Positions 1 to 49,414 of a stretch of DNA of 49,414 nt are shown here, one piece after another. The first letter of the stretch is position 1, and the number at the start of each line of letters is the position of its first letter. The translations under genes were made by a program, and so were the position numbers. The notes beneath the pieces are model-generated. The model did no database searches and was not told the origin of the DNA. It was given only the letters and a program-made list of their open reading frames with translations. Origin of the DNA: an uncultured Methylocystaceae bacterium (lineage in GTDB: Bacteria > Pseudomonadota > Alphaproteobacteria > Rhizobiales > Beijerinckiaceae); assembly GCA_903870245.1 (NCBI GenBank), contig CAIQCB010000036.1:1-49414 (forward strand), in the 5' to 3' direction.

Positions 1-66
1 CCCAGATTTCCTCGGGTTTTTTGCGCGGTTTCCTGCAAGAGAGAACTCTTGAGGAGGCACCGCCGG

Positions 67-140
67 TGGGCCGGGAGGGACTCGAACCCCCAACCAAGCC
101 GTTATGAGCGGCCGGCTCTAACCAATTGAGCTACCGGCCC
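67..140 (-). tRNA. tRNA-Ile2 (anticodon CAU, lysidine type)
   Basis: A full cloverleaf reads on the minus strand. The acceptor stem is GGGCCGG/CCGGCCC, the D-stem GCTC/GAGC, the anticodon stem GGCCG/CGGCT with loop CTCATAA, and the T-arm has TTCGAGT. The discriminator is A, and the 3' CCA is not fully encoded because the next bases are CCG. A CAU anticodon could mean Met or Ile2. C4-G69 and C5-G68 in the acceptor stem and the overall sequence fit the Ile2 isoacceptor, whose C34 is changed to lysidine by TilS so that it reads AUA codons. Elongator Met is the alternative. Confidence 0.88.
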
Positions 141-386
141 CGCCGCCTCGCGGGGTCTGGCGTTCCTACACGCTTCGCGACGGGTCCGGCAATATTTTTC
201 CGCATTTTTTCCGCCCGCCTCCCCGCGCGGCGATCCCGACTGCCAACGCTGCTTCCCTGCCCCCCCTCAGGAACAGGCTTCGCAGCTGATAGCTTCGGGT
301 CTAAACAGTTCCAGACCAGATCGTCCCTTGCAGGGCGGCGCCTGTGGCTGGATGAGAGGGAGGACGCTTTGGGACAGGCTGAGGCG

Positions 387-1052
387 ATGACGGAGGACGC
401 CCAACGGGCGGCGATCGTGGCGGCGGCGCGGGAGCTGGCGCGGCTGGGGCTTAATCATGGCGCGACCGGCAATCTCTCCCTGCGTTCAGGCGATGCAGCC
501 CTGGTGACGCCCAGCGGCCTGACCGCCGACGCGCTTACTCCCGAAAGCATTGCGCGCATGCCGCTCACAGGCTCCGGCGATCATGTTGAAGCGGTCTGGG
601 AGGGGCCTTTGCCGCCCTCCAGCGAATGGCGTTTCCATATCGATATTCTGCGCGCCCGACCGGAGGCGAACGCCGTCATCCATACCCATTCGCCCTACGC
701 CACGACGCTCGCCGCGATGCGTCGCGACATTCCTGCTGTTCATTATATGATCGCCGCCTTTGGCGGGCCGAGTGTGCGCTGCGTTGATTACGCTTCCTAC
801 GGGACGCCTGAGCTGTCGCGGCTCGCCCTTGAGGGGCTTGAGGGGCGCGCCGGCGTGCTGCTCGCCAATCACGGAGCCATCGTCATTGGCGCCGATCTGC
901 GCCGGGCGCTGTGGCGGGCGGTCGAGCTCGAGGATCTCGCCAGACTTTACTATCTTTCGCTGGTCGCCGGCGGCGCGGCGATCCTCGACGACGACGAAAT
1001 CATGCGCACCGTCGCGCGCTTCAACCATTACGGACCGCGCGACGACGCCTGA
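387..1052 (+). CDS. class II aldolase/adducin family protein (fuculose-phosphate-aldolase-like)
   Basis: This 221-residue zinc-dependent class II aldolase has the usual family length. The metal-binding HTHSPYA motif, a downstream NHGAI histidine and a glutamate in the SSEWRFH segment are all visible, as in fuculose-1-phosphate aldolase. ATG 387 is the conventional start. An in-frame TTG at 369 has a better-placed GGGAGG six bases upstream and would add six residues. The gene converges on mtnA with a 9-bp gap. Aldolases of this type (Ald2) cleave 5-(methylthio)ribulose-1-phosphate or 5-deoxyribulose-1-phosphate made by MtnA in the known DHAP shunts, so that role is inferred here. The substrate cannot be read from the sequence. 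Confidence 0.85.
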   Translation: MTEDAQRAAIVAAARELARLGLNHGATGNLSLRSGDAALVTPSGLTADALTPESIARMPLTGSGDHVEAVWEGPLPPSSEWRFHIDILRARPEANAVIHTHSPYATTLAAMRRDIPAVHYMIAAFGGPSVRCVDYASYGTPELSRLALEGLEGRAGVLLANHGAIVIGADLRRALWRAVELEDLARLYYLSLVAGGAAILDDDEIMRTVARFNHYGPRDDA

Positions 1053-1061
1053 GCCTGTCCT

Positions 1062-2153
<1,092 letters not shown>

Positions 2154-2266
2154 GGGCTTTTTCCTTCCAGGCGGGTTCCTTTGTCAACAGGCTGCGCCCT
2201 TGTGCCCTGTGGCCCGAAACTTGTAAATCGGGCGAGGGTCGGGCCGAGCCTAACAGGAGAGTGTCG

Positions 2267-3019
2267 TTGACATATTGCTGCGGAATACTGGTGCGCGAGG
2301 GGCTGGTGATGGTGGCCGACACGCGCACCAACGCGGGTCTCGACAATATCTCGACCTTCCGGAAGCTGCATGTCTTCGAGCGTCCCGGCGAGCGCGCGCT
2401 GATTGTCGCCAGCGCCGGCAATCTGTCGGTCACCCAAGGCGTTCTTCATTACCTTGCAGACGGACTCGAGAACCCTGAGACCGGGGTTAACGAGACCATT
2501 TACGATTGCGCCAATCTAATGAAGGCGGCGCATTTTATCGGCCGCGCGGTGCGGCGGGCCCGCATCGAGGCGTTCGATCCGGACGTTCAATCCGCAGGCG
2601 TGAATTTCGACGTGTCCCTGTTGCTGGGCGGGCAGATCGGCGCTGCGTCGCCGCGTTTATTTATGATCTACACCGCCGGCAATTGCATTGAATGCACGAC
2701 AGACACCAATTACCTGCAAATCGGCGAACACAAATACGGCAAACCGATTCTCGACCGCGCCGTCAACTACGACACCAGCATCAATGAGGCGTTGAAAATC
2801 GCGCTGATCTCGATGGACTCCACCATCCGCTCCAATTTATCCGTTGGACCGCCGATCGATATCGTTCTTCTCCGGCGCGACGCGTTGCGGCTGGACGTAT
2901 CGACCCGTATCGAGGCGAACGATCCCTATTTCCGCGATCTGCGCGAGCGCTGGTCTAAAGCCCTGCGCGAAGCGCACATGGCCATTCCCGCGCCGCCCTA
3001 CGGCGACCGCGCGCCGTGA
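2267..3019 (+). CDS. Anbu, proteasome-like ancestral beta-subunit peptidase
   Basis: The product is a 250-residue Ntn-hydrolase of the Anbu family, related to HslV and proteasome beta subunits. I chose TTG 2267 because AGGAGA lies six bases upstream and because the chain then begins M-T-Y-C-C-G. Met removal would expose the catalytic threonine, as the family needs. GTG 2261 would place the ribosome-binding site flush against the start and put two extra residues before the threonine. Asp17 (ADTRTNAG) and Lys32 of FRK, counted from the threonine, match the family active site. Anbu genes usually sit with transglutaminase-like, alpha-E and ATP-grasp genes, which are absent here. The end overlaps the next gene by four bases. 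Confidence 0.9.
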   Translation: MTYCCGILVREGLVMVADTRTNAGLDNISTFRKLHVFERPGERALIVASAGNLSVTQGVLHYLADGLENPETGVNETIYDCANLMKAAHFIGRAVRRARIEAFDPDVQSAGVNFDVSLLLGGQIGAASPRLFMIYTAGNCIECTTDTNYLQIGEHKYGKPILDRAVNYDTSINEALKIALISMDSTIRSNLSVGPPIDIVLLRRDALRLDVSTRIEANDPYFRDLRERWSKALREAHMAIPAPPYGDRAP

Positions 3020-3984
3020 CGGAAATCCTGCCAGCCGACGGCCGGGCGATCGTCCGGGCCGTCGAGATTCTGGCCGCCGGCGGGCTGGTCGCCTTTCCCA
3101 CAGAGACGGTTTACGGCCTGGGCGCCGACGCCGGCAATCCCTTGGCTGTGGCGCGCATCTACGCCGCCAAGGGTCGCCCGGGCTTCAACCCGCTCATTGC
3201 GCATGTTGCGGATCTCGCGGCCGCGCAGCGCGAGGCGGAACTGTCGCCGATGGCGCAAAGACTCGCGGCGCGTTTCTGGCCAGGCCCTCTGACCCTCGTG
3301 GCGCCAGTGGTCGCGACATTCGGCGCAAAGTCGGGCGTCTGTGATCTGGCGCGGGCCGGACTGGCGAGCGTCGCTCTGCGCGCGCCGGCGCATCCGGTGG
3401 CGCAGGCGTTACTCGTCGCCTTCGGGCGTCCCATTGCGGCCCCGTCGGCTAATCGTTCAGGCCATGTCAGCCCGGTGACGGCGGAACATGTCGCCGCCGA
3501 TCTATCCGGCAAGGTCGATCTGATCCTTGATGGCGGCCGGACTCCTGCTGGCCTCGAATCGACCATTGTTTCCTTCATTAGCCCGGCGCCGGCGTTGTTG
3601 CGGCCCGGCATGCTGCCGCGAGAGGAAATCGAAGCGGCGCTGAGAGACAAACTGGCGGCGCCTGACGACGACGCCGTGGTCGCGCCGGGCATGACCACCG
3701 CTCATTATGCGCCAGCCGCGCGGCTGAGGCTCGCAGCGCAAGGGCTGGAGAAAGACGAATATGGACTGGATTTCGGCGGCCAACTTGCCGCGTATGGGTC
3801 AGTTAACCGGATCGTCGCCGATTTGTCGCCCGAAGGCGACATGATTGAGGCGGCGGCCAATCTGTTCGCCGCCCTGCGCGACATTGATGCGCGCGGTCTG
3901 GCTAATATCGCTGTCGCGCCCATCCCCACGGAGGGGATAGGCGAGGCGATCAACGATCGCTTGCGCCGCGCCGCCGCAAGGTAA
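3016..3984 (+). CDS. L-threonylcarbamoyladenylate synthase (TsaC/Sua5 family)
   Basis: This 322-residue Sua5-type protein makes threonylcarbamoyl-AMP from threonine, bicarbonate and ATP, the first step of the t6A37 modification of ANN-decoding tRNAs. The YrdC domain (about residues 15-205) shows VAFPTETVYGLGADA, KGRPGFNPL and APSANRSGHVSP. It is followed by the C-terminal Sua5 domain (about 215-320, beginning near APGMTTAHYAP). The length distinguishes Sua5 from the short TsaC form. The GTG start lies within the stop of the Anbu gene (GTGA), which indicates translational coupling. A functional link to Anbu is not known. Confidence 0.94.
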   Translation: MTEILPADGRAIVRAVEILAAGGLVAFPTETVYGLGADAGNPLAVARIYAAKGRPGFNPLIAHVADLAAAQREAELSPMAQRLAARFWPGPLTLVAPVVATFGAKSGVCDLARAGLASVALRAPAHPVAQALLVAFGRPIAAPSANRSGHVSPVTAEHVAADLSGKVDLILDGGRTPAGLESTIVSFISPAPALLRPGMLPREEIEAALRDKLAAPDDDAVVAPGMTTAHYAPAARLRLAAQGLEKDEYGLDFGGQLAAYGSVNRIVADLSPEGDMIEAAANLFAALRDIDARGLANIAVAPIPTEGIGEAINDRLRRAAAR

Positions 3985-4092
3985 GGGCGCTGCGATCGGG
4001 CGACGCCTGCGATAAAGTTGCACAAAAGGCTAAAACCGATTCGGTGGAGGCCTGCGCCTGTCCAAACTCATGCCACTGCCGCTGGGAGAATC

Positions 4093-5736
4093 ATGACCGA
4101 CGTCGTCGCCGCCGCCTTCGCCGCCCTGCGCGCCCACGCCCAGTCACTCGTCGGGCGACGGACTCTCGATCTGTTTGCGCAAGACCCCAATCGTTTCGCA
4201 GAGTTCAGCGTCGCGCTTGACGACGACTTCCTGTTCGATTTTTCAAAGCACAAGCTGACAGGCGAGACGCTGTCGCTGCTGCGACGACTCGCCGAAGCGC
4301 GCGGCCTTGAGGCGCGCCGTGACGCGCTGTTTGCCGGCGACGCCATTAATATCACCGAGAACCGCGCCGCGATGCACATGGCCCTGCGCGATCTCTCCGG
4401 TCGGCCTATTCGGGTCGGCCAAGAAAATGTGCGACAGATGGTCGAGACCGAGCGCGAAAAGGTCTACCGCTTCGCCCGCGCCGTACGCGATGGCGAGGCG
4501 CGGGGCGCCACCGGCCATTCCTTCACTGATGTTGTGAATATCGGCATCGGCGGCTCGGATCTCGGCCCGGCGATGGCGACGCGCGCCCTGTCGCCCTATC
4601 GCGGCGAGGGACCGCAGGCGCATTTCGTCTCCAACGTCGACGGCGCAGATCTCGCAGACACGCTCGCGGCGCTCGATCTTGCGCGCACTTTGTTTATCGT
4701 CTCCTCGAAAACCTTCACGACGCAGGAGACTATGGCGAACGCCGCCAGCGCTCGGGCGCGAATCGTCGCCGCGCTCGGCGAGCGCGCCGTGGAGAAGCAT
4801 TTCGCGGCCGTCTCAACCCGTCTCGACAAGGTTGTGGAATTCGGCGTTGATCCGTCGCGCGTCTTTGGTTTCTGGGATTGGGTGGGCGGACGCTATTCGC
4901 TGTGGTCGTCGATCGGACTGGCTCTGGCGATCTTTATCGGACCGGACCATTTTACGGCGTTTTTGCAGGGCGGCCAGGATATCGACGAACATTTCCGCGA
5001 TGCGCCTTTCGCCAAAAACATCCCCATTTTGATGGGGATGCTCGGCGTATGGCATCGCAACATCAAAGCGCGCGGCGCTCATGCCGTAATTCCCTATGAC
5101 CAGCGTCTTTCACGTTTTCCGGCCTATTTGCAGCAACTCGACATGGAGTCGAATGGCAAGGCGGTGACGCGCAGCGGCGCGCAGGTCGACGAAGCGACCG
5201 GCCCGGTAATTTTCGGAGAGCCGGGCACCAATGGCCAGCACGCGTTTTTCCAGCTTCTGCATCAGGGCGTCGACGTAATCCCGATCGATTTTCTCGTCGC
5301 CGCGCAACCGACTGCGGCCGACGCGCATCATCACGCCCTGTTATTCTCGAATTGTCTGGCGCAGTCCGAGGCTTTCATGCGCGGCCGCACCCTCGCAGAG
5401 GCGCAGGCGCAATTACGCGCCGCAGGCATGAACGAGGAAGAGATCGACGAGCTCGCGCCGCACAAGGTTTTTTCCGGCGACCGTCCCTCCAGCGTCTTCC
5501 TCTACAAAAGCCTTGATCCGCGCACTCTGGGCCGCCTTGTCGCGCTTTACGAACATAAGGTGTTCGTGCAGGCTGCGATCTGGGACATCAATCCTTTCGA
5601 TCAATGGGGCGTTGAACTGGGCAAGGAGCTGGCCAATCGACTGTCGCCCATCGTCGCCGACGCGCAATCATCGACTGCGGAACTTGACGGCTCCACTGCC
5701 GGTCTCATCGCCTGGCGGCGTGCGCAAATAGCCTGA
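4093..5736 (+). CDS. pgi: glucose-6-phosphate isomerase
   Basis: The 547-residue protein is a full-length bacterial phosphoglucose isomerase, which interconverts glucose-6-phosphate and fructose-6-phosphate in the cytoplasm. Motifs include NIGIGGSDLGP, the SNVDGAD segment, SSKTFTTQETM for phosphate binding, ESNGK, and the signature GVELGKELANRL near the C-terminus. ATG 4093 is preceded by GGGAGA. The reading frame is open upstream to 4018, but that extension is not conserved-looking and has no ribosome-binding site. The stop lies three bases from the stop of the convergent methyltransferase gene. Confidence 0.96.
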   Translation: MTDVVAAAFAALRAHAQSLVGRRTLDLFAQDPNRFAEFSVALDDDFLFDFSKHKLTGETLSLLRRLAEARGLEARRDALFAGDAINITENRAAMHMALRDLSGRPIRVGQENVRQMVETEREKVYRFARAVRDGEARGATGHSFTDVVNIGIGGSDLGPAMATRALSPYRGEGPQAHFVSNVDGADLADTLAALDLARTLFIVSSKTFTTQETMANAASARARIVAALGERAVEKHFAAVSTRLDKVVEFGVDPSRVFGFWDWVGGRYSLWSSIGLALAIFIGPDHFTAFLQGGQDIDEHFRDAPFAKNIPILMGMLGVWHRNIKARGAHAVIPYDQRLSRFPAYLQQLDMESNGKAVTRSGAQVDEATGPVIFGEPGTNGQHAFFQLLHQGVDVIPIDFLVAAQPTAADAHHHALLFSNCLAQSEAFMRGRTLAEAQAQLRAAGMNEEEIDELAPHKVFSGDRPSSVFLYKSLDPRTLGRLVALYEHKVFVQAAIWDINPFDQWGVELGKELANRLSPIVADAQSSTAELDGSTAGLIAWRRAQIA

Positions 5737-5739
5737 TCG

Positions 5740-6861
5740 CTAGACGGCGCGAGCGACCAGGATGCTGGCGAGCGTCGGCAGGGCGTTGTCAAGGAGACGA
5801 AACTGTCCGAAACCCGCTGACCGCAGCAAGGCCTCAATCTCCCCGACGCGACGCGGCTCGCCGCGCCCCATGGCCAGCGTGTAGAAGCCATAATAGGCGT
5901 CGAGCGTCTCAGCGCCTTTGACTCCCGACATCGCCTCGATAATCAACAGTGTCGCGCCTGGATCGAGCGCCCGACGAACATTGCGCAGCAACGCCAACGC
6001 CGTCTCGTCGTCATGATCGTGAACGATACGGATCAGCGTGACCACATCGGCGCCGCGCGGGAGAGGATCGCGCAAGAAATCGCCGCCATGGATTTCTGCG
6101 CGCGACAGGCAACCGGCGGTCTCCAGTCGCTTCGCGGCGCGATCAGCCACCGCCGGCAGATCGAACAGGCATAGGCGCAGTTCGGGCGCGCGCTCCGCCG
6201 CCGCAGCCAAAAATACGCCCTCGCCTCCGCCGACATCCATTAACCGGTGGTGGCGGGAGACGTCGTAGGCGTCGAGCGCCTCCTCAGCGACCATTGGCTG
6301 CGACGCGGCCATCAATGCGCTATAGGGCGCGACCTGCTCCGGCGACAACGCCCCGGGCCCATCACTGTCGGAGTAGGGCCAGTAATCGGCCAGCGACGCT
6401 CGGCGCTCGCCCTTAAGCAACGCTACAGGATCGATGAGGTCGGCGTATAGCAAAGGCTGATGCTGGACGAGCGACAGCGCGGCGCGATTGCCGGCGAAGC
6501 CGGCGCCCAACTGGCTAAGACCCCATCGCTCTCCGGTCCGCCGTTCGAACAGATCGAGTGCGGCGCCGGCGGCGAGCAGACGACGGGTCGCCGCCGGCGA
6601 CAGCCCGATACGCTCGGACAATGCCTCAGTGCTGCATGGCTCGGCCAGCAGGCGCTCGAACACGCCAAGCCGGACACAAGCGAACAGCACTTGCGAATAA
6701 ACGAAGCCGGCCGTGAGATCGAGGCCCGCGCGGGCGCGCCGCCGGGCGATCGGACGGGTGAGCGGATTGGCCCGCGACCAGCGCTGAAACGCCGGGCTGG
6801 CGATCAGCCGATCGCGACGCGCGCGTAAATCATCGAGCCAGCGCGCGAAAAAAACCGCCAT
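5740..6861 (-). CDS. CrtF-like SAM-dependent O-methyltransferase
   Basis: The 373-residue protein has the layout of plant-type and carotenoid O-methyltransferases. It has an N-terminal dimerisation/winged-helix part (about residues 50-150, GFVYSQVLFACVRLGVFE) and a C-terminal Rossmann SAM domain with LMDVGGGEGVFL and the DVVTLIRIVHDHDD segment. The closest recognisable relatives are demethylspheroidene/hydroxyneurosporene O-methyltransferases (CrtF). ATG 6861 has a strong AGGAGGT seven bases upstream. No other carotenoid or photosynthesis gene is in the window, so the substrate is uncertain, and a different hydroxylated acceptor is possible. Confidence 0.8.
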   Translation of the reverse strand: MAVFFARWLDDLRARRDRLIASPAFQRWSRANPLTRPIARRRARAGLDLTAGFVYSQVLFACVRLGVFERLLAEPCSTEALSERIGLSPAATRRLLAAGAALDLFERRTGERWGLSQLGAGFAGNRAALSLVQHQPLLYADLIDPVALLKGERRASLADYWPYSDSDGPGALSPEQVAPYSALMAASQPMVAEEALDAYDVSRHHRLMDVGGGEGVFLAAAAERAPELRLCLFDLPAVADRAAKRLETAGCLSRAEIHGGDFLRDPLPRGADVVTLIRIVHDHDDETALALLRNVRRALDPGATLLIIEAMSGVKGAETLDAYYGFYTLAMGRGEPRRVGEIEALLRSAGFGQFRLLDNALPTLASILVARAV

Positions 6862-6993
6862 CAGCACCTCCTGAGTCTTTATCACCCATCGCATAGCATA
6901 CATGCCCCGGACACATGCCGCGCACACACGCCATCGCCGCCGTTGCAGGAAACCGGCGCATCCTGTAAACAGGTCTGGCGCAGTCGCGCCGAA

Positions 6994-7070
6994 GCGCCCG
7001 TAGCTCAGCTGGATAGAGTGCTGCCCTCCGAAGGCAGAGGTCGCACGTTCGAATCGTGCCGGGCGCGCCA
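6994..7070 (+). tRNA. tRNA-Arg (anticodon CCG)
   Basis: A complete cloverleaf is visible with acceptor stem GCGCCCG/CGGGCGC, D-stem GCTC/GAGT, anticodon stem CTGCC/GGCAG around loop CTCCGAA (anticodon CCG) and T-loop TTCGAAT. The discriminator is G and the 3' CCA is encoded. It reads CGG arginine codons. No duplicate of its 3' end was found elsewhere in the window, so there is no sign that it serves as an integration site here. Confidence 0.95.
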
Positions 7071-7254
7071 CTTATTTTAATGATCAAAAAACGATTTCAT
7101 TCTCTCCCCTACTGGGTTTGTGCTTCCGCCAAAACAAAGCGTTCCATCGCTGTTAGCGGCTGAGAGTCTCTAGCGTCCACGATGTCACAATTGGAGAAGA
7201 CAACAATCGCATGATAAAAATTTCATGGATCAAAAATGTAATTTGGAACTTAAT

Positions 7255-8118
7255 TTAAAGATTTGCCGCAAAGTGATCCAGATTTACGCGACCGAATGGC
7301 ACGATTTTATTCTGCGCGTCATGGCCAATGTCGGCGCGGCCGAGATAGGGAATGCCGGCGACGGAACACCAGTGCTGTGCGATTTCCTCGGGTGAAAGGA
7401 CGAAGTCGGGTTCGTTCGGGATGATGTTGCTACAACGACCCAGCCTTAATCCAGCGGATTTTTGAAAAGTCTTCGTGTGGGCCAATTGGCACAAACCCCG
7501 GTCGATGCGGTATAGCGGCTCCGATACTTCCTCGATCAGAACCACGTGATCTGTGAGATCCGGCTCCCATACGGTTCCTATCAGATGGCACAGGACCGTG
7601 AGGTTGAAAGCAATCGACAACGAGGCCCGGCAAACCCCTTCTTCTATCGTTTCCGCAGATTGCTCCACGAGCCATCGCAAAGCGCGTTCAACAGCCTCTT
7701 CGCCGTTGTCTCGCCGCAAGTCCTGGACCATGGGTCCATGCGCAATTCGCCGCCCCCCGAATTTATACAGACCCGCTAGGAGAACCCCGACATCGCTGTA
7801 GCCGAGATAGGATTTTTGTAGCCCATGAGCCCCGAGGCCGGCCAGGACTGTCGCCGCAATTCGTGCGGAACCATAACCTCCCCGTCCAAACCAGATCGAG
7901 TCGATGTCGTCGTTTTGCGCGTAGTCCAGAAATGCTTGCGCCCGTGTGGCGTCATCGCTGGAAAAATGGCCATGCTTTCCAAAACATGCGGGGTGAAAGC
8001 GGAGTTCTACGTCACGGCCGTATAGTTTTCCAGCCAGGTCGCAAACCGGGCTGACGATCAACGGATCCATTTGCCCGGCGGATGCAACCACGCCGATTTT
8101 GAAACTTCGCCCGGACAT
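7255..8118 (-). CDS. LD-carboxypeptidase, S66 family (LdcA-like)
   Basis: This 287-residue serine peptidase belongs to family S66, whose members remove the terminal D-Ala from murein tetrapeptides during peptidoglycan recycling. The fold starts with KIGVVASAG. WFGRGGYGSARI and the nucleophile motif LGYSD (Ser) are present, followed by the glutamate in VVLIEEVSEP and the histidine in DIGHDAQN, completing a Ser-Glu-His triad. ATG 8118 has GGAG five bases upstream. An in-frame GTG at 8124 is the alternative. MccF-type immunity proteins share the family, but the RGGYGxxR motif favours LdcA. No signal peptide is seen. Confidence 0.88.
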   Translation of the reverse strand: MSGRSFKIGVVASAGQMDPLIVSPVCDLAGKLYGRDVELRFHPACFGKHGHFSSDDATRAQAFLDYAQNDDIDSIWFGRGGYGSARIAATVLAGLGAHGLQKSYLGYSDVGVLLAGLYKFGGRRIAHGPMVQDLRRDNGEEAVERALRWLVEQSAETIEEGVCRASLSIAFNLTVLCHLIGTVWEPDLTDHVVLIEEVSEPLYRIDRGLCQLAHTKTFQKSAGLRLGRCSNIIPNEPDFVLSPEEIAQHWCSVAGIPYLGRADIGHDAQNKIVPFGRVNLDHFAANL

Positions 8119-8325
8119 CTTCACTCCATCGGATTATTTGCCGCTGCGCGCGCAACCTGAAGCACAGGTCGCGCGCCCCGGCAGCCCGAATGGGGACAGG
8201 TGGCGACGCATCGGCCGCCCGACAGTCGAGATTGCGAAGGGGCTTCGGCCAGTCGCCTCGCCAGGGCGGTTTAGACCCGGGCCCGTAAGTGAACCGCGCT
8301 GTGCATCGGCAATTGTCCGGCTCCG

Positions 8326-11172
8326 CTACCCGCCGCCGAACGGCGTGCGGACACGCTGCCACCAGCCGCCTTTCTTGGGACGATCAGGGTCGGCTTCAGT
8401 GATAACAACTTCTGTCGGTTCACGCGGGATTGAGGGCTCTGCGGTCTCGACCACAACCACTGTCGCAGGGACATCGGCGGGAGCGACTGCCTCAGGAGAG
8501 TGAGAGCGCGCTTCGGGAACGGCGACTTCCGTCGTGATAGCCGGCGCATCGGCCTGTCCTGGCGGCAAGTGATCAACCACCGCCTCAATGCCGGCCCCCC
8601 CCGGGAAATCCGAAGGGGGATTAAGAAACTCCTCAGGCATGGGAGCCGAACGTCGCCAGCGTCCAGGACCACGTTCGCGACGACCGCCGCCATCCGGGCG
8701 CGGTTGGCGGGGCGCTGGCAGGCCTTCAATAGCGACCATCGCCGCCAATCCCTCATCGGAGGGCTGCTCGGCCTCAAGCGGCATCTGATCGCCACCGCCG
8801 CCGCGTCCTCGCCGGCGTCTCCGACGACGACCGCGTCCGGCCTCGTCCTCGCCCTCCTCGGCCGCAAAACGCGGGCGTGGACGTCGCTCCTCGCGAAGCG
8901 GTCGAACCGTCGCAGCGGGGGCGTACTCCTCTAAGGATTCGGCGACGTCCTCCGTCCCGGGGTCCGTCTCGACAAACTCTTCCTCGTCGAGCGGCGCCAC
9001 AGCGATTGAATCGACCCGAAGCGGAGCCGGGGTCAATGGCAAGCGAGGACCGGAGGCAAGTTCGCCGCGCTCAAGCGCATGATAGACGGCGCCGGTCAAA
9101 GTATCGTCGGCGGCAACCGTAATATGAACGCCGAAGCGACGCTCCAGTTCTTGCAGATGGGCGCGTTTCTGATTGAGAATATAAAGCGCGACTGTCGCGC
9201 GAGTCCGCAGCGTCACGTTATGTGACGCGCTCTTTACCAGGGTCTCCTCGAGCACACGCAATACATGCAAGGCGATTGACGCCGTAGAGCGCACATGACC
9301 AGCGCCGGCGCAATGCGGACAAGCGACGGTTGAACCTTCAATCACCCCGGCGCGAATACGCTGGCGCGACATTTCCAGAAGACCGAAATGCGAGATGCGG
9401 CCTACCTGGATGCGCGCACGATCGTTCTTCAGCGCCTCTTTGATGCGTCGCTCGACGGCACGATTGTTGCGGCCCTCTTCCATGTCGATGAAATCGACCA
9501 CGATCAGGCCCGCAAGATCGCGCAGACGCAACTGCCGGGCAACTTCGTCCGCCGCCTCCAGATTGGTGCGAAGGGCCGTATCCTCAATATTGTGCTCGCG
9601 CGTCGATCGACCGGAATTGACGTCGATAGCGACCAGCGCCTCGGTCTGGTTGATAACCAGATAGCCGCCAGACTTAAGCGTCACCTGATTGGAGAACATG
9701 GAGTCGAGTTGCGCCTCAACTCCGCTCTCGGCGAAAATCGGCCAGGCGTCGCGATGCTGCTTCACGTTTTTCACATGGCTCGGCATCAACATGCGCATGA
9801 AGTCTTTAGCCTCGCGATAGGCCTCGTCGCCGGAAACCACGATTTCCTCGACATCGCGACCATAAAGATCGCGGATGGCGCGCTTGATCAGCGAACCTTC
9901 CTCATAGACCAGCATGGGCGCGCTCGAGCGCAGCGTCAGTTCGCGGACGCTTTCCCACAAGCGGAGCAAATATTCGAAATCTCGCTTGACCTCGGATTTG
10001 GTCCGACTGGCGCCAGCGGTGCGCAAGATAACGCCCATTCCCTCCGGCACATCGAGTTCGTGAACGATTTCCTTGAGCCGCTTGCGGTCGGCGCCATCGG
10101 TGATCTTGCGTGAAATACCGCCTCCGCGCGCCGTGTTGGGCATCAGCACGGAATAACGACCGGCCAGGGAGAGGTAGGTGGTAAGCGCCGCGCCCTTGTT
10201 GCCGCGTTCTTCCTTAACGACTTGCACCAACAATACCTGGCGTCTCTTGATGACTTCCTGGATTTTGTAATGACGACGGGCGCGGGGGACACGATAGGGC
10301 GCTTCGTCCATGGCGTCGCCGCCTATGTGCTCGACATGGTCCTCTTCGTCGTGATCCTCGTCGTCATGCTCTTCATCGCCTGAGCGGCGGGACCGGGGCT
10401 CGAGCGCCGCCCGCTCCTCCTCCGAACCGGGATGATCGACTTCGGCATCCTCCAGAGCTTCGATCGATTCCCGAACCGTGTCGCGCTCGTCCTGTAAGCG
10501 CGCCTTGGCCTCGTGATCGGGCTCGGATGACTGCGGCGCATATTCCGCCGCCATTCCGGCCTCCACCGACCCGAAGCCGGAAGGATCGATCGACAGCGTG
10601 TGGATCGGCTCCACACCCGCCGACCCCGCCGGTTCAGCGTCACTGAAAACGTCCGCTGCGGCCTCGGATACCTCCGTTTCAACGTCAATATCGGTCATTC
10701 CTGCCGCGGCGCCGGCGTTTTCCGCAGGCGACCCGGAGGTTTCGATCAATGCGTCATATTCAAGAGGCTCCCCGTAAATCGCCTCGTCGACGGCGACGCG
10801 TTTCTCCGCCTCTTCGGTTTGACGGCGACGGGAGCGGCGGCCGCGACCTTGATGTCGCGAGTCATCCTCCTCGTCCTGACTATGGGCGCGGCTCTCCTCC
10901 TCAAGGAGCGCCTGCCGGTCGGCGACAGGTATTTGATAATAGTCCGGGTGGATTTCCGCGAAGGCGAGGAAACCATGACGGTTACCGCCATAATCAACAA
11001 AAGCGGCCTGGAGCGAGGGTTCGACCCGCGTCACTTTCGCTAGATATATATTGCCCCGAAGTGGTTTCTTATCAGCAGCTTCGAAGTCAAATTCCTGAAC
11101 GCGGTTTCCGCGGAGCACCACCACCCGGGTTTCTTCCGGATGGGATGCGTCGATCAACATCTTGTTGGCCAT
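8326..11172 (-). CDS. rne: ribonuclease E/G family endoribonuclease (RNase E)
   Basis: The 948-residue protein is the main RNA-processing endonuclease and degradosome scaffold. The N-terminal S1 region (LIDASHPEETRVVVLRG) is split by a long acidic and charged insertion (about residues 95-310), as in other alphaproteobacterial RNase E proteins. The catalytic DVNSG metal-binding motif is near residue 516, the zinc-link CPHC near residue 616, and a disordered Arg/Pro-rich tail with polyarginine runs follows from about residue 750. ATG 11172 (MANKMLID) matches the usual N-terminus, and the open frame upstream to 11265 is probably untranslated. The gene stands alone, with a long gene-free region upstream that could hold an autoregulatory leader. 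Confidence 0.95.
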   Translation of the reverse strand: MANKMLIDASHPEETRVVVLRGNRVQEFDFEAADKKPLRGNIYLAKVTRVEPSLQAAFVDYGGNRHGFLAFAEIHPDYYQIPVADRQALLEEESRAHSQDEEDDSRHQGRGRRSRRRQTEEAEKRVAVDEAIYGEPLEYDALIETSGSPAENAGAAAGMTDIDVETEVSEAAADVFSDAEPAGSAGVEPIHTLSIDPSGFGSVEAGMAAEYAPQSSEPDHEAKARLQDERDTVRESIEALEDAEVDHPGSEEERAALEPRSRRSGDEEHDDEDHDEEDHVEHIGGDAMDEAPYRVPRARRHYKIQEVIKRRQVLLVQVVKEERGNKGAALTTYLSLAGRYSVLMPNTARGGGISRKITDGADRKRLKEIVHELDVPEGMGVILRTAGASRTKSEVKRDFEYLLRLWESVRELTLRSSAPMLVYEEGSLIKRAIRDLYGRDVEEIVVSGDEAYREAKDFMRMLMPSHVKNVKQHRDAWPIFAESGVEAQLDSMFSNQVTLKSGGYLVINQTEALVAIDVNSGRSTREHNIEDTALRTNLEAADEVARQLRLRDLAGLIVVDFIDMEEGRNNRAVERRIKEALKNDRARIQVGRISHFGLLEMSRQRIRAGVIEGSTVACPHCAGAGHVRSTASIALHVLRVLEETLVKSASHNVTLRTRATVALYILNQKRAHLQELERRFGVHITVAADDTLTGAVYHALERGELASGPRLPLTPAPLRVDSIAVAPLDEEEFVETDPGTEDVAESLEEYAPAATVRPLREERRPRPRFAAEEGEDEAGRGRRRRRRRGRGGGGDQMPLEAEQPSDEGLAAMVAIEGLPAPRQPRPDGGGRRERGPGRWRRSAPMPEEFLNPPSDFPGGAGIEAVVDHLPPGQADAPAITTEVAVPEARSHSPEAVAPADVPATVVVVETAEPSIPREPTEVVITEADPDRPKKGGWWQRVRTPFGGG

Positions 11173-11997
11173 GGATAACTCGTTTCGGCGCTGCGCTGCC
11201 CGATGGCGGCGCGATCGACCATCCCGGACGGGACATGGCGACCGCAAGCCCTGGAGCCTCGGCAAAGCTAGCGCTTGTTGTCAGAGTAAAGGGAGTGGGC
11301 CTTGAGCCCGGAGAACGCGTACCGACGCCCGGATCAGCGAACATATTTCGCAAGACCGACTGGCAGATGCGGCTAAACTGACGCTGTAGGGTGTCGGCGG
11401 AAGGGACGGAAGGGTTCGTCCGGCGATCATGCCGGACAAAAAGTCGAACAGCCAGCCGGACAAAAGCGACTATCGTCGCCGGAAAGCTCCGGGCGACGCT
11501 AGAAATAAATGTCTGGCTTTGCATGGCTACAACCATGATATCGACTGAAAACCTCCGGTGGCGCATTCTGGCGGCGCGAATGTTTTTTCGTAAACGGAAA
11601 GCAATTACAATGCCTTACATGTTTACGCCGCTACGCGTCGCCTCTGATGGTCTTCATAAAAGAACACGGGCGGATGCGCGAAGAGTACTCGCGCACTGAT
11701 TTCAGCGCACATAGACTATGTAACTCCAGAGGTCCCGGGGCGCAAGCGGCGCGACACAAGGCTCAAGTTTTGCGCAACCTACCCCGGGAAAACAATTTTC
11801 TACGGTTTACCGGCCTCCTCCGCGCCTTAACCGCGACATGGGGCGTTTCGGCTAGTTTTTCGCCAAGATGCGCAGGGGGCGCATTGTTCCCGAAACCTGC
11901 GTCTAGACCATTGGGTCCGGGTAAAAGCTCAAATGAAGGCAGCTCCGAGCAAGAGGCCTGCGCGGCCAGTTTCGGTTTACGTGGCGAAAAACCGTTG
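11173..11997. other. long gene-free region upstream of rne
   Basis: About 825 bases separate rne from the next minus-strand gene. Only antisense or compositionally odd reading frames occur, with no ribosome-binding site or recognisable product. Two close copies of GCCGGACAAAA lie near 11428-11465. The part next to rne probably includes its promoter and 5' untranslated leader, which in other bacteria mediates autoregulation. I cannot identify the promoter by eye. Confidence 0.5.
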
Positions 11998-12744
11998 TTA
12001 GTGACCTGTAATCATCTTACTCAGTCCAGAGATAAAGCCGGCTTTTTCCTCGCCCGCAGACTGCGGAGATTGCTCGTTTTTATTGGCAGAAGTCTTGATC
12101 AGGCCTGCAGGCTGGGTTTTGTCAGCCGTCGGCGATTTTTCGCCGCCAATAACTTCAACAGGTTGGCCAAGGAAATTCCAGAAACTGTCTTTTTTGTCTG
12201 TATCCTTGATCTTGCTCAGGTCCTGAGACGGGGTCCGCAATCCATCCGGAGGCTCCGACAAAAGATTACGGGAAGGAACCGGCCCTTCATCCTCATTCAA
12301 TCTCGCGCGGTTGGCGCGCAAATTCATCATGGAGCCCAAAATACCGTTATCGGCTTGCTCCTCCCCGCCTGCGGTTTGTTCCGGTTTATGGTGCGGACCA
12401 TGTAGATGTTCAAGCAGAGTCGCTTTGGGTTTTTCTGGCGGCGCGCTCGGATGACGCGCAAAACGGTCGGTTCGTCGGGTCCCGCTGTCGGCGTCAACCG
12501 GCCAACCCTCTGGCTGATGTCGCTCCCGCGGGGCGGGCAAGGCGTCTCTCTTGGGCGGCATCACCAGTTTTGGGCGTTCGTTGTAATCAATCTTTTCCAT
12601 AGACTTATTCGACGTAATGCCGAGCATGTCTGATACGACGCCGAGAGTTGAATTATCATCAGCCGCCAGAGTGCGGGATGCGCTCAACAGCACGAGAAAA
12701 GCTGAGGTATAGACGAAGATTTTCCGCAAGTTTTTTATCTGCAC
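11998..12744 (-). CDS. secreted proline- and charge-rich protein of unknown function
   Basis: The 248-residue protein begins with a signal peptide (hydrophobic stretch FVYTSAFLVLLSASRTLAA, cleavage near residue 28). The rest is low in hydrophobics and probably disordered. It contains a compact motif VMPPKRDALPAPRERHQPEGWP around residues 61-82 in two parts (a basic-proline half and a PEGWP half), and a His-rich HLHGPHH segment. GTG 12744 is preceded by AGGAGA. I recognise no domain. The genes on either side (rne and the porin) do not suggest a role, and periplasmic or outer-membrane location is inferred from the signal peptide. Confidence 0.7.
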   Translation of the reverse strand: MQIKNLRKIFVYTSAFLVLLSASRTLAADDNSTLGVVSDMLGITSNKSMEKIDYNERPKLVMPPKRDALPAPRERHQPEGWPVDADSGTRRTDRFARHPSAPPEKPKATLLEHLHGPHHKPEQTAGGEEQADNGILGSMMNLRANRARLNEDEGPVPSRNLLSEPPDGLRTPSQDLSKIKDTDKKDSFWNFLGQPVEVIGGEKSPTADKTQPAGLIKTSANKNEQSPQSAGEEKAGFISGLSKMITGH

Positions 12745-13088
12745 GCTTCCGTCTCCTCTCTGAGGGGAGTTGGAGATGATATCAATATCAATCTAATTAT
12801 AAATGATTTTGGTAATTTAATGACCAGTTTTTGACACGGGAGAAAAGCGAGGCCGACGTCATGATTCCAGTAGCGGCCAATTCCTGTAGCTAAAAATCCC
12901 GGCGACCTCGATCAGCGTTCCCATTACCGAATACATGCAAGATTTCATGCTATATCGTCGGATTTACGCCATAATTGGCGGCCGGCATGATGCTTTTCGG
13001 CAACAGCAAGACAGAGCCACCCATACAATTGAGACGTTTCTGCAACAGTTAAATGACATCATAAATCAGATTTCACTATATGTCTTTT
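12745..13088. other. AT-richer intergenic region upstream of the porin
   Basis: This divergent region lies between the secreted protein gene and the porin gene. It has no credible gene; an 88-codon plus-strand frame within it lacks a ribosome-binding site and runs through the porin start region. It should contain the promoters of both genes. One isolated ATGACAT half-site near 13053 resembles a reversed half Pho box. Confidence 0.4.
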
Positions 13089-13106
13089 TTGTCATTGACT
13101 TGTCAT
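13089..13106 (+). promoter_or_regulatory. candidate Pho box (PhoB binding site)
   Basis: The sequence is TTGTCAT-TGAC-TTGTCAT: two identical 7-bp direct repeats with a 4-bp spacer. It matches the CTGTCAT-N4-CTGTCAT Pho-box consensus in all but the first base of each repeat. It lies about 95 bp before the start of a phosphate-selective-porin-type gene, in the same orientation, which makes induction by phosphate starvation a reasonable inference. Confidence 0.7.
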
Positions 13107-13200
13107 TAAGTCTCCGGCCCTTTTTAGAACGAAGGGGTTCGTCCGGGGTGAGAAGCGCCGCCGACGCATCACGATCGAGACCTCAGCCGGAGTTGGATTG

Positions 13201-15135
13201 ATGAAACGTCACATCGCCCGCGCCTTGATTGTTCTGGTCGCGCTGACTTCAAGCTCGCAGAGTTTCGTCACGCCGGCGCGTGCGGATACAGCTTCCGAGA
13301 TTGCGGCCCTGAAGGCGCAACTCAGGCGGCTGGAGACAAAATTCGCACAACAGAAAAAAGAAGAACGGGAAAAGGAAAAGCAGGCGAGAAATGTCAACAA
13401 CGCCGCCATTGCCTCTGGCGGGAAGGACACGCCGCCTCCGGTCTTCGTCGATCTGCGGAAAGGTTTGTTTATTGAGTCGGCGGATCACGAATACGCATTT
13501 AAAATCGGCGGCCGTATCATTGCCGATGGAGGAGGCATCTCCCAGCCCCTCAACGGTTTTAACGGCAACGCGAGCTTCCGTCAGGTCCGTCTGGAGACGG
13601 AAGGCAAGGTGCATGCGTGGTTCTATAAAATCCAGTATGATTTCGCCACAACAACGACAGGTCAATTCAATGCAAATGTAATAACCGCCGGACAACAGTT
13701 TATCTACAATGCCGCAGGTGACGCGATCGGCCTTAATCCTTACTATCGCTACTATACGGATCGTAATTTCATTTTTACTGGCATGCGTGATGTGTTTTTT
13801 GGCGTACAGGACAAGCGTCTGTCGTCAGAGTATCTCGAACAACCGGTTTTTTTTCGTATCGGCAATATGTTTGAGCCCTTCGGCCTCGAGTCCCAAGCCT
13901 CCTCCAAATATCGCGACACGATCGAGCGACCGATGGTGTCAGACGCCCTTCAACCAGCCCGTCATCTTGGCGTCTCGATCGGTCTGATCGGTACAGCGGA
14001 ATGGGGCGCAAATCTGGGTATTTATACGATCAGCCCGGAGGACATGATCAACCAGCCTCCGTCGTCGGCAGGACAATACGCCCAGGTAGGCGTGCTGAAA
14101 TATCCCAACATCACGAATCCGAACGGATCAAATTGGTGGCAATCCTACGGAGGAGCGCCCTATTTTGACCTCACCGGACGCCTCACCTACTCGCCCGTTC
14201 ATGATGAGCATCTTCTTTTGCATGGCGGCGTCTCCGGAAATTACCACCAGGTCAATTCCTCAACCGGCTGGAACGACGATCGCAACATGATCGTGGGAAA
14301 TCGTATCCGCTCGGAAGCAAATGTTCTTAATCAGGCATTGCTCGGCACAACCGATCTCTCCTGCGGCCCTGTCGCCCAATTACAGGGGCTGCCTTCAGCC
14401 TTTAACACCAGCACGGCAGGCGGCAATTGCGTAAAAAATATCCAGAAGATAGGTTTCGATTTCGCCGCCTCCTATTACAATTGGTTTATTCAGGCCGAAT
14501 ACACCGGAGCCTGGTATAATCGGAATAGTTTTCAGGTCGCCCAGGCTGCTCTCGCCCAACAAACAGCCCTGGGGGGAGGTGGAGCTGGAAATGGCCTTTA
14601 TCTGGCTCCGGCGAATAATAACCTTTTCTTCAGCGGATATTATATAACAGGCGAATGGTGGATCACAGGCGAGGAGAAAGCTCAGTCCTATGACCGAACC
14701 GACAAGAATGGCGCGAACTTCGCCCAATTAAGAATTAAGGACAAGTTCAGCGACGGCGGATGGGGGGCCTGGGGGCTTGTGGGTCGGCTCAGCGCGCTCA
14801 ACCTCAACAATGGCCCTTACTCGGGCGGCGGCCTATACAATATGCTGACGCTCGCCTCTTTCTGCCCGAATGGTAATTGCGCCAACAACCCCTTTATTGG
14901 CGCTGGCAGAAATACCGGGGCTCTTACCGCGATCGCAAACTCTGGAGTCTATGGCGGGGCGCAGACAAACGCAACTCTAGGCGTCAACTGGTATCCGGAT
15001 AATGGCGTCGCTTTCCAGGCAAATGCGACAAGGGTCATGAATATCTCGGCGCCGCTGAACTGGAACAATCTAACAAGCTATAGTTCCGGTTCTCATCCCA
15101 CTCTCTTTGAATTCCGAACAAAAATTTACTTCTAG
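13201..15135 (+). CDS. OprP/OprO-type outer-membrane porin
   Basis: The 644-residue protein has a signal peptide ending near residue 30 (TPARADTA), a short coiled coil (about residues 32-65, EIAALKAQLRRLETKF) and then a long beta-barrel with alternating aromatic strands. It ends in FEFRTKIYF, whose C-terminal Phe is typical of outer-membrane barrels. The pattern of an N-terminal coiled coil plus a barrel starting FKIGGRIIADGG fits the phosphate-selective porin O/P family, which takes up phosphate or polyphosphate. ATG 13201 has GGAG eight bases upstream. The Pho-box candidate upstream supports a phosphate-related role. Selectivity for another anion remains possible. Confidence 0.85.
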   Translation: MKRHIARALIVLVALTSSSQSFVTPARADTASEIAALKAQLRRLETKFAQQKKEEREKEKQARNVNNAAIASGGKDTPPPVFVDLRKGLFIESADHEYAFKIGGRIIADGGGISQPLNGFNGNASFRQVRLETEGKVHAWFYKIQYDFATTTTGQFNANVITAGQQFIYNAAGDAIGLNPYYRYYTDRNFIFTGMRDVFFGVQDKRLSSEYLEQPVFFRIGNMFEPFGLESQASSKYRDTIERPMVSDALQPARHLGVSIGLIGTAEWGANLGIYTISPEDMINQPPSSAGQYAQVGVLKYPNITNPNGSNWWQSYGGAPYFDLTGRLTYSPVHDEHLLLHGGVSGNYHQVNSSTGWNDDRNMIVGNRIRSEANVLNQALLGTTDLSCGPVAQLQGLPSAFNTSTAGGNCVKNIQKIGFDFAASYYNWFIQAEYTGAWYNRNSFQVAQAALAQQTALGGGGAGNGLYLAPANNNLFFSGYYITGEWWITGEEKAQSYDRTDKNGANFAQLRIKDKFSDGGWGAWGLVGRLSALNLNNGPYSGGGLYNMLTLASFCPNGNCANNPFIGAGRNTGALTAIANSGVYGGAQTNATLGVNWYPDNGVAFQANATRVMNISAPLNWNNLTSYSSGSHPTLFEFRTKIYF

Positions 15136-15260
15136 CTCCAATGTCAATGTGCTGGACTTTTCCGCTTCACGAAAAAAAGGTTTACGCAAAAGCTAAATCG
15201 ATTCAGATTTTCGTGGTTTGAAAGGTAACGGCGACGCCAACTCAACCTGAGAGAAATAAA

Positions 15261-15512
15261 ATGAACAAACTAGTTGGAAAATTTGCCTTAACGGCCGCAC
15301 TGGCGACATTCTCAATGGGAGGGATCAATATGGCGCAGGCCCAAGATCCATTGAAATACCCCCCTTTCTCATGGCCATCGGATACGGCTGAAAAACCCGC
15401 TCGCCCGGAGAAGAAAGCGGCGCCCAAACCCGAAAAGCTGGATATTTATCAATCCAAAGACGCATCGAAGCAGTGGTACGACGGCGATTTTCTCGGGATG
15501 GACGACGATTGA
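15261..15512 (+). CDS. small secreted Lys/Pro-rich protein, function unknown
   Basis: The 83-residue protein has a clear signal peptide (about residues 1-28, ending NMAQAQ). The mature part of about 55 residues has an EKPARPEKKAAPKPEK linker and an acidic end WYDGDFLGMDDD. GAGAGAAATAAA precedes ATG 15261. It lies 125 bases downstream of the porin on the same strand and could be co-transcribed with it. I know no family for it. Confidence 0.65.
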   Translation: MNKLVGKFALTAALATFSMGGINMAQAQDPLKYPPFSWPSDTAEKPARPEKKAAPKPEKLDIYQSKDASKQWYDGDFLGMDDD

Positions 15513-15629
15513 CTGAGACAGATCTTAAAATCAATCGGCTTCATGGTCGCCAGATATTGACGAGAGAGAAGAGCGTTTCGTCGCGTTTATCTGGCCGATC
15601 CAGCCCGGTAGCTTGAGGACTGTAGTATC

Positions 15630-15845
15630 TCAACAGCTGCCGCTGGGCATATATCCACATTTCCGATGATGCGGATTATAATTATCATGATCGCCGTATC
15701 TGAACTTGTAATCCTTACCCTTGTAATGCTGATGAGCATTATTGTGCACGACGGGTCGTTTCGAATGCAGGTGACTGGCTAGAACAATCGTTGGCGTCGA
15801 AGCTGCCATCAAACTGACAATCAGAACTACGGTGAGTTTTTTCAT
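15630..15845 (-). CDS. small secreted histidine-rich protein, function unknown
   Basis: The 71-residue product starts with a signal peptide (MKKLTVVLIVSLMAAS, ending near TIVLA, residue 23). The mature 48 residues hold eight histidines (SHLH, HNNAHQH, GDHD, PHHRKC) and two cysteines. ATG 15845 is preceded by AGGAAAAG. The composition suggests periplasmic metal binding, but this is inference. The gene lies tail to tail with the 83-residue protein gene. Confidence 0.6.
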   Translation of the reverse strand: MKKLTVVLIVSLMAASTPTIVLASHLHSKRPVVHNNAHQHYKGKDYKFRYGDHDNYNPHHRKCGYMPSGSC

Positions 15846-16015
15846 GATCTTTTCCTGAATTGATCTTTTCCTGACTTGCGCATGCGGACCCCATGGGACC
15901 GCCCCCAAGCGACATGAGTTATTGGATAATTCTACACAAATGGTCGCTTTAAGGCGAGGAAAACTCTCAGGAAAGTATTTTGCGGCGCAGCAAAGTAAAA
16001 ATCACAGAAAATCAG

Positions 16016-16261
16016 TTAAAATTGCGGCTTTTGCCAGTCGCGCATGCGATTTGCCAGCAGAAAACCATCCGCAGTCCCTGTTTCACGCAGGAAATCTCTC
16101 GCAGCAACGTTCAGGCGTTCGATGGTGTCGGCTTTGTATTTGCCGCTGTTTGCATCAAGCTCAGCGTTGGTTACGATAACAAGAATTCGCTTAATCTGCC
16201 CGTCTTCCAGATTCGCGGTCCAGACTTTGGCTCCACGCGCTAGTGGATGCGAGAAAACCAT
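16016..16261 (-). CDS. hypothetical protein, 81 residues
   Basis: The reading frame starts at ATG 16261, shortly after a G-rich GGGGGGTAGA that can act as a ribosome-binding site. The protein has mixed alpha/beta character (RILVIVTNAELDAN, TIERLNVAARDFL) and no signal peptide or membrane segment. No family is recognised. Reading frames on the opposite strand look compositional. The call rests on the ribosome-binding site and a protein-like residue pattern. Confidence 0.45.
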   Translation of the reverse strand: MVFSHPLARGAKVWTANLEDGQIKRILVIVTNAELDANSGKYKADTIERLNVAARDFLRETGTADGFLLANRMRDWQKPQF

Positions 16262-16478
16262 TATTCTACCCCCCAATATTTACCACTCTCACGCCTGGGG
16301 CATTCCAAACGTAAAGAACTGTCACAATCAAGAGGAGGGCATTTTCCGCAAGTGAAGTGAATTCACGTCCCCGCAACCTTGCGGCTGAGGGTCGTTTTTG
16401 ATGTCCGGCGAGGCTGGGATTTACTCATCATTGCCGAAATAAAGCGGCGTCGCGTCATAGGGCGAATGTAATGCTTCT

Positions 16479-16766
16479 TTATTTTGACCGGGATTCCTGG
16501 TTCATGGAACCGATGAGTTCAGACATCGCCCGCCGCAAACCATGCATCTGGTCCAGCAGGTGAAGGATAACATCGAGGCCGGCGTCATTGACGCCCATAT
16601 TCTCCCGCAAATCGATAATGAGATTGGCCCGCGCCAGGTCGAGATCGGAAAACAGCCAGCCTTCCGCGCTCTGTTTGGGTAACAGCCATTCCTCCTCGAT
16701 CCAGATTTGCAACGTCTGCCGATCGATGCGCGCCTGTTCCAGAAATTGGTGTTCCAGAATGATCAT
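16479..16766 (-). CDS. cbpM: chaperone modulator CbpM
   Basis: This 95-residue MerR-like regulator binds the J-domain of CbpA and restrains its co-chaperone activity. The N-terminal ILEHQFLEQARIDRQTLQIWIEEEWLLP segment (residues 2-30 in parts) gives the helix-turn-helix-like fold, followed by two helices ending LLDQMHGLRRAMSEL. Its ATG lies inside the stop codon of the upstream DnaJ gene (ATGA), so the two are translationally coupled, as is typical of cbpA-cbpM pairs. Confidence 0.85.
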   Translation of the reverse strand: MIILEHQFLEQARIDRQTLQIWIEEEWLLPKQSAEGWLFSDLDLARANLIIDLRENMGVNDAGLDVILHLLDQMHGLRRAMSELIGSMNQESRSK

Positions 16767-17665
16767 GGATTCATGTCCCTGCGGGGATCGTAGGCGGTGG
16801 CAGGTTTCCACTTCGTCAGGAACGCGTCAAGCTCGGCGTCCGGCGTTGCCGGCATCACAATCTTGAGTCGCACAAATGCGTCTCCTGGCGCGTTTGGACG
16901 CTGCACGCCCTTGCCCTTCAAACGTAGAAGCGTTCCGGCGTTCGAGCCTTTCGGAACTTTGAGCATAACAGAACCAGAGGGCGTTGGCGCTCGCACGTCG
17001 GCTCCGAGCGCGGCCTCGGTTATGGTGATCGGTAGATCAAGGTGAATGTTGTCTCCTTCCCGCGTAAAGAATCTGTGGGGCTGGATCCTGATCTCGACAA
17101 GCGCGTCGCCTGAAGGCCCTTCGCCAGGAGATGGCGCGCCCTTGCCACGCAGACGCAAAATCTGCCCCTCCTCGATACCCGGGGGGATTTTCACTTCCAA
17201 CGCGCCGCCATGGGGAAGATTCACGTGTTTTACAGCGCCAACAACCGCATCAAGAAAATCGATCGGCAATTGATAATTCAGGTCGTGGCCACGGGCGTTT
17301 TTCGCCTCCTGCGCCCGTCTTTTTAAAATTTCGGCAAATATATCGTCCGCGCCTGAAAAATCCGCATAACCCGCGCGCTGATCATATGGATTATCCGCCG
17401 TCTCCGCAGCGTAATGTCGATAATATTTGTGCTGGGGTCGCTCGGCGCCGGATTCATCGATCTCGCCTGCGTCATACCGCCGGCGCTTTTCCGGATCGCC
17501 AAGCAGATCGTTGGCGGCGGATACCTGCTTGAAACGCTCCTCGGCGTTTTTATCGCCGGGATTGAGGTCTGGATGCAGTTTCTTGGCGTGTTTCAGATAA
17601 GCCTTCTTGATGTCCGCCTGTGAGGCGGAGGGCGAAACGCCAAGAGTTTGGTAGGGATCTTTCAT
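16763..17665 (-). CDS. cbpA: DnaJ-like co-chaperone CbpA
   Basis: This 300-residue type II J-protein has a J-domain at residues 1-70 with HPD at 31-33. A linker of about 50 residues replaces the Gly/Phe region, and two C-terminal beta-barrel substrate-binding domains follow (about 130-285; IPPGIEEGQILRLRGKG and VPKGSNAGTLLRLKGKG repeats). There is no cysteine-rich zinc domain, which separates it from DnaJ. It works with DnaK. It overlaps cbpM by four bases. Confidence 0.92.
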   Translation of the reverse strand: MKDPYQTLGVSPSASQADIKKAYLKHAKKLHPDLNPGDKNAEERFKQVSAANDLLGDPEKRRRYDAGEIDESGAERPQHKYYRHYAAETADNPYDQRAGYADFSGADDIFAEILKRRAQEAKNARGHDLNYQLPIDFLDAVVGAVKHVNLPHGGALEVKIPPGIEEGQILRLRGKGAPSPGEGPSGDALVEIRIQPHRFFTREGDNIHLDLPITITEAALGADVRAPTPSGSVMLKVPKGSNAGTLLRLKGKGVQRPNAPGDAFVRLKIVMPATPDAELDAFLTKWKPATAYDPRRDMNP

Positions 17666-17745
17666 CGCAGCCTGCAGTGTGAGACCGACACTCGACCTGT
17701 ATGCCTCACCCTATCAGAAAGCCTGGTCCCTCCGCCAGCTCGCCA

Positions 17746-18540
17746 TCACACGGGACCAAGATGCGCGAGATCAAAGCTCGCGACGTCGCCTAGCAGTTCA
17801 ATGAACGACTTCGCCCAGTAATCCGCCAGTCGCGCGCCTTTCAGGGCGTCGGCGCGGGCAGCGTTTCCCATCGCCCCTGTTGGCGATAAGTCCTGCGCCA
17901 TCCAGCCGAACCCGGCTGGGCGGTCCGCCCGCAGCCAGCGAAACTCTTGCTCGAACTCGAGCGATGCCGAAACAAAATCGCCCGCCAGAGACATATCGAC
18001 GAGATCAGGCCGGAAAGCGAGCATGAGCGAGGTTTCGATATCGCCGCCGTGAACGCCATGACGGATCTCCCGGGGATCGAACAGCCCATCAGGATAACCG
18101 AAGCGCGACCATGAACAGGTGACCGCCAGCGCCCTGAAACGGTTACGCAAATCCAGCGCGACCTGAGAGAGCAGCGCCGAATTGCCGCCATGAGAATTGA
18201 TCAGCAAGATCTTGCGCGCGCCCGTACGAAAAACGCCTTCCGCGATGTCGCCGAGCAGGCGCCCGGCGGTCTCGGGTCGCAGCGACAGAGTCCCTGCGAA
18301 ATCGCTATGTTCTAGAGAAACCCCGATCGTCTGGATCGGCAAAAAAATCGCCTCAATGTCCCGTGGCAAGAGCGCTATGGCGCGAGCAAGGCAGCCTTCC
18401 ATGATCATCGCGTCGACGCCGAGCGGCAAGTGAGGCCCATGTTGTTCGACCGCGGCCACAGGCAACACGGCGATGGCGCGCGACAAGTCTCGCGCATTGA
18501 AATCGCGCTGGGATCGATCCATCCAGTAAGGTGACGACAT
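17746..18540 (-). CDS. creatininase-family amidohydrolase
   Basis: The 264-residue protein carries the metal-binding motifs of the creatininase/MftE family: PVAAVEQHGPHLPLGVD, the NSHGGNSALL loop and GVHGGDIETS. Members hydrolyse cyclic amides or small peptides with two metal ions. ATG 18540 (MSSPYWMDR) is the likely start, and the open frame reaches upstream to 18624 without a better signal. No mycofactocin or creatinine genes are nearby, so the substrate is unknown. Confidence 0.87.
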   Translation of the reverse strand: MSSPYWMDRSQRDFNARDLSRAIAVLPVAAVEQHGPHLPLGVDAMIMEGCLARAIALLPRDIEAIFLPIQTIGVSLEHSDFAGTLSLRPETAGRLLGDIAEGVFRTGARKILLINSHGGNSALLSQVALDLRNRFRALAVTCSWSRFGYPDGLFDPREIRHGVHGGDIETSLMLAFRPDLVDMSLAGDFVSASLEFEQEFRWLRADRPAGFGWMAQDLSPTGAMGNAARADALKGARLADYWAKSFIELLGDVASFDLAHLGPV

Positions 18541-18638
18541 GTCTGGCGGCCATAAAAAGTTTTCAGAGGCGACAGACGTGCGCCCGGGAGACGGATTTAC
18601 TATATCCAAGTTCAGCAAAATCAAAAAGGAGACACACG

Positions 18639-19112
18639 ATGAGCGCTCATATGATTCACCGCCGTCAGTGCTTTATGTTTCTTGGCGCGGCTGCGCTGCT
18701 GCTGAGCAGGACAGGCTCCGCCCGCGCGGTCGGAAAAATGACGATGCACAAGAGCGCCACCTGCGGCTGCTGTAGTAAGTGGGCGGCTCGGATGCGCGAG
18801 GCCGGTTTTGAGGTCGAGGAGGCGATCGAAGCCGATATGGCGGCGATCAAGACGAAATTCGGGGTGCCGGCAGCAATGCAATCCTGCCATACCGCCCAAA
18901 TCGAGGGTTATATTGTTGAGGGCCATGTTCCGGCGGATGCCCTCCATCGGTTACTGGCGGAGCGCCCCCGCGTTACAGGCGTCGCGGCGCCCGGCATGCC
19001 TGGGGGCTCGCCCGGCATGGAAGCGGGCGAAGAGGAAGTCTATTCGCTCTACTTGTTCGATGCGGCGAGTTCGAGAGAGTTCGGCAAATGGCGAGGCTCA
19101 AAGCCCGCATGA
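18639..19112 (+). CDS. DUF411 copper-binding protein (CopG-like)
   Basis: The 157-residue periplasmic protein has a twin-arginine-like signal (HRRQCFMFLGAAALLL) and the DUF411 core: HKSATCGCCSKW, VPAAMQSCHTA and VEGHVPADALHRLL. The CGCC and SCH cysteines, with Met and His residues, correspond to the copper-cluster ligands described for CopG-type DUF411 proteins. AAGGAGA precedes ATG 18639. Its 3' end overlaps the convergent flavoprotein gene by 64 bases. A role in copper handling is inferred from the family. Confidence 0.88.
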   Translation: MSAHMIHRRQCFMFLGAAALLLSRTGSARAVGKMTMHKSATCGCCSKWAARMREAGFEVEEAIEADMAAIKTKFGVPAAMQSCHTAQIEGYIVEGHVPADALHRLLAERPRVTGVAAPGMPGGSPGMEAGEEEVYSLYLFDAASSREFGKWRGSKPA

Positions 19113-20455
19113 TCCGGCCAGACTGATGGCGCATCCCGCTCGGTCAAACCCAGATAGCGCGCGGCCCCAAGACCGGCGGCACGGCCAGTGGCGAAAGCCG
19201 CCTGAAGCAGATAGCCGCCGGTAGGGGCGTCAAAATCCAGCATTTCTCCGGCGACAAAAACGCCGGGCAACAGCCGCAACATAAGATTTCTGTCACACGC
19301 GTCGAAACTCACGCCGCCCGCCGTCGAAATCGCGCGCTCGAGTCCCGAAACCCCGGCGACAATGAGTGGCGCATTTTTGATCAGATAGGCCATGACGCTG
19401 GCGTCGCGCGGCAAGCCCGTCGGAGACGCCTCCCGCAGCAACCCAATTTCCGTCGGGCTCAGACCCGCACGTCGCAGGAAGGTGGCGTGAGATTGTTTCG
19501 GCGGACGTTTGGATAGTTTACGCGCCAGTTGTTCCTGGGAGGTATCTGGCCTGAGATCGACATGAATGACGGTCGATTGTCCGCCATCGACAGCCTCACG
19601 AAGTCGGGAAGAGAGCGAGTATGCAGGGCCGCCTTCAAGTCCGGTCCGGGTGACAACAATATCGCCGCGCGCGGTCGCCGGTTCAGGGCCTGTTGCGTTG
19701 TCATCAGTCGAACCATAACGAAGCGATACGTTTTTTAGCGGCTGTCCCTCGAAATCGGCCCGGTAAAGCGCGCTCCAGACGACACAAAGACCGGCGTTCG
19801 CGGGTCGCAGGGGGTTGATCGCCACGCCGGCGGCGGACAACCCCTTGACCCAGCTCCCGTCTGAACCGAGACGAGGCCAGGAAGCCCCGCCAAGAGCCAG
19901 GATGACGACGTCGAACCGATGGAGCGCCTCGACGCCGTCCGATCCCCGGATGCGCAGTCCGTCCTCGCCTGCAAAGCCCACAAACGATTGTCGCGGCTCG
20001 ATGGCGACACCGAGGCTGGCGAGACGCACAAGCCAGGCGCGGAGAAGAGGCGACGCTTTGAAACTTTTGGGGAAAACCCGACCGCTGGAGCCGACGAAGG
20101 TCTCTTCGCCCAATTCGGCGCAAAAATCGCGAAGAGCCTGAGGCGGCCAGGCGCGGATGAACGGCTCCATCTGGGGCGCACGAGCGCCGTAACGCGAGAT
20201 GAAGCGCTCCAGGGGCTCGCTGTGCGTGATGTTCAGACCGCCGCGACCAGCCATGAGAAATTTGCGGGCGGGACTGGCCTTGTGATCGTATACGGTTACA
20301 AGGCCTCCGGCGCGCGCCAAGGTTTCTGCGGCGATGAGACCTGCGGGCCCCGCACCGATAACGGCGCAACCGGGTCGCGCGTCGGACTGAAAATAGGGTT
20401 TCGTCACCTTGGCGATTGTCTTGACGGCCCCAAGGGACGATAGAGATTTGGCCAA
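19049..20455 (-). CDS. HI0933-like FAD-dependent oxidoreductase (TIGR03862-type flavoprotein)
   Basis: This flavoprotein of about 468 residues has an N-terminal Rossmann GxGxxG motif (CAVIGAGPAGLIAAE) and MAGRGGLNITHSE typical of the HI0933/BaiN-like group. An internal domain follows, then the C-terminal FAD motif GVFVAGEMLDFDAPTGGYLLQ. The reaction is unknown. The TTG start at 20455 is the longest option. A shorter start near the VTKPYFQS segment (about 20410) is possible, because no clear ribosome-binding site decides between them. Confidence 0.85.
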   Translation of the reverse strand: MAKSLSSLGAVKTIAKVTKPYFQSDARPGCAVIGAGPAGLIAAETLARAGGLVTVYDHKASPARKFLMAGRGGLNITHSEPLERFISRYGARAPQMEPFIRAWPPQALRDFCAELGEETFVGSSGRVFPKSFKASPLLRAWLVRLASLGVAIEPRQSFVGFAGEDGLRIRGSDGVEALHRFDVVILALGGASWPRLGSDGSWVKGLSAAGVAINPLRPANAGLCVVWSALYRADFEGQPLKNVSLRYGSTDDNATGPEPATARGDIVVTRTGLEGGPAYSLSSRLREAVDGGQSTVIHVDLRPDTSQEQLARKLSKRPPKQSHATFLRRAGLSPTEIGLLREASPTGLPRDASVMAYLIKNAPLIVAGVSGLERAISTAGGVSFDACDRNLMLRLLPGVFVAGEMLDFDAPTGGYLLQAAFATGRAAGLGAARYLGLTERDAPSVWPDHAGFEPRHLPNSLELAASNK

Positions 20456-20535
20456 CTCGGGGCCTCGTCTGGCGAGGGAGATTGAACTGTCTTAATTCCT
20501 AACATAAACGACTGGGGAGACGAAAGAAGGCGTTA

Positions 20536-21564
20536 ATGTCCGCCAATGACCAGCAACAATCGGACGCCGCCGCCACAGACTATTCCTTTGAGGTCCAGGC
20601 GGAGGGCGCAGGCCTACGGCTAGACCGCTTCCTCGCGGAACGAGGGGAAATCCTCGCGGCGCATCTGTCGAGAAGCCGCCTGAAGACGCTGATCGAGGCG
20701 AATCGGGTGTGCATTAACGGGGCGATTATTGAAGAACCGGCGCGAAAGCTGTGCGCCGGGGACATAATCACACTTTCCGTCCCGCCGCCGGCTCCCGCCG
20801 TCCCTCAGCCCGAGGATATCGCCCTCAACGTCGTTTACGAGGATGATCACCTCATCGTGATCGACAAACCGGCCGGCCTGGTCGTTCACCCAGCCAGCGG
20901 CCACGAGAGCGGGACGCTGGTTAATGCGCTCATCGCCCATTGCGGCGAAAGTCTTTCAGGCGTCGGCGGGGTGAAAAAACCGGGAATCGTCCACCGCATA
21001 GACAAAGACACCAGCGGGCTCCTGGTCATCGCCAAGACGGACCCGGCGCATCATGGGCTATCGCGGCTCTTTGCGGACCATGGCCGCACTTTGCCGCTGA
21101 CCCGGGAATATCTGGCTTTTGTCTGGGGCGTGCCTGACCGTGCGCACGGAACGATCGAGACTTCTCTGGGCCGGCATTCGATCCAGCGCGAAAAGATGGC
21201 GGTTGTTGCTGAAGAACGCGGGCGTGAGGCGATTACCCATTGGGAAAAGATTGCCGATTATGGAGTCGCTTCCCTGATCGCCTGCCGACTGGAGACCGGC
21301 CGCACACATCAAATCCGCGTACATATGGCGCATATTGGCCATCCATTGATCGGCGACGCCACCTACGGCTCAGGTTTTAAAACAAAGATCGTAAAACTGC
21401 CGGCGGCGGCCCGTCTGGCGGTCGAAAAGCTCGGCCGTCAGGCCCTGCATGCTGCAACGCTCGGCTTCGCGCATCCGCACACGGGGGAGGAGCTCGAGTT
21501 TGGGAGCGATCTGCCTGCTGATTTGCAGGCGCTCAAGGAAGCCTTGACGAATTTCGCGCGCTGA
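20536..21564 (+). CDS. RluD-type 23S rRNA pseudouridine synthase
   Basis: The 342-residue protein has an N-terminal S4 RNA-binding domain (about residues 20-80, [12 protein letters not shown]) and an RluA-family catalytic domain with [16 protein letters not shown], whose aspartate is the nucleophile. The [10 protein letters not shown] motif is present. RluD modifies helix 69 of 23S rRNA. GAAGG precedes ATG 20536. The family also contains RluC and other paralogues, so the exact target is inferred from length and S4 content. Confidence 0.9.
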
Positions 21565-21610
21565 TGCGGGAGCCATTGACCCTGCGGGCCATTCGCGACT
21601 AGTACAGGCC

Positions 21611-23692
21611 ATGACATCGCATGTGCCGGCGACCCCTAGCGCCAAACCGCTTTTTTCATACAGAAAATATTGGGCGCAGCGCTTCGGCGTTGCGCCTTTC
21701 CTGCCGATGTCACGGCAGGAAATGGACCTACTCGGCTGGGACTCCTGCGATGTGATCCTCGTCACCGGCGACGCCTATATCGATCATCCGAGTTTCGGCA
21801 TGGCGATCATCGGACGTCTACTGGAGGCGCAGGGGTTCCGCGTCGGCATCATTTCCCAGCCTGACTGGCGCGACGCCAGCGACTTCCGCACGCTGGGCAA
21901 ACCAAACCTGTTTTTTGGGGTGACCAGCGGCAATATGGATTCGATGGTCAATCGCTATACGTCAGATCGGCGGTTGCGTCATAATGATAGCTACACGCCG
22001 GGCGGCGAAGGTGGCAAGCGGCCCGACCGCGCGGTCATCGTATATGCTCAGCGTTGCCGTGAGGCCTACCCTGATGCGCCAATACTGCTTGGCGGTATTG
22101 AAGCATCGCTGCGTCGCATCGCTCACTACGACTATTGGTCCGATAAGGTTCGGCGTTCGATCTTGCTCGACGCCAAGGCCGATCTATTGATCTTTGGCAA
22201 CGCCGAACGGGCGCTGGTCGAAGTCGCTCACCGCATCGCGAGCAAGGGCGTTCATCAGGATTTCTCGGATATTCGCGGCCTTGCGTTTGCGCGCGAGGCG
22301 ACGCCACAAGGCTGGATCGAAGCTCAAGCCGACGATCTCGATACGCCCGACGAGGGTCGGCGGCGATCATCAGACGAAGAAGCCAGCGACAGGATCGTTA
22401 TCCGCCTGCCCGCCTATGAACAGGTGAAAGAGGACCCTGAGTCCTATGCGCGCGCCTCGCGCGTACTGCATCGCGAGAGTAATCCCGGCAACGCCCGGCC
22501 GATGATCCAGCGACACGGCGATCGGGAGTTGTGGTTGACCGCGCCGCCCATTCCGTTGACCACGCCGGAGATGGACGCCGTTTACGAGTTGCCCTTCGCA
22601 CGCGCGCCGCATCCCGCCTATGGAGAAGCGAAAATTCCGGCCTGGGAAATGATCCGTCACTCGGTGACGATCATGCGCGGCTGTTTCGGCGGTTGCTCTT
22701 TTTGCTCGATCACCGAGCATGAAGGACGCATCATCCAGTCGCGCTCCGAAGGTTCTATCCTGAAAGAAATTGAAACTATCCGCGACAGGGGCGAAGGCTT
22801 CACAGGTATTATTTCCGATATCGGCGGCCCGACCGCAAATATGTATCGGATGCGCTGCAAAGACCCGCAAACCGAGGCGTTGTGTCGACGGCCCTCCTGC
22901 GTTTACCCGGATATATGCAAGAATCTTGACACCAGCCACGATCCGCTGATTCAACTTTATCGCAAGGCGCGGGCGCTACCGGGCGTGAAGAAAGTCATGG
23001 TCGCCTCCGGCGTGCGTTACGACCTTGCCGTGAAAAGCCCGACATATATCCGCGAGCTTGTCGAACATCATGTCGGCGGTTATTTAAAAATTGCGCCCGA
23101 GCACACGGAAAGCGGCCCGCTCTCCAAAATGATGAAGCCGGGGATCGGCTCCTACGATCGTTTCAAGCAATTATTCGACGCAGCGGCGCGCGCAGCCAAA
23201 AAAGACTATTTCCTCATTCCCTATTTCATCGCCGCTCATCCCGGCACGACGGATGAAGACATGATGAACCTGGCCCTCTGGCTGAAGCGCAACAAATATC
23301 GCGCCGATCAGGTGCAAACATTTCTTCCCTCGCCGATGGCCCTGTCGACGGCGATGTATCATACGGGGTTCAACCCGCTGAGGCCGGTGCGTCGGGGAGC
23401 CTCCGAAGAAGTGGATACGATCAAGGGATTGCGACAGAGGCGTCTACACAAGGCTTTTTTGCGTTATCACGATCCAGAAAACTGGCCGGTGCTGCGCGAA
23501 GCGCTAAAGGCGATGGGGCGCGCCGATCTGATTGGACCCGGCAAGCACCAGCTTGTTCCTGCATGGCAACCCGCCGGCTCCGGCGCGGCGGGTGAAGGGC
23601 GTCGTCTGGCGGGCAAGAAAAATCCGCACGCCGGAAAAGGGAAATTTCTGACAAAGGGCGTTATGCATAAAACAGAGCCATCCAGGTATTAG
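21611..23692 (+). CDS. YgiQ-family radical SAM protein
   Basis: The 693-residue protein is full length for YgiQ/UPF0313. It has an N-terminal cobalamin-binding-like region ([15 protein letters not shown]), a radical-SAM Cx3Cx2C cluster motif GCFGGCSFC near residue 358, [11 protein letters not shown], and a lysine-rich C-terminal tail. Its physiological reaction is not known. It follows the pseudouridine synthase gene by 46 bases and may share its transcript. Confidence 0.93.
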
Positions 23693-23730
23693 GCGTAATT
23701 TATCAGGCGTAATTTGATGTCGAGGTTTGT

Positions 23731-24213
23731 TTATGAAGCTGTTTCAAGCAGGAGTCGTTCGAATTCCCCCTCGACGGCGGCCAAAAGCTCGTTGAAACAG
23801 AAACTCACCTCAGGCGTAAGCCCGGCGCCAGGGTTAAATTCAATAACCTCAACAGCGAAAACGACGCATATGCGAGGCAGTTGTTTGAGGCTTCGCGCCA
23901 GTTCCAACCCAGCCGCCAATCCAAAACCATGCGAACTGAAGGCCCCTAAATTTACGGGAATTGGCGATTTAACCACATCGAAACGATGAATTGTCCCGGC
24001 AGGCGAACCGGATCTGCAAGCGTCGATAATGATAGCCGCTGTGGCGCCTGTCACTGCTTCCAGCAATTGCGTCGCTTCGCCTTCAATCTCTATCAGGCGA
24101 ATTTCCGGCGGACATGTCTTCGCCAGCGCCCGAAGCGTCAATGGACCAATCGCATCGTCGCCTCGCATCGGGTTACCTACGCCAATAATGACGATAGATT
24201 TGTCCGGGCGCAT
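23731..24213 (-). CDS. hydrogenase maturation endopeptidase (HyaD/HycI family)
   Basis: The 160-residue protein removes the C-terminal peptide of the [NiFe] large subunit after metal insertion. The IIGVGNPMRGDDAIGP motif with the nickel-sensing Asp, IIDACRSGSPAG and SSHGFGLAAGLELA are all present. It begins one base after the stop of the large-subunit gene and is the last gene of the hydrogenase operon. No hypA-F genes lie in the window, so metal-centre assembly must be encoded elsewhere. Confidence 0.92.
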   Translation of the reverse strand: MRPDKSIVIIGVGNPMRGDDAIGPLTLRALAKTCPPEIRLIEIEGEATQLLEAVTGATAAIIIDACRSGSPAGTIHRFDVVKSPIPVNLGAFSSHGFGLAAGLELARSLKQLPRICVVFAVEVIEFNPGAGLTPEVSFCFNELLAAVEGEFERLLLETAS

Positions 24214-24214
24214 T

Positions 24215-25507
24215 CTAGCCACGATCGATATCGAGGCGCAGAAAATGTGTGGCGCAGGAAATGCAGGGATCATAGTTGCGCACTGTTTGCTCGCAGCGAT
24301 GTCGCAAGGCCTCATCGGACAAATCCAGGAAGCCGCCGATAAACTCGACCAGATCCTCCTCGATACACGCCTGATTCTGCGAGGTTGGCGGCACGATCTG
24401 CGCCTCGGCGATAGCGCCATCTGACTCTAACCGGTAGCGATGGTACAGTAACCCGCGCGGCGCCTCGGTTGCCGCGCAGCCCTCACCCTTACGGGGTTCG
24501 ACCGGCACGAAAGAACTCTTCGGCTCCTGATAGTTTTCGATGATACGCAAGGCTTCGTCGACAGCGTAAAGCGTTTCGACAGCGCGCACGACGATGCTGC
24601 GATAGGGGTTACGGCAGGTTCGATCCAGTCCCGCCTCCAGGGCGGCCTCCTGCGCCAGAACGGACAAACGATCGAAGTTCAAGCTATAGCGCGCCAGTGG
24701 CCCAACAAGATAGGCGGCGCCACTATCACGAAAGCGGGAATGGAGCGCCGTTGATTGCGGCACATGTTTTTCCTCAAAATGGTTTTCGTAATCGCCAGCT
24801 GCAATATCGAGACCGCAATTTGAGACGATGCGTCCTTCATTGAAGGGATATTCATCCTCATGTCTCAGAGCAACGAAGGTATAATCGCGCTCGCGATCCG
24901 GGAAATCCAGCGTGCCTGTCCAACGAACTGTTGCAAGAGCGGCCTCACGCGCCCATTTGAGGTTCTCCTTCAATGTCAAAAGTTCTTTTTTGAGCGGCGT
25001 GCGATAAAAGCCGCCGACCCTAACATTAATCGGGTGAATTTCGCGGCCGCCGAGCAATGTCAAAATCTGATTGCCAACTTTCTTGAGTTGCAAGCCTTGA
25101 CGCACAAGATCACCATGATCGCGCGCCATCTCGACGCCGCCGGCATAACCAAGAAAATCCGGCGCATGCAGCATATAAATATGCAGCACATGGGACTCGA
25201 TCCATTCGCCACAATAGAGGAGACGCCGCAAGGCGCGAAGCTGCGGCGAGAGGGAGACGTCAAAAATATTCTCCAGCGCATGAACAGCGCTCATCTGATA
25301 GGCGACAGGACAAATGCCGCATATACGCGCGACAATATCGGGCGTTTCGTCAAAATGACGACCGCGCAGAAAGGCCTCGAAAAAGCGCGGCGGCTCGAAA
25401 ATATTCAGTTCTGCGCTTCTAACAAGGCCATCGCGGATCGTAACCTTGAGCCCGCCCTCACCCTCGACGCGGGCAAGGACGTCAATCTTGACCGTCTTGC
25501 TGGTCAT
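24215..25507 (-). CDS. hydA: [NiFe] hydrogenase large (alpha) subunit, group 3b
   Basis: The 430-residue catalytic subunit has both nickel-ligand motifs, RICGICP near the N-terminus and DPCISCATH near the C-terminus, with all four cysteines. Nine residues (FLRLDIDRG) follow the final histidine and form the tail expected to be removed by the protease encoded next. Sequence and gene order match cytoplasmic bidirectional NADP-linked (sulf)hydrogenases of group 3b. ATG 25507 overlaps the small-subunit gene by 26 bases. Confidence 0.94.
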
Positions 25508-26279
25508 ATTTTTCGCTTTCCTGGCGAAACGCGTCTGCGTTCGCATTGAATGTCGAATAGAGACGCGCCAGCCCGCGCTGATCCATGCCCAGTTCAGACA
25601 ACCTTGCGCTCAGCGCAGGCGCATTCGGCGTCTCCTTGGGACCGAAACACCCATAGCAGCCTCGATTGTAGGACGGACAAAGCGCTCCGCAGCCCGCATG
25701 GGTGACGGGCCCAAGACAAGGTGCGCCATGTGCGACCATGACACAGGCGACGCCCTTGAGCTTGCATTCGACACAAACACTATGAGCCGGCGTCGCCGGG
25801 CGTCTGCCAGCGATAAAGGCGCCAAGCATCTCGACGAGCTGGCGTTTGTTAATCGGACAACCTCGCAACTCAAAATCAACGCGTACATGATCAGCGATCG
25901 GCGTCGATGTCGAGAGCGTCTCGATATATTCCGGACGCGCATAAACGATCCGGGCGTATTCCGTCACATCCGAAAAGTTCCGCAAAGCCTGAATGCCGCC
26001 GGAGGTGGCGCAGGCGCCAATAACGATCAGTTTTGTCGAGCGCCGACGCACTTCGTGAATTCGAACGGCATCATGCGCCGTGGTGATCGACCCCTCGACA
26101 AGCGAGATATCGTAATGGCCGCTGATCTCGGCGCGAGTCGCCTCGGGAAAATAGGCGATTTCCACTGCCTCCGCGAGACCAAGGATTTCATCTTCGCAAT
26201 CCAGGAGGCTTAACTGGCAGCCGTCACAGGAGGCGAATTTCCAGACGGCCAGCCGCGGTCGTATTTGTCGGCCTGTCAT
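25482..26279 (-). CDS. hydD: [NiFe] hydrogenase small (delta) subunit, group 3b
   Basis: This 265-residue electron-transfer subunit lacks a Tat signal, which fits a soluble cytoplasmic enzyme. The proximal-cluster cysteines are in [25 protein letters not shown] and [10 protein letters not shown]-terminal segment adds [27 protein letters not shown] and GCYGCFGP, which can ligate further [4Fe-4S] clusters as in the group 3b delta subunits. It lies one base after the preceding gene of the operon. Confidence 0.93.
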
Positions 26280-26280
26280 G

Positions 26281-27138
26281 TCACAGCTCCTTGACAGACA
26301 TTAGCGGCCCCATCCGTTCAAAGGTGAAAACCGGGCCATCACGACAAATAAAGGCTGGACCCAGCTGACAATGACCGCAGTGACCAATGGCGCATTTCAT
26401 ATTGCGTTCCATGGACAAAAAAATCCTGCCGACGCCAAGACCTTTTTCAGTCAATGACGCGGCAACGAAACGCATCATCACCTCCGGACCACAAAGCATA
26501 GCAATAGTGCGCGATACGTCCATGTTAACATGCGATAGCAGCCCTGTGACGACGCCAACATGACCCGGCCAGTCCATACCGGCATGATCGACCGTGATAT
26601 TAACGTCAATGTGGCCTTTCTTGCGCCACTCTTCAATCTCGGAGCGATAGAGAATGTCCTCGGGTCTGCGCGCCCCATACAACAGCCACACATCGCCAAA
26701 ATGTTCACGTCGCGAGAGAATATGATAAATCGCCGGCCTCAAAGGCGCGAGACCCAAACCGCCCGCGACGATAACAACATCCTGCCCTTCAGCGGTCGCC
26801 ATTGGCCAGCCCACGCCAAAGGGACCGCGCACACCGACAGGATCATTCGGCGCCAGGCGCGTCAGGGCATGAGAAACCGGGCCGACGTCGCGGATCGTAT
26901 GAATAAGACGCCCTTGTCCCGGCGGGCCGCTGATGCTGATCGCCGACTCCCCAACGCCAAATGCTGTAAGCATGTTAAATTGACCGGGCGTATAACTAAA
27001 TGGCACACTCTCGGCGAATTCGATCTCCAGAGTCCATGCGTCCGGAGCGTCATGACGTCGCTTGCGCACATAACAAAGTTTCGGCACGTCCGCTGGCGCC
27101 CCAGAGCGCGCGTCGATCGCTGTAGGTTTTAGCGACAT
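26281..27138 (-). CDS. hydG: hydrogenase FAD/NAD(P)-binding (gamma) subunit
   Basis: The 285-residue reductase subunit has a ferredoxin-reductase-like FAD domain ([16 protein letters not shown]) and an NAD(P)-binding domain ([29 protein letters not shown]). A C-terminal [2Fe-2S] motif has four cysteines in [19 protein letters not shown]. It passes electrons between the iron-sulphur chain and NADP(H). ATG 27138 (MSLKPT) has GAGGT upstream and is preferred over the longer open frame. Confidence 0.92.
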
Positions 27139-27145
27139 AGTCACC

Positions 27146-27607
27146 TCAGGACCTCGCACCGTAGAGATCAAGCAGTTGCACCCGGCAAGCATGCAATCGT
27201 TCGATCAAAACTGGCAAAACCCGCTTGGTCAAAGCGTAACCCAGCGCGGGATCGCTCTCGCATTTCTGGCGCAAGCAGGCAGCGTTTAGCGCCACCGCAA
27301 GAGTTGGCGCGATAGCCCGGGCATCGTAGGACCATCGGTAGGGCGACGCGAGCCAATTAACCCCAAAAACCTCTCCCGGCCCGACAGTGAGGAAAGTCGC
27401 TGGACCACGACCGGGAGCTGCAATCTGAAGAGCAACGCGCCCCTCACGAACAAGATAGAAATGATCTGCGGCCTCACCTTCATGAAAGATAAATTCTCCG
27501 GCCCCAAAATGCGCGTCCTGCGCGCAACTGACCGCCAGAGTGGCGAAGGAATTATCCAGTCCTGCGAAGAAAGGATGCGCACACAGATTATATTCAAGCT
27601 TTTCCAA
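27146..27607 (-). CDS. cyclic-nucleotide-binding-domain protein in the hydrogenase operon
   Basis: The protein of about 153 residues is a single cNMP-binding beta-barrel ([23 protein letters not shown] in parts, then [11 protein letters not shown]) with no DNA-binding domain. It sits between the beta and gamma subunit genes. TTG 27607 follows the hydB stop by ten bases and has GAGAG upstream. An open frame extends to 27724 inside hydB but would overlap it by more than 100 bases. Similar proteins occur in group 3b operons of other bacteria. A sensory or structural role is likely, but the ligand is unknown. Confidence 0.8.
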
Positions 27608-27617
27608 AACGCGACTC

Positions 27618-28739
27618 TCAGCCTGTTTGGGCGCCGGCGATCGCCTGCACCTCTTGCGTGATGTCAATCCCGACCGGGCACCAGGTGATGCAGCGTCCGC
27701 AACCAACGCATCCAGATGAGCCAAATTGCTCGATCCAGGTTGAAAGCTTATGCGTCATCCACTGTCGATATCGTGAGGCGACGGTGTTTCGGACGCCACC
27801 GCCGTGGAGATAGGAAAAATCCATGGTAAAACAGGAGTCCCAACGTCTCTCGCGCGCGAAGCTCTCTCCTGCAAGATCAGAAATATCTTCGACTGTCGTG
27901 CAGAAACATGTCGGACAGACCAGTGTGCAATTGGCGCAGGACAGACATCGTTCCGCGACCTCCTGCCAGCGCGGGTGAAGGAGATTATCCGCCAATAACC
28001 TGGGAACATCTACATCGGGCGGCATTGATCTGCCCATCGTCAGCGCTGTGCGCTCAACAATGGATTTTGCCGTTTCGATTTCATGCTCAGTGGCCGGTCT
28101 ACTCCCGATCTCCAGTAAAAGCTCCTGCCCAGCCGGCGAACCGGCTTCGACGACGAAAAGATGCTCATCGGCTGGCGACAGCTCCGTAAGGGCGAGATCG
28201 AAGGGCCCCCTGACCTCCGGACCAGTCCCCATGGATGCACAAAAGCAGCAACCGCCAGCCTTTCCGCAATTCACAGCGATAAGAAGCGTATTTTCACGCC
28301 GTGTTTGGTAATGCGTATCGACATAATCGCCGCCTGTCAGAACACGATCCTGTTTGGAGATTGCAGCAAGCTCGCAGGCCCTCACGCCAATGAACGCATA
28401 GGTCTCATTATTGCCGCCAGAGGCTTCGATTATAAGATTTTCACCCTCTCGTCGCGCACGCCATAGTTCAATTTGTGAAGGATGAAGAAATTTTTTCCAA
28501 ACGTGTGGCCCTACAGAAAAACCAAAATACGATTGGTCTGCCGCTTCGACGAGGCGATAGCCGCCGGGAGTTTGTTCATCGGTCAAACCGACAGGAAAAT
28601 CGTTTACAGACTGGATATCCTCATAGACAACGACGCCATCACCCCTCACCGGTCCCAGAACGCGGCGCCCGGCGCCAATCAAGACATCGATCAGCTTTTG
28701 TAATTGTTCATCCGTAATCACGCGCTTGTCAGCATTCAT
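27618..28739 (-). CDS. hydB: hydrogenase iron-sulphur (beta) subunit
   Basis: The 373-residue subunit ends in a two-[4Fe-4S] ferredoxin-type region, with [16 protein letters not shown] and [16 protein letters not shown]. Additional cysteines upstream ([14 protein letters not shown]) are typical of the HydB/sulfhydrogenase beta family. It links the small subunit to the flavin subunit. It is the first gene of the operon. ATG 28739 (MNADKRVI) is chosen because the residues upstream in the open frame do not resemble the family. Confidence 0.92.
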
Positions 28740-29139
28740 GTTTCTGACGCCTTGACTGAAATGCAGGTTCGGGGCGCATAAGAGCCGGACCAGAATATGC
28801 GGCATCGTTGGTGCGGCGAGAAACTTGCCAGCCTCGAAGCTAACCCGATCATCGGCTACGTCTCCGGAACTCTTCAAGTGAGAGGGTCCTGGCACAGGCG
28901 ACAGGTTATCAGACCAAGCGAGTTCTTCTCAATAGAAGGTCAAACAGCTATTTGTGCTGAACCGTGGCAGAATTACAACATTTTTTTCCACAAAATATCA
29001 ATTAATTACACCATGGCCTAACTTTCAGGCGACATATCTGGGCATAACGCGCTTCAACGGCTCTCCCGAGGATTGACCAGCTTTCGCCTACCCATGAGAG
29101 TTGGGTCCGTTATCTTAGAATGGGGCGGGAGAGAGAGTT
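28740..29139. other. divergent gene-free region upstream of the hydrogenase operon
   Basis: Four hundred bases with no credible gene, expected to hold the promoters of the hydrogenase operon (minus) and of the 70-residue protein gene (plus). An AT-rich block lies near 28975-29015. I looked for FNR/FixK-type TTGAT-N4-ATCAA and sigma-54 sites and found only isolated half-sites. Confidence 0.4.
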
Positions 29140-29352
29140 ATGGAGGTTAGCTATTGCGTTCTCTACCGCAACACTCTCTCTGGCAAAACCAATCCACAAT
29201 TAAGCATGGCCTATGTTTCCCTTGACCTTGCGATCAACGCTGCCTTTCTGATTGCCGAGAAACAGCTGGATCCGATTGAGATTCGTGGATCGGATGGCAC
29301 GATTATCAAGGCTCCCGAGTTAATGAAAGCAATCGCTATCAGCGCCGGCTAA
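29140..29352 (+). CDS. hypothetical protein, 70 residues
   Basis: ATG 29140 is preceded by GGGAGAGAGAG. The protein has a compact alpha/beta pattern: YCVLYRNTLSG, then AYVSLDLAINAAFLIAEKQLDP, then IEIRGSDGTIIKAPELMKAI. No signal peptide or cysteine cluster is seen. The repeated strand-helix-strand pattern looks like a real small domain, but I recognise no family. It is divergent from the hydrogenase operon. Confidence 0.6.
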   Translation: MEVSYCVLYRNTLSGKTNPQLSMAYVSLDLAINAAFLIAEKQLDPIEIRGSDGTIIKAPELMKAIAISAG

Positions 29353-29425
29353 AGCTTGATCTTCCCAGGCCACTTCTCGCCGATGCTGGTGAAAACTGGC
29401 GACAGAGCCTGTGGTTGGACGCAAA

Positions 29426-30340
29426 TCAAGGTCGATGATCATAAAGCTTGGCGCGCCATCGAGGGGCGTCAGCTGGTGTAAAATCCAGCTCCCACTGGAA
29501 TTGCGAAAGAAAATTATATCCAAATATAATGGGGGTTCGAGCCCCAAGCGCTTCTCGTAGAACGCCAAAATCATAGGCGAGGATGTAAAGTCCTTTCAGA
29601 ATTCGTCCCTCGCCAATATCGATTTCCTTGAGCCTGTATAATTTCGGCGCCCATTTCGCGCCACCAGCTTCGCTGACCTTGAGACGATGCTTGACGGGGG
29701 TGAAATGTTCGGTGTGACTCTTGACAAATGTAAGATCGACCGCCGAAAGCTCCGCGCCGCTATCGAATAAACCTATAACAGGCGCATCGCCAATCTGAGC
29801 CTTTAAACCAACCAATCGCCGGTCGCCCCCCAGCATTACAAAAGTTTGAAATTGTTGACTCGGGGAGGCCTTCGGATCGGGAAAAACAATTTCCCGCCGA
29901 GCGAGATCGAGTTGAAAACGTGTGCCTTTAAAGAAATCAACGCCTAATAAATCGTCGCCATCGCTGCTTGCACACCGTGTCAAAGTGTATTTTGCACGAC
30001 CGATACTTGGTCCCTGCACCGCCTTAAGCAGAACGTTTTTCGCCTCGACGTCATCGCAATGAGTCGATTTTCCGGAGGATCCTATCGACTCCGTCTGACC
30101 GACAACCGGAAAATCCTTGTTCCAAAGGGCAAAGGTTATACGCGACGAAGTTGCGCCAGTATCAAGCCGCATCATGCCGAGGACATTGCCAAATCGAACG
30201 GGCGCGTAAATACGCCCCCCACCATACTCGCCTTCGTTGAGGGATAGCGGAATCGTCGAATTATGTTCATCGGAAATTGCTGGACAAGTGGTCGGAAATA
30301 GTAAAATTAAAATTACAAGCAGTCGATTTATTGAATGCAT
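29426..30340 (-). CDS. secreted retropepsin-like aspartic protease with two active-site motifs
   Basis: The 304-residue protein has a signal peptide (about residues 1-23, LLVILILLFPTTCPA) and two retropepsin-type half-domains. The first has LDTGATSSR (Asp60) and LLGVDFF; the second has FDSGAELSAVD (Asp193) and IIFGYNFL. Each D-[TS]-G triad plus hydrophobic-hydrophobic-Gly element is the minimum of one aspartic-protease lobe. A single chain could therefore fold as an intramolecular pseudo-dimer, as in pepsin. ATG 30340 is preceded by GGAGGCG. The substrate is unknown and the location should be periplasmic. Confidence 0.78.
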   Translation of the reverse strand: MHSINRLLVILILLFPTTCPAISDEHNSTIPLSLNEGEYGGGRIYAPVRFGNVLGMMRLDTGATSSRITFALWNKDFPVVGQTESIGSSGKSTHCDDVEAKNVLLKAVQGPSIGRAKYTLTRCASSDGDDLLGVDFFKGTRFQLDLARREIVFPDPKASPSQQFQTFVMLGGDRRLVGLKAQIGDAPVIGLFDSGAELSAVDLTFVKSHTEHFTPVKHRLKVSEAGGAKWAPKLYRLKEIDIGEGRILKGLYILAYDFGVLREALGARTPIIFGYNFLSQFQWELDFTPADAPRWRAKLYDHRP

Positions 30341-31090
30341 GTAACGCCTCCCACTTAGTTTGCCCGGATCGCCAAAGATGCTTGCTTGCCAATCAGGACG
30401 ATCACATTCGCTCGGAGCTGCGATCATTGCAAGAAAAGAGATTTCACCTGGCCAACCCAAACAGGAGAATTTCAACGAGCGCAAAGCCTAGCGTCATCGA
30501 TATGCAGTTTGTGCCGGCAAGATACGCCATTTTGGCCAAGATACCAGCGACCATCGAACGAAGAGCGATTTTATGAATTGCACGCATTCCAGTTTTATCG
30601 ATCAGGCGACACCCATTACACCGGGCCGCGTCTCTACTCCCCGTCATTCGAACTTAATTGAATGAAAAATATAGGTCTACAGGTGCTTGAAGTATTATTG
30701 CCTCCTGCAATATGTTTGTATAATTGACGGAAGTGATCAAGGAGATCAAATTATTCGCCAGTCCCAAACCTACGCCAGCGTCCTGATCCAGCAAAGGATG
30801 GAGGCCACGAAAAGCCTGTCGGCAATAGCCCCAGCATTACGTCACCAAATGCAAAAATGACGCAGGCGGCAGTTTTCATCACCCTCCAGGTACGACCAAA
30901 ATATTTCGCGGAGTCATACTCGCCCGGAATTCCTGGATCATCTAATAACGACACGTCATCCCGTCGGGAGCAGATTCATGCTCGGAGGACGCAGATAATC
31001 CATGGCGGGGCGATAGGGGCATACATGTGTCAAACTTGATATTTCTCCCGGTGAATATTTAGAGAGAATGAAATAAAGATCAGATTAACT
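30341..31090. other. gene-poor AT-richer region
   Basis: About 750 bases lie between two minus-strand genes for secreted proteins. Only short frames occur. The best (minus strand, 30751-30954, 67 codons) has a hydrophobic stretch and may be a gene remnant, but nothing supports expression. The promoter of the aspartic protease gene should lie at the low-coordinate end. Confidence 0.35.
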
Positions 31091-31495
31091 TTACTGAATC
31101 AACCTTTGTAATTTTTTTCCCTCTTTACTGTTAAATTCCATTTCATCCAAGCCGCCGTTCTTATCCTTGTCAGCAGCGCGCAAAAGACTATCGGCGACAG
31201 CAAAATACTCATTTTTATCCAGCAGATCATCTTTATCTGTATCTGCTTTTTTATATTCCACTTTTGATAGACGGTTACCGGACGAATGGAGATCAATTTT
31301 GCCATCCCCATCACTGTCGATGTTATCAAAAGTGTCGCTTGCCGCCTTGCCCATCTCGGAAATATCGATGGTCTTGTCGCTATCGCTGTCGAGGTCAGCA
31401 ACCGGAGAAGCCGTGTGACTATCGGGGCCAGCCATGGCTGGCCCACTCAATGCGCCGGCAAGAACGGCAATTCCGAATAGACGAATGAGATGCAT
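31091..31495 (-). CDS. lanmodulin-like four-EF-hand periplasmic protein
   Basis: The 134-residue protein has a signal peptide of 22 residues (ending GPAMA) and four EF-hand loops starting at residues 36, 60, 85 and 109. The 24/25/24 spacing, with only 12-13 residues between loops, matches lanmodulin and differs from calmodulin-type pairs. Each loop has Asp at positions 1, 3 and 9, and loops 1, 3 and 4 have Glu at 12. Loop 2 ends in Ser instead of Glu. The mature length of 112 residues equals that of lanmodulin. The Pro at loop position 2 that marks classic lanmodulin is missing (Ser, Ser, Thr, Lys). GGGAGAAC precedes ATG 31495, and a small CTGCC/GGCAG inverted repeat lies at 31516-31533 in the leader. 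Lanthanide or calcium binding is inferred. Confidence 0.82.
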   Translation of the reverse strand: MHLIRLFGIAVLAGALSGPAMAGPDSHTASPVADLDSDSDKTIDISEMGKAASDTFDNIDSDGDGKIDLHSSGNRLSKVEYKKADTDKDDLLDKNEYFAVADSLLRAADKDKNGGLDEMEFNSKEGKKLQRLIQ

Positions 31496-31801
31496 TTTTG
31501 TTCTCCCTCGCTTCCCTGCCAATTTAACGGCAGATTCGCATCATGTCCCGGAAAAATCGAAAGATTCTTACCCGGGCCAGCAACAGGATAATATTCCCTT
31601 TCTGCGCTTCTGCTCTCTGTTTGGACGGGATCAGGAAGCTTGAACAGCGCATCCGCCGCGTTGATTTAGCGGCCGGACTCGACTATCCCTCAAAGATACG
31701 CAAAGCTGACAATATAATCCATGGGCGCGCAAGTCCTTGAGCCGTCTGGAGTTGTCAAGCAAAACGAATATGCTTGATGGTAAACGAAATAGAGGTTCAC
31801 A
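31496..31801. other. divergent intergenic region
   Basis: About 300 bases between the lanmodulin-like gene (minus) and the coiled-coil gene (plus). No gene is seen. Both promoters should lie here. Apart from the short inverted repeat at 31516-31533 I see no defined site. Confidence 0.35.
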
Positions 31802-32368
31802 GTGTCAGAGACGAAACAGGAACCCGAAGATCTTATCCGGTCAAGATATAGAGAACTCGAAAAATATATACCTCGTCGCGTTATGCCCTCTCAGGCCGAT
31901 AGCCGCATGACGAGCCGGAAAGGGCAAGAAACAGCGCATGAGAATACACGTGAAGCCGATTATGAAAACTTCGTCAATTCGGTCAAAACATCATCGCTCG
32001 CGCTAAGAGAACTGGCTCGCAGAAACCAGGAGCTTACAGAACATAATCAGGAAATCCAGTCTCAGGCTGAACGGATTATAGAATCCGTACGTAATGAACT
32101 GGCGAATGAAAGGTCGCGAATTTCCGGTCTCGAAAGTGAACTCAGCACATTGAGAACAGAATCTGCGAGATTGGTGAACGAGAGCGCGACACGGATCAGG
32201 GAACTTGAGGCGCTGACCGTTTCTCTTTCCGAAAAACTGGAAAATACGACGCATGAGCTGAAAAGCGCCAGGGACTGGTTGCATTATCTTTGCTCGCAGG
32301 CTGCGGGCGATCTCAGCGAGGCGCTGGCGGAAGCAGATCGCCTGATGACCGAAAACTCACAAAATTAA
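31802..32368 (+). CDS. coiled-coil protein, function unknown
   Basis: The 188-residue protein is hydrophilic and almost entirely helical from about residue 50 on, with heptad-rich segments such as LALRELARRNQELTEHNQE and ISGLESELSTLRTE. There is no signal peptide or membrane segment. GTG 31802 has AGAGG six bases upstream. It lies 72 bases before an ABC-F gene on the same strand. No family is recognised. Confidence 0.65.
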   Translation: MSETKQEPEDLIRSRYRELEKYIPRRVMPSQADSRMTSRKGQETAHENTREADYENFVNSVKTSSLALRELARRNQELTEHNQEIQSQAERIIESVRNELANERSRISGLESELSTLRTESARLVNESATRIRELEALTVSLSEKLENTTHELKSARDWLHYLCSQAAGDLSEALAEADRLMTENSQN

Positions 32369-32440
32369 AAGACGGCTCAAAAGCCATTATAAACCATAAC
32401 TTTTTTGGAGGCCGACGTCAGGAAAAGACGCGGCGCAGAC

Positions 32441-34060
32441 ATGATCCGCATCGAAAATATCAGCAAACAAAATGGTCATCAAATTCTATTCATTGAGGCT
32501 AGCGCGACGCTTCTCAAAGGCGAGAAAGCTGGCCTTGTTGGGCCCAACGGGTCCGGTAAAACAACGCTTTTCAAAATGATTACGGGACAGGAGCCGCCTG
32601 ACGAAGGCTTTGTCTCCACAGACCGGGGAGTCACTATCGGCTATTTCAGTCAGGACGTCGGAGAAATGTCGGGCCGTAGCGTTGTCGCCGAGGTCATGGA
32701 TGGCGCCGGCCCGGTCAGCATCGTCGCCGCTGAACTGCGAGAACTTGAAGCCGCTATGACAGATCTGGAAAGGGCAGATGAGATTGAAGTTATCCTTGAG
32801 CGGTATGGGGAGGTGCAGGCGCGCTTCGAGGAATTGGATGGCTATGCGCTTGATGGACGTGCGCGCGAAGTTCTCGCAGGACTTAATTTCTCATCGCAGA
32901 TGGTGGATGGAGACGTTGGCGCATTATCCGGCGGCTGGAAAATGCGCGTAGCGCTGGCGCGCATTCTACTCATGCGTCCAGATGTCATGCTGCTTGACGA
33001 GCCCAGCAATCACCTGGATATCGAGAGTCTGATCTGGCTGGAGAATTTTCTCAAGGATTATGACGGCGCTATGCTGATGACATCCCACGATCGGGAATTC
33101 ATGAATCGAATAGTCTCAAAAATTATCGAGATCGATAGCGGTAGCCTGACCTCATATTCCGGCGACTATGAATTTTACGAATTACAGCGCACCCAGAGTG
33201 AAAGAGAGCAACAAGCGCAATACGAACGCCAGCAGGCAATGCTCGCCAAGGAAGTCAAGTTTATCGAAAGATTCAAAGCCCGCGCCTCACATGCGGCTCA
33301 GGTTCAGAGTCGGGTAAAGAAGCTTGAAAAAATCGAACGCGTCACTCCCCCGCGACGGCGCCAGTCCATCACTTTTGATTTTCCTACGCCCTTGCGCTCT
33401 GGCGATGATGTTGCAAGTTTGAAAAACATTCATAAGCGATATGGCGTTCGCACTATATATGAAGGCTTTAATTTTCATGTGCGTCGAAAGGAGCGCTGGT
33501 GCGTCATGGGCGTGAACGGCGCCGGCAAATCTACTTTGCTTAAACTGGCTGCAGGCGCGATAAGTCCTGACTCCGGCGATGTAGCTCTGGGAGCCAACGT
33601 AAAAATGGGTTATTTTGCACAGCATGCAATGGAATTGCTCGAGGAGGATAACACAATCTTTCAGTCTCTGGAGGGATCGTTCCCACAGGCGAGTCAGGCT
33701 TCGCTGCGCACACTTGCGGGCTGCTTTGGTTTCTCCGGTGAAGACATTGAAAAAAAGTGCCGGGTGCTCTCGGGTGGCGAAAAGGCGCGTTTGGTGATGG
33801 CGAAAATGCTCTTTGATCCGCCCAATTTTCTAATACTCGACGAACCAACAAACCACCTCGATCTGGCGACAAAAGAAATGTTGATTGCCGCGCTAGCCGC
33901 TTATGAAGGCGCCATGCTGTTTGTTTCGCACGATCGCCGCTTTCTTGCGGCTCTTTCCAATCGCGTGCTGGAACTGACGCCCGACGGCGTTCACCAGTAT
34001 AGCGGCGGCTACAGCGAATATGTCGCGCGAACCGGCCATGAGGCCCCCGGCCTTCATTGA
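32441..34060 (+). CDS. ABC-F family ATPase (YbiT/Uup-like)
   Basis: The 539-residue protein has two fused ABC domains without membrane segments: Walker A GPNGSGKTT and GVNGAGKST, signatures LSGGW and LSGGEK, and Walker B/DEP motifs LLDEPSNHLD and ILDEPTNHLD. ABC-F proteins act on ribosomes to relieve translational stalling or protect against antibiotics. A basic linker (FIERFKARASHAAQVQSR) separates the domains. Residues align best with the YbiT-type housekeeping group. ATG 32441 is the family-like start, although the AGGAAAAG upstream is rather distant. Confidence 0.92.
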   Translation: MIRIENISKQNGHQILFIEASATLLKGEKAGLVGPNGSGKTTLFKMITGQEPPDEGFVSTDRGVTIGYFSQDVGEMSGRSVVAEVMDGAGPVSIVAAELRELEAAMTDLERADEIEVILERYGEVQARFEELDGYALDGRAREVLAGLNFSSQMVDGDVGALSGGWKMRVALARILLMRPDVMLLDEPSNHLDIESLIWLENFLKDYDGAMLMTSHDREFMNRIVSKIIEIDSGSLTSYSGDYEFYELQRTQSEREQQAQYERQQAMLAKEVKFIERFKARASHAAQVQSRVKKLEKIERVTPPRRRQSITFDFPTPLRSGDDVASLKNIHKRYGVRTIYEGFNFHVRRKERWCVMGVNGAGKSTLLKLAAGAISPDSGDVALGANVKMGYFAQHAMELLEEDNTIFQSLEGSFPQASQASLRTLAGCFGFSGEDIEKKCRVLSGGEKARLVMAKMLFDPPNFLILDEPTNHLDLATKEMLIAALAAYEGAMLFVSHDRRFLAALSNRVLELTPDGVHQYSGGYSEYVARTGHEAPGLH

Positions 34061-34107
34061 TGACCTGTGGTTTTTAGAAAGCCTACTACAGATCGCGCTC
34101 TCGGGTT

Positions 34108-34929
34108 TTATTCGGTCTCACCGCTGGCGTCACCAGAGTCGATCTGACGCCCGATTATCGCGATTGCGCGTTCATAAACAGTTGCAGCGTTCCAGGCCTG
34201 GATCGCTGAAAAGTTTGCCTCTCCGGGCTGGTAACCGGCCCCGGCCCGCCAGCCGTGAGCATGCAGGAAATTGGCTGTCGCAGCGAGCGCCGGACCAGCA
34301 TTATCCAGGTTACCGCCTGTTCCATACTGGAGAATGTTTTTGGGCAGAAATTGCGTCTGGCCAATTTCGCCATGCATAGAGCCTCGAGCATTGGGCGAAA
34401 TGGAGCCTCGATCAATGAGCTCAAGGGCGGCGTAAAGCTGATCTGTAAAGTAGGCTGAGCGTCGACAATCGTATGCCAAAGTCGCAACCGCCGAGAGGGC
34501 GTGCTGCTTGCCGCGGATTGCCCCAAAGCCGGTCTCCATTCCCCAGATGGCTAACAAGGGCCCGGGAGGCACGCCATAGCGACGCTCCAGTGACGAAAAA
34601 AGAGCGGCCTGCGACCTTTTTAACTGGCGGCCGCGCGCCACAATCGTTGAAGCGCCACGTTTTTTCATAAATTGTTCGAGGGACAATTTGAAACTCTTCT
34701 GGCCGCGATCAGCGCCAATCGTTGCAGTCGAGTAATGCGTATTCAAGAGAGCGGAAACTCCGGCTTCGCCAACTCCATGCGCGCGCGCCTCGCCAGCAAA
34801 ACTCTGCTTCCAGTCCTCGAAACCGCCTCCTGTGCTACTGCATTGGGCGGCAGCCGCGCCAAGCGAGCTCCCGACAAGCGTCAACAAAGAAACGCCCACA
34901 GACGCCCAGAAACGGTTATTCTTCGTCAT
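34108..34929 (-). CDS. lytic murein transglycosylase (MltB-like, SLT_2 domain)
   Basis: The 273-residue exported protein (signal peptide ending near residue 28, GAAAAQC) cleaves the MurNAc-GlcNAc bond with formation of 1,6-anhydro-MurNAc. The catalytic glutamate is in AIWGMETGFGA, followed by ALSAVATLAYDCRR and GEIGQTQFLPKN, all typical of membrane-bound lytic transglycosylase B relatives. It lacks the C-terminal peptidoglycan-binding domain found in many homologues. AAGGAAA precedes ATG 34929. Confidence 0.9.
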   Translation of the reverse strand: MTKNNRFWASVGVSLLTLVGSSLGAAAAQCSSTGGGFEDWKQSFAGEARAHGVGEAGVSALLNTHYSTATIGADRGQKSFKLSLEQFMKKRGASTIVARGRQLKRSQAALFSSLERRYGVPPGPLLAIWGMETGFGAIRGKQHALSAVATLAYDCRRSAYFTDQLYAALELIDRGSISPNARGSMHGEIGQTQFLPKNILQYGTGGNLDNAGPALAATANFLHAHGWRAGAGYQPGEANFSAIQAWNAATVYERAIAIIGRQIDSGDASGETE

Positions 34930-35063
34930 TGGGATTTCCTTTGATCCACATCAGCCCGCGAAGCATGAACGTCCGATTCATGATTTGCAAGCCCCTCGAT
35001 TTTACCTGCTTATTAAAAGCCCGATGCCAGAGCCATATCCCCGGATTAAGCTACAAAAAATCT

Positions 35064-35351
35064 TTACCAGTCGCCAGCGGCTAACGAATAGACGATATAG
35101 CCAGCAATCCAGAAGATCGAGAACGCCATAGCCCCTGCCATCCAGATCCACAAGGACCTGCTCGACTCATTAATATCCAGACGCTTTTTCAACCGTTGAA
35201 TGAATAAAGTCAGAAGGAACAGCGCGACAAAACAAACATACAAAGAAATCAAATATGTAACCTGAGCCGTGTATGAAGCGACATTCTCATTTGCCGGCGT
35301 ACCGTTGAAGATTGCATTAATAAGTCTGGTCAGGGAGAAGGACATGCTCAT
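35064..35351 (-). CDS. small two-helix membrane protein
   Basis: The 95-residue protein has two membrane segments, VTYLISLYVCFVALFLLTLF and a second from SLWIWMAGAMAF to YIVYSLA, joined by a basic loop (QRLKKRLD). ATG 35351 or ATG 35345 may be used; neither has a clear ribosome-binding site. It lies 31 bases downstream of the GYF_2 membrane protein gene and is probably coupled to it. Function unknown. Confidence 0.65.
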   Translation of the reverse strand: MSMSFSLTRLINAIFNGTPANENVASYTAQVTYLISLYVCFVALFLLTLFIQRLKKRLDINESSRSLWIWMAGAMAFSIFWIAGYIVYSLAAGDW

Positions 35352-35382
35352 CGCAATTGTGCTTTTTTGGCGAAGATCATGA

Positions 35383-36228
35383 TCAAGAGATTTCTGTTTC
35401 CTGAAGCATAAGCCAGCCCTCGCCAAATGAGAGGTTATGCACAAGGGTCGTCGGGGAAACAACACCCTGGCGCAAAAGCCGCTCTAATTCCTGTTCGCTG
35501 ACAGGCCCCATGACTTCTCCTGCCTGTTCGTAAAACCACAGGTCCTGATGCGCACTGTTTGTATCCTGAGCGCGATCAGCGCTAGCACTGGCTGATCCAG
35601 CTCTCATTACCTGTTCTCGGGCGCCTCTGGCAGAGCCAGTCGCTACATATGAGGCTGACTCCGCCCCGCCAGAGCGTTCGATTGCTTCATCCTCGCGCGG
35701 AGAATCCTTGAGCGCGCCTCCGAACATCAAAGCGCGCAATCGTTGATCTCCCAGCACATGCTCGAATTCCAGATAGGCGAAGAACGGCATGAGTGCAAAA
35801 AACATGATAATACAAGACAGAACTATTACCTGAAACTTATTATGCTCCAAGCCGGGATGGCCGTGGAAAATCGCATCATAAATATTCTTTCCCTCCACTG
35901 CCCCAATAACAGCCTCCTCAATAATTCGAAAGACAAGAAGCAATACTGCGAAAATTGCTGATTTGGCCAGGATGACATAAATCAGCGCGCTCTTTCTGAA
36001 TTTATCGCCAATCTGCAATTCTTGCCCAACCAGAATGACTTTGGCCAGCGCCATGGCGTTCAGGAAGGAAAATCCGATATGTGAGGCAAGACCGCCATCG
36101 TTCAGCAGCAAATATCTGTGAATAGCGAACAGACTCAGCAATACGCCAAGATACAGGGCGATCACCAACATCCGCTTGAAGATGCCTGTCATGCTCTCGC
36201 GGATGCTTCCAAGCCTCTCAAGCATCAT
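35383..36228 (-). CDS. membrane protein with C-terminal GYF_2 domain
   Basis: The 281-residue protein has four membrane segments in the first 160 residues (for example MLVIALYLGVLLSLFAIHRY and LIYVILAKSAIFAVLLLVF). A Ser/Ala/charged linker follows, then a GYF_2 (DUF4339) domain at the end: LWFYEQAGEVMGPVSEQEL and a GEGW motif. GYF_2 domains are thought to bind peptides and are often fused to membrane modules. AAGGGGA precedes ATG 36228. It probably forms a pair with the small membrane protein downstream. Confidence 0.75.
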   Translation of the reverse strand: MMLERLGSIRESMTGIFKRMLVIALYLGVLLSLFAIHRYLLLNDGGLASHIGFSFLNAMALAKVILVGQELQIGDKFRKSALIYVILAKSAIFAVLLLVFRIIEEAVIGAVEGKNIYDAIFHGHPGLEHNKFQVIVLSCIIMFFALMPFFAYLEFEHVLGDQRLRALMFGGALKDSPREDEAIERSGGAESASYVATGSARGAREQVMRAGSASASADRAQDTNSAHQDLWFYEQAGEVMGPVSEQELERLLRQGVVSPTTLVHNLSFGEGWLMLQETEIS

Positions 36229-36366
36229 CCAATCCCCTTGGTTGCAACAAATGGAATTTTTCCAATCCAAGGGAGAATAATCTCAGATAGCTTAGCGGGC
36301 AAATAGAACTTTGATGTTCCGAACTCTTGATTCATCATTCAAGAGACTGTTATCTCTTGAGGAGAC

Positions 36367-37725
36367 ATGATCCCAAACGAAAAACCCCTGTCGCCAAAGC
36401 TGAGCAGGAGATTCCTCTCCCTATCAATTTTATCTTTGCTGACAGGCGCTGCAACGGGGCTGATCTGCACGACATTTCGCTTCGCTCTGGATTGGGCGAA
36501 TCGACTTCGCGACGCCATTATTCTTGTCGAACGCCCGGATCATCTGCCTGGTTTGGCCTTTTTCACCGCGCTCTGCGCCGCCGCCGCCGCCCTGTCCGCA
36601 TGGCTGGTTCGTCGGTTTTCCATTCATGCCACCGGTAGCGGTATTCCGCACGTAGAAGCCGTTCTTCATGGCCTGGCGCCGCCAACCGGACTCGCGCTCG
36701 TTCCTGTCAAATTCGTCGGAGGCCTGCTGGCGATGGGCGCTGGCTTGCTTCTGGGGCGAGAGGGTCCCAGCGTGCAAATGGGCGCGAGCATTTCCCGATG
36801 GATTGGCGAGAAAACCGGCTGCGGCGAGGAGGAATGTCGTGAACTGCTTGCGGCTGGAGCCGGGGCGGGCCTCGCCACTGCATTTAATGCGCCAATCGCT
36901 GGGGCCATCTTCGTTCTTGAGGAGCTGGTTCAAAGATTTGAACACCGCATCGCTATTCTGGCGCTTGGAGCCTCGGCCAGTGCGATCGCCATTGAGCGTT
37001 TGCTCGTCGGAGACAGACAAGAATTTCACTTAGTCGCAACTATTGGCGCTCCGACCCAAAGTCTCTGGCTTTTTATGATCCTGGGCCTTGGCCTCGGCTT
37101 ATTGGCCATTTTTTATAACTGGACGGTGCTCAAGTCGCTGAAGCTGGTCGGCGGCCTGCGGCGCTTGTCCGTCGAAACACGGGCCGGGATTATCGGCGCT
37201 GGAGTTGCTCTTGTCGCATGGACAGCCCCTGGCTGGATTGGCGGAGGAGAGCCAATCGTCCAGCAGGCGCTGTCCGATATTGGCGTATTTTCCGGGCTTT
37301 TCGCGCTGTTGCTGGTTCGCCTTTTTCTTGGAGCGCTATGTTACGCTGCTGGAACGCCTGGCGGCGTATTTGCGCCGATGCTTGCGCTTGGCGCTTTGTC
37401 GGGACAGATGTTTGGCCGCCTTTGCATGAACATCGCGCCGGATGCGGTACCCCATCCAGGAATCTTCGCGCTAGTTGGCATGACCGCTTTGTTTAGCGGC
37501 GTCACCCGGGCGCCCCTGACAGGAATCGTGCTGGTGACGGAAATGAGCGGCAATGCATCAATGTTGTTGCCAATGTTATGCGCCTGTTTTGCTGCTATGT
37601 TGCCCCCGACCCTTCTCGGCGCAATTCCGCTTTACGAGTCGTTGCGCAAAATCACGCTTGAGCGTGAAGAAGAACAGCAAAACAGACACCAGACGCTCAA
37701 TAAAGCTGAACCAGCTCACGAATAA
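36367..37725 (+). CDS. ClC-family chloride channel or H+/Cl- antiporter
   Basis: The 452-residue protein has the ClC fold with the anion-binding motifs GSGIPHVE, GREGPSVQMG (with the gating glutamate) and GTPGGVFAPML. The conserved FSGVTRAPLTGIVLVTEM helix is present. It has no CBS domains. A GAGGAGA segment precedes ATG 36367. Bacterial members mostly exchange chloride for protons, often in acid resistance. Confidence 0.93.
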   Translation: MIPNEKPLSPKLSRRFLSLSILSLLTGAATGLICTTFRFALDWANRLRDAIILVERPDHLPGLAFFTALCAAAAALSAWLVRRFSIHATGSGIPHVEAVLHGLAPPTGLALVPVKFVGGLLAMGAGLLLGREGPSVQMGASISRWIGEKTGCGEEECRELLAAGAGAGLATAFNAPIAGAIFVLEELVQRFEHRIAILALGASASAIAIERLLVGDRQEFHLVATIGAPTQSLWLFMILGLGLGLLAIFYNWTVLKSLKLVGGLRRLSVETRAGIIGAGVALVAWTAPGWIGGGEPIVQQALSDIGVFSGLFALLLVRLFLGALCYAAGTPGGVFAPMLALGALSGQMFGRLCMNIAPDAVPHPGIFALVGMTALFSGVTRAPLTGIVLVTEMSGNASMLLPMLCACFAAMLPPTLLGAIPLYESLRKITLEREEEQQNRHQTLNKAEPAHE

Positions 37726-37845
37726 TTCAGAAATGAGATGCGTCATCGAAACGACATATAATCGACATTTGCATCCAATATATTTGTCAGAAATACGAAG
37801 CAAGAGTGTCGCAAAAATTCAGCTTGCAACTGCTAGCTATGATCT

Positions 37846-38460
37846 ATGGCCTTCACTACAGATCATTCGGCGTCAGCAGCGCGGATTGAGACCTCTGCCG
37901 CAGCTCGCTCATTATCCCGGGTCTCATCCAGGTGGCGGGAAAGGATCGCCGCATCCGACCTAGCGTTCGTGCACTGGTGCGCGCATGGAACACGATACGC
38001 GCCGATCAGACATTTTGCTGTCACGATAAGCAAGCTTGGAAACGGCTGGATTTATCCAATGCTTGGGATAGGTATTTTTATTGACGCGCGTTATCATGCC
38101 CCATGGATCTTCATTACCGCCGCTATTAATGCAGCGATACTGCATATTATATATCCGATGCTAAAGAGACGGTTCAGACGCCGTCGTCCGTTTCAAGTTG
38201 ACCCAGGCCTGAAATCACTGCTCGGAACACTCGACGAGTATTCATTCCCCAGCGGCCATGTCATGACCCTGAGCGGTGTTCTTCTGCCTGTAATACTCTC
38301 GCTACCCGGCGCCATATTGCCGTCGATCACACTCGTGGCGACTATGGCTTGGTCACGCATCGCGACGGCTCACCACTTTCCCGGCGATGTGCTTGCAGGA
38401 GCTTTCCTTGGCACGGTCATCGCCTATCCTGTCAGTCACCTGATGCTGCATTCAATCTGA
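37846..38460 (+). CDS. PAP2-family membrane phosphatase
   Basis: The 204-residue membrane protein carries the three phosphatase motifs: KRRFRRRRP (Kx6RP), PSGH and SRIATAHHFPGD (SRx5Hx3D). The family removes phosphate from lipid pyrophosphates, phosphatidic acid or phosphatidylglycerol phosphate. The N-terminal 45 residues are polar, with membrane segments from about residue 60. The start at ATG 37846 is uncertain because no ribosome-binding site is clear. It lies 120 bases behind the ClC gene. Confidence 0.88.
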   Translation: MAFTTDHSASAARIETSAAARSLSRVSSRWRERIAASDLAFVHWCAHGTRYAPIRHFAVTISKLGNGWIYPMLGIGIFIDARYHAPWIFITAAINAAILHIIYPMLKRRFRRRRPFQVDPGLKSLLGTLDEYSFPSGHVMTLSGVLLPVILSLPGAILPSITLVATMAWSRIATAHHFPGDVLAGAFLGTVIAYPVSHLMLHSI

Positions 38461-38486
38461 GCCGTAACCGCAGGCACGTCAGATAG

Positions 38487-38502
38487 GACCGGGCCTCCGG
38501 TC
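38487..38502. terminator. weak hairpin between convergent genes
   Basis: GACCGG-GCCT-CCGGTC forms a perfect 6-bp stem between the PAP2 gene and the PII-like gene, which converge here. No uridine tract follows directly on either strand, but an A/T-rich palindrome lies about 30 bases on. It may help end transcription. Confidence 0.35.
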
Positions 38503-38542
38503 GAGGTGAGCCAGAGGCAATCAATTAGAATAAAATTTTATT

Positions 38543-38881
38543 TTACAGCGCGTTCTTGTCGCGCTCTCCGGTTTTGATCTTGATGAACTGTTCCACACTC
38601 TGGACAATCACTCGACCATCGCCGCTTTGTCCGGTCTTTGCGCTTTCAAGCAACGCCTGAACGGTGAAATTAACCATATTATCCGGAACGACGACTTCAA
38701 TACGCAGCTTGGGAATGAATTCCGCCTCATATTCCACCGACCCATAGATGTCGGAGCGGCCTCTCTGATGACCGTGCCCCTTCGCCTCGTAGACGGTCAA
38801 CCCGGTAACGCCCAGCGCATGAAGCGCATTTTGAACATTATTGAGCTTGAAAGGCTTGATGATTCCAATAACGAGTTTCAT
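38543..38881 (-). CDS. PII-like signal protein next to RND efflux genes
   Basis: The 112-residue protein aligns along its length with GlnB/GlnK: MKLVIGIIKPFKLNNV, TVYEAKGHGHQRG, the B-loop SGDGRVIV and the C-terminal KIKTG. The T-loop keeps a tyrosine (GSVEYEAEF) at the site that is uridylylated in classical PII, but the rest of the loop differs. It is not next to amtB or glnA and is divergent from a metal-type RND operon. A PII subgroup (PII-NG) encoded beside heavy-metal RND pumps has been described, and this gene fits by position. Regulation of the pump is inferred. Confidence 0.87.
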   Translation of the reverse strand: MKLVIGIIKPFKLNNVQNALHALGVTGLTVYEAKGHGHQRGRSDIYGSVEYEAEFIPKLRIEVVVPDNMVNFTVQALLESAKTGQSGDGRVIVQSVEQFIKIKTGERDKNAL

Positions 38882-39043
38882 GATTCCATTTCGCTATGGC
38901 GTATCGAGCCCTGACAGGACTCCTGTACAACTTCTATTAGAGCATTCTTGGCCGCATCTCCACTCATAAACATCTTTTCGCCACGCCGAGAAGCTTTAAA
39001 CTATCTCTGTGCCTGCCTTATCCGAAACCGGTGAATGCTGATT

Positions 39044-39060
39044 TATCGCAACAGGCGATA
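39044..39060. promoter_or_regulatory. short inverted repeat in the PII/RND divergent region
   Basis: TATCGC-AACAG-GCGATA is a perfect 6-bp inverted repeat with a 5-bp spacer, about 60 bases before the start of the outer-membrane factor gene. It could be an operator for an unlinked regulator. There is no independent support. Confidence 0.3.
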
Positions 39061-39121
39061 TTTGCTGGATTTTTCTTTGTCTTGTGACTAAACCAGCCTC
39101 GAACTGGAAAACACCCGGCGA

Positions 39122-40858
39122 ATGAGACGGCCGAACAAGAAATTCATTACTCGACTACGCAATGGCGCCGGGGCTTTTGCGAAGCTTGCCTGTATGGCGA
39201 CCACTCTAGCGGGCTGCGCTGTTGGACCGAATTTCACTTCTCCGGAAGCGCCCGAGACCACGAGTTACACTCAGGAACCAATCACCAAAATCAGCAATAG
39301 CGATGGCGGTGACATTCGACTTCTGAAGTCGGACGACATCCCCCGGAAATGGTGGGAAACTTTCCATAATACAAAATTGAACGCGCTCGTCTCGAACGCC
39401 ATCCAGCATAACCAGACGCTTGAAGCCGCAGAGGCTTCGATCCGGATCGCCTATTTCAATGCCGAAGCCCAGAAAGGTTTTTTTCTGCCGCAGATTGGAT
39501 TGACTCCCAGTGTGAGCGCCAATCTGCCATCGAACCTGTTCGCCAACTCGGTTCTAAACCAGAAGCTTAACAGCCAGAGCTATCCAAATGCCGGCAGCGT
39601 GCTCTCAAATATTGCGGTTCCCTCCACAACCGCAACGCCGCCGCCATGGGATTACAGGCTGATCACCCCGACAATGGCGATTTCGTACACGCCGGATGTG
39701 TGGGGAAAATACCGACGCACCGTTGAATCTCTTGAGGCCCAGGAGGATATCGCCCGCTATCAACTCGAAGCCGCCTATCTGGCCATGACAAGCAATGTGG
39801 CGTTAACGGCGATCATGGAAGCCTCGTTGCGCAGCCAGTATGACGCGATCGAAAATGTCATAAAAATCATGCATGAAGCTCTCGACATGCTCCGCAAACA
39901 ATTGAACGTTGGCTGGGCTTCCGAGGCTGATGTTCTGACACAGGAAGCGCTCTACGCCCAGGCGAAACAGCTTCTCCCACCGCTCCAGAAACAAATCGCT
40001 TTGGCCCGTAATTTACTTACATCTCTTGGCGGCGAATACGCTTCGGCGCAATCGAATGATCTATTCAAGCTATCGGAACTGCGCCTGCCGAGACATATTC
40101 CTGTCGTCCTGCCTTCAAAACTGGTTCGACAGAGACCGGATGTGCGCGCTGCCGAGGCGAATATGCACGCGGCGGCGGCGGAGATCGGCATCGCGATCGG
40201 CACTCGCTTGCCAGAATTCACTATCAACGCGCTGGGGGGCGCGGATGCCTATCACTTCAACTATTTGTTTCAATCAGGCACGACTCTATACAACATCATT
40301 GGCGGGGTGAATGCGCCTGTTTTTCAGGGTTTTACGCTTCTCAACCGTCAAAAGGCCGCCGAGGCCAATTTCGATCAGGCCAATGCTCTCTACCGAAGCA
40401 CAGTGATCCAGGCCTTTCGGGATGTCGCTGACATGCTGAGGTCACTGCAGGCGGACACCAAGGCTGTCGAGGCCGCGACATACTCCGAACAGGTCGCCAG
40501 AAAGCAGCTCGACATCATCCGCAAGGAAATGCAAATCGGCGCTGTGAGCGTGCTCATGCTTCTCAACGCACAAAACAACTATCTTCTGGCGACAGTCTCG
40601 CGGATTCAGGCGCAGGGCAACCAGATGGCAGACGTAGCTGGTCTGTTCATGGCTCTGGGAGGCGGCTGGAGCGATCAGGTGCTAAAAGACCTGCCGCCAA
40701 ACACGAATGGCTCCAGATTCAGCGACAGTGTTGCGGGTGTTAAGGCGCCAGTCAATCCCAGCTTGCTGCCGGTCATGCCGGACAATCCAAATCTAATCCC
40801 GACAGGCTCATGGAACCCGAGCCTCACCCCGGCATTTCTTCAAAATACGCTAAACTGA
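39122..40858 (+). CDS. outer-membrane efflux factor (NodT/TolC-family lipoprotein)
   Basis: The 578-residue protein has a lipoprotein signal with lipobox LAGC (Cys32) and the two repeated helical TolC-barrel halves. RKWWETFHNTKLNALVSNAI and RQRPDVRAAEANMHAAAAEIG are family hallmarks. It forms the outer-membrane exit duct of the tripartite pump encoded downstream. The C-terminal tail (about 60 Pro/Asn-rich residues) is longer than usual. It is the first gene of the RND operon. Confidence 0.92.
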   Translation: MRRPNKKFITRLRNGAGAFAKLACMATTLAGCAVGPNFTSPEAPETTSYTQEPITKISNSDGGDIRLLKSDDIPRKWWETFHNTKLNALVSNAIQHNQTLEAAEASIRIAYFNAEAQKGFFLPQIGLTPSVSANLPSNLFANSVLNQKLNSQSYPNAGSVLSNIAVPSTTATPPPWDYRLITPTMAISYTPDVWGKYRRTVESLEAQEDIARYQLEAAYLAMTSNVALTAIMEASLRSQYDAIENVIKIMHEALDMLRKQLNVGWASEADVLTQEALYAQAKQLLPPLQKQIALARNLLTSLGGEYASAQSNDLFKLSELRLPRHIPVVLPSKLVRQRPDVRAAEANMHAAAAEIGIAIGTRLPEFTINALGGADAYHFNYLFQSGTTLYNIIGGVNAPVFQGFTLLNRQKAAEANFDQANALYRSTVIQAFRDVADMLRSLQADTKAVEAATYSEQVARKQLDIIRKEMQIGAVSVLMLLNAQNNYLLATVSRIQAQGNQMADVAGLFMALGGGWSDQVLKDLPPNTNGSRFSDSVAGVKAPVNPSLLPVMPDNPNLIPTGSWNPSLTPAFLQNTLN

Positions 40859-41006
40859 ACGACCGGCGCTTCCTCTCCACTCTGATTATTCAAGGATTTT
40901 AGATGGAATTTTCCCCGGGCGCTCGTCATAATTCTTGCATGAAACCGGGAATAAGCTAATTGTTTCTGCAGGTTCTGCGGCTAACTCATGTGGTTCAGAG
41001 AGTTAA

Positions 41007-42212
41007 ATGTTCCTGATGCCCCCCTCGACGCGAAACAAAATTCTTCGTTTCGCCGCCGGCGTCATGGCCAGCGCCGGATTGCTCTATGGCGTCTTCCTGA
41101 CAATGCAGGGTCGACTGCAACGCGACGAGACGCCGGCAACGACAGCAGCGAAATCATCTGAAATCAGTATTGAGCTAAACGATACGCAGGTTTCGACCCT
41201 AAAAATCGAAACGGTAGTTGAGCAGGATTTCTTGCAGGAAAGACACTCTGTCGGCAACATCACTTTCGATCAAAACAAGCTTGTGACGGTTTTTGCGCAT
41301 TATCAAGGTCGCCTGATCGATGCATATCTCAATATTGGCGACAGCGTGCAGGCCGGGCAACCCCTTTTCACAATGCAAAGCCCTGACCTCCTGACGGCCG
41401 AGTCTAATCTGATTACTGTCGCCGGGACCAGCAGAATGCATAATCGTAACCTTGTGCGCGCAAAAACGCTGGCGAAAAATGGAGGCATCTCACAGCAGGC
41501 GGCGGATCAAGTCGTCGCAGATCAACAGTCTGCTGATGGCGCCCTTAAATCGGCGCGGGACAATGTTCGCATCTTTGGTAAAAGCGACCTTGAAATCGAT
41601 AAAATCATCGCTGAAAGAAAAACAGACTCCACTCTTGTGGTCAAAAGTCCGATTTCTGGTCTCGTCACTGCCCGCGCGGCGGCTCCGGGGCTCTATGTAC
41701 AACCTGGCGTTGCTCCCGCTCCCTACACCATCGCCGATACGTCAACAATGTGGATGGTGGCGAATGTGATCGAAAATGACGCGCCACTGCTGAAGGTCGG
41801 GCAGAATGTAAGCGTCAGGGTCGCCGCTTTCCCTGATCGCGAATTCAAGGGCAAGATCATCGTGCTTGGATCCACGATCGATCCCGCGACCCGCCGGGTT
41901 TTTGCCCGTTGCGAGGTCGATAACGCCGACAATCTGTTGCGATCCGGCATGTTTGCGACATTCGTCATCACCACAGGAGAGCCCTTGCGCGCGCCGGCAG
42001 TTCCTCAAAACGCCATTGTCCGCGAAATCGATGGCAGGATGTCGGCATGGACAACGGTGGATCGCAAGCATTTTTTGCGCAGGCTGGTTTCGACCGGAAT
42101 GAATCAGAACAATCTTGTCGAGATCAAATCGGGTCTGAACCCCGGAGAACAACTGGTGAGTGACGGCGCGATTTTTCTGAGCAATCTGGTCGCGATCAGC
42201 GCGATGGAATAA
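41007..42212 (+). CDS. RND periplasmic adaptor subunit 1
   Basis: The 401-residue membrane-fusion protein has an N-terminal anchor helix (FAAGVMASAGLLYGVFLTM), a barrel-sandwich/lipoyl domain, a helical hairpin and a beta-barrel (ISGLVTARAAAPGLYVQPGV, then a membrane-proximal domain). It belongs to the CusB/CzcB type. AGAGAG precedes ATG 41007. It has no His/Met-rich N-terminal metal-binding tail. It is clearly related to the second adaptor downstream, sharing nearly identical stretches such as LVVKSPISG and AAAPGLYVQPGVAPAPY. Confidence 0.92.
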   Translation: MFLMPPSTRNKILRFAAGVMASAGLLYGVFLTMQGRLQRDETPATTAAKSSEISIELNDTQVSTLKIETVVEQDFLQERHSVGNITFDQNKLVTVFAHYQGRLIDAYLNIGDSVQAGQPLFTMQSPDLLTAESNLITVAGTSRMHNRNLVRAKTLAKNGGISQQAADQVVADQQSADGALKSARDNVRIFGKSDLEIDKIIAERKTDSTLVVKSPISGLVTARAAAPGLYVQPGVAPAPYTIADTSTMWMVANVIENDAPLLKVGQNVSVRVAAFPDREFKGKIIVLGSTIDPATRRVFARCEVDNADNLLRSGMFATFVITTGEPLRAPAVPQNAIVREIDGRMSAWTTVDRKHFLRRLVSTGMNQNNLVEIKSGLNPGEQLVSDGAIFLSNLVAISAME

Positions 42213-42238
42213 GCCGGCAAAAAATGGAGATACTGACC

Positions 42239-42295
42239 ATGACGAATAGACAACGCATATTTGTCGAAATCATTTTATTTCGACAAATGATCTAG
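42239..42295 (+). CDS. candidate 18-codon leader ORF between the two adaptors
   Basis: ATG 42239 has GGAG nine bases upstream and the frame ends at TAG 42293-42295, seven bases before the ATG of adaptor 2, which itself lacks a good ribosome-binding site. The peptide is hydrophobic at its end (IFVEIILF). The ORF contains the perfect inverted repeat at 42259-42288. Translational coupling through this ORF would explain how adaptor 2 is initiated. This is inference from layout only. Confidence 0.4.
   Translation: MTNRQRIFVEIILFRQMI
42259..42288. repeat. perfect 12-bp inverted repeat between adaptor genes
   Basis: ATTTGTCGAAAT and its exact reverse complement are separated by CATTTT. In RNA this gives a stable hairpin with a six-base loop. 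It sits inside the 18-codon ORF, 13 bases before adaptor 2. It could be a processing or attenuation element, or a DNA operator. There is no uridine tract of the intrinsic-terminator type after it. Confidence 0.75.
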
Positions 42296-42301
42296 CGCTC
42301 A

Positions 42302-43525
42302 ATGCCGCCGCTTCGTCAATGGGAACGCTTCGATAATCGCGCCATGCTGGTGCTGGCCAGCGCTTTGGGCGTGCTTTCGCTTGCGATCATCTGGTATCTG
42401 ATCAGCGGTCCCAGACACCAGCACCCAGAATTGGCCAGTCGACTGCCCAGACGAAGTTCGATCGAAAATGTAATCGAACTTGACGAGCAACAAGCTCACA
42501 CTCTCAAACTGGTGATCGTTTCCGAACAGGATTTCAATAAAGAAGTGCGATCCATAGGCGGGATCGACTTCGATCAAAACAGGACCGTCACAATTTATGC
42601 TCATTACCCCGGACGGATTCTCGAAGCGGCGCCAAATGTGGGGGATTTCGTCGAGAGAGATCAATTCCTGTTCTCGATGCAAAGTCCGGATCTTCTGGCG
42701 GCGGAAACAACGCTGATCGCCAGCGCCAGCGCCAATGTCTTACAAGGCAAAAATCTTCGGCGCGCACAGGAGATGATTAAAATCGGAGGCATTTCTGAAA
42801 TGGCCCTCGATCAGGCGGCGTCCGGCCAGCAAACAGCCCAGGGCGCCATCGTTGCCGCACGAAATACTCTGAAAACATTTGGCAAATCCGATGAGGAAAT
42901 CGACAAGCTGATCATCGAGCGCCGCGCCGACGCCGCACTCGTGGTCAAGAGCCCGATCTCCGGGATTATCGTGTCTCGCGCCGCCGCTCCGGGACTTTAT
43001 GTCCAGCCAGGGGTCGCGCCTGCGCCCTACGCCATTTCCGATACTTCGACCTTGTGGCTCTACGCCAATGTGCTGGAAGAGGACGCGCCGCTAATACGCG
43101 TCGGGCAGAAAATTGAGGCGCAGGTCGCGGCTTTACCCGACGCCATTTTTTACGGCAAAATATCCGTTGTCGGGGCTGCACTCGATCCTGTCACCCGCCG
43201 ACTTGTAGCCCGTTGCGAGATCGCCGATCCGAGCCATCTGCTGCGCGCCGGGATGTTCGCCAATGTCTCCATCAAGGTGGGCGATGTTTATCGTGCGCCG
43301 GCGACCCCTGCGAGCGCCATCTACCGGGAGGGCGACGGCCAGCTCACCGTATGGACAACAAAAGATGATCGACGATTTACGCGTAAATACGTCAAAATCG
43401 GAGAAAGCCAGGATGGCTTTGTCCAAATCATGTCGGGTCTCAAAATGGGCGACAAGGTCGTCAGCGATGGCGGCCTGATACTAACCAAGCGCGATCAGGC
43501 CATCACACTCCATCACTATCGGTAA
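42302..43525 (+). CDS. RND periplasmic adaptor subunit 2
   Basis: The 407-residue membrane-fusion protein is homologous to adaptor 1 across its length, with an N-terminal anchor (LVLASALGVLSLAIIWYLI) and the same lipoyl, hairpin and barrel regions. At the DNA level the shared stretches differ at most synonymous positions, so the duplication is old. Two adaptors may form a hetero-hexamer around one pump, as known for some RND systems. The start lacks a clear ribosome-binding site, and coupling to the small ORF upstream is possible. Confidence 0.91.
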   Translation: MPPLRQWERFDNRAMLVLASALGVLSLAIIWYLISGPRHQHPELASRLPRRSSIENVIELDEQQAHTLKLVIVSEQDFNKEVRSIGGIDFDQNRTVTIYAHYPGRILEAAPNVGDFVERDQFLFSMQSPDLLAAETTLIASASANVLQGKNLRRAQEMIKIGGISEMALDQAASGQQTAQGAIVAARNTLKTFGKSDEEIDKLIIERRADAALVVKSPISGIIVSRAAAPGLYVQPGVAPAPYAISDTSTLWLYANVLEEDAPLIRVGQKIEAQVAALPDAIFYGKISVVGAALDPVTRRLVARCEIADPSHLLRAGMFANVSIKVGDVYRAPATPASAIYREGDGQLTVWTTKDDRRFTRKYVKIGESQDGFVQIMSGLKMGDKVVSDGGLILTKRDQAITLHHYR

Positions 43526-43549
43526 GTATCGCCAGTCCGGGAGCAAATT

Positions 43550-46500
43550 TTGTTCAAGAGCCTGATCGTATTCGGACTAACGCGCCGCGCCATCGTTGTC
43601 ATCGGCGTCCTGACCTTTATCGGGATCGGCATTGCGGCGTTTTTCCGCCTGAATATCGAGGCCTATCCCAACCCAGCTCCCGTGATTATCGAAATCACCG
43701 CGCAGTCGCCGGGATTATCGTCGGAGGAGATGGAAAAATATTACACAATTCCGATGGAGACTGCGCTTTATCCTGTTCCCAACATCACCAATATTCGCAC
43801 CACCTCCTTTTACGGACTGACGTGGGTTCAGGTCACGTTCGCCTATGGCACAGATTATTTTTTCGCCTACACTCAAACGGCTCTGGCATTACAACAAAAC
43901 GTCAAACTGCCAAATAACGTTCAACCCGTTATCCAGCAGTCCGCGCTTGTCGGCGAGGTGTTTCGTTATCAGGTCGTTGGGCCCAGGGATTTTGGCCTGA
44001 CCAATCTCAGGACCGTTCAGGACTGGATCGTGGCCCGTAGACTTATGACGGTTCCGGGCATCGTGCAGATAAATTCATGGGGCGGCACAATCAAACAATT
44101 CTCTGTGGAGGTCGATCTTCAAAAGCTAGACGCCTATAATGTTACAGTCCCGCAGATTATCGCAGCGCTCAATAACGCAAACATTAACGTCGGCGGTCGC
44201 GAAATCCAGTTTGGACAACAATCCGTCAACATACGCGGCGTCGGCCAGATTGATGATGGCGGCGGCCAGAATTTGCTCAAGGGCTATCGAACCGCCGATA
44301 TAGAAAACGTCGTGCTGACCCAGACAAATGGTATCCCGGTCCAGATCAAGAACGTCGCCAGGGTTTCGGTAGGCAATGTGCCCCGGTTGGGCGTTCTTGG
44401 TCGGGATCATGAAGACGATGTCGTCACAGCCATCATCGTGATGGGACGAAACCAGCACACCAATGAAATTCTGCCGCGCATCGACACCGCGATCAATGAT
44501 CTCAATCGCGACGGTAGCCTGCCGGAAGGCGTCAAGCTCGTGCCGTTCTATGATCGCGGCGCGCTTGTCGGCGTAACTACCCACACTGTTCTGCACAATC
44601 TGGTGTTCGGTTGCCTCCTGGTGTTTTTCATTCAGTGGATTTTCCTGGGCGATTTGCGCAGCGCTATCATTGTCGGAGCGAACATTCCCTTCGCCCTGAT
44701 GTTTGCAGTGATCCTGCTCGTATCCCGAGACGAGGACGCGAATCTTCTCTCCGTCGGCGCAGTTGATTTTGGCATTATCGTCGACTCAGCAGTTATTCTT
44801 GTTGAAAATATCTTTCACAATTTTCAGGCCTCCCGCGACAAGCGACAGGAGTTATTGCAACATCTCGCCGAAGGATTTTGGGGCGCTGACCCTTCGGCGC
44901 CGACGGCTGTAGCCGGAAGCTCAAGGCGTTGGACCGATCGACTGCGACTGATCCTGATCAGCTCGCTTCAGGTCGATCGCGCAGTTCTGTTCACGGCGAT
45001 CATCACCGTTACAGCCTTCCTGCCGCTTTTCACGATGACTGGCGTTGAGGGACAAATCTTTGGACCGATGGCCCGCACCTATGCCTATGCATTATCCGGA
45101 GCCCTGTTCGCTACCTTCACAGTGACGCCGGTCCTGGCCTCAATTGTTTTGCCGGATAAAATCGAAGAAGTTGAAACCTTTGTCGTGAGCTGGCTACGGA
45201 AGGCCTACACGCCTGCCTTGCAATGGGCTCTGGGCAATCAAAAGAAAACATTGCTTATCGGCGGCTTTTTTATCGGTCTCGGCGTGCTCTGCGGCATGCG
45301 TCTTGGCACGGAGTTCCTGCCAGCTCTGGAAGAGGGCAATTACTGGATACGCGCAACCCTTCCACCAACAATGTCCCTGGAATCCGGGGTGCAATATACT
45401 CGCAAAGTGCGTGAAATTCTGTTGCGTCATCCGGAAATCCGGACTGTCGTTTCGCAACTTGGGCGCCCGGATAACGGCAGCGACGCGCAGGCTTTCTCTA
45501 ATATTCAGATTTTCGCGCCGCTCAAGCCCTTCGAGGAATGGTCGCCGGGTCTCACCAAAGATGAGTTGACTCTGCAGTTGCAGCAGGAGATGCGCAACGA
45601 ACTGCCAGGCGTGATCTTTAGCTTCTCGCAATATATCAAGGATAACATTGAAACGGCGGTTTCCGGCGTCAATGGCGGCAACGCCGCGAAAATCGTTGGC
45701 CCTGATCTGAATGTTCTGGAGGATATCGCGAAGGGCGTTCGCCGGGCGCTGGCCGAAACCGATGGCGTTACCGATCTGGAGATCCTTCATACGCTCGGGC
45801 AACCAAATCTGAACATCAAGATCGATCGCGAGAAAGTTGCGCGTTATGGATTGAACACCGGCGACGTTACAACGCTGATCGAAGCGGCGCTCGCTGGATC
45901 AATTGCGACAACGGTTTTCGAAGGCGATCGGCAATTCGACGTCGCCGTGCGGCTGTCGCCTCAGTATCGAGGATCGATCGAGGCGATTGGCGGCGTGAAA
46001 ATCGCCTACACGCCCCCCAACGCGACAGTGAATAGTTATATTCCGCTGCGTGAACTGGCGACGATCACGCTCGACACGGGCGCTTCATTTATTTATCGCG
46101 AAAAAAGCCGGAGAAACCTGCCGGTGAAATTCAATGTGCGCGGGCGCGATCTGGGCTCGACGATCGCCGAGGCGCAGGCGCGGGTGAAGAACTCGGTTCA
46201 ACTTCCAGGCGGATACGAAATCATCTGGGTCGGCGAGTTCGACAATATGTTGAAAGCCAACAAAAGATTGTCCGTGGTTGCGCCCGTCACTCTGCTAGCG
46301 ATTATCGCCCTCCTCTTCGGACTGTTCAACTCCCTGCGTGATACGCTGATCGCCATGGCCGGCATACCCTTTGCAATCTGTGGAGGCATTATCGCTCTTT
46401 ATGCCTCTGGCCTCGATTTTAGCGTATCTGCGGCGATCGGATTTATCTCGCTTTTTGGCGTCGCGGTGATGGACGGTATTTTGAACATCACCTACATCCG

Positions 46501-46780
46501 GGAATTGATGCTTCAGGGTCGGACTTTCGACGATGCTGTCTTCCATGGCGCCGAACAAAGGATGCGGCCTATGCTGATGACGGCGCTGTCTGCGGGCGTC
46601 GGTCTTCTTCCCGCCGCCTTTTCCAACGCCATCGGCTCGCAGGTGCAACGTCCTTTGGCCACTGTTGTCGTTGGCGGCATGTTGATTGGTCCGGTGATGT
46701 TGCTGGTGGTGGCGCCGGTATTGCGGCAGATGTTCATGATACCCTATGAAAAGGCTCGCAGCTCGCCCCCCCGGGAGTGA
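43550..46780 (+). CDS. heavy-metal-efflux-type (CzcA/CusA family) RND permease
   Basis: The 1076-residue inner-membrane pump has two halves of membrane helices and large periplasmic loops. The proton-relay residues of the HME-RND family are present in helix 4: Asp406, Asp412 and Glu419 in AVDFGIIVDSAVILVEN. The three methionines of CusA appear to be replaced (aligned segments NYWIRATLPP, FSNIQIFAPL, NIETAVSGV), so Cu(I)/Ag(I) is not suggested. A loop of about 25 residues (FWGADPSAPTAVAGSSRRW) is inserted after helix 4. TTG 43550 has GGGAG upstream. The substrate is unknown. Confidence 0.93.
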   Translation: MFKSLIVFGLTRRAIVVIGVLTFIGIGIAAFFRLNIEAYPNPAPVIIEITAQSPGLSSEEMEKYYTIPMETALYPVPNITNIRTTSFYGLTWVQVTFAYGTDYFFAYTQTALALQQNVKLPNNVQPVIQQSALVGEVFRYQVVGPRDFGLTNLRTVQDWIVARRLMTVPGIVQINSWGGTIKQFSVEVDLQKLDAYNVTVPQIIAALNNANINVGGREIQFGQQSVNIRGVGQIDDGGGQNLLKGYRTADIENVVLTQTNGIPVQIKNVARVSVGNVPRLGVLGRDHEDDVVTAIIVMGRNQHTNEILPRIDTAINDLNRDGSLPEGVKLVPFYDRGALVGVTTHTVLHNLVFGCLLVFFIQWIFLGDLRSAIIVGANIPFALMFAVILLVSRDEDANLLSVGAVDFGIIVDSAVILVENIFHNFQASRDKRQELLQHLAEGFWGADPSAPTAVAGSSRRWTDRLRLILISSLQVDRAVLFTAIITVTAFLPLFTMTGVEGQIFGPMARTYAYALSGALFATFTVTPVLASIVLPDKIEEVETFVVSWLRKAYTPALQWALGNQKKTLLIGGFFIGLGVLCGMRLGTEFLPALEEGNYWIRATLPPTMSLESGVQYTRKVREILLRHPEIRTVVSQLGRPDNGSDAQAFSNIQIFAPLKPFEEWSPGLTKDELTLQLQQEMRNELPGVIFSFSQYIKDNIETAVSGVNGGNAAKIVGPDLNVLEDIAKGVRRALAETDGVTDLEILHTLGQPNLNIKIDREKVARYGLNTGDVTTLIEAALAGSIATTVFEGDRQFDVAVRLSPQYRGSIEAIGGVKIAYTPPNATVNSYIPLRELATITLDTGASFIYREKSRRNLPVKFNVRGRDLGSTIAEAQARVKNSVQLPGGYEIIWVGEFDNMLKANKRLSVVAPVTLLAIIALLFGLFNSLRDTLIAMAGIPFAICGGIIALYASGLDFSVSAAIGFISLFGVAVMDGILNITYIRELMLQGRTFDDAVFHGAEQRMRPMLMTALSAGVGLLPAAFSNAIGSQVQRPLATVVVGGMLIGPVMLLVVAPVLRQMFMIPYEKARSSPPRE

Positions 46781-46812
46781 TTGCACCCAAGACAAGAGAG
46801 GAAGGGTCCGCC

Positions 46813-47148
46813 ATGTGCAGCCTGATCGGCCTTGCCATTGCGCTAGGCATGAATATGAGCGAGTGCACGGAACTGGCGCAACCCAGCTACGATGTAACGA
46901 CCGCCACGACCGCGACGGAAATTCGTCTCGCGCGTGGCGAGACGGGTTATCACATCACCTGCAACCAGGAGACGCAGTTGTGCATCCGGCGCGCCGAGGC
47001 CATCTGCGGCGGTCGCTACCGGATGATCGACGATCCGCATCGCCGGCCGCGCGCCCAAGCCTTCATCGACGGCAGAATCGTTACCGTGAATACGGATAAC
47101 CCCTCAACCATTCTCGTCGCCTGTCTTCCGCCGCCAGCTGCGAAATAA
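46813..47148 (+). CDS. small cysteine-containing protein, function unknown
   Basis: The 111-residue product begins MCSLIGLAIALGMNMSEC, which may be a weak signal or anchor, and has six cysteines in all (ITCNQETQLC, EAICGGRY, VACLPPP). GGAAGGG precedes ATG 46813. An alternative GTG at 46777 overlaps the stop of the RND gene (GTGA) and would add 12 residues. It appears to be the last gene of the RND operon. No family is recognised. Confidence 0.65.
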   Translation: MCSLIGLAIALGMNMSECTELAQPSYDVTTATTATEIRLARGETGYHITCNQETQLCIRRAEAICGGRYRMIDDPHRRPRAQAFIDGRIVTVNTDNPSTILVACLPPPAAK

Positions 47149-47150
47149 GC

Positions 47151-47170
47151 TGAGGGAAAAATGTCCCTCA
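47151..47170. terminator. bidirectional hairpin between convergent genes
   Basis: TGAGGGA-AAAATG-TCCCTCA forms a perfect 7-bp stem three bases after the stop of the RND-operon protein and just before the stop of the convergent acetyltransferase gene. There is no long uridine tract. The position fits a two-way terminator. Confidence 0.55.
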
Positions 47171-47173
47171 CAC

Positions 47174-47767
47174 TCAAGCGGCAAGCCGGGTCGTTTCGCA
47201 ATAGAGGCTTGGGATTATGGCGGCGCGGACGAGACCATGTGCGCCCGCCAGCGCGCCCGGGATCAATTCACACCCCAAAAATCGGTCACGCGCCACCGGT
47301 CCCGGCAGGGTCAACCGACGAGTGTAGGCCTGTTTGAAGCCGAAGCGGGCGTAATAGGGCGCGTCGCCAACCAGCAAAACCGCGCGATGACCACCGTCAG
47401 CGGCTCGTTTCAAAGCCTCGCGCATCAGGCCGCCGCCAACCCCCATGGAACGCGCCTTTTCGGCGACGGCAAGCGGCCCGAGCAGCAATGCGGAACGATC
47501 CCCGCCGGCAAAAACTGGCCAGAGTCGCAGCGTGCCAATCAGGTCGCCACCCGAACCTCTCGCGGCCAGAGCGAGTCCCGGCGCAGGCCTGTTGCCCTCG
47601 CGCAAACGTTCGCTGGTTTTAAGCCGGCGCTCTGGCCCCATGGCCGAATCCAGCAAAACTTCACGAGCGAGCGCGTCGGCCGGAGTCTCCTCACGGATCT
47701 CAAAATCCCATGCATAGGCCGGTCTGATCGCGGGCTCAGCGATCTGCTGGAAATGTTGAAAGGTCAT
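47174..47767 (-). CDS. GNAT-family N-acetyltransferase (YhbS-like)
   Basis: The 197-residue protein has the acetyl-CoA-binding motif A (LGPLAVAEKARSMGVGGGLMREAL), followed by VLLVGDAPYYARFGF, typical of YhbS-type acetyltransferases. GGGAGG precedes ATG 47767. It follows the ornithine decarboxylase gene on the same strand by about 120 bases, an arrangement that is common in alphaproteobacteria and hints at a polyamine-related role, but the substrate is unknown. Confidence 0.88.
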   Translation of the reverse strand: MTFQHFQQIAEPAIRPAYAWDFEIREETPADALAREVLLDSAMGPERRLKTSERLREGNRPAPGLALAARGSGGDLIGTLRLWPVFAGGDRSALLLGPLAVAEKARSMGVGGGLMREALKRAADGGHRAVLLVGDAPYYARFGFKQAYTRRLTLPGPVARDRFLGCELIPGALAGAHGLVRAAIIPSLYCETTRLAA

Positions 47768-47888
47768 TTGCGCCTCCCTTGAAGAGGACAAGCGACCCTC
47801 GCGCCAAACGCCAGATGGCGTTCGCCGAACGGGACAAGGAGAGTTTGGGTTAACGCGCCCGCCAGTAAACCTGAAGCGGGCGCGGAGC

Positions 47889-49034
47889 CTAGATTACGAA
47901 GGTTTCCAGAGGCGGAAAGCCGTTGAAACCGACGGCGGAATAGGTCGTCGTATAGGCGCCCGTTCCCTCAATCAGCACCTTTGCGCCGATTTCAAGCGAA
48001 ACCGGCAAATCATAGGGCTGTTTCTCGTAAAGGACATCGACCGAGTCGCATGTCGGTCCCGCGACGACGCACGGCGAGGTGGGCCCGCCATCGGCGGATG
48101 TCCGGATGGGGTAGCGGATCATCTCGTCGATCGTTTCCGCGAGTCCATTGAACTTGCCAATATCGAGGTAGACCCAACGCATCTCATCCCCCGCCTCGGA
48201 CTTCTTCGAGATCAGCACGACCTCCGCTTCGATGACCCCGGCGCCGCCAACCATGCCCCGCCCCGGCTCGATGATCGTCTCGGGAATGCGATTGCCGAAA
48301 TGCTTCGACAGCGCACGGAAAATCGCATTGCCATAGGCTTTCACAGCCGGAACATTCTTGAGGTATTTCGTCGGGAACCCGCCGCCGAGATTGACCATCT
48401 GCAAGGAAATGCCGCGCTCGGCGAGTTCCCTGAAAATTTCCGCCGCCGACTTGAGCGCGCCATCCCACATTTTGGGGTTGGTCTGCTGCGAACCGACGTG
48501 AAAGGATACGCCATAGGCCGACAGACCAAGACGATGCGCCTGTTCGAGCACGCGCGGAGCCATTTCCGGCGCGCAACCAAATTTGCGCGACAGCGGCCAT
48601 TCGGCGCCTTCGCCATCGCATAGAATCCGGCAAAACACTTTCGATCCCGGCGCGGCGCGGGCGATCTTGTCGACTTCGACCTCGCTATCGACGGCGAAGA
48701 GGCGAACGCCAAGCTCGAAGGCGCGCGCGATGTCGCGCTCTTTCTTAATCGTGTTGCCGAAGCTGATCCGGTCAGGCGATGCGCCGGCCGCCAGAACCTG
48801 TTCAATCTCCACGACGGAGGCCGTGTCGAAGCAGGAGCCGAGCGACGCGAGCAAGGAAAGAACTTCGGGAGCTGGATTGGCTTTGACGGCGTAAAAGACG
48901 CGCGTATCGGGCAATGCATGAGCAAAGCCGAGATAATTTTCGCGCACCACGTCAAGATCGACGACAAGGCACGGCTGTGTGTCACGGCCGGCGCGGCGGC
49001 GATCGGCAAGGAATTCCCGAATACGTTGGGTCAT
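47889..49034 (-). CDS. ornithine decarboxylase (fold III, PLP-dependent)
   Basis: The 381-residue protein converts ornithine to putrescine. The alanine-racemase-fold signatures are clear: PLP lysine in FYAVKANP (Lys51), SFHVGSQ, VNLGGGFP, EPGRGMVG, the catalytic Cys329 in GPTCDSVD and the terminal EGTGAYTTTYSAVGFNGFPP. This is the eukaryotic-like form found in alphaproteobacteria; some relatives also accept lysine. AGGGGGG precedes ATG 49034. The upstream leader resembles the speF RNA motif. Confidence 0.94.
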   Translation of the reverse strand: MTQRIREFLADRRRAGRDTQPCLVVDLDVVRENYLGFAHALPDTRVFYAVKANPAPEVLSLLASLGSCFDTASVVEIEQVLAAGASPDRISFGNTIKKERDIARAFELGVRLFAVDSEVEVDKIARAAPGSKVFCRILCDGEGAEWPLSRKFGCAPEMAPRVLEQAHRLGLSAYGVSFHVGSQQTNPKMWDGALKSAAEIFRELAERGISLQMVNLGGGFPTKYLKNVPAVKAYGNAIFRALSKHFGNRIPETIIEPGRGMVGGAGVIEAEVVLISKKSEAGDEMRWVYLDIGKFNGLAETIDEMIRYPIRTSADGGPTSPCVVAGPTCDSVDVLYEKQPYDLPVSLEIGAKVLIEGTGAYTTTYSAVGFNGFPPLETFVI

Positions 49035-49261
49035 TGTGGCATCCCCCCTTCGAAGGGCGCGCGTCTTGTCGCGCCAATATCAACAAGGCTTCGGCGGATA
49101 GAAGACTGCCTTCACTCGCGCGCGGTGGAAACGCGACGAGCGTTGTTAAGTCGACCATCCAGGATCGCATCGCGCTTGCGCGCGGAACGATCCGGTGATG
49201 CGCCGTCGGCTGTTGACGCTGTCGCGCGATAACGCGCCACGACGTTTGAACAGCCATCGAT
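49035..49261. other. intergenic part of the decarboxylase leader
   Basis: This stretch lies between the structured leader and the decarboxylase start. Short frames on both strands show no product or ribosome-binding site. It is probably transcribed as part of a long 5' untranslated region. Confidence 0.4.
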
Positions 49262-49414
49262 TGGAAGGGGAAATCCCTTTCCGCACGCCCGGCAAGAAAG
49301 ACTAGCCTCTTCGGTAAGCCGACCTTTGGAGGGTCGACAGAGACGAAAAAGCCCGGTCCGTCGTTGCTTTAAGTCGCGATCCTCCGCAGAGACGGAGTTC
49401 GCCGGTTCGCCTCC
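49262..49414 (-). ncRNA. candidate speF-type leader RNA of the ornithine decarboxylase gene
   Basis: On the minus strand, 230-380 bases before the decarboxylase start, the sequence folds into clear hairpins: CTCCG-TCTCTG-CGGAG, CGACC-CTCCAAA-GGTCG and GGAAAGGG-ATTT-CCCCTTCC with one mismatch. No protein-like frame is present. Position and sequence character match the speF motif known upstream of alphaproteobacterial ornithine decarboxylase genes. It may continue beyond the window. I matched it from memory and could not run a covariance model. Confidence 0.6.

Follow-up and report, generated by a model that had tools for sequence, protein, structure and literature searches.

The window analysed here is a 49,414-nucleotide stretch of contig CAIQCB010000036.1 from an uncultured Methylocystis genome (NCBI GenBank assembly GCA_903870245.1). 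It carries a short minus-strand gene that encodes four EF-hand loops behind a predicted signal peptide, with a purine-rich stretch upstream of the ATG (judged by eye). This was the only lanmodulin (LanM)-like gene found in the genome, in which the next matches to the LanM model reached only 19 and 13.4 bits. The features of the locus are collected in Table 1.

Table 1 Features of the lanM-like gene and its neighbours in the window
Feature	Position	Strand	Remarks
lanM-like CDS, 134 aa + stop codon	31091..31495	(-)	ATG start; NCBIfam NF053806 E 5.5e-30
Predicted Sec signal peptide, residues 1-22, cleavage after AMA	31430..31495	(-)	judged by eye; low-confidence part of the structure model
EF1 loop, residues 36-47, DSDSDKTIDISE	31355..31390	(-)	position 2 Ser, position 12 Glu
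EF2 loop, residues 60-71, DSDGDGKIDLHS	31283..31318	(-)	position 2 Ser, position 12 Ser instead of Glu
EF3 loop, residues 85-96, DTDKDDLLDKNE	31208..31243	(-)	position 2 Thr, position 12 Glu
EF4 loop, residues 109-120, DKDKNGGLDEME	31136..31171	(-)	Lys2, Asn5, Gly7, Glu12
Coiled-coil-like protein, neighbour, function not assigned	31802..32368	(+)	only in window genome and sister MAG, 2/39 genus genomes
Retropepsin-like aspartic protease, neighbour	29426..30484	(-)	in 35/39 genus genomes

The loops of the window protein start at residues 36, 60, 85 and 109, which gives start-to-start distances of 24/25/24 and gaps of 12, 13 and 12 residues. None of them has Pro at position 2 (S, S, T and K in loops 1-4); position 12 is Glu, Ser, Glu and Glu, position 7 is Thr, Lys, Leu and Gly, and position 9 is Asp in 4/4 loops. 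A first-pass annotation of this DNA had already described a lanmodulin-like protein with these loop starts and spacing, the same position-2 residues, a Ser ending loop 2 in place of Glu and a mature length of 112 residues. The spacing is borne out by the alignment of the four loops, the residues are seen in the translation, and the length matches the predicted AMA cleavage at residue 22 (by eye).

Membership of the lanmodulin family is supported by sequence profile, trees and predicted fold. The NCBIfam lanmodulin model NF053806 spans residues 11-134 of the window protein with 104.1 bits (E 5.5e-30), a value that rules out chance resemblance to LanM and that lies below the equivalog cut-off of 135 bits. 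When LanM-model scores were compared family-wide, the window protein reached 103.3 bits and the eight weakest hits, which are other EF-hand proteins by tree, 42.2-52.5 bits. The best PDB sequence matches were all gap-free and comprised 6mi5 (E 1.3e-16), 8fns, 9pi2 (titled as an Ancylobacter lacus lanthanum-bound protein) and 8dq2. Pfam returned generic EF-hand models only, the best being EF-hand_1 at 28.5 bits; the Pfam EF-hand_5 search of the window genome gave no match although the lanM-like gene is present, the model being too short to detect it. The predicted structure has the LanM fold (1.0 Å from Mex-LanM over 105 residues) and matches it far better than the listed calcium EF-hand proteins, bearing in mind that the model was built from a LanM alignment, a choice that favours the LanM fold.

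A survey published in Nature in 2023 describes 696 LanMs that were chosen by spacing, four EF-hands and length only, and gives the presence of Pro2 in one loop or more as a third LanM hallmark (PMC10232371). As for the hallmarks given there, the window protein has four EF-hand motifs (loop 2 being degenerate at position 12) and 12-13 residues between adjacent EF-hands, and the spacing of about 25 residues between adjacent loops that marks calmodulin-type proteins is absent. Pro2 is missing from all loops, so we refer to the protein as a LanM homologue or variant and not as a canonical lanmodulin; it is a real, conserved lanmodulin variant that fails one proposed hallmark. Sequences without the known motifs, possibly variants of LanM or of calmodulin, are also mentioned in a 2025 survey of methanotrophs (PMC12482762).

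Three trees grouped the window protein with LanMs of its own genus and, more closely, with that of the metagenome-assembled genome of Methylocystis sp. JZJ.7 (G035), here called the sister MAG. In a quick tree of 136 rows this pair received a support of 100, inside a 29-row all-genus set (95); a careful tree of 74 rows gave 100/100 for the pair and 98/93 for a 20-row genus set; and a tree made without loop positions 2 and 12, and without the outgroup, returned the pair at 100/99 and the same kind of 20-row all-genus set at 95/93. A position of the pair outside the remaining LanMs survived the AU test (p 0.123), as did its exclusion from the group formed by the 18 further Methylocystis rows of the set (p 0.28), because about 100 columns are too few. 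Four genus rows (G017, G001 twice, and G004) sit elsewhere in the LanM tree, outside the genus set, so genus alone does not predict where a LanM falls. The stem branch of the pair is long (0.57 changes per column in the 74-row tree), and the window gene is best seen as a member of a small LanM sub-lineage that has changed fast.

A search with the window protein covered 39 genomes of the genus, 36 of which held a match. The closest came from the sister MAG (62% identity), and the best match per other genus genome had 37-47% identity. Family-wide, a LanM match at E 1e-8 was present in 107/298 genomes, and in 90/298 it lay above the 135-bit cut-off. From the genus and family hits, 153 ORFs matching the LanM profile (138 distinct) were fetched and aligned; the census set consisted of 125 distinct LanM-like proteins, with 10 other EF-hand rows, 3 fragments and a duplicate of the window left out. 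The 24/25/24 spacing was found in 121 of the 125. Pro2 was counted in no loop of 15 proteins, in one loop of 37, two of 44, three of 12 and all four of 17; by loop (1-4), it occurred in 29, 21, 109 and 70 proteins. The corresponding counts in the 32 other genus rows were 0, 0, 30 and 23, and of the 33 genus rows including the window, 23 had two Pro2, seven had one and three had none. Only a minority of these proteins carry Pro2 in every loop, and having none at all, as in the window protein, is uncommon without being unique. The first-pass annotation had stressed the missing hallmark prolines; their absence stands, but the weight placed on them does not, given these counts and the 32 other genus rows, which never have Pro2 in loops 1 and 2. 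Similarly, the Asp9 that it had noted in all loops is there, yet it is ruled out as a mark of LanM, being present in every loop of only 34/125 proteins. Thr occupies position 7 of all four loops in 105/125, from which the window protein differs.

The distinctive part of the window protein is the loss of the loop-2 Glu, which it has in common with one sister species. Glu12 of loop 2 is kept in 123/125 proteins, the exceptions being the window (Ser) and the sister MAG (Ala). A sequencing error behind the odd loop 2 is ruled out because the second species has Ala at the same place. The other departures in this set were a Gln at loop-1 position 12 in one protein and a loop 4 that is one residue short in the alignment in two. 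Neither a scan of genome contigs with the single window sequence nor one of viral contigs yielded relatives of the window protein; with the alignment as query, the contig scan returned 237 relatives, of which the best 80 were kept and 82 ORFs scored. Among these best 80 of 237 named loci, the sole LanM without loop-2 Glu12 was the JZJ.7 one, and two further ORFs with Asp at loop-2 position 12 were different EF-hand proteins beside lanM. Loops 2 and 4 of the window protein miss the PROSITE EF-hand pattern, but only 3/81 other ORFs scored match this pattern in all four loops, so these misses do not set the window protein apart. In the open-access literature searched, we found no description of a natural LanM without loop-2 Glu12.

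It is conceivable that the window protein is an ordinary LanM altered by near-neutral drift, still binding about three lanthanides with picomolar affinity and Mex-like selectivity, with a water or a neighbouring ligand in place of loop-2 Glu12. This would be consistent with the natural variability of Pro2 in the census (none in 15/125, all four in 17/125), with the unchanged predicted fold, and with the LanM of M. aquaticum 22A, which has Thr and Lys in place of Pro at position 2 of its first two loops and is reported still to change shape with La (PMC9260416). However, the conservation of loop-2 Glu12 in nearly all relatives argues that this residue matters, and the Pro2-to-Ala change in Mex-LanM is reported to lower selectivity over calcium while lanthanide affinity is kept (PMC12603986, citing earlier work). 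We regard an ordinary LanM as unlikely.

The genome surrounding the gene suggests a lanthanide-using methanol oxidiser. A PQQ dehydrogenase model matched only two N-terminal pieces in the window genome, one ending contig C61 and the other starting C34; the two contigs share these ends letter for letter over exactly 141 bases, as expected of an assembler break at a duplicated gene. The two xoxF-like pieces are identical to each other over 40 residues and share 35/40 with the dehydrogenase of the sister MAG, whose best PDB matches are lanthanide-dependent XoxF (6oc5 at 999 bits, 6dam at 951; the best chain not named XoxF reached 658). Since the xoxF body is missing from the window assembly, XoxF is read from the N-terminal pieces together with the full XoxF of the sister MAG (81% complete). 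Similar N-terminal pieces stand at contig starts in congeners G036 and G037. A quinoprotein relay hydrolase gene adjoins one of the window's pieces, and pqqC is present. In one of the two contig-end copies the N-terminus is extended by a long stretch rich in Ala and Pro.

The small subunit of the calcium enzyme, MxaI, is present in 26/39 genus genomes; neither the window genome nor the sister MAG (81% complete) gave a match to it. Marker genes put the completeness of the window genome at 99.95%, a figure under which duplicated genes can still drop out of such assemblies. pmoA (PF02461) was also not found in the window genome, although 31/39 genus genomes have it; it is missing from the near-complete congeners G021, G028 and G037 as well, so we read its absence as an assembly gap and not as biology, likely the same loss of duplicated genes as for xoxF. 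On this gene content, XoxF-based methanol oxidation in the window organism is likely and the calcium methanol enzyme is probably lacking. The suggestion of the first-pass annotation that the genome may use lanthanides, for which it had proposed a search for xoxF, is thus indirectly borne out by the two XoxF-like contig ends, the sister XoxF, PqqC and the MxaI result. In G001 and G004 (L073, L074 and L075), about 1.5-3 kb separate a lanM from a gene for a PQQ methanol dehydrogenase, and G001 has two lanM copies.

These results also bear on the reading that the protein handles calcium, either as an ancestral LanM that became a periplasmic calcium buffer through losing Pro2 or as a protein that does not descend from LanM. 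Its position-2 residues do resemble those of ordinary EF-hands, in which Lys is reported as commonest and Thr as frequent (PMC12603986), Pfam sees a generic EF-hand, and the AU test leaves room for a placement outside the other LanMs. Nonetheless, a LanM profile score of 104 bits, the family spacing, the fold match, a place beside Methylocystis LanMs in each of three trees and the failure to detect MxaI in either genome oppose a calcium protein, which we consider decidedly improbable. A calcium EF-hand family as closest kin was rejected on the LanM profile and fold match, where the AU test alone would not reject it. The profile search and tree proposed in the first-pass annotation placed the protein with LanMs and not, as it had allowed, within a calcium-binding family.

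The neighbourhood of the gene is shared with the sister MAG, in which an ABC-F protein (86% identity), a lytic transglycosylase (87%), the coiled-coil protein (71%) and the retropepsin-like protein (69%) match those of the window. In ten LanM neighbourhoods of nine other congeners (L067-L076) these genes are absent except for distant ABC proteins. No functional link of lanM to the coiled-coil or the retropepsin-like neighbour was seen beyond their common neighbourhood, and for the retropepsin-like gene a link was rejected, as it occurs in 35/39 genomes but, G035 aside, in 0/10 of the compared congener LanM neighbourhoods. A soluble [NiFe]-hydrogenase or sulfhydrogenase-like operon lies to the left of the lanM region (24215-28895, minus strand), with ShyA-, ShyD- and ShyC-like subunits, an Fe-S subunit and a cNMP-binding protein.

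The lanM frame is open in both the window species and G035. Between them, the mature part of LanM has a pN of 0.184 against a pS of 0.881, which is saturated, and the full frame has a pN of 0.253, with pN of 0.08-0.20 for four neighbour genes. By this comparison, the gene is under purifying selection in the two species despite the long stem branch. Least probable, in our view, is that the protein is a LanM in decay, no longer needed by its lineage and released from strong selection. The long stem, the lost ligand, the lack of a match in one genus genome (G015, 92% complete) and a damaged-looking second copy in G002 (L085) might point to this, but against it stand the open frames, the low pN and a loop-2 Glu12 loss that two species have in common while the other three loops keep theirs.

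Compared with Mex-LanM of Methylorubrum extorquens AM1 (PDB 6MI5, 8FNS), the window protein has 39% identity, the same four-loop spacing and a gap-free alignment, but Pro2 in 0/4 loops against 4/4 and Glu12 in 3/4 against 4/4, and its loop 4 with Asn5 and Gly7 is unlike that of Mex-LanM. Identity to Hans-LanM of Hansschlegelia quercus (PDB 8DQ2, 8FNR) is 28%; that protein is reported to keep one Pro2, where the window protein has none, and to use Asn1 and Glu9 as ligands, whereas the window protein has Asp1 and Asp9 as in Mex-LanM. The JZJ.7 LanM (contig JALRFG010000047.1) likewise lacks Pro2 altogether and differs from the window protein in a canonical loop 4 (DEDKDGTLDDKE) and an Asn at loop-3 position 9. 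Other Methylocystis LanMs mostly fall in the same tree set, keep loop-2 Glu12 and have different surroundings in the 10 congener neighbourhoods compared.

Taken as a whole, the evidence is probably best explained by an exported LanM variant with two good sites and a smaller preference for lanthanides over calcium than that of Mex-LanM. Such a protein would be exported to the periplasm, judging by its predicted signal peptide, would fold on lanthanide binding as Mex-LanM does, and may buffer or shuttle lanthanides in a cell that oxidises methanol with XoxF. For Hans-LanM, bidentate binding by Glu12 is reported in EF1-3, together with the pairings EF2/EF3 and EF1/EF4 and a weak EF4 site (PMC10232371). 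By analogy, EF2 of the window protein would bind weakly without its bidentate Glu12, and EF4, a weak site already in Mex-LanM, would be weak too given Asn5 and Gly7; one good site would then be left in each pair, namely EF1 in EF1/EF4 and EF3 in EF2/EF3. Without Pro2, the lanthanide-over-calcium preference would be expected to lie below that of Mex-LanM, with the lanthanide affinity of the intact loops largely kept. An altered metal preference is plausible, and the protein may separate rare earths from calcium less sharply than textbook LanM. Deletion of lanM in M. aquaticum 22A is reported to hinder neither growth on methanol nor XoxF metalation (PMC9260416), which leaves a shuttle role tentative. 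As a tentative and rather doubtful extension, the sub-lineage might have been rebuilt as a two-site LanM with one strong site per EF pair and relaxed calcium discrimination, fixed in XoxF-only Methylocystis, and serving as a loose, fast-exchanging lanthanide carrier or a lanthanide/calcium sensor rather than a tight sink.

The discrimination of lanmodulin between lanthanides and calcium is only partly explained, Pro2 being one of the reasons proposed (PMC12603986). The window offers a natural relative without Pro2 and without one conserved ligand, in a genome that looks reliant on XoxF and with a sister species that has both traits. It could help to tell the contributions of Pro2 and Glu12 apart in a background that is not engineered, and the scaffolds under study for rare-earth separation would gain a divergent member.

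Further EF-hand genes were seen around lanM in related genomes. Some Methylocystis genomes have another EF-hand ORF, different from lanM, next to that gene (L020:913-1398 and L017:913-1398, both on the minus strand; also L224 and L214). The second, LanM-like copy of G002 lies on contig C4 in pieces in two frames. G124 and G147 (L160, L161) hold divergent gene pairs that encode EF-hand proteins of four loops; these lack Pro2, mostly have Ser9, are near LanM in the profile search and fall outside it in the tree.
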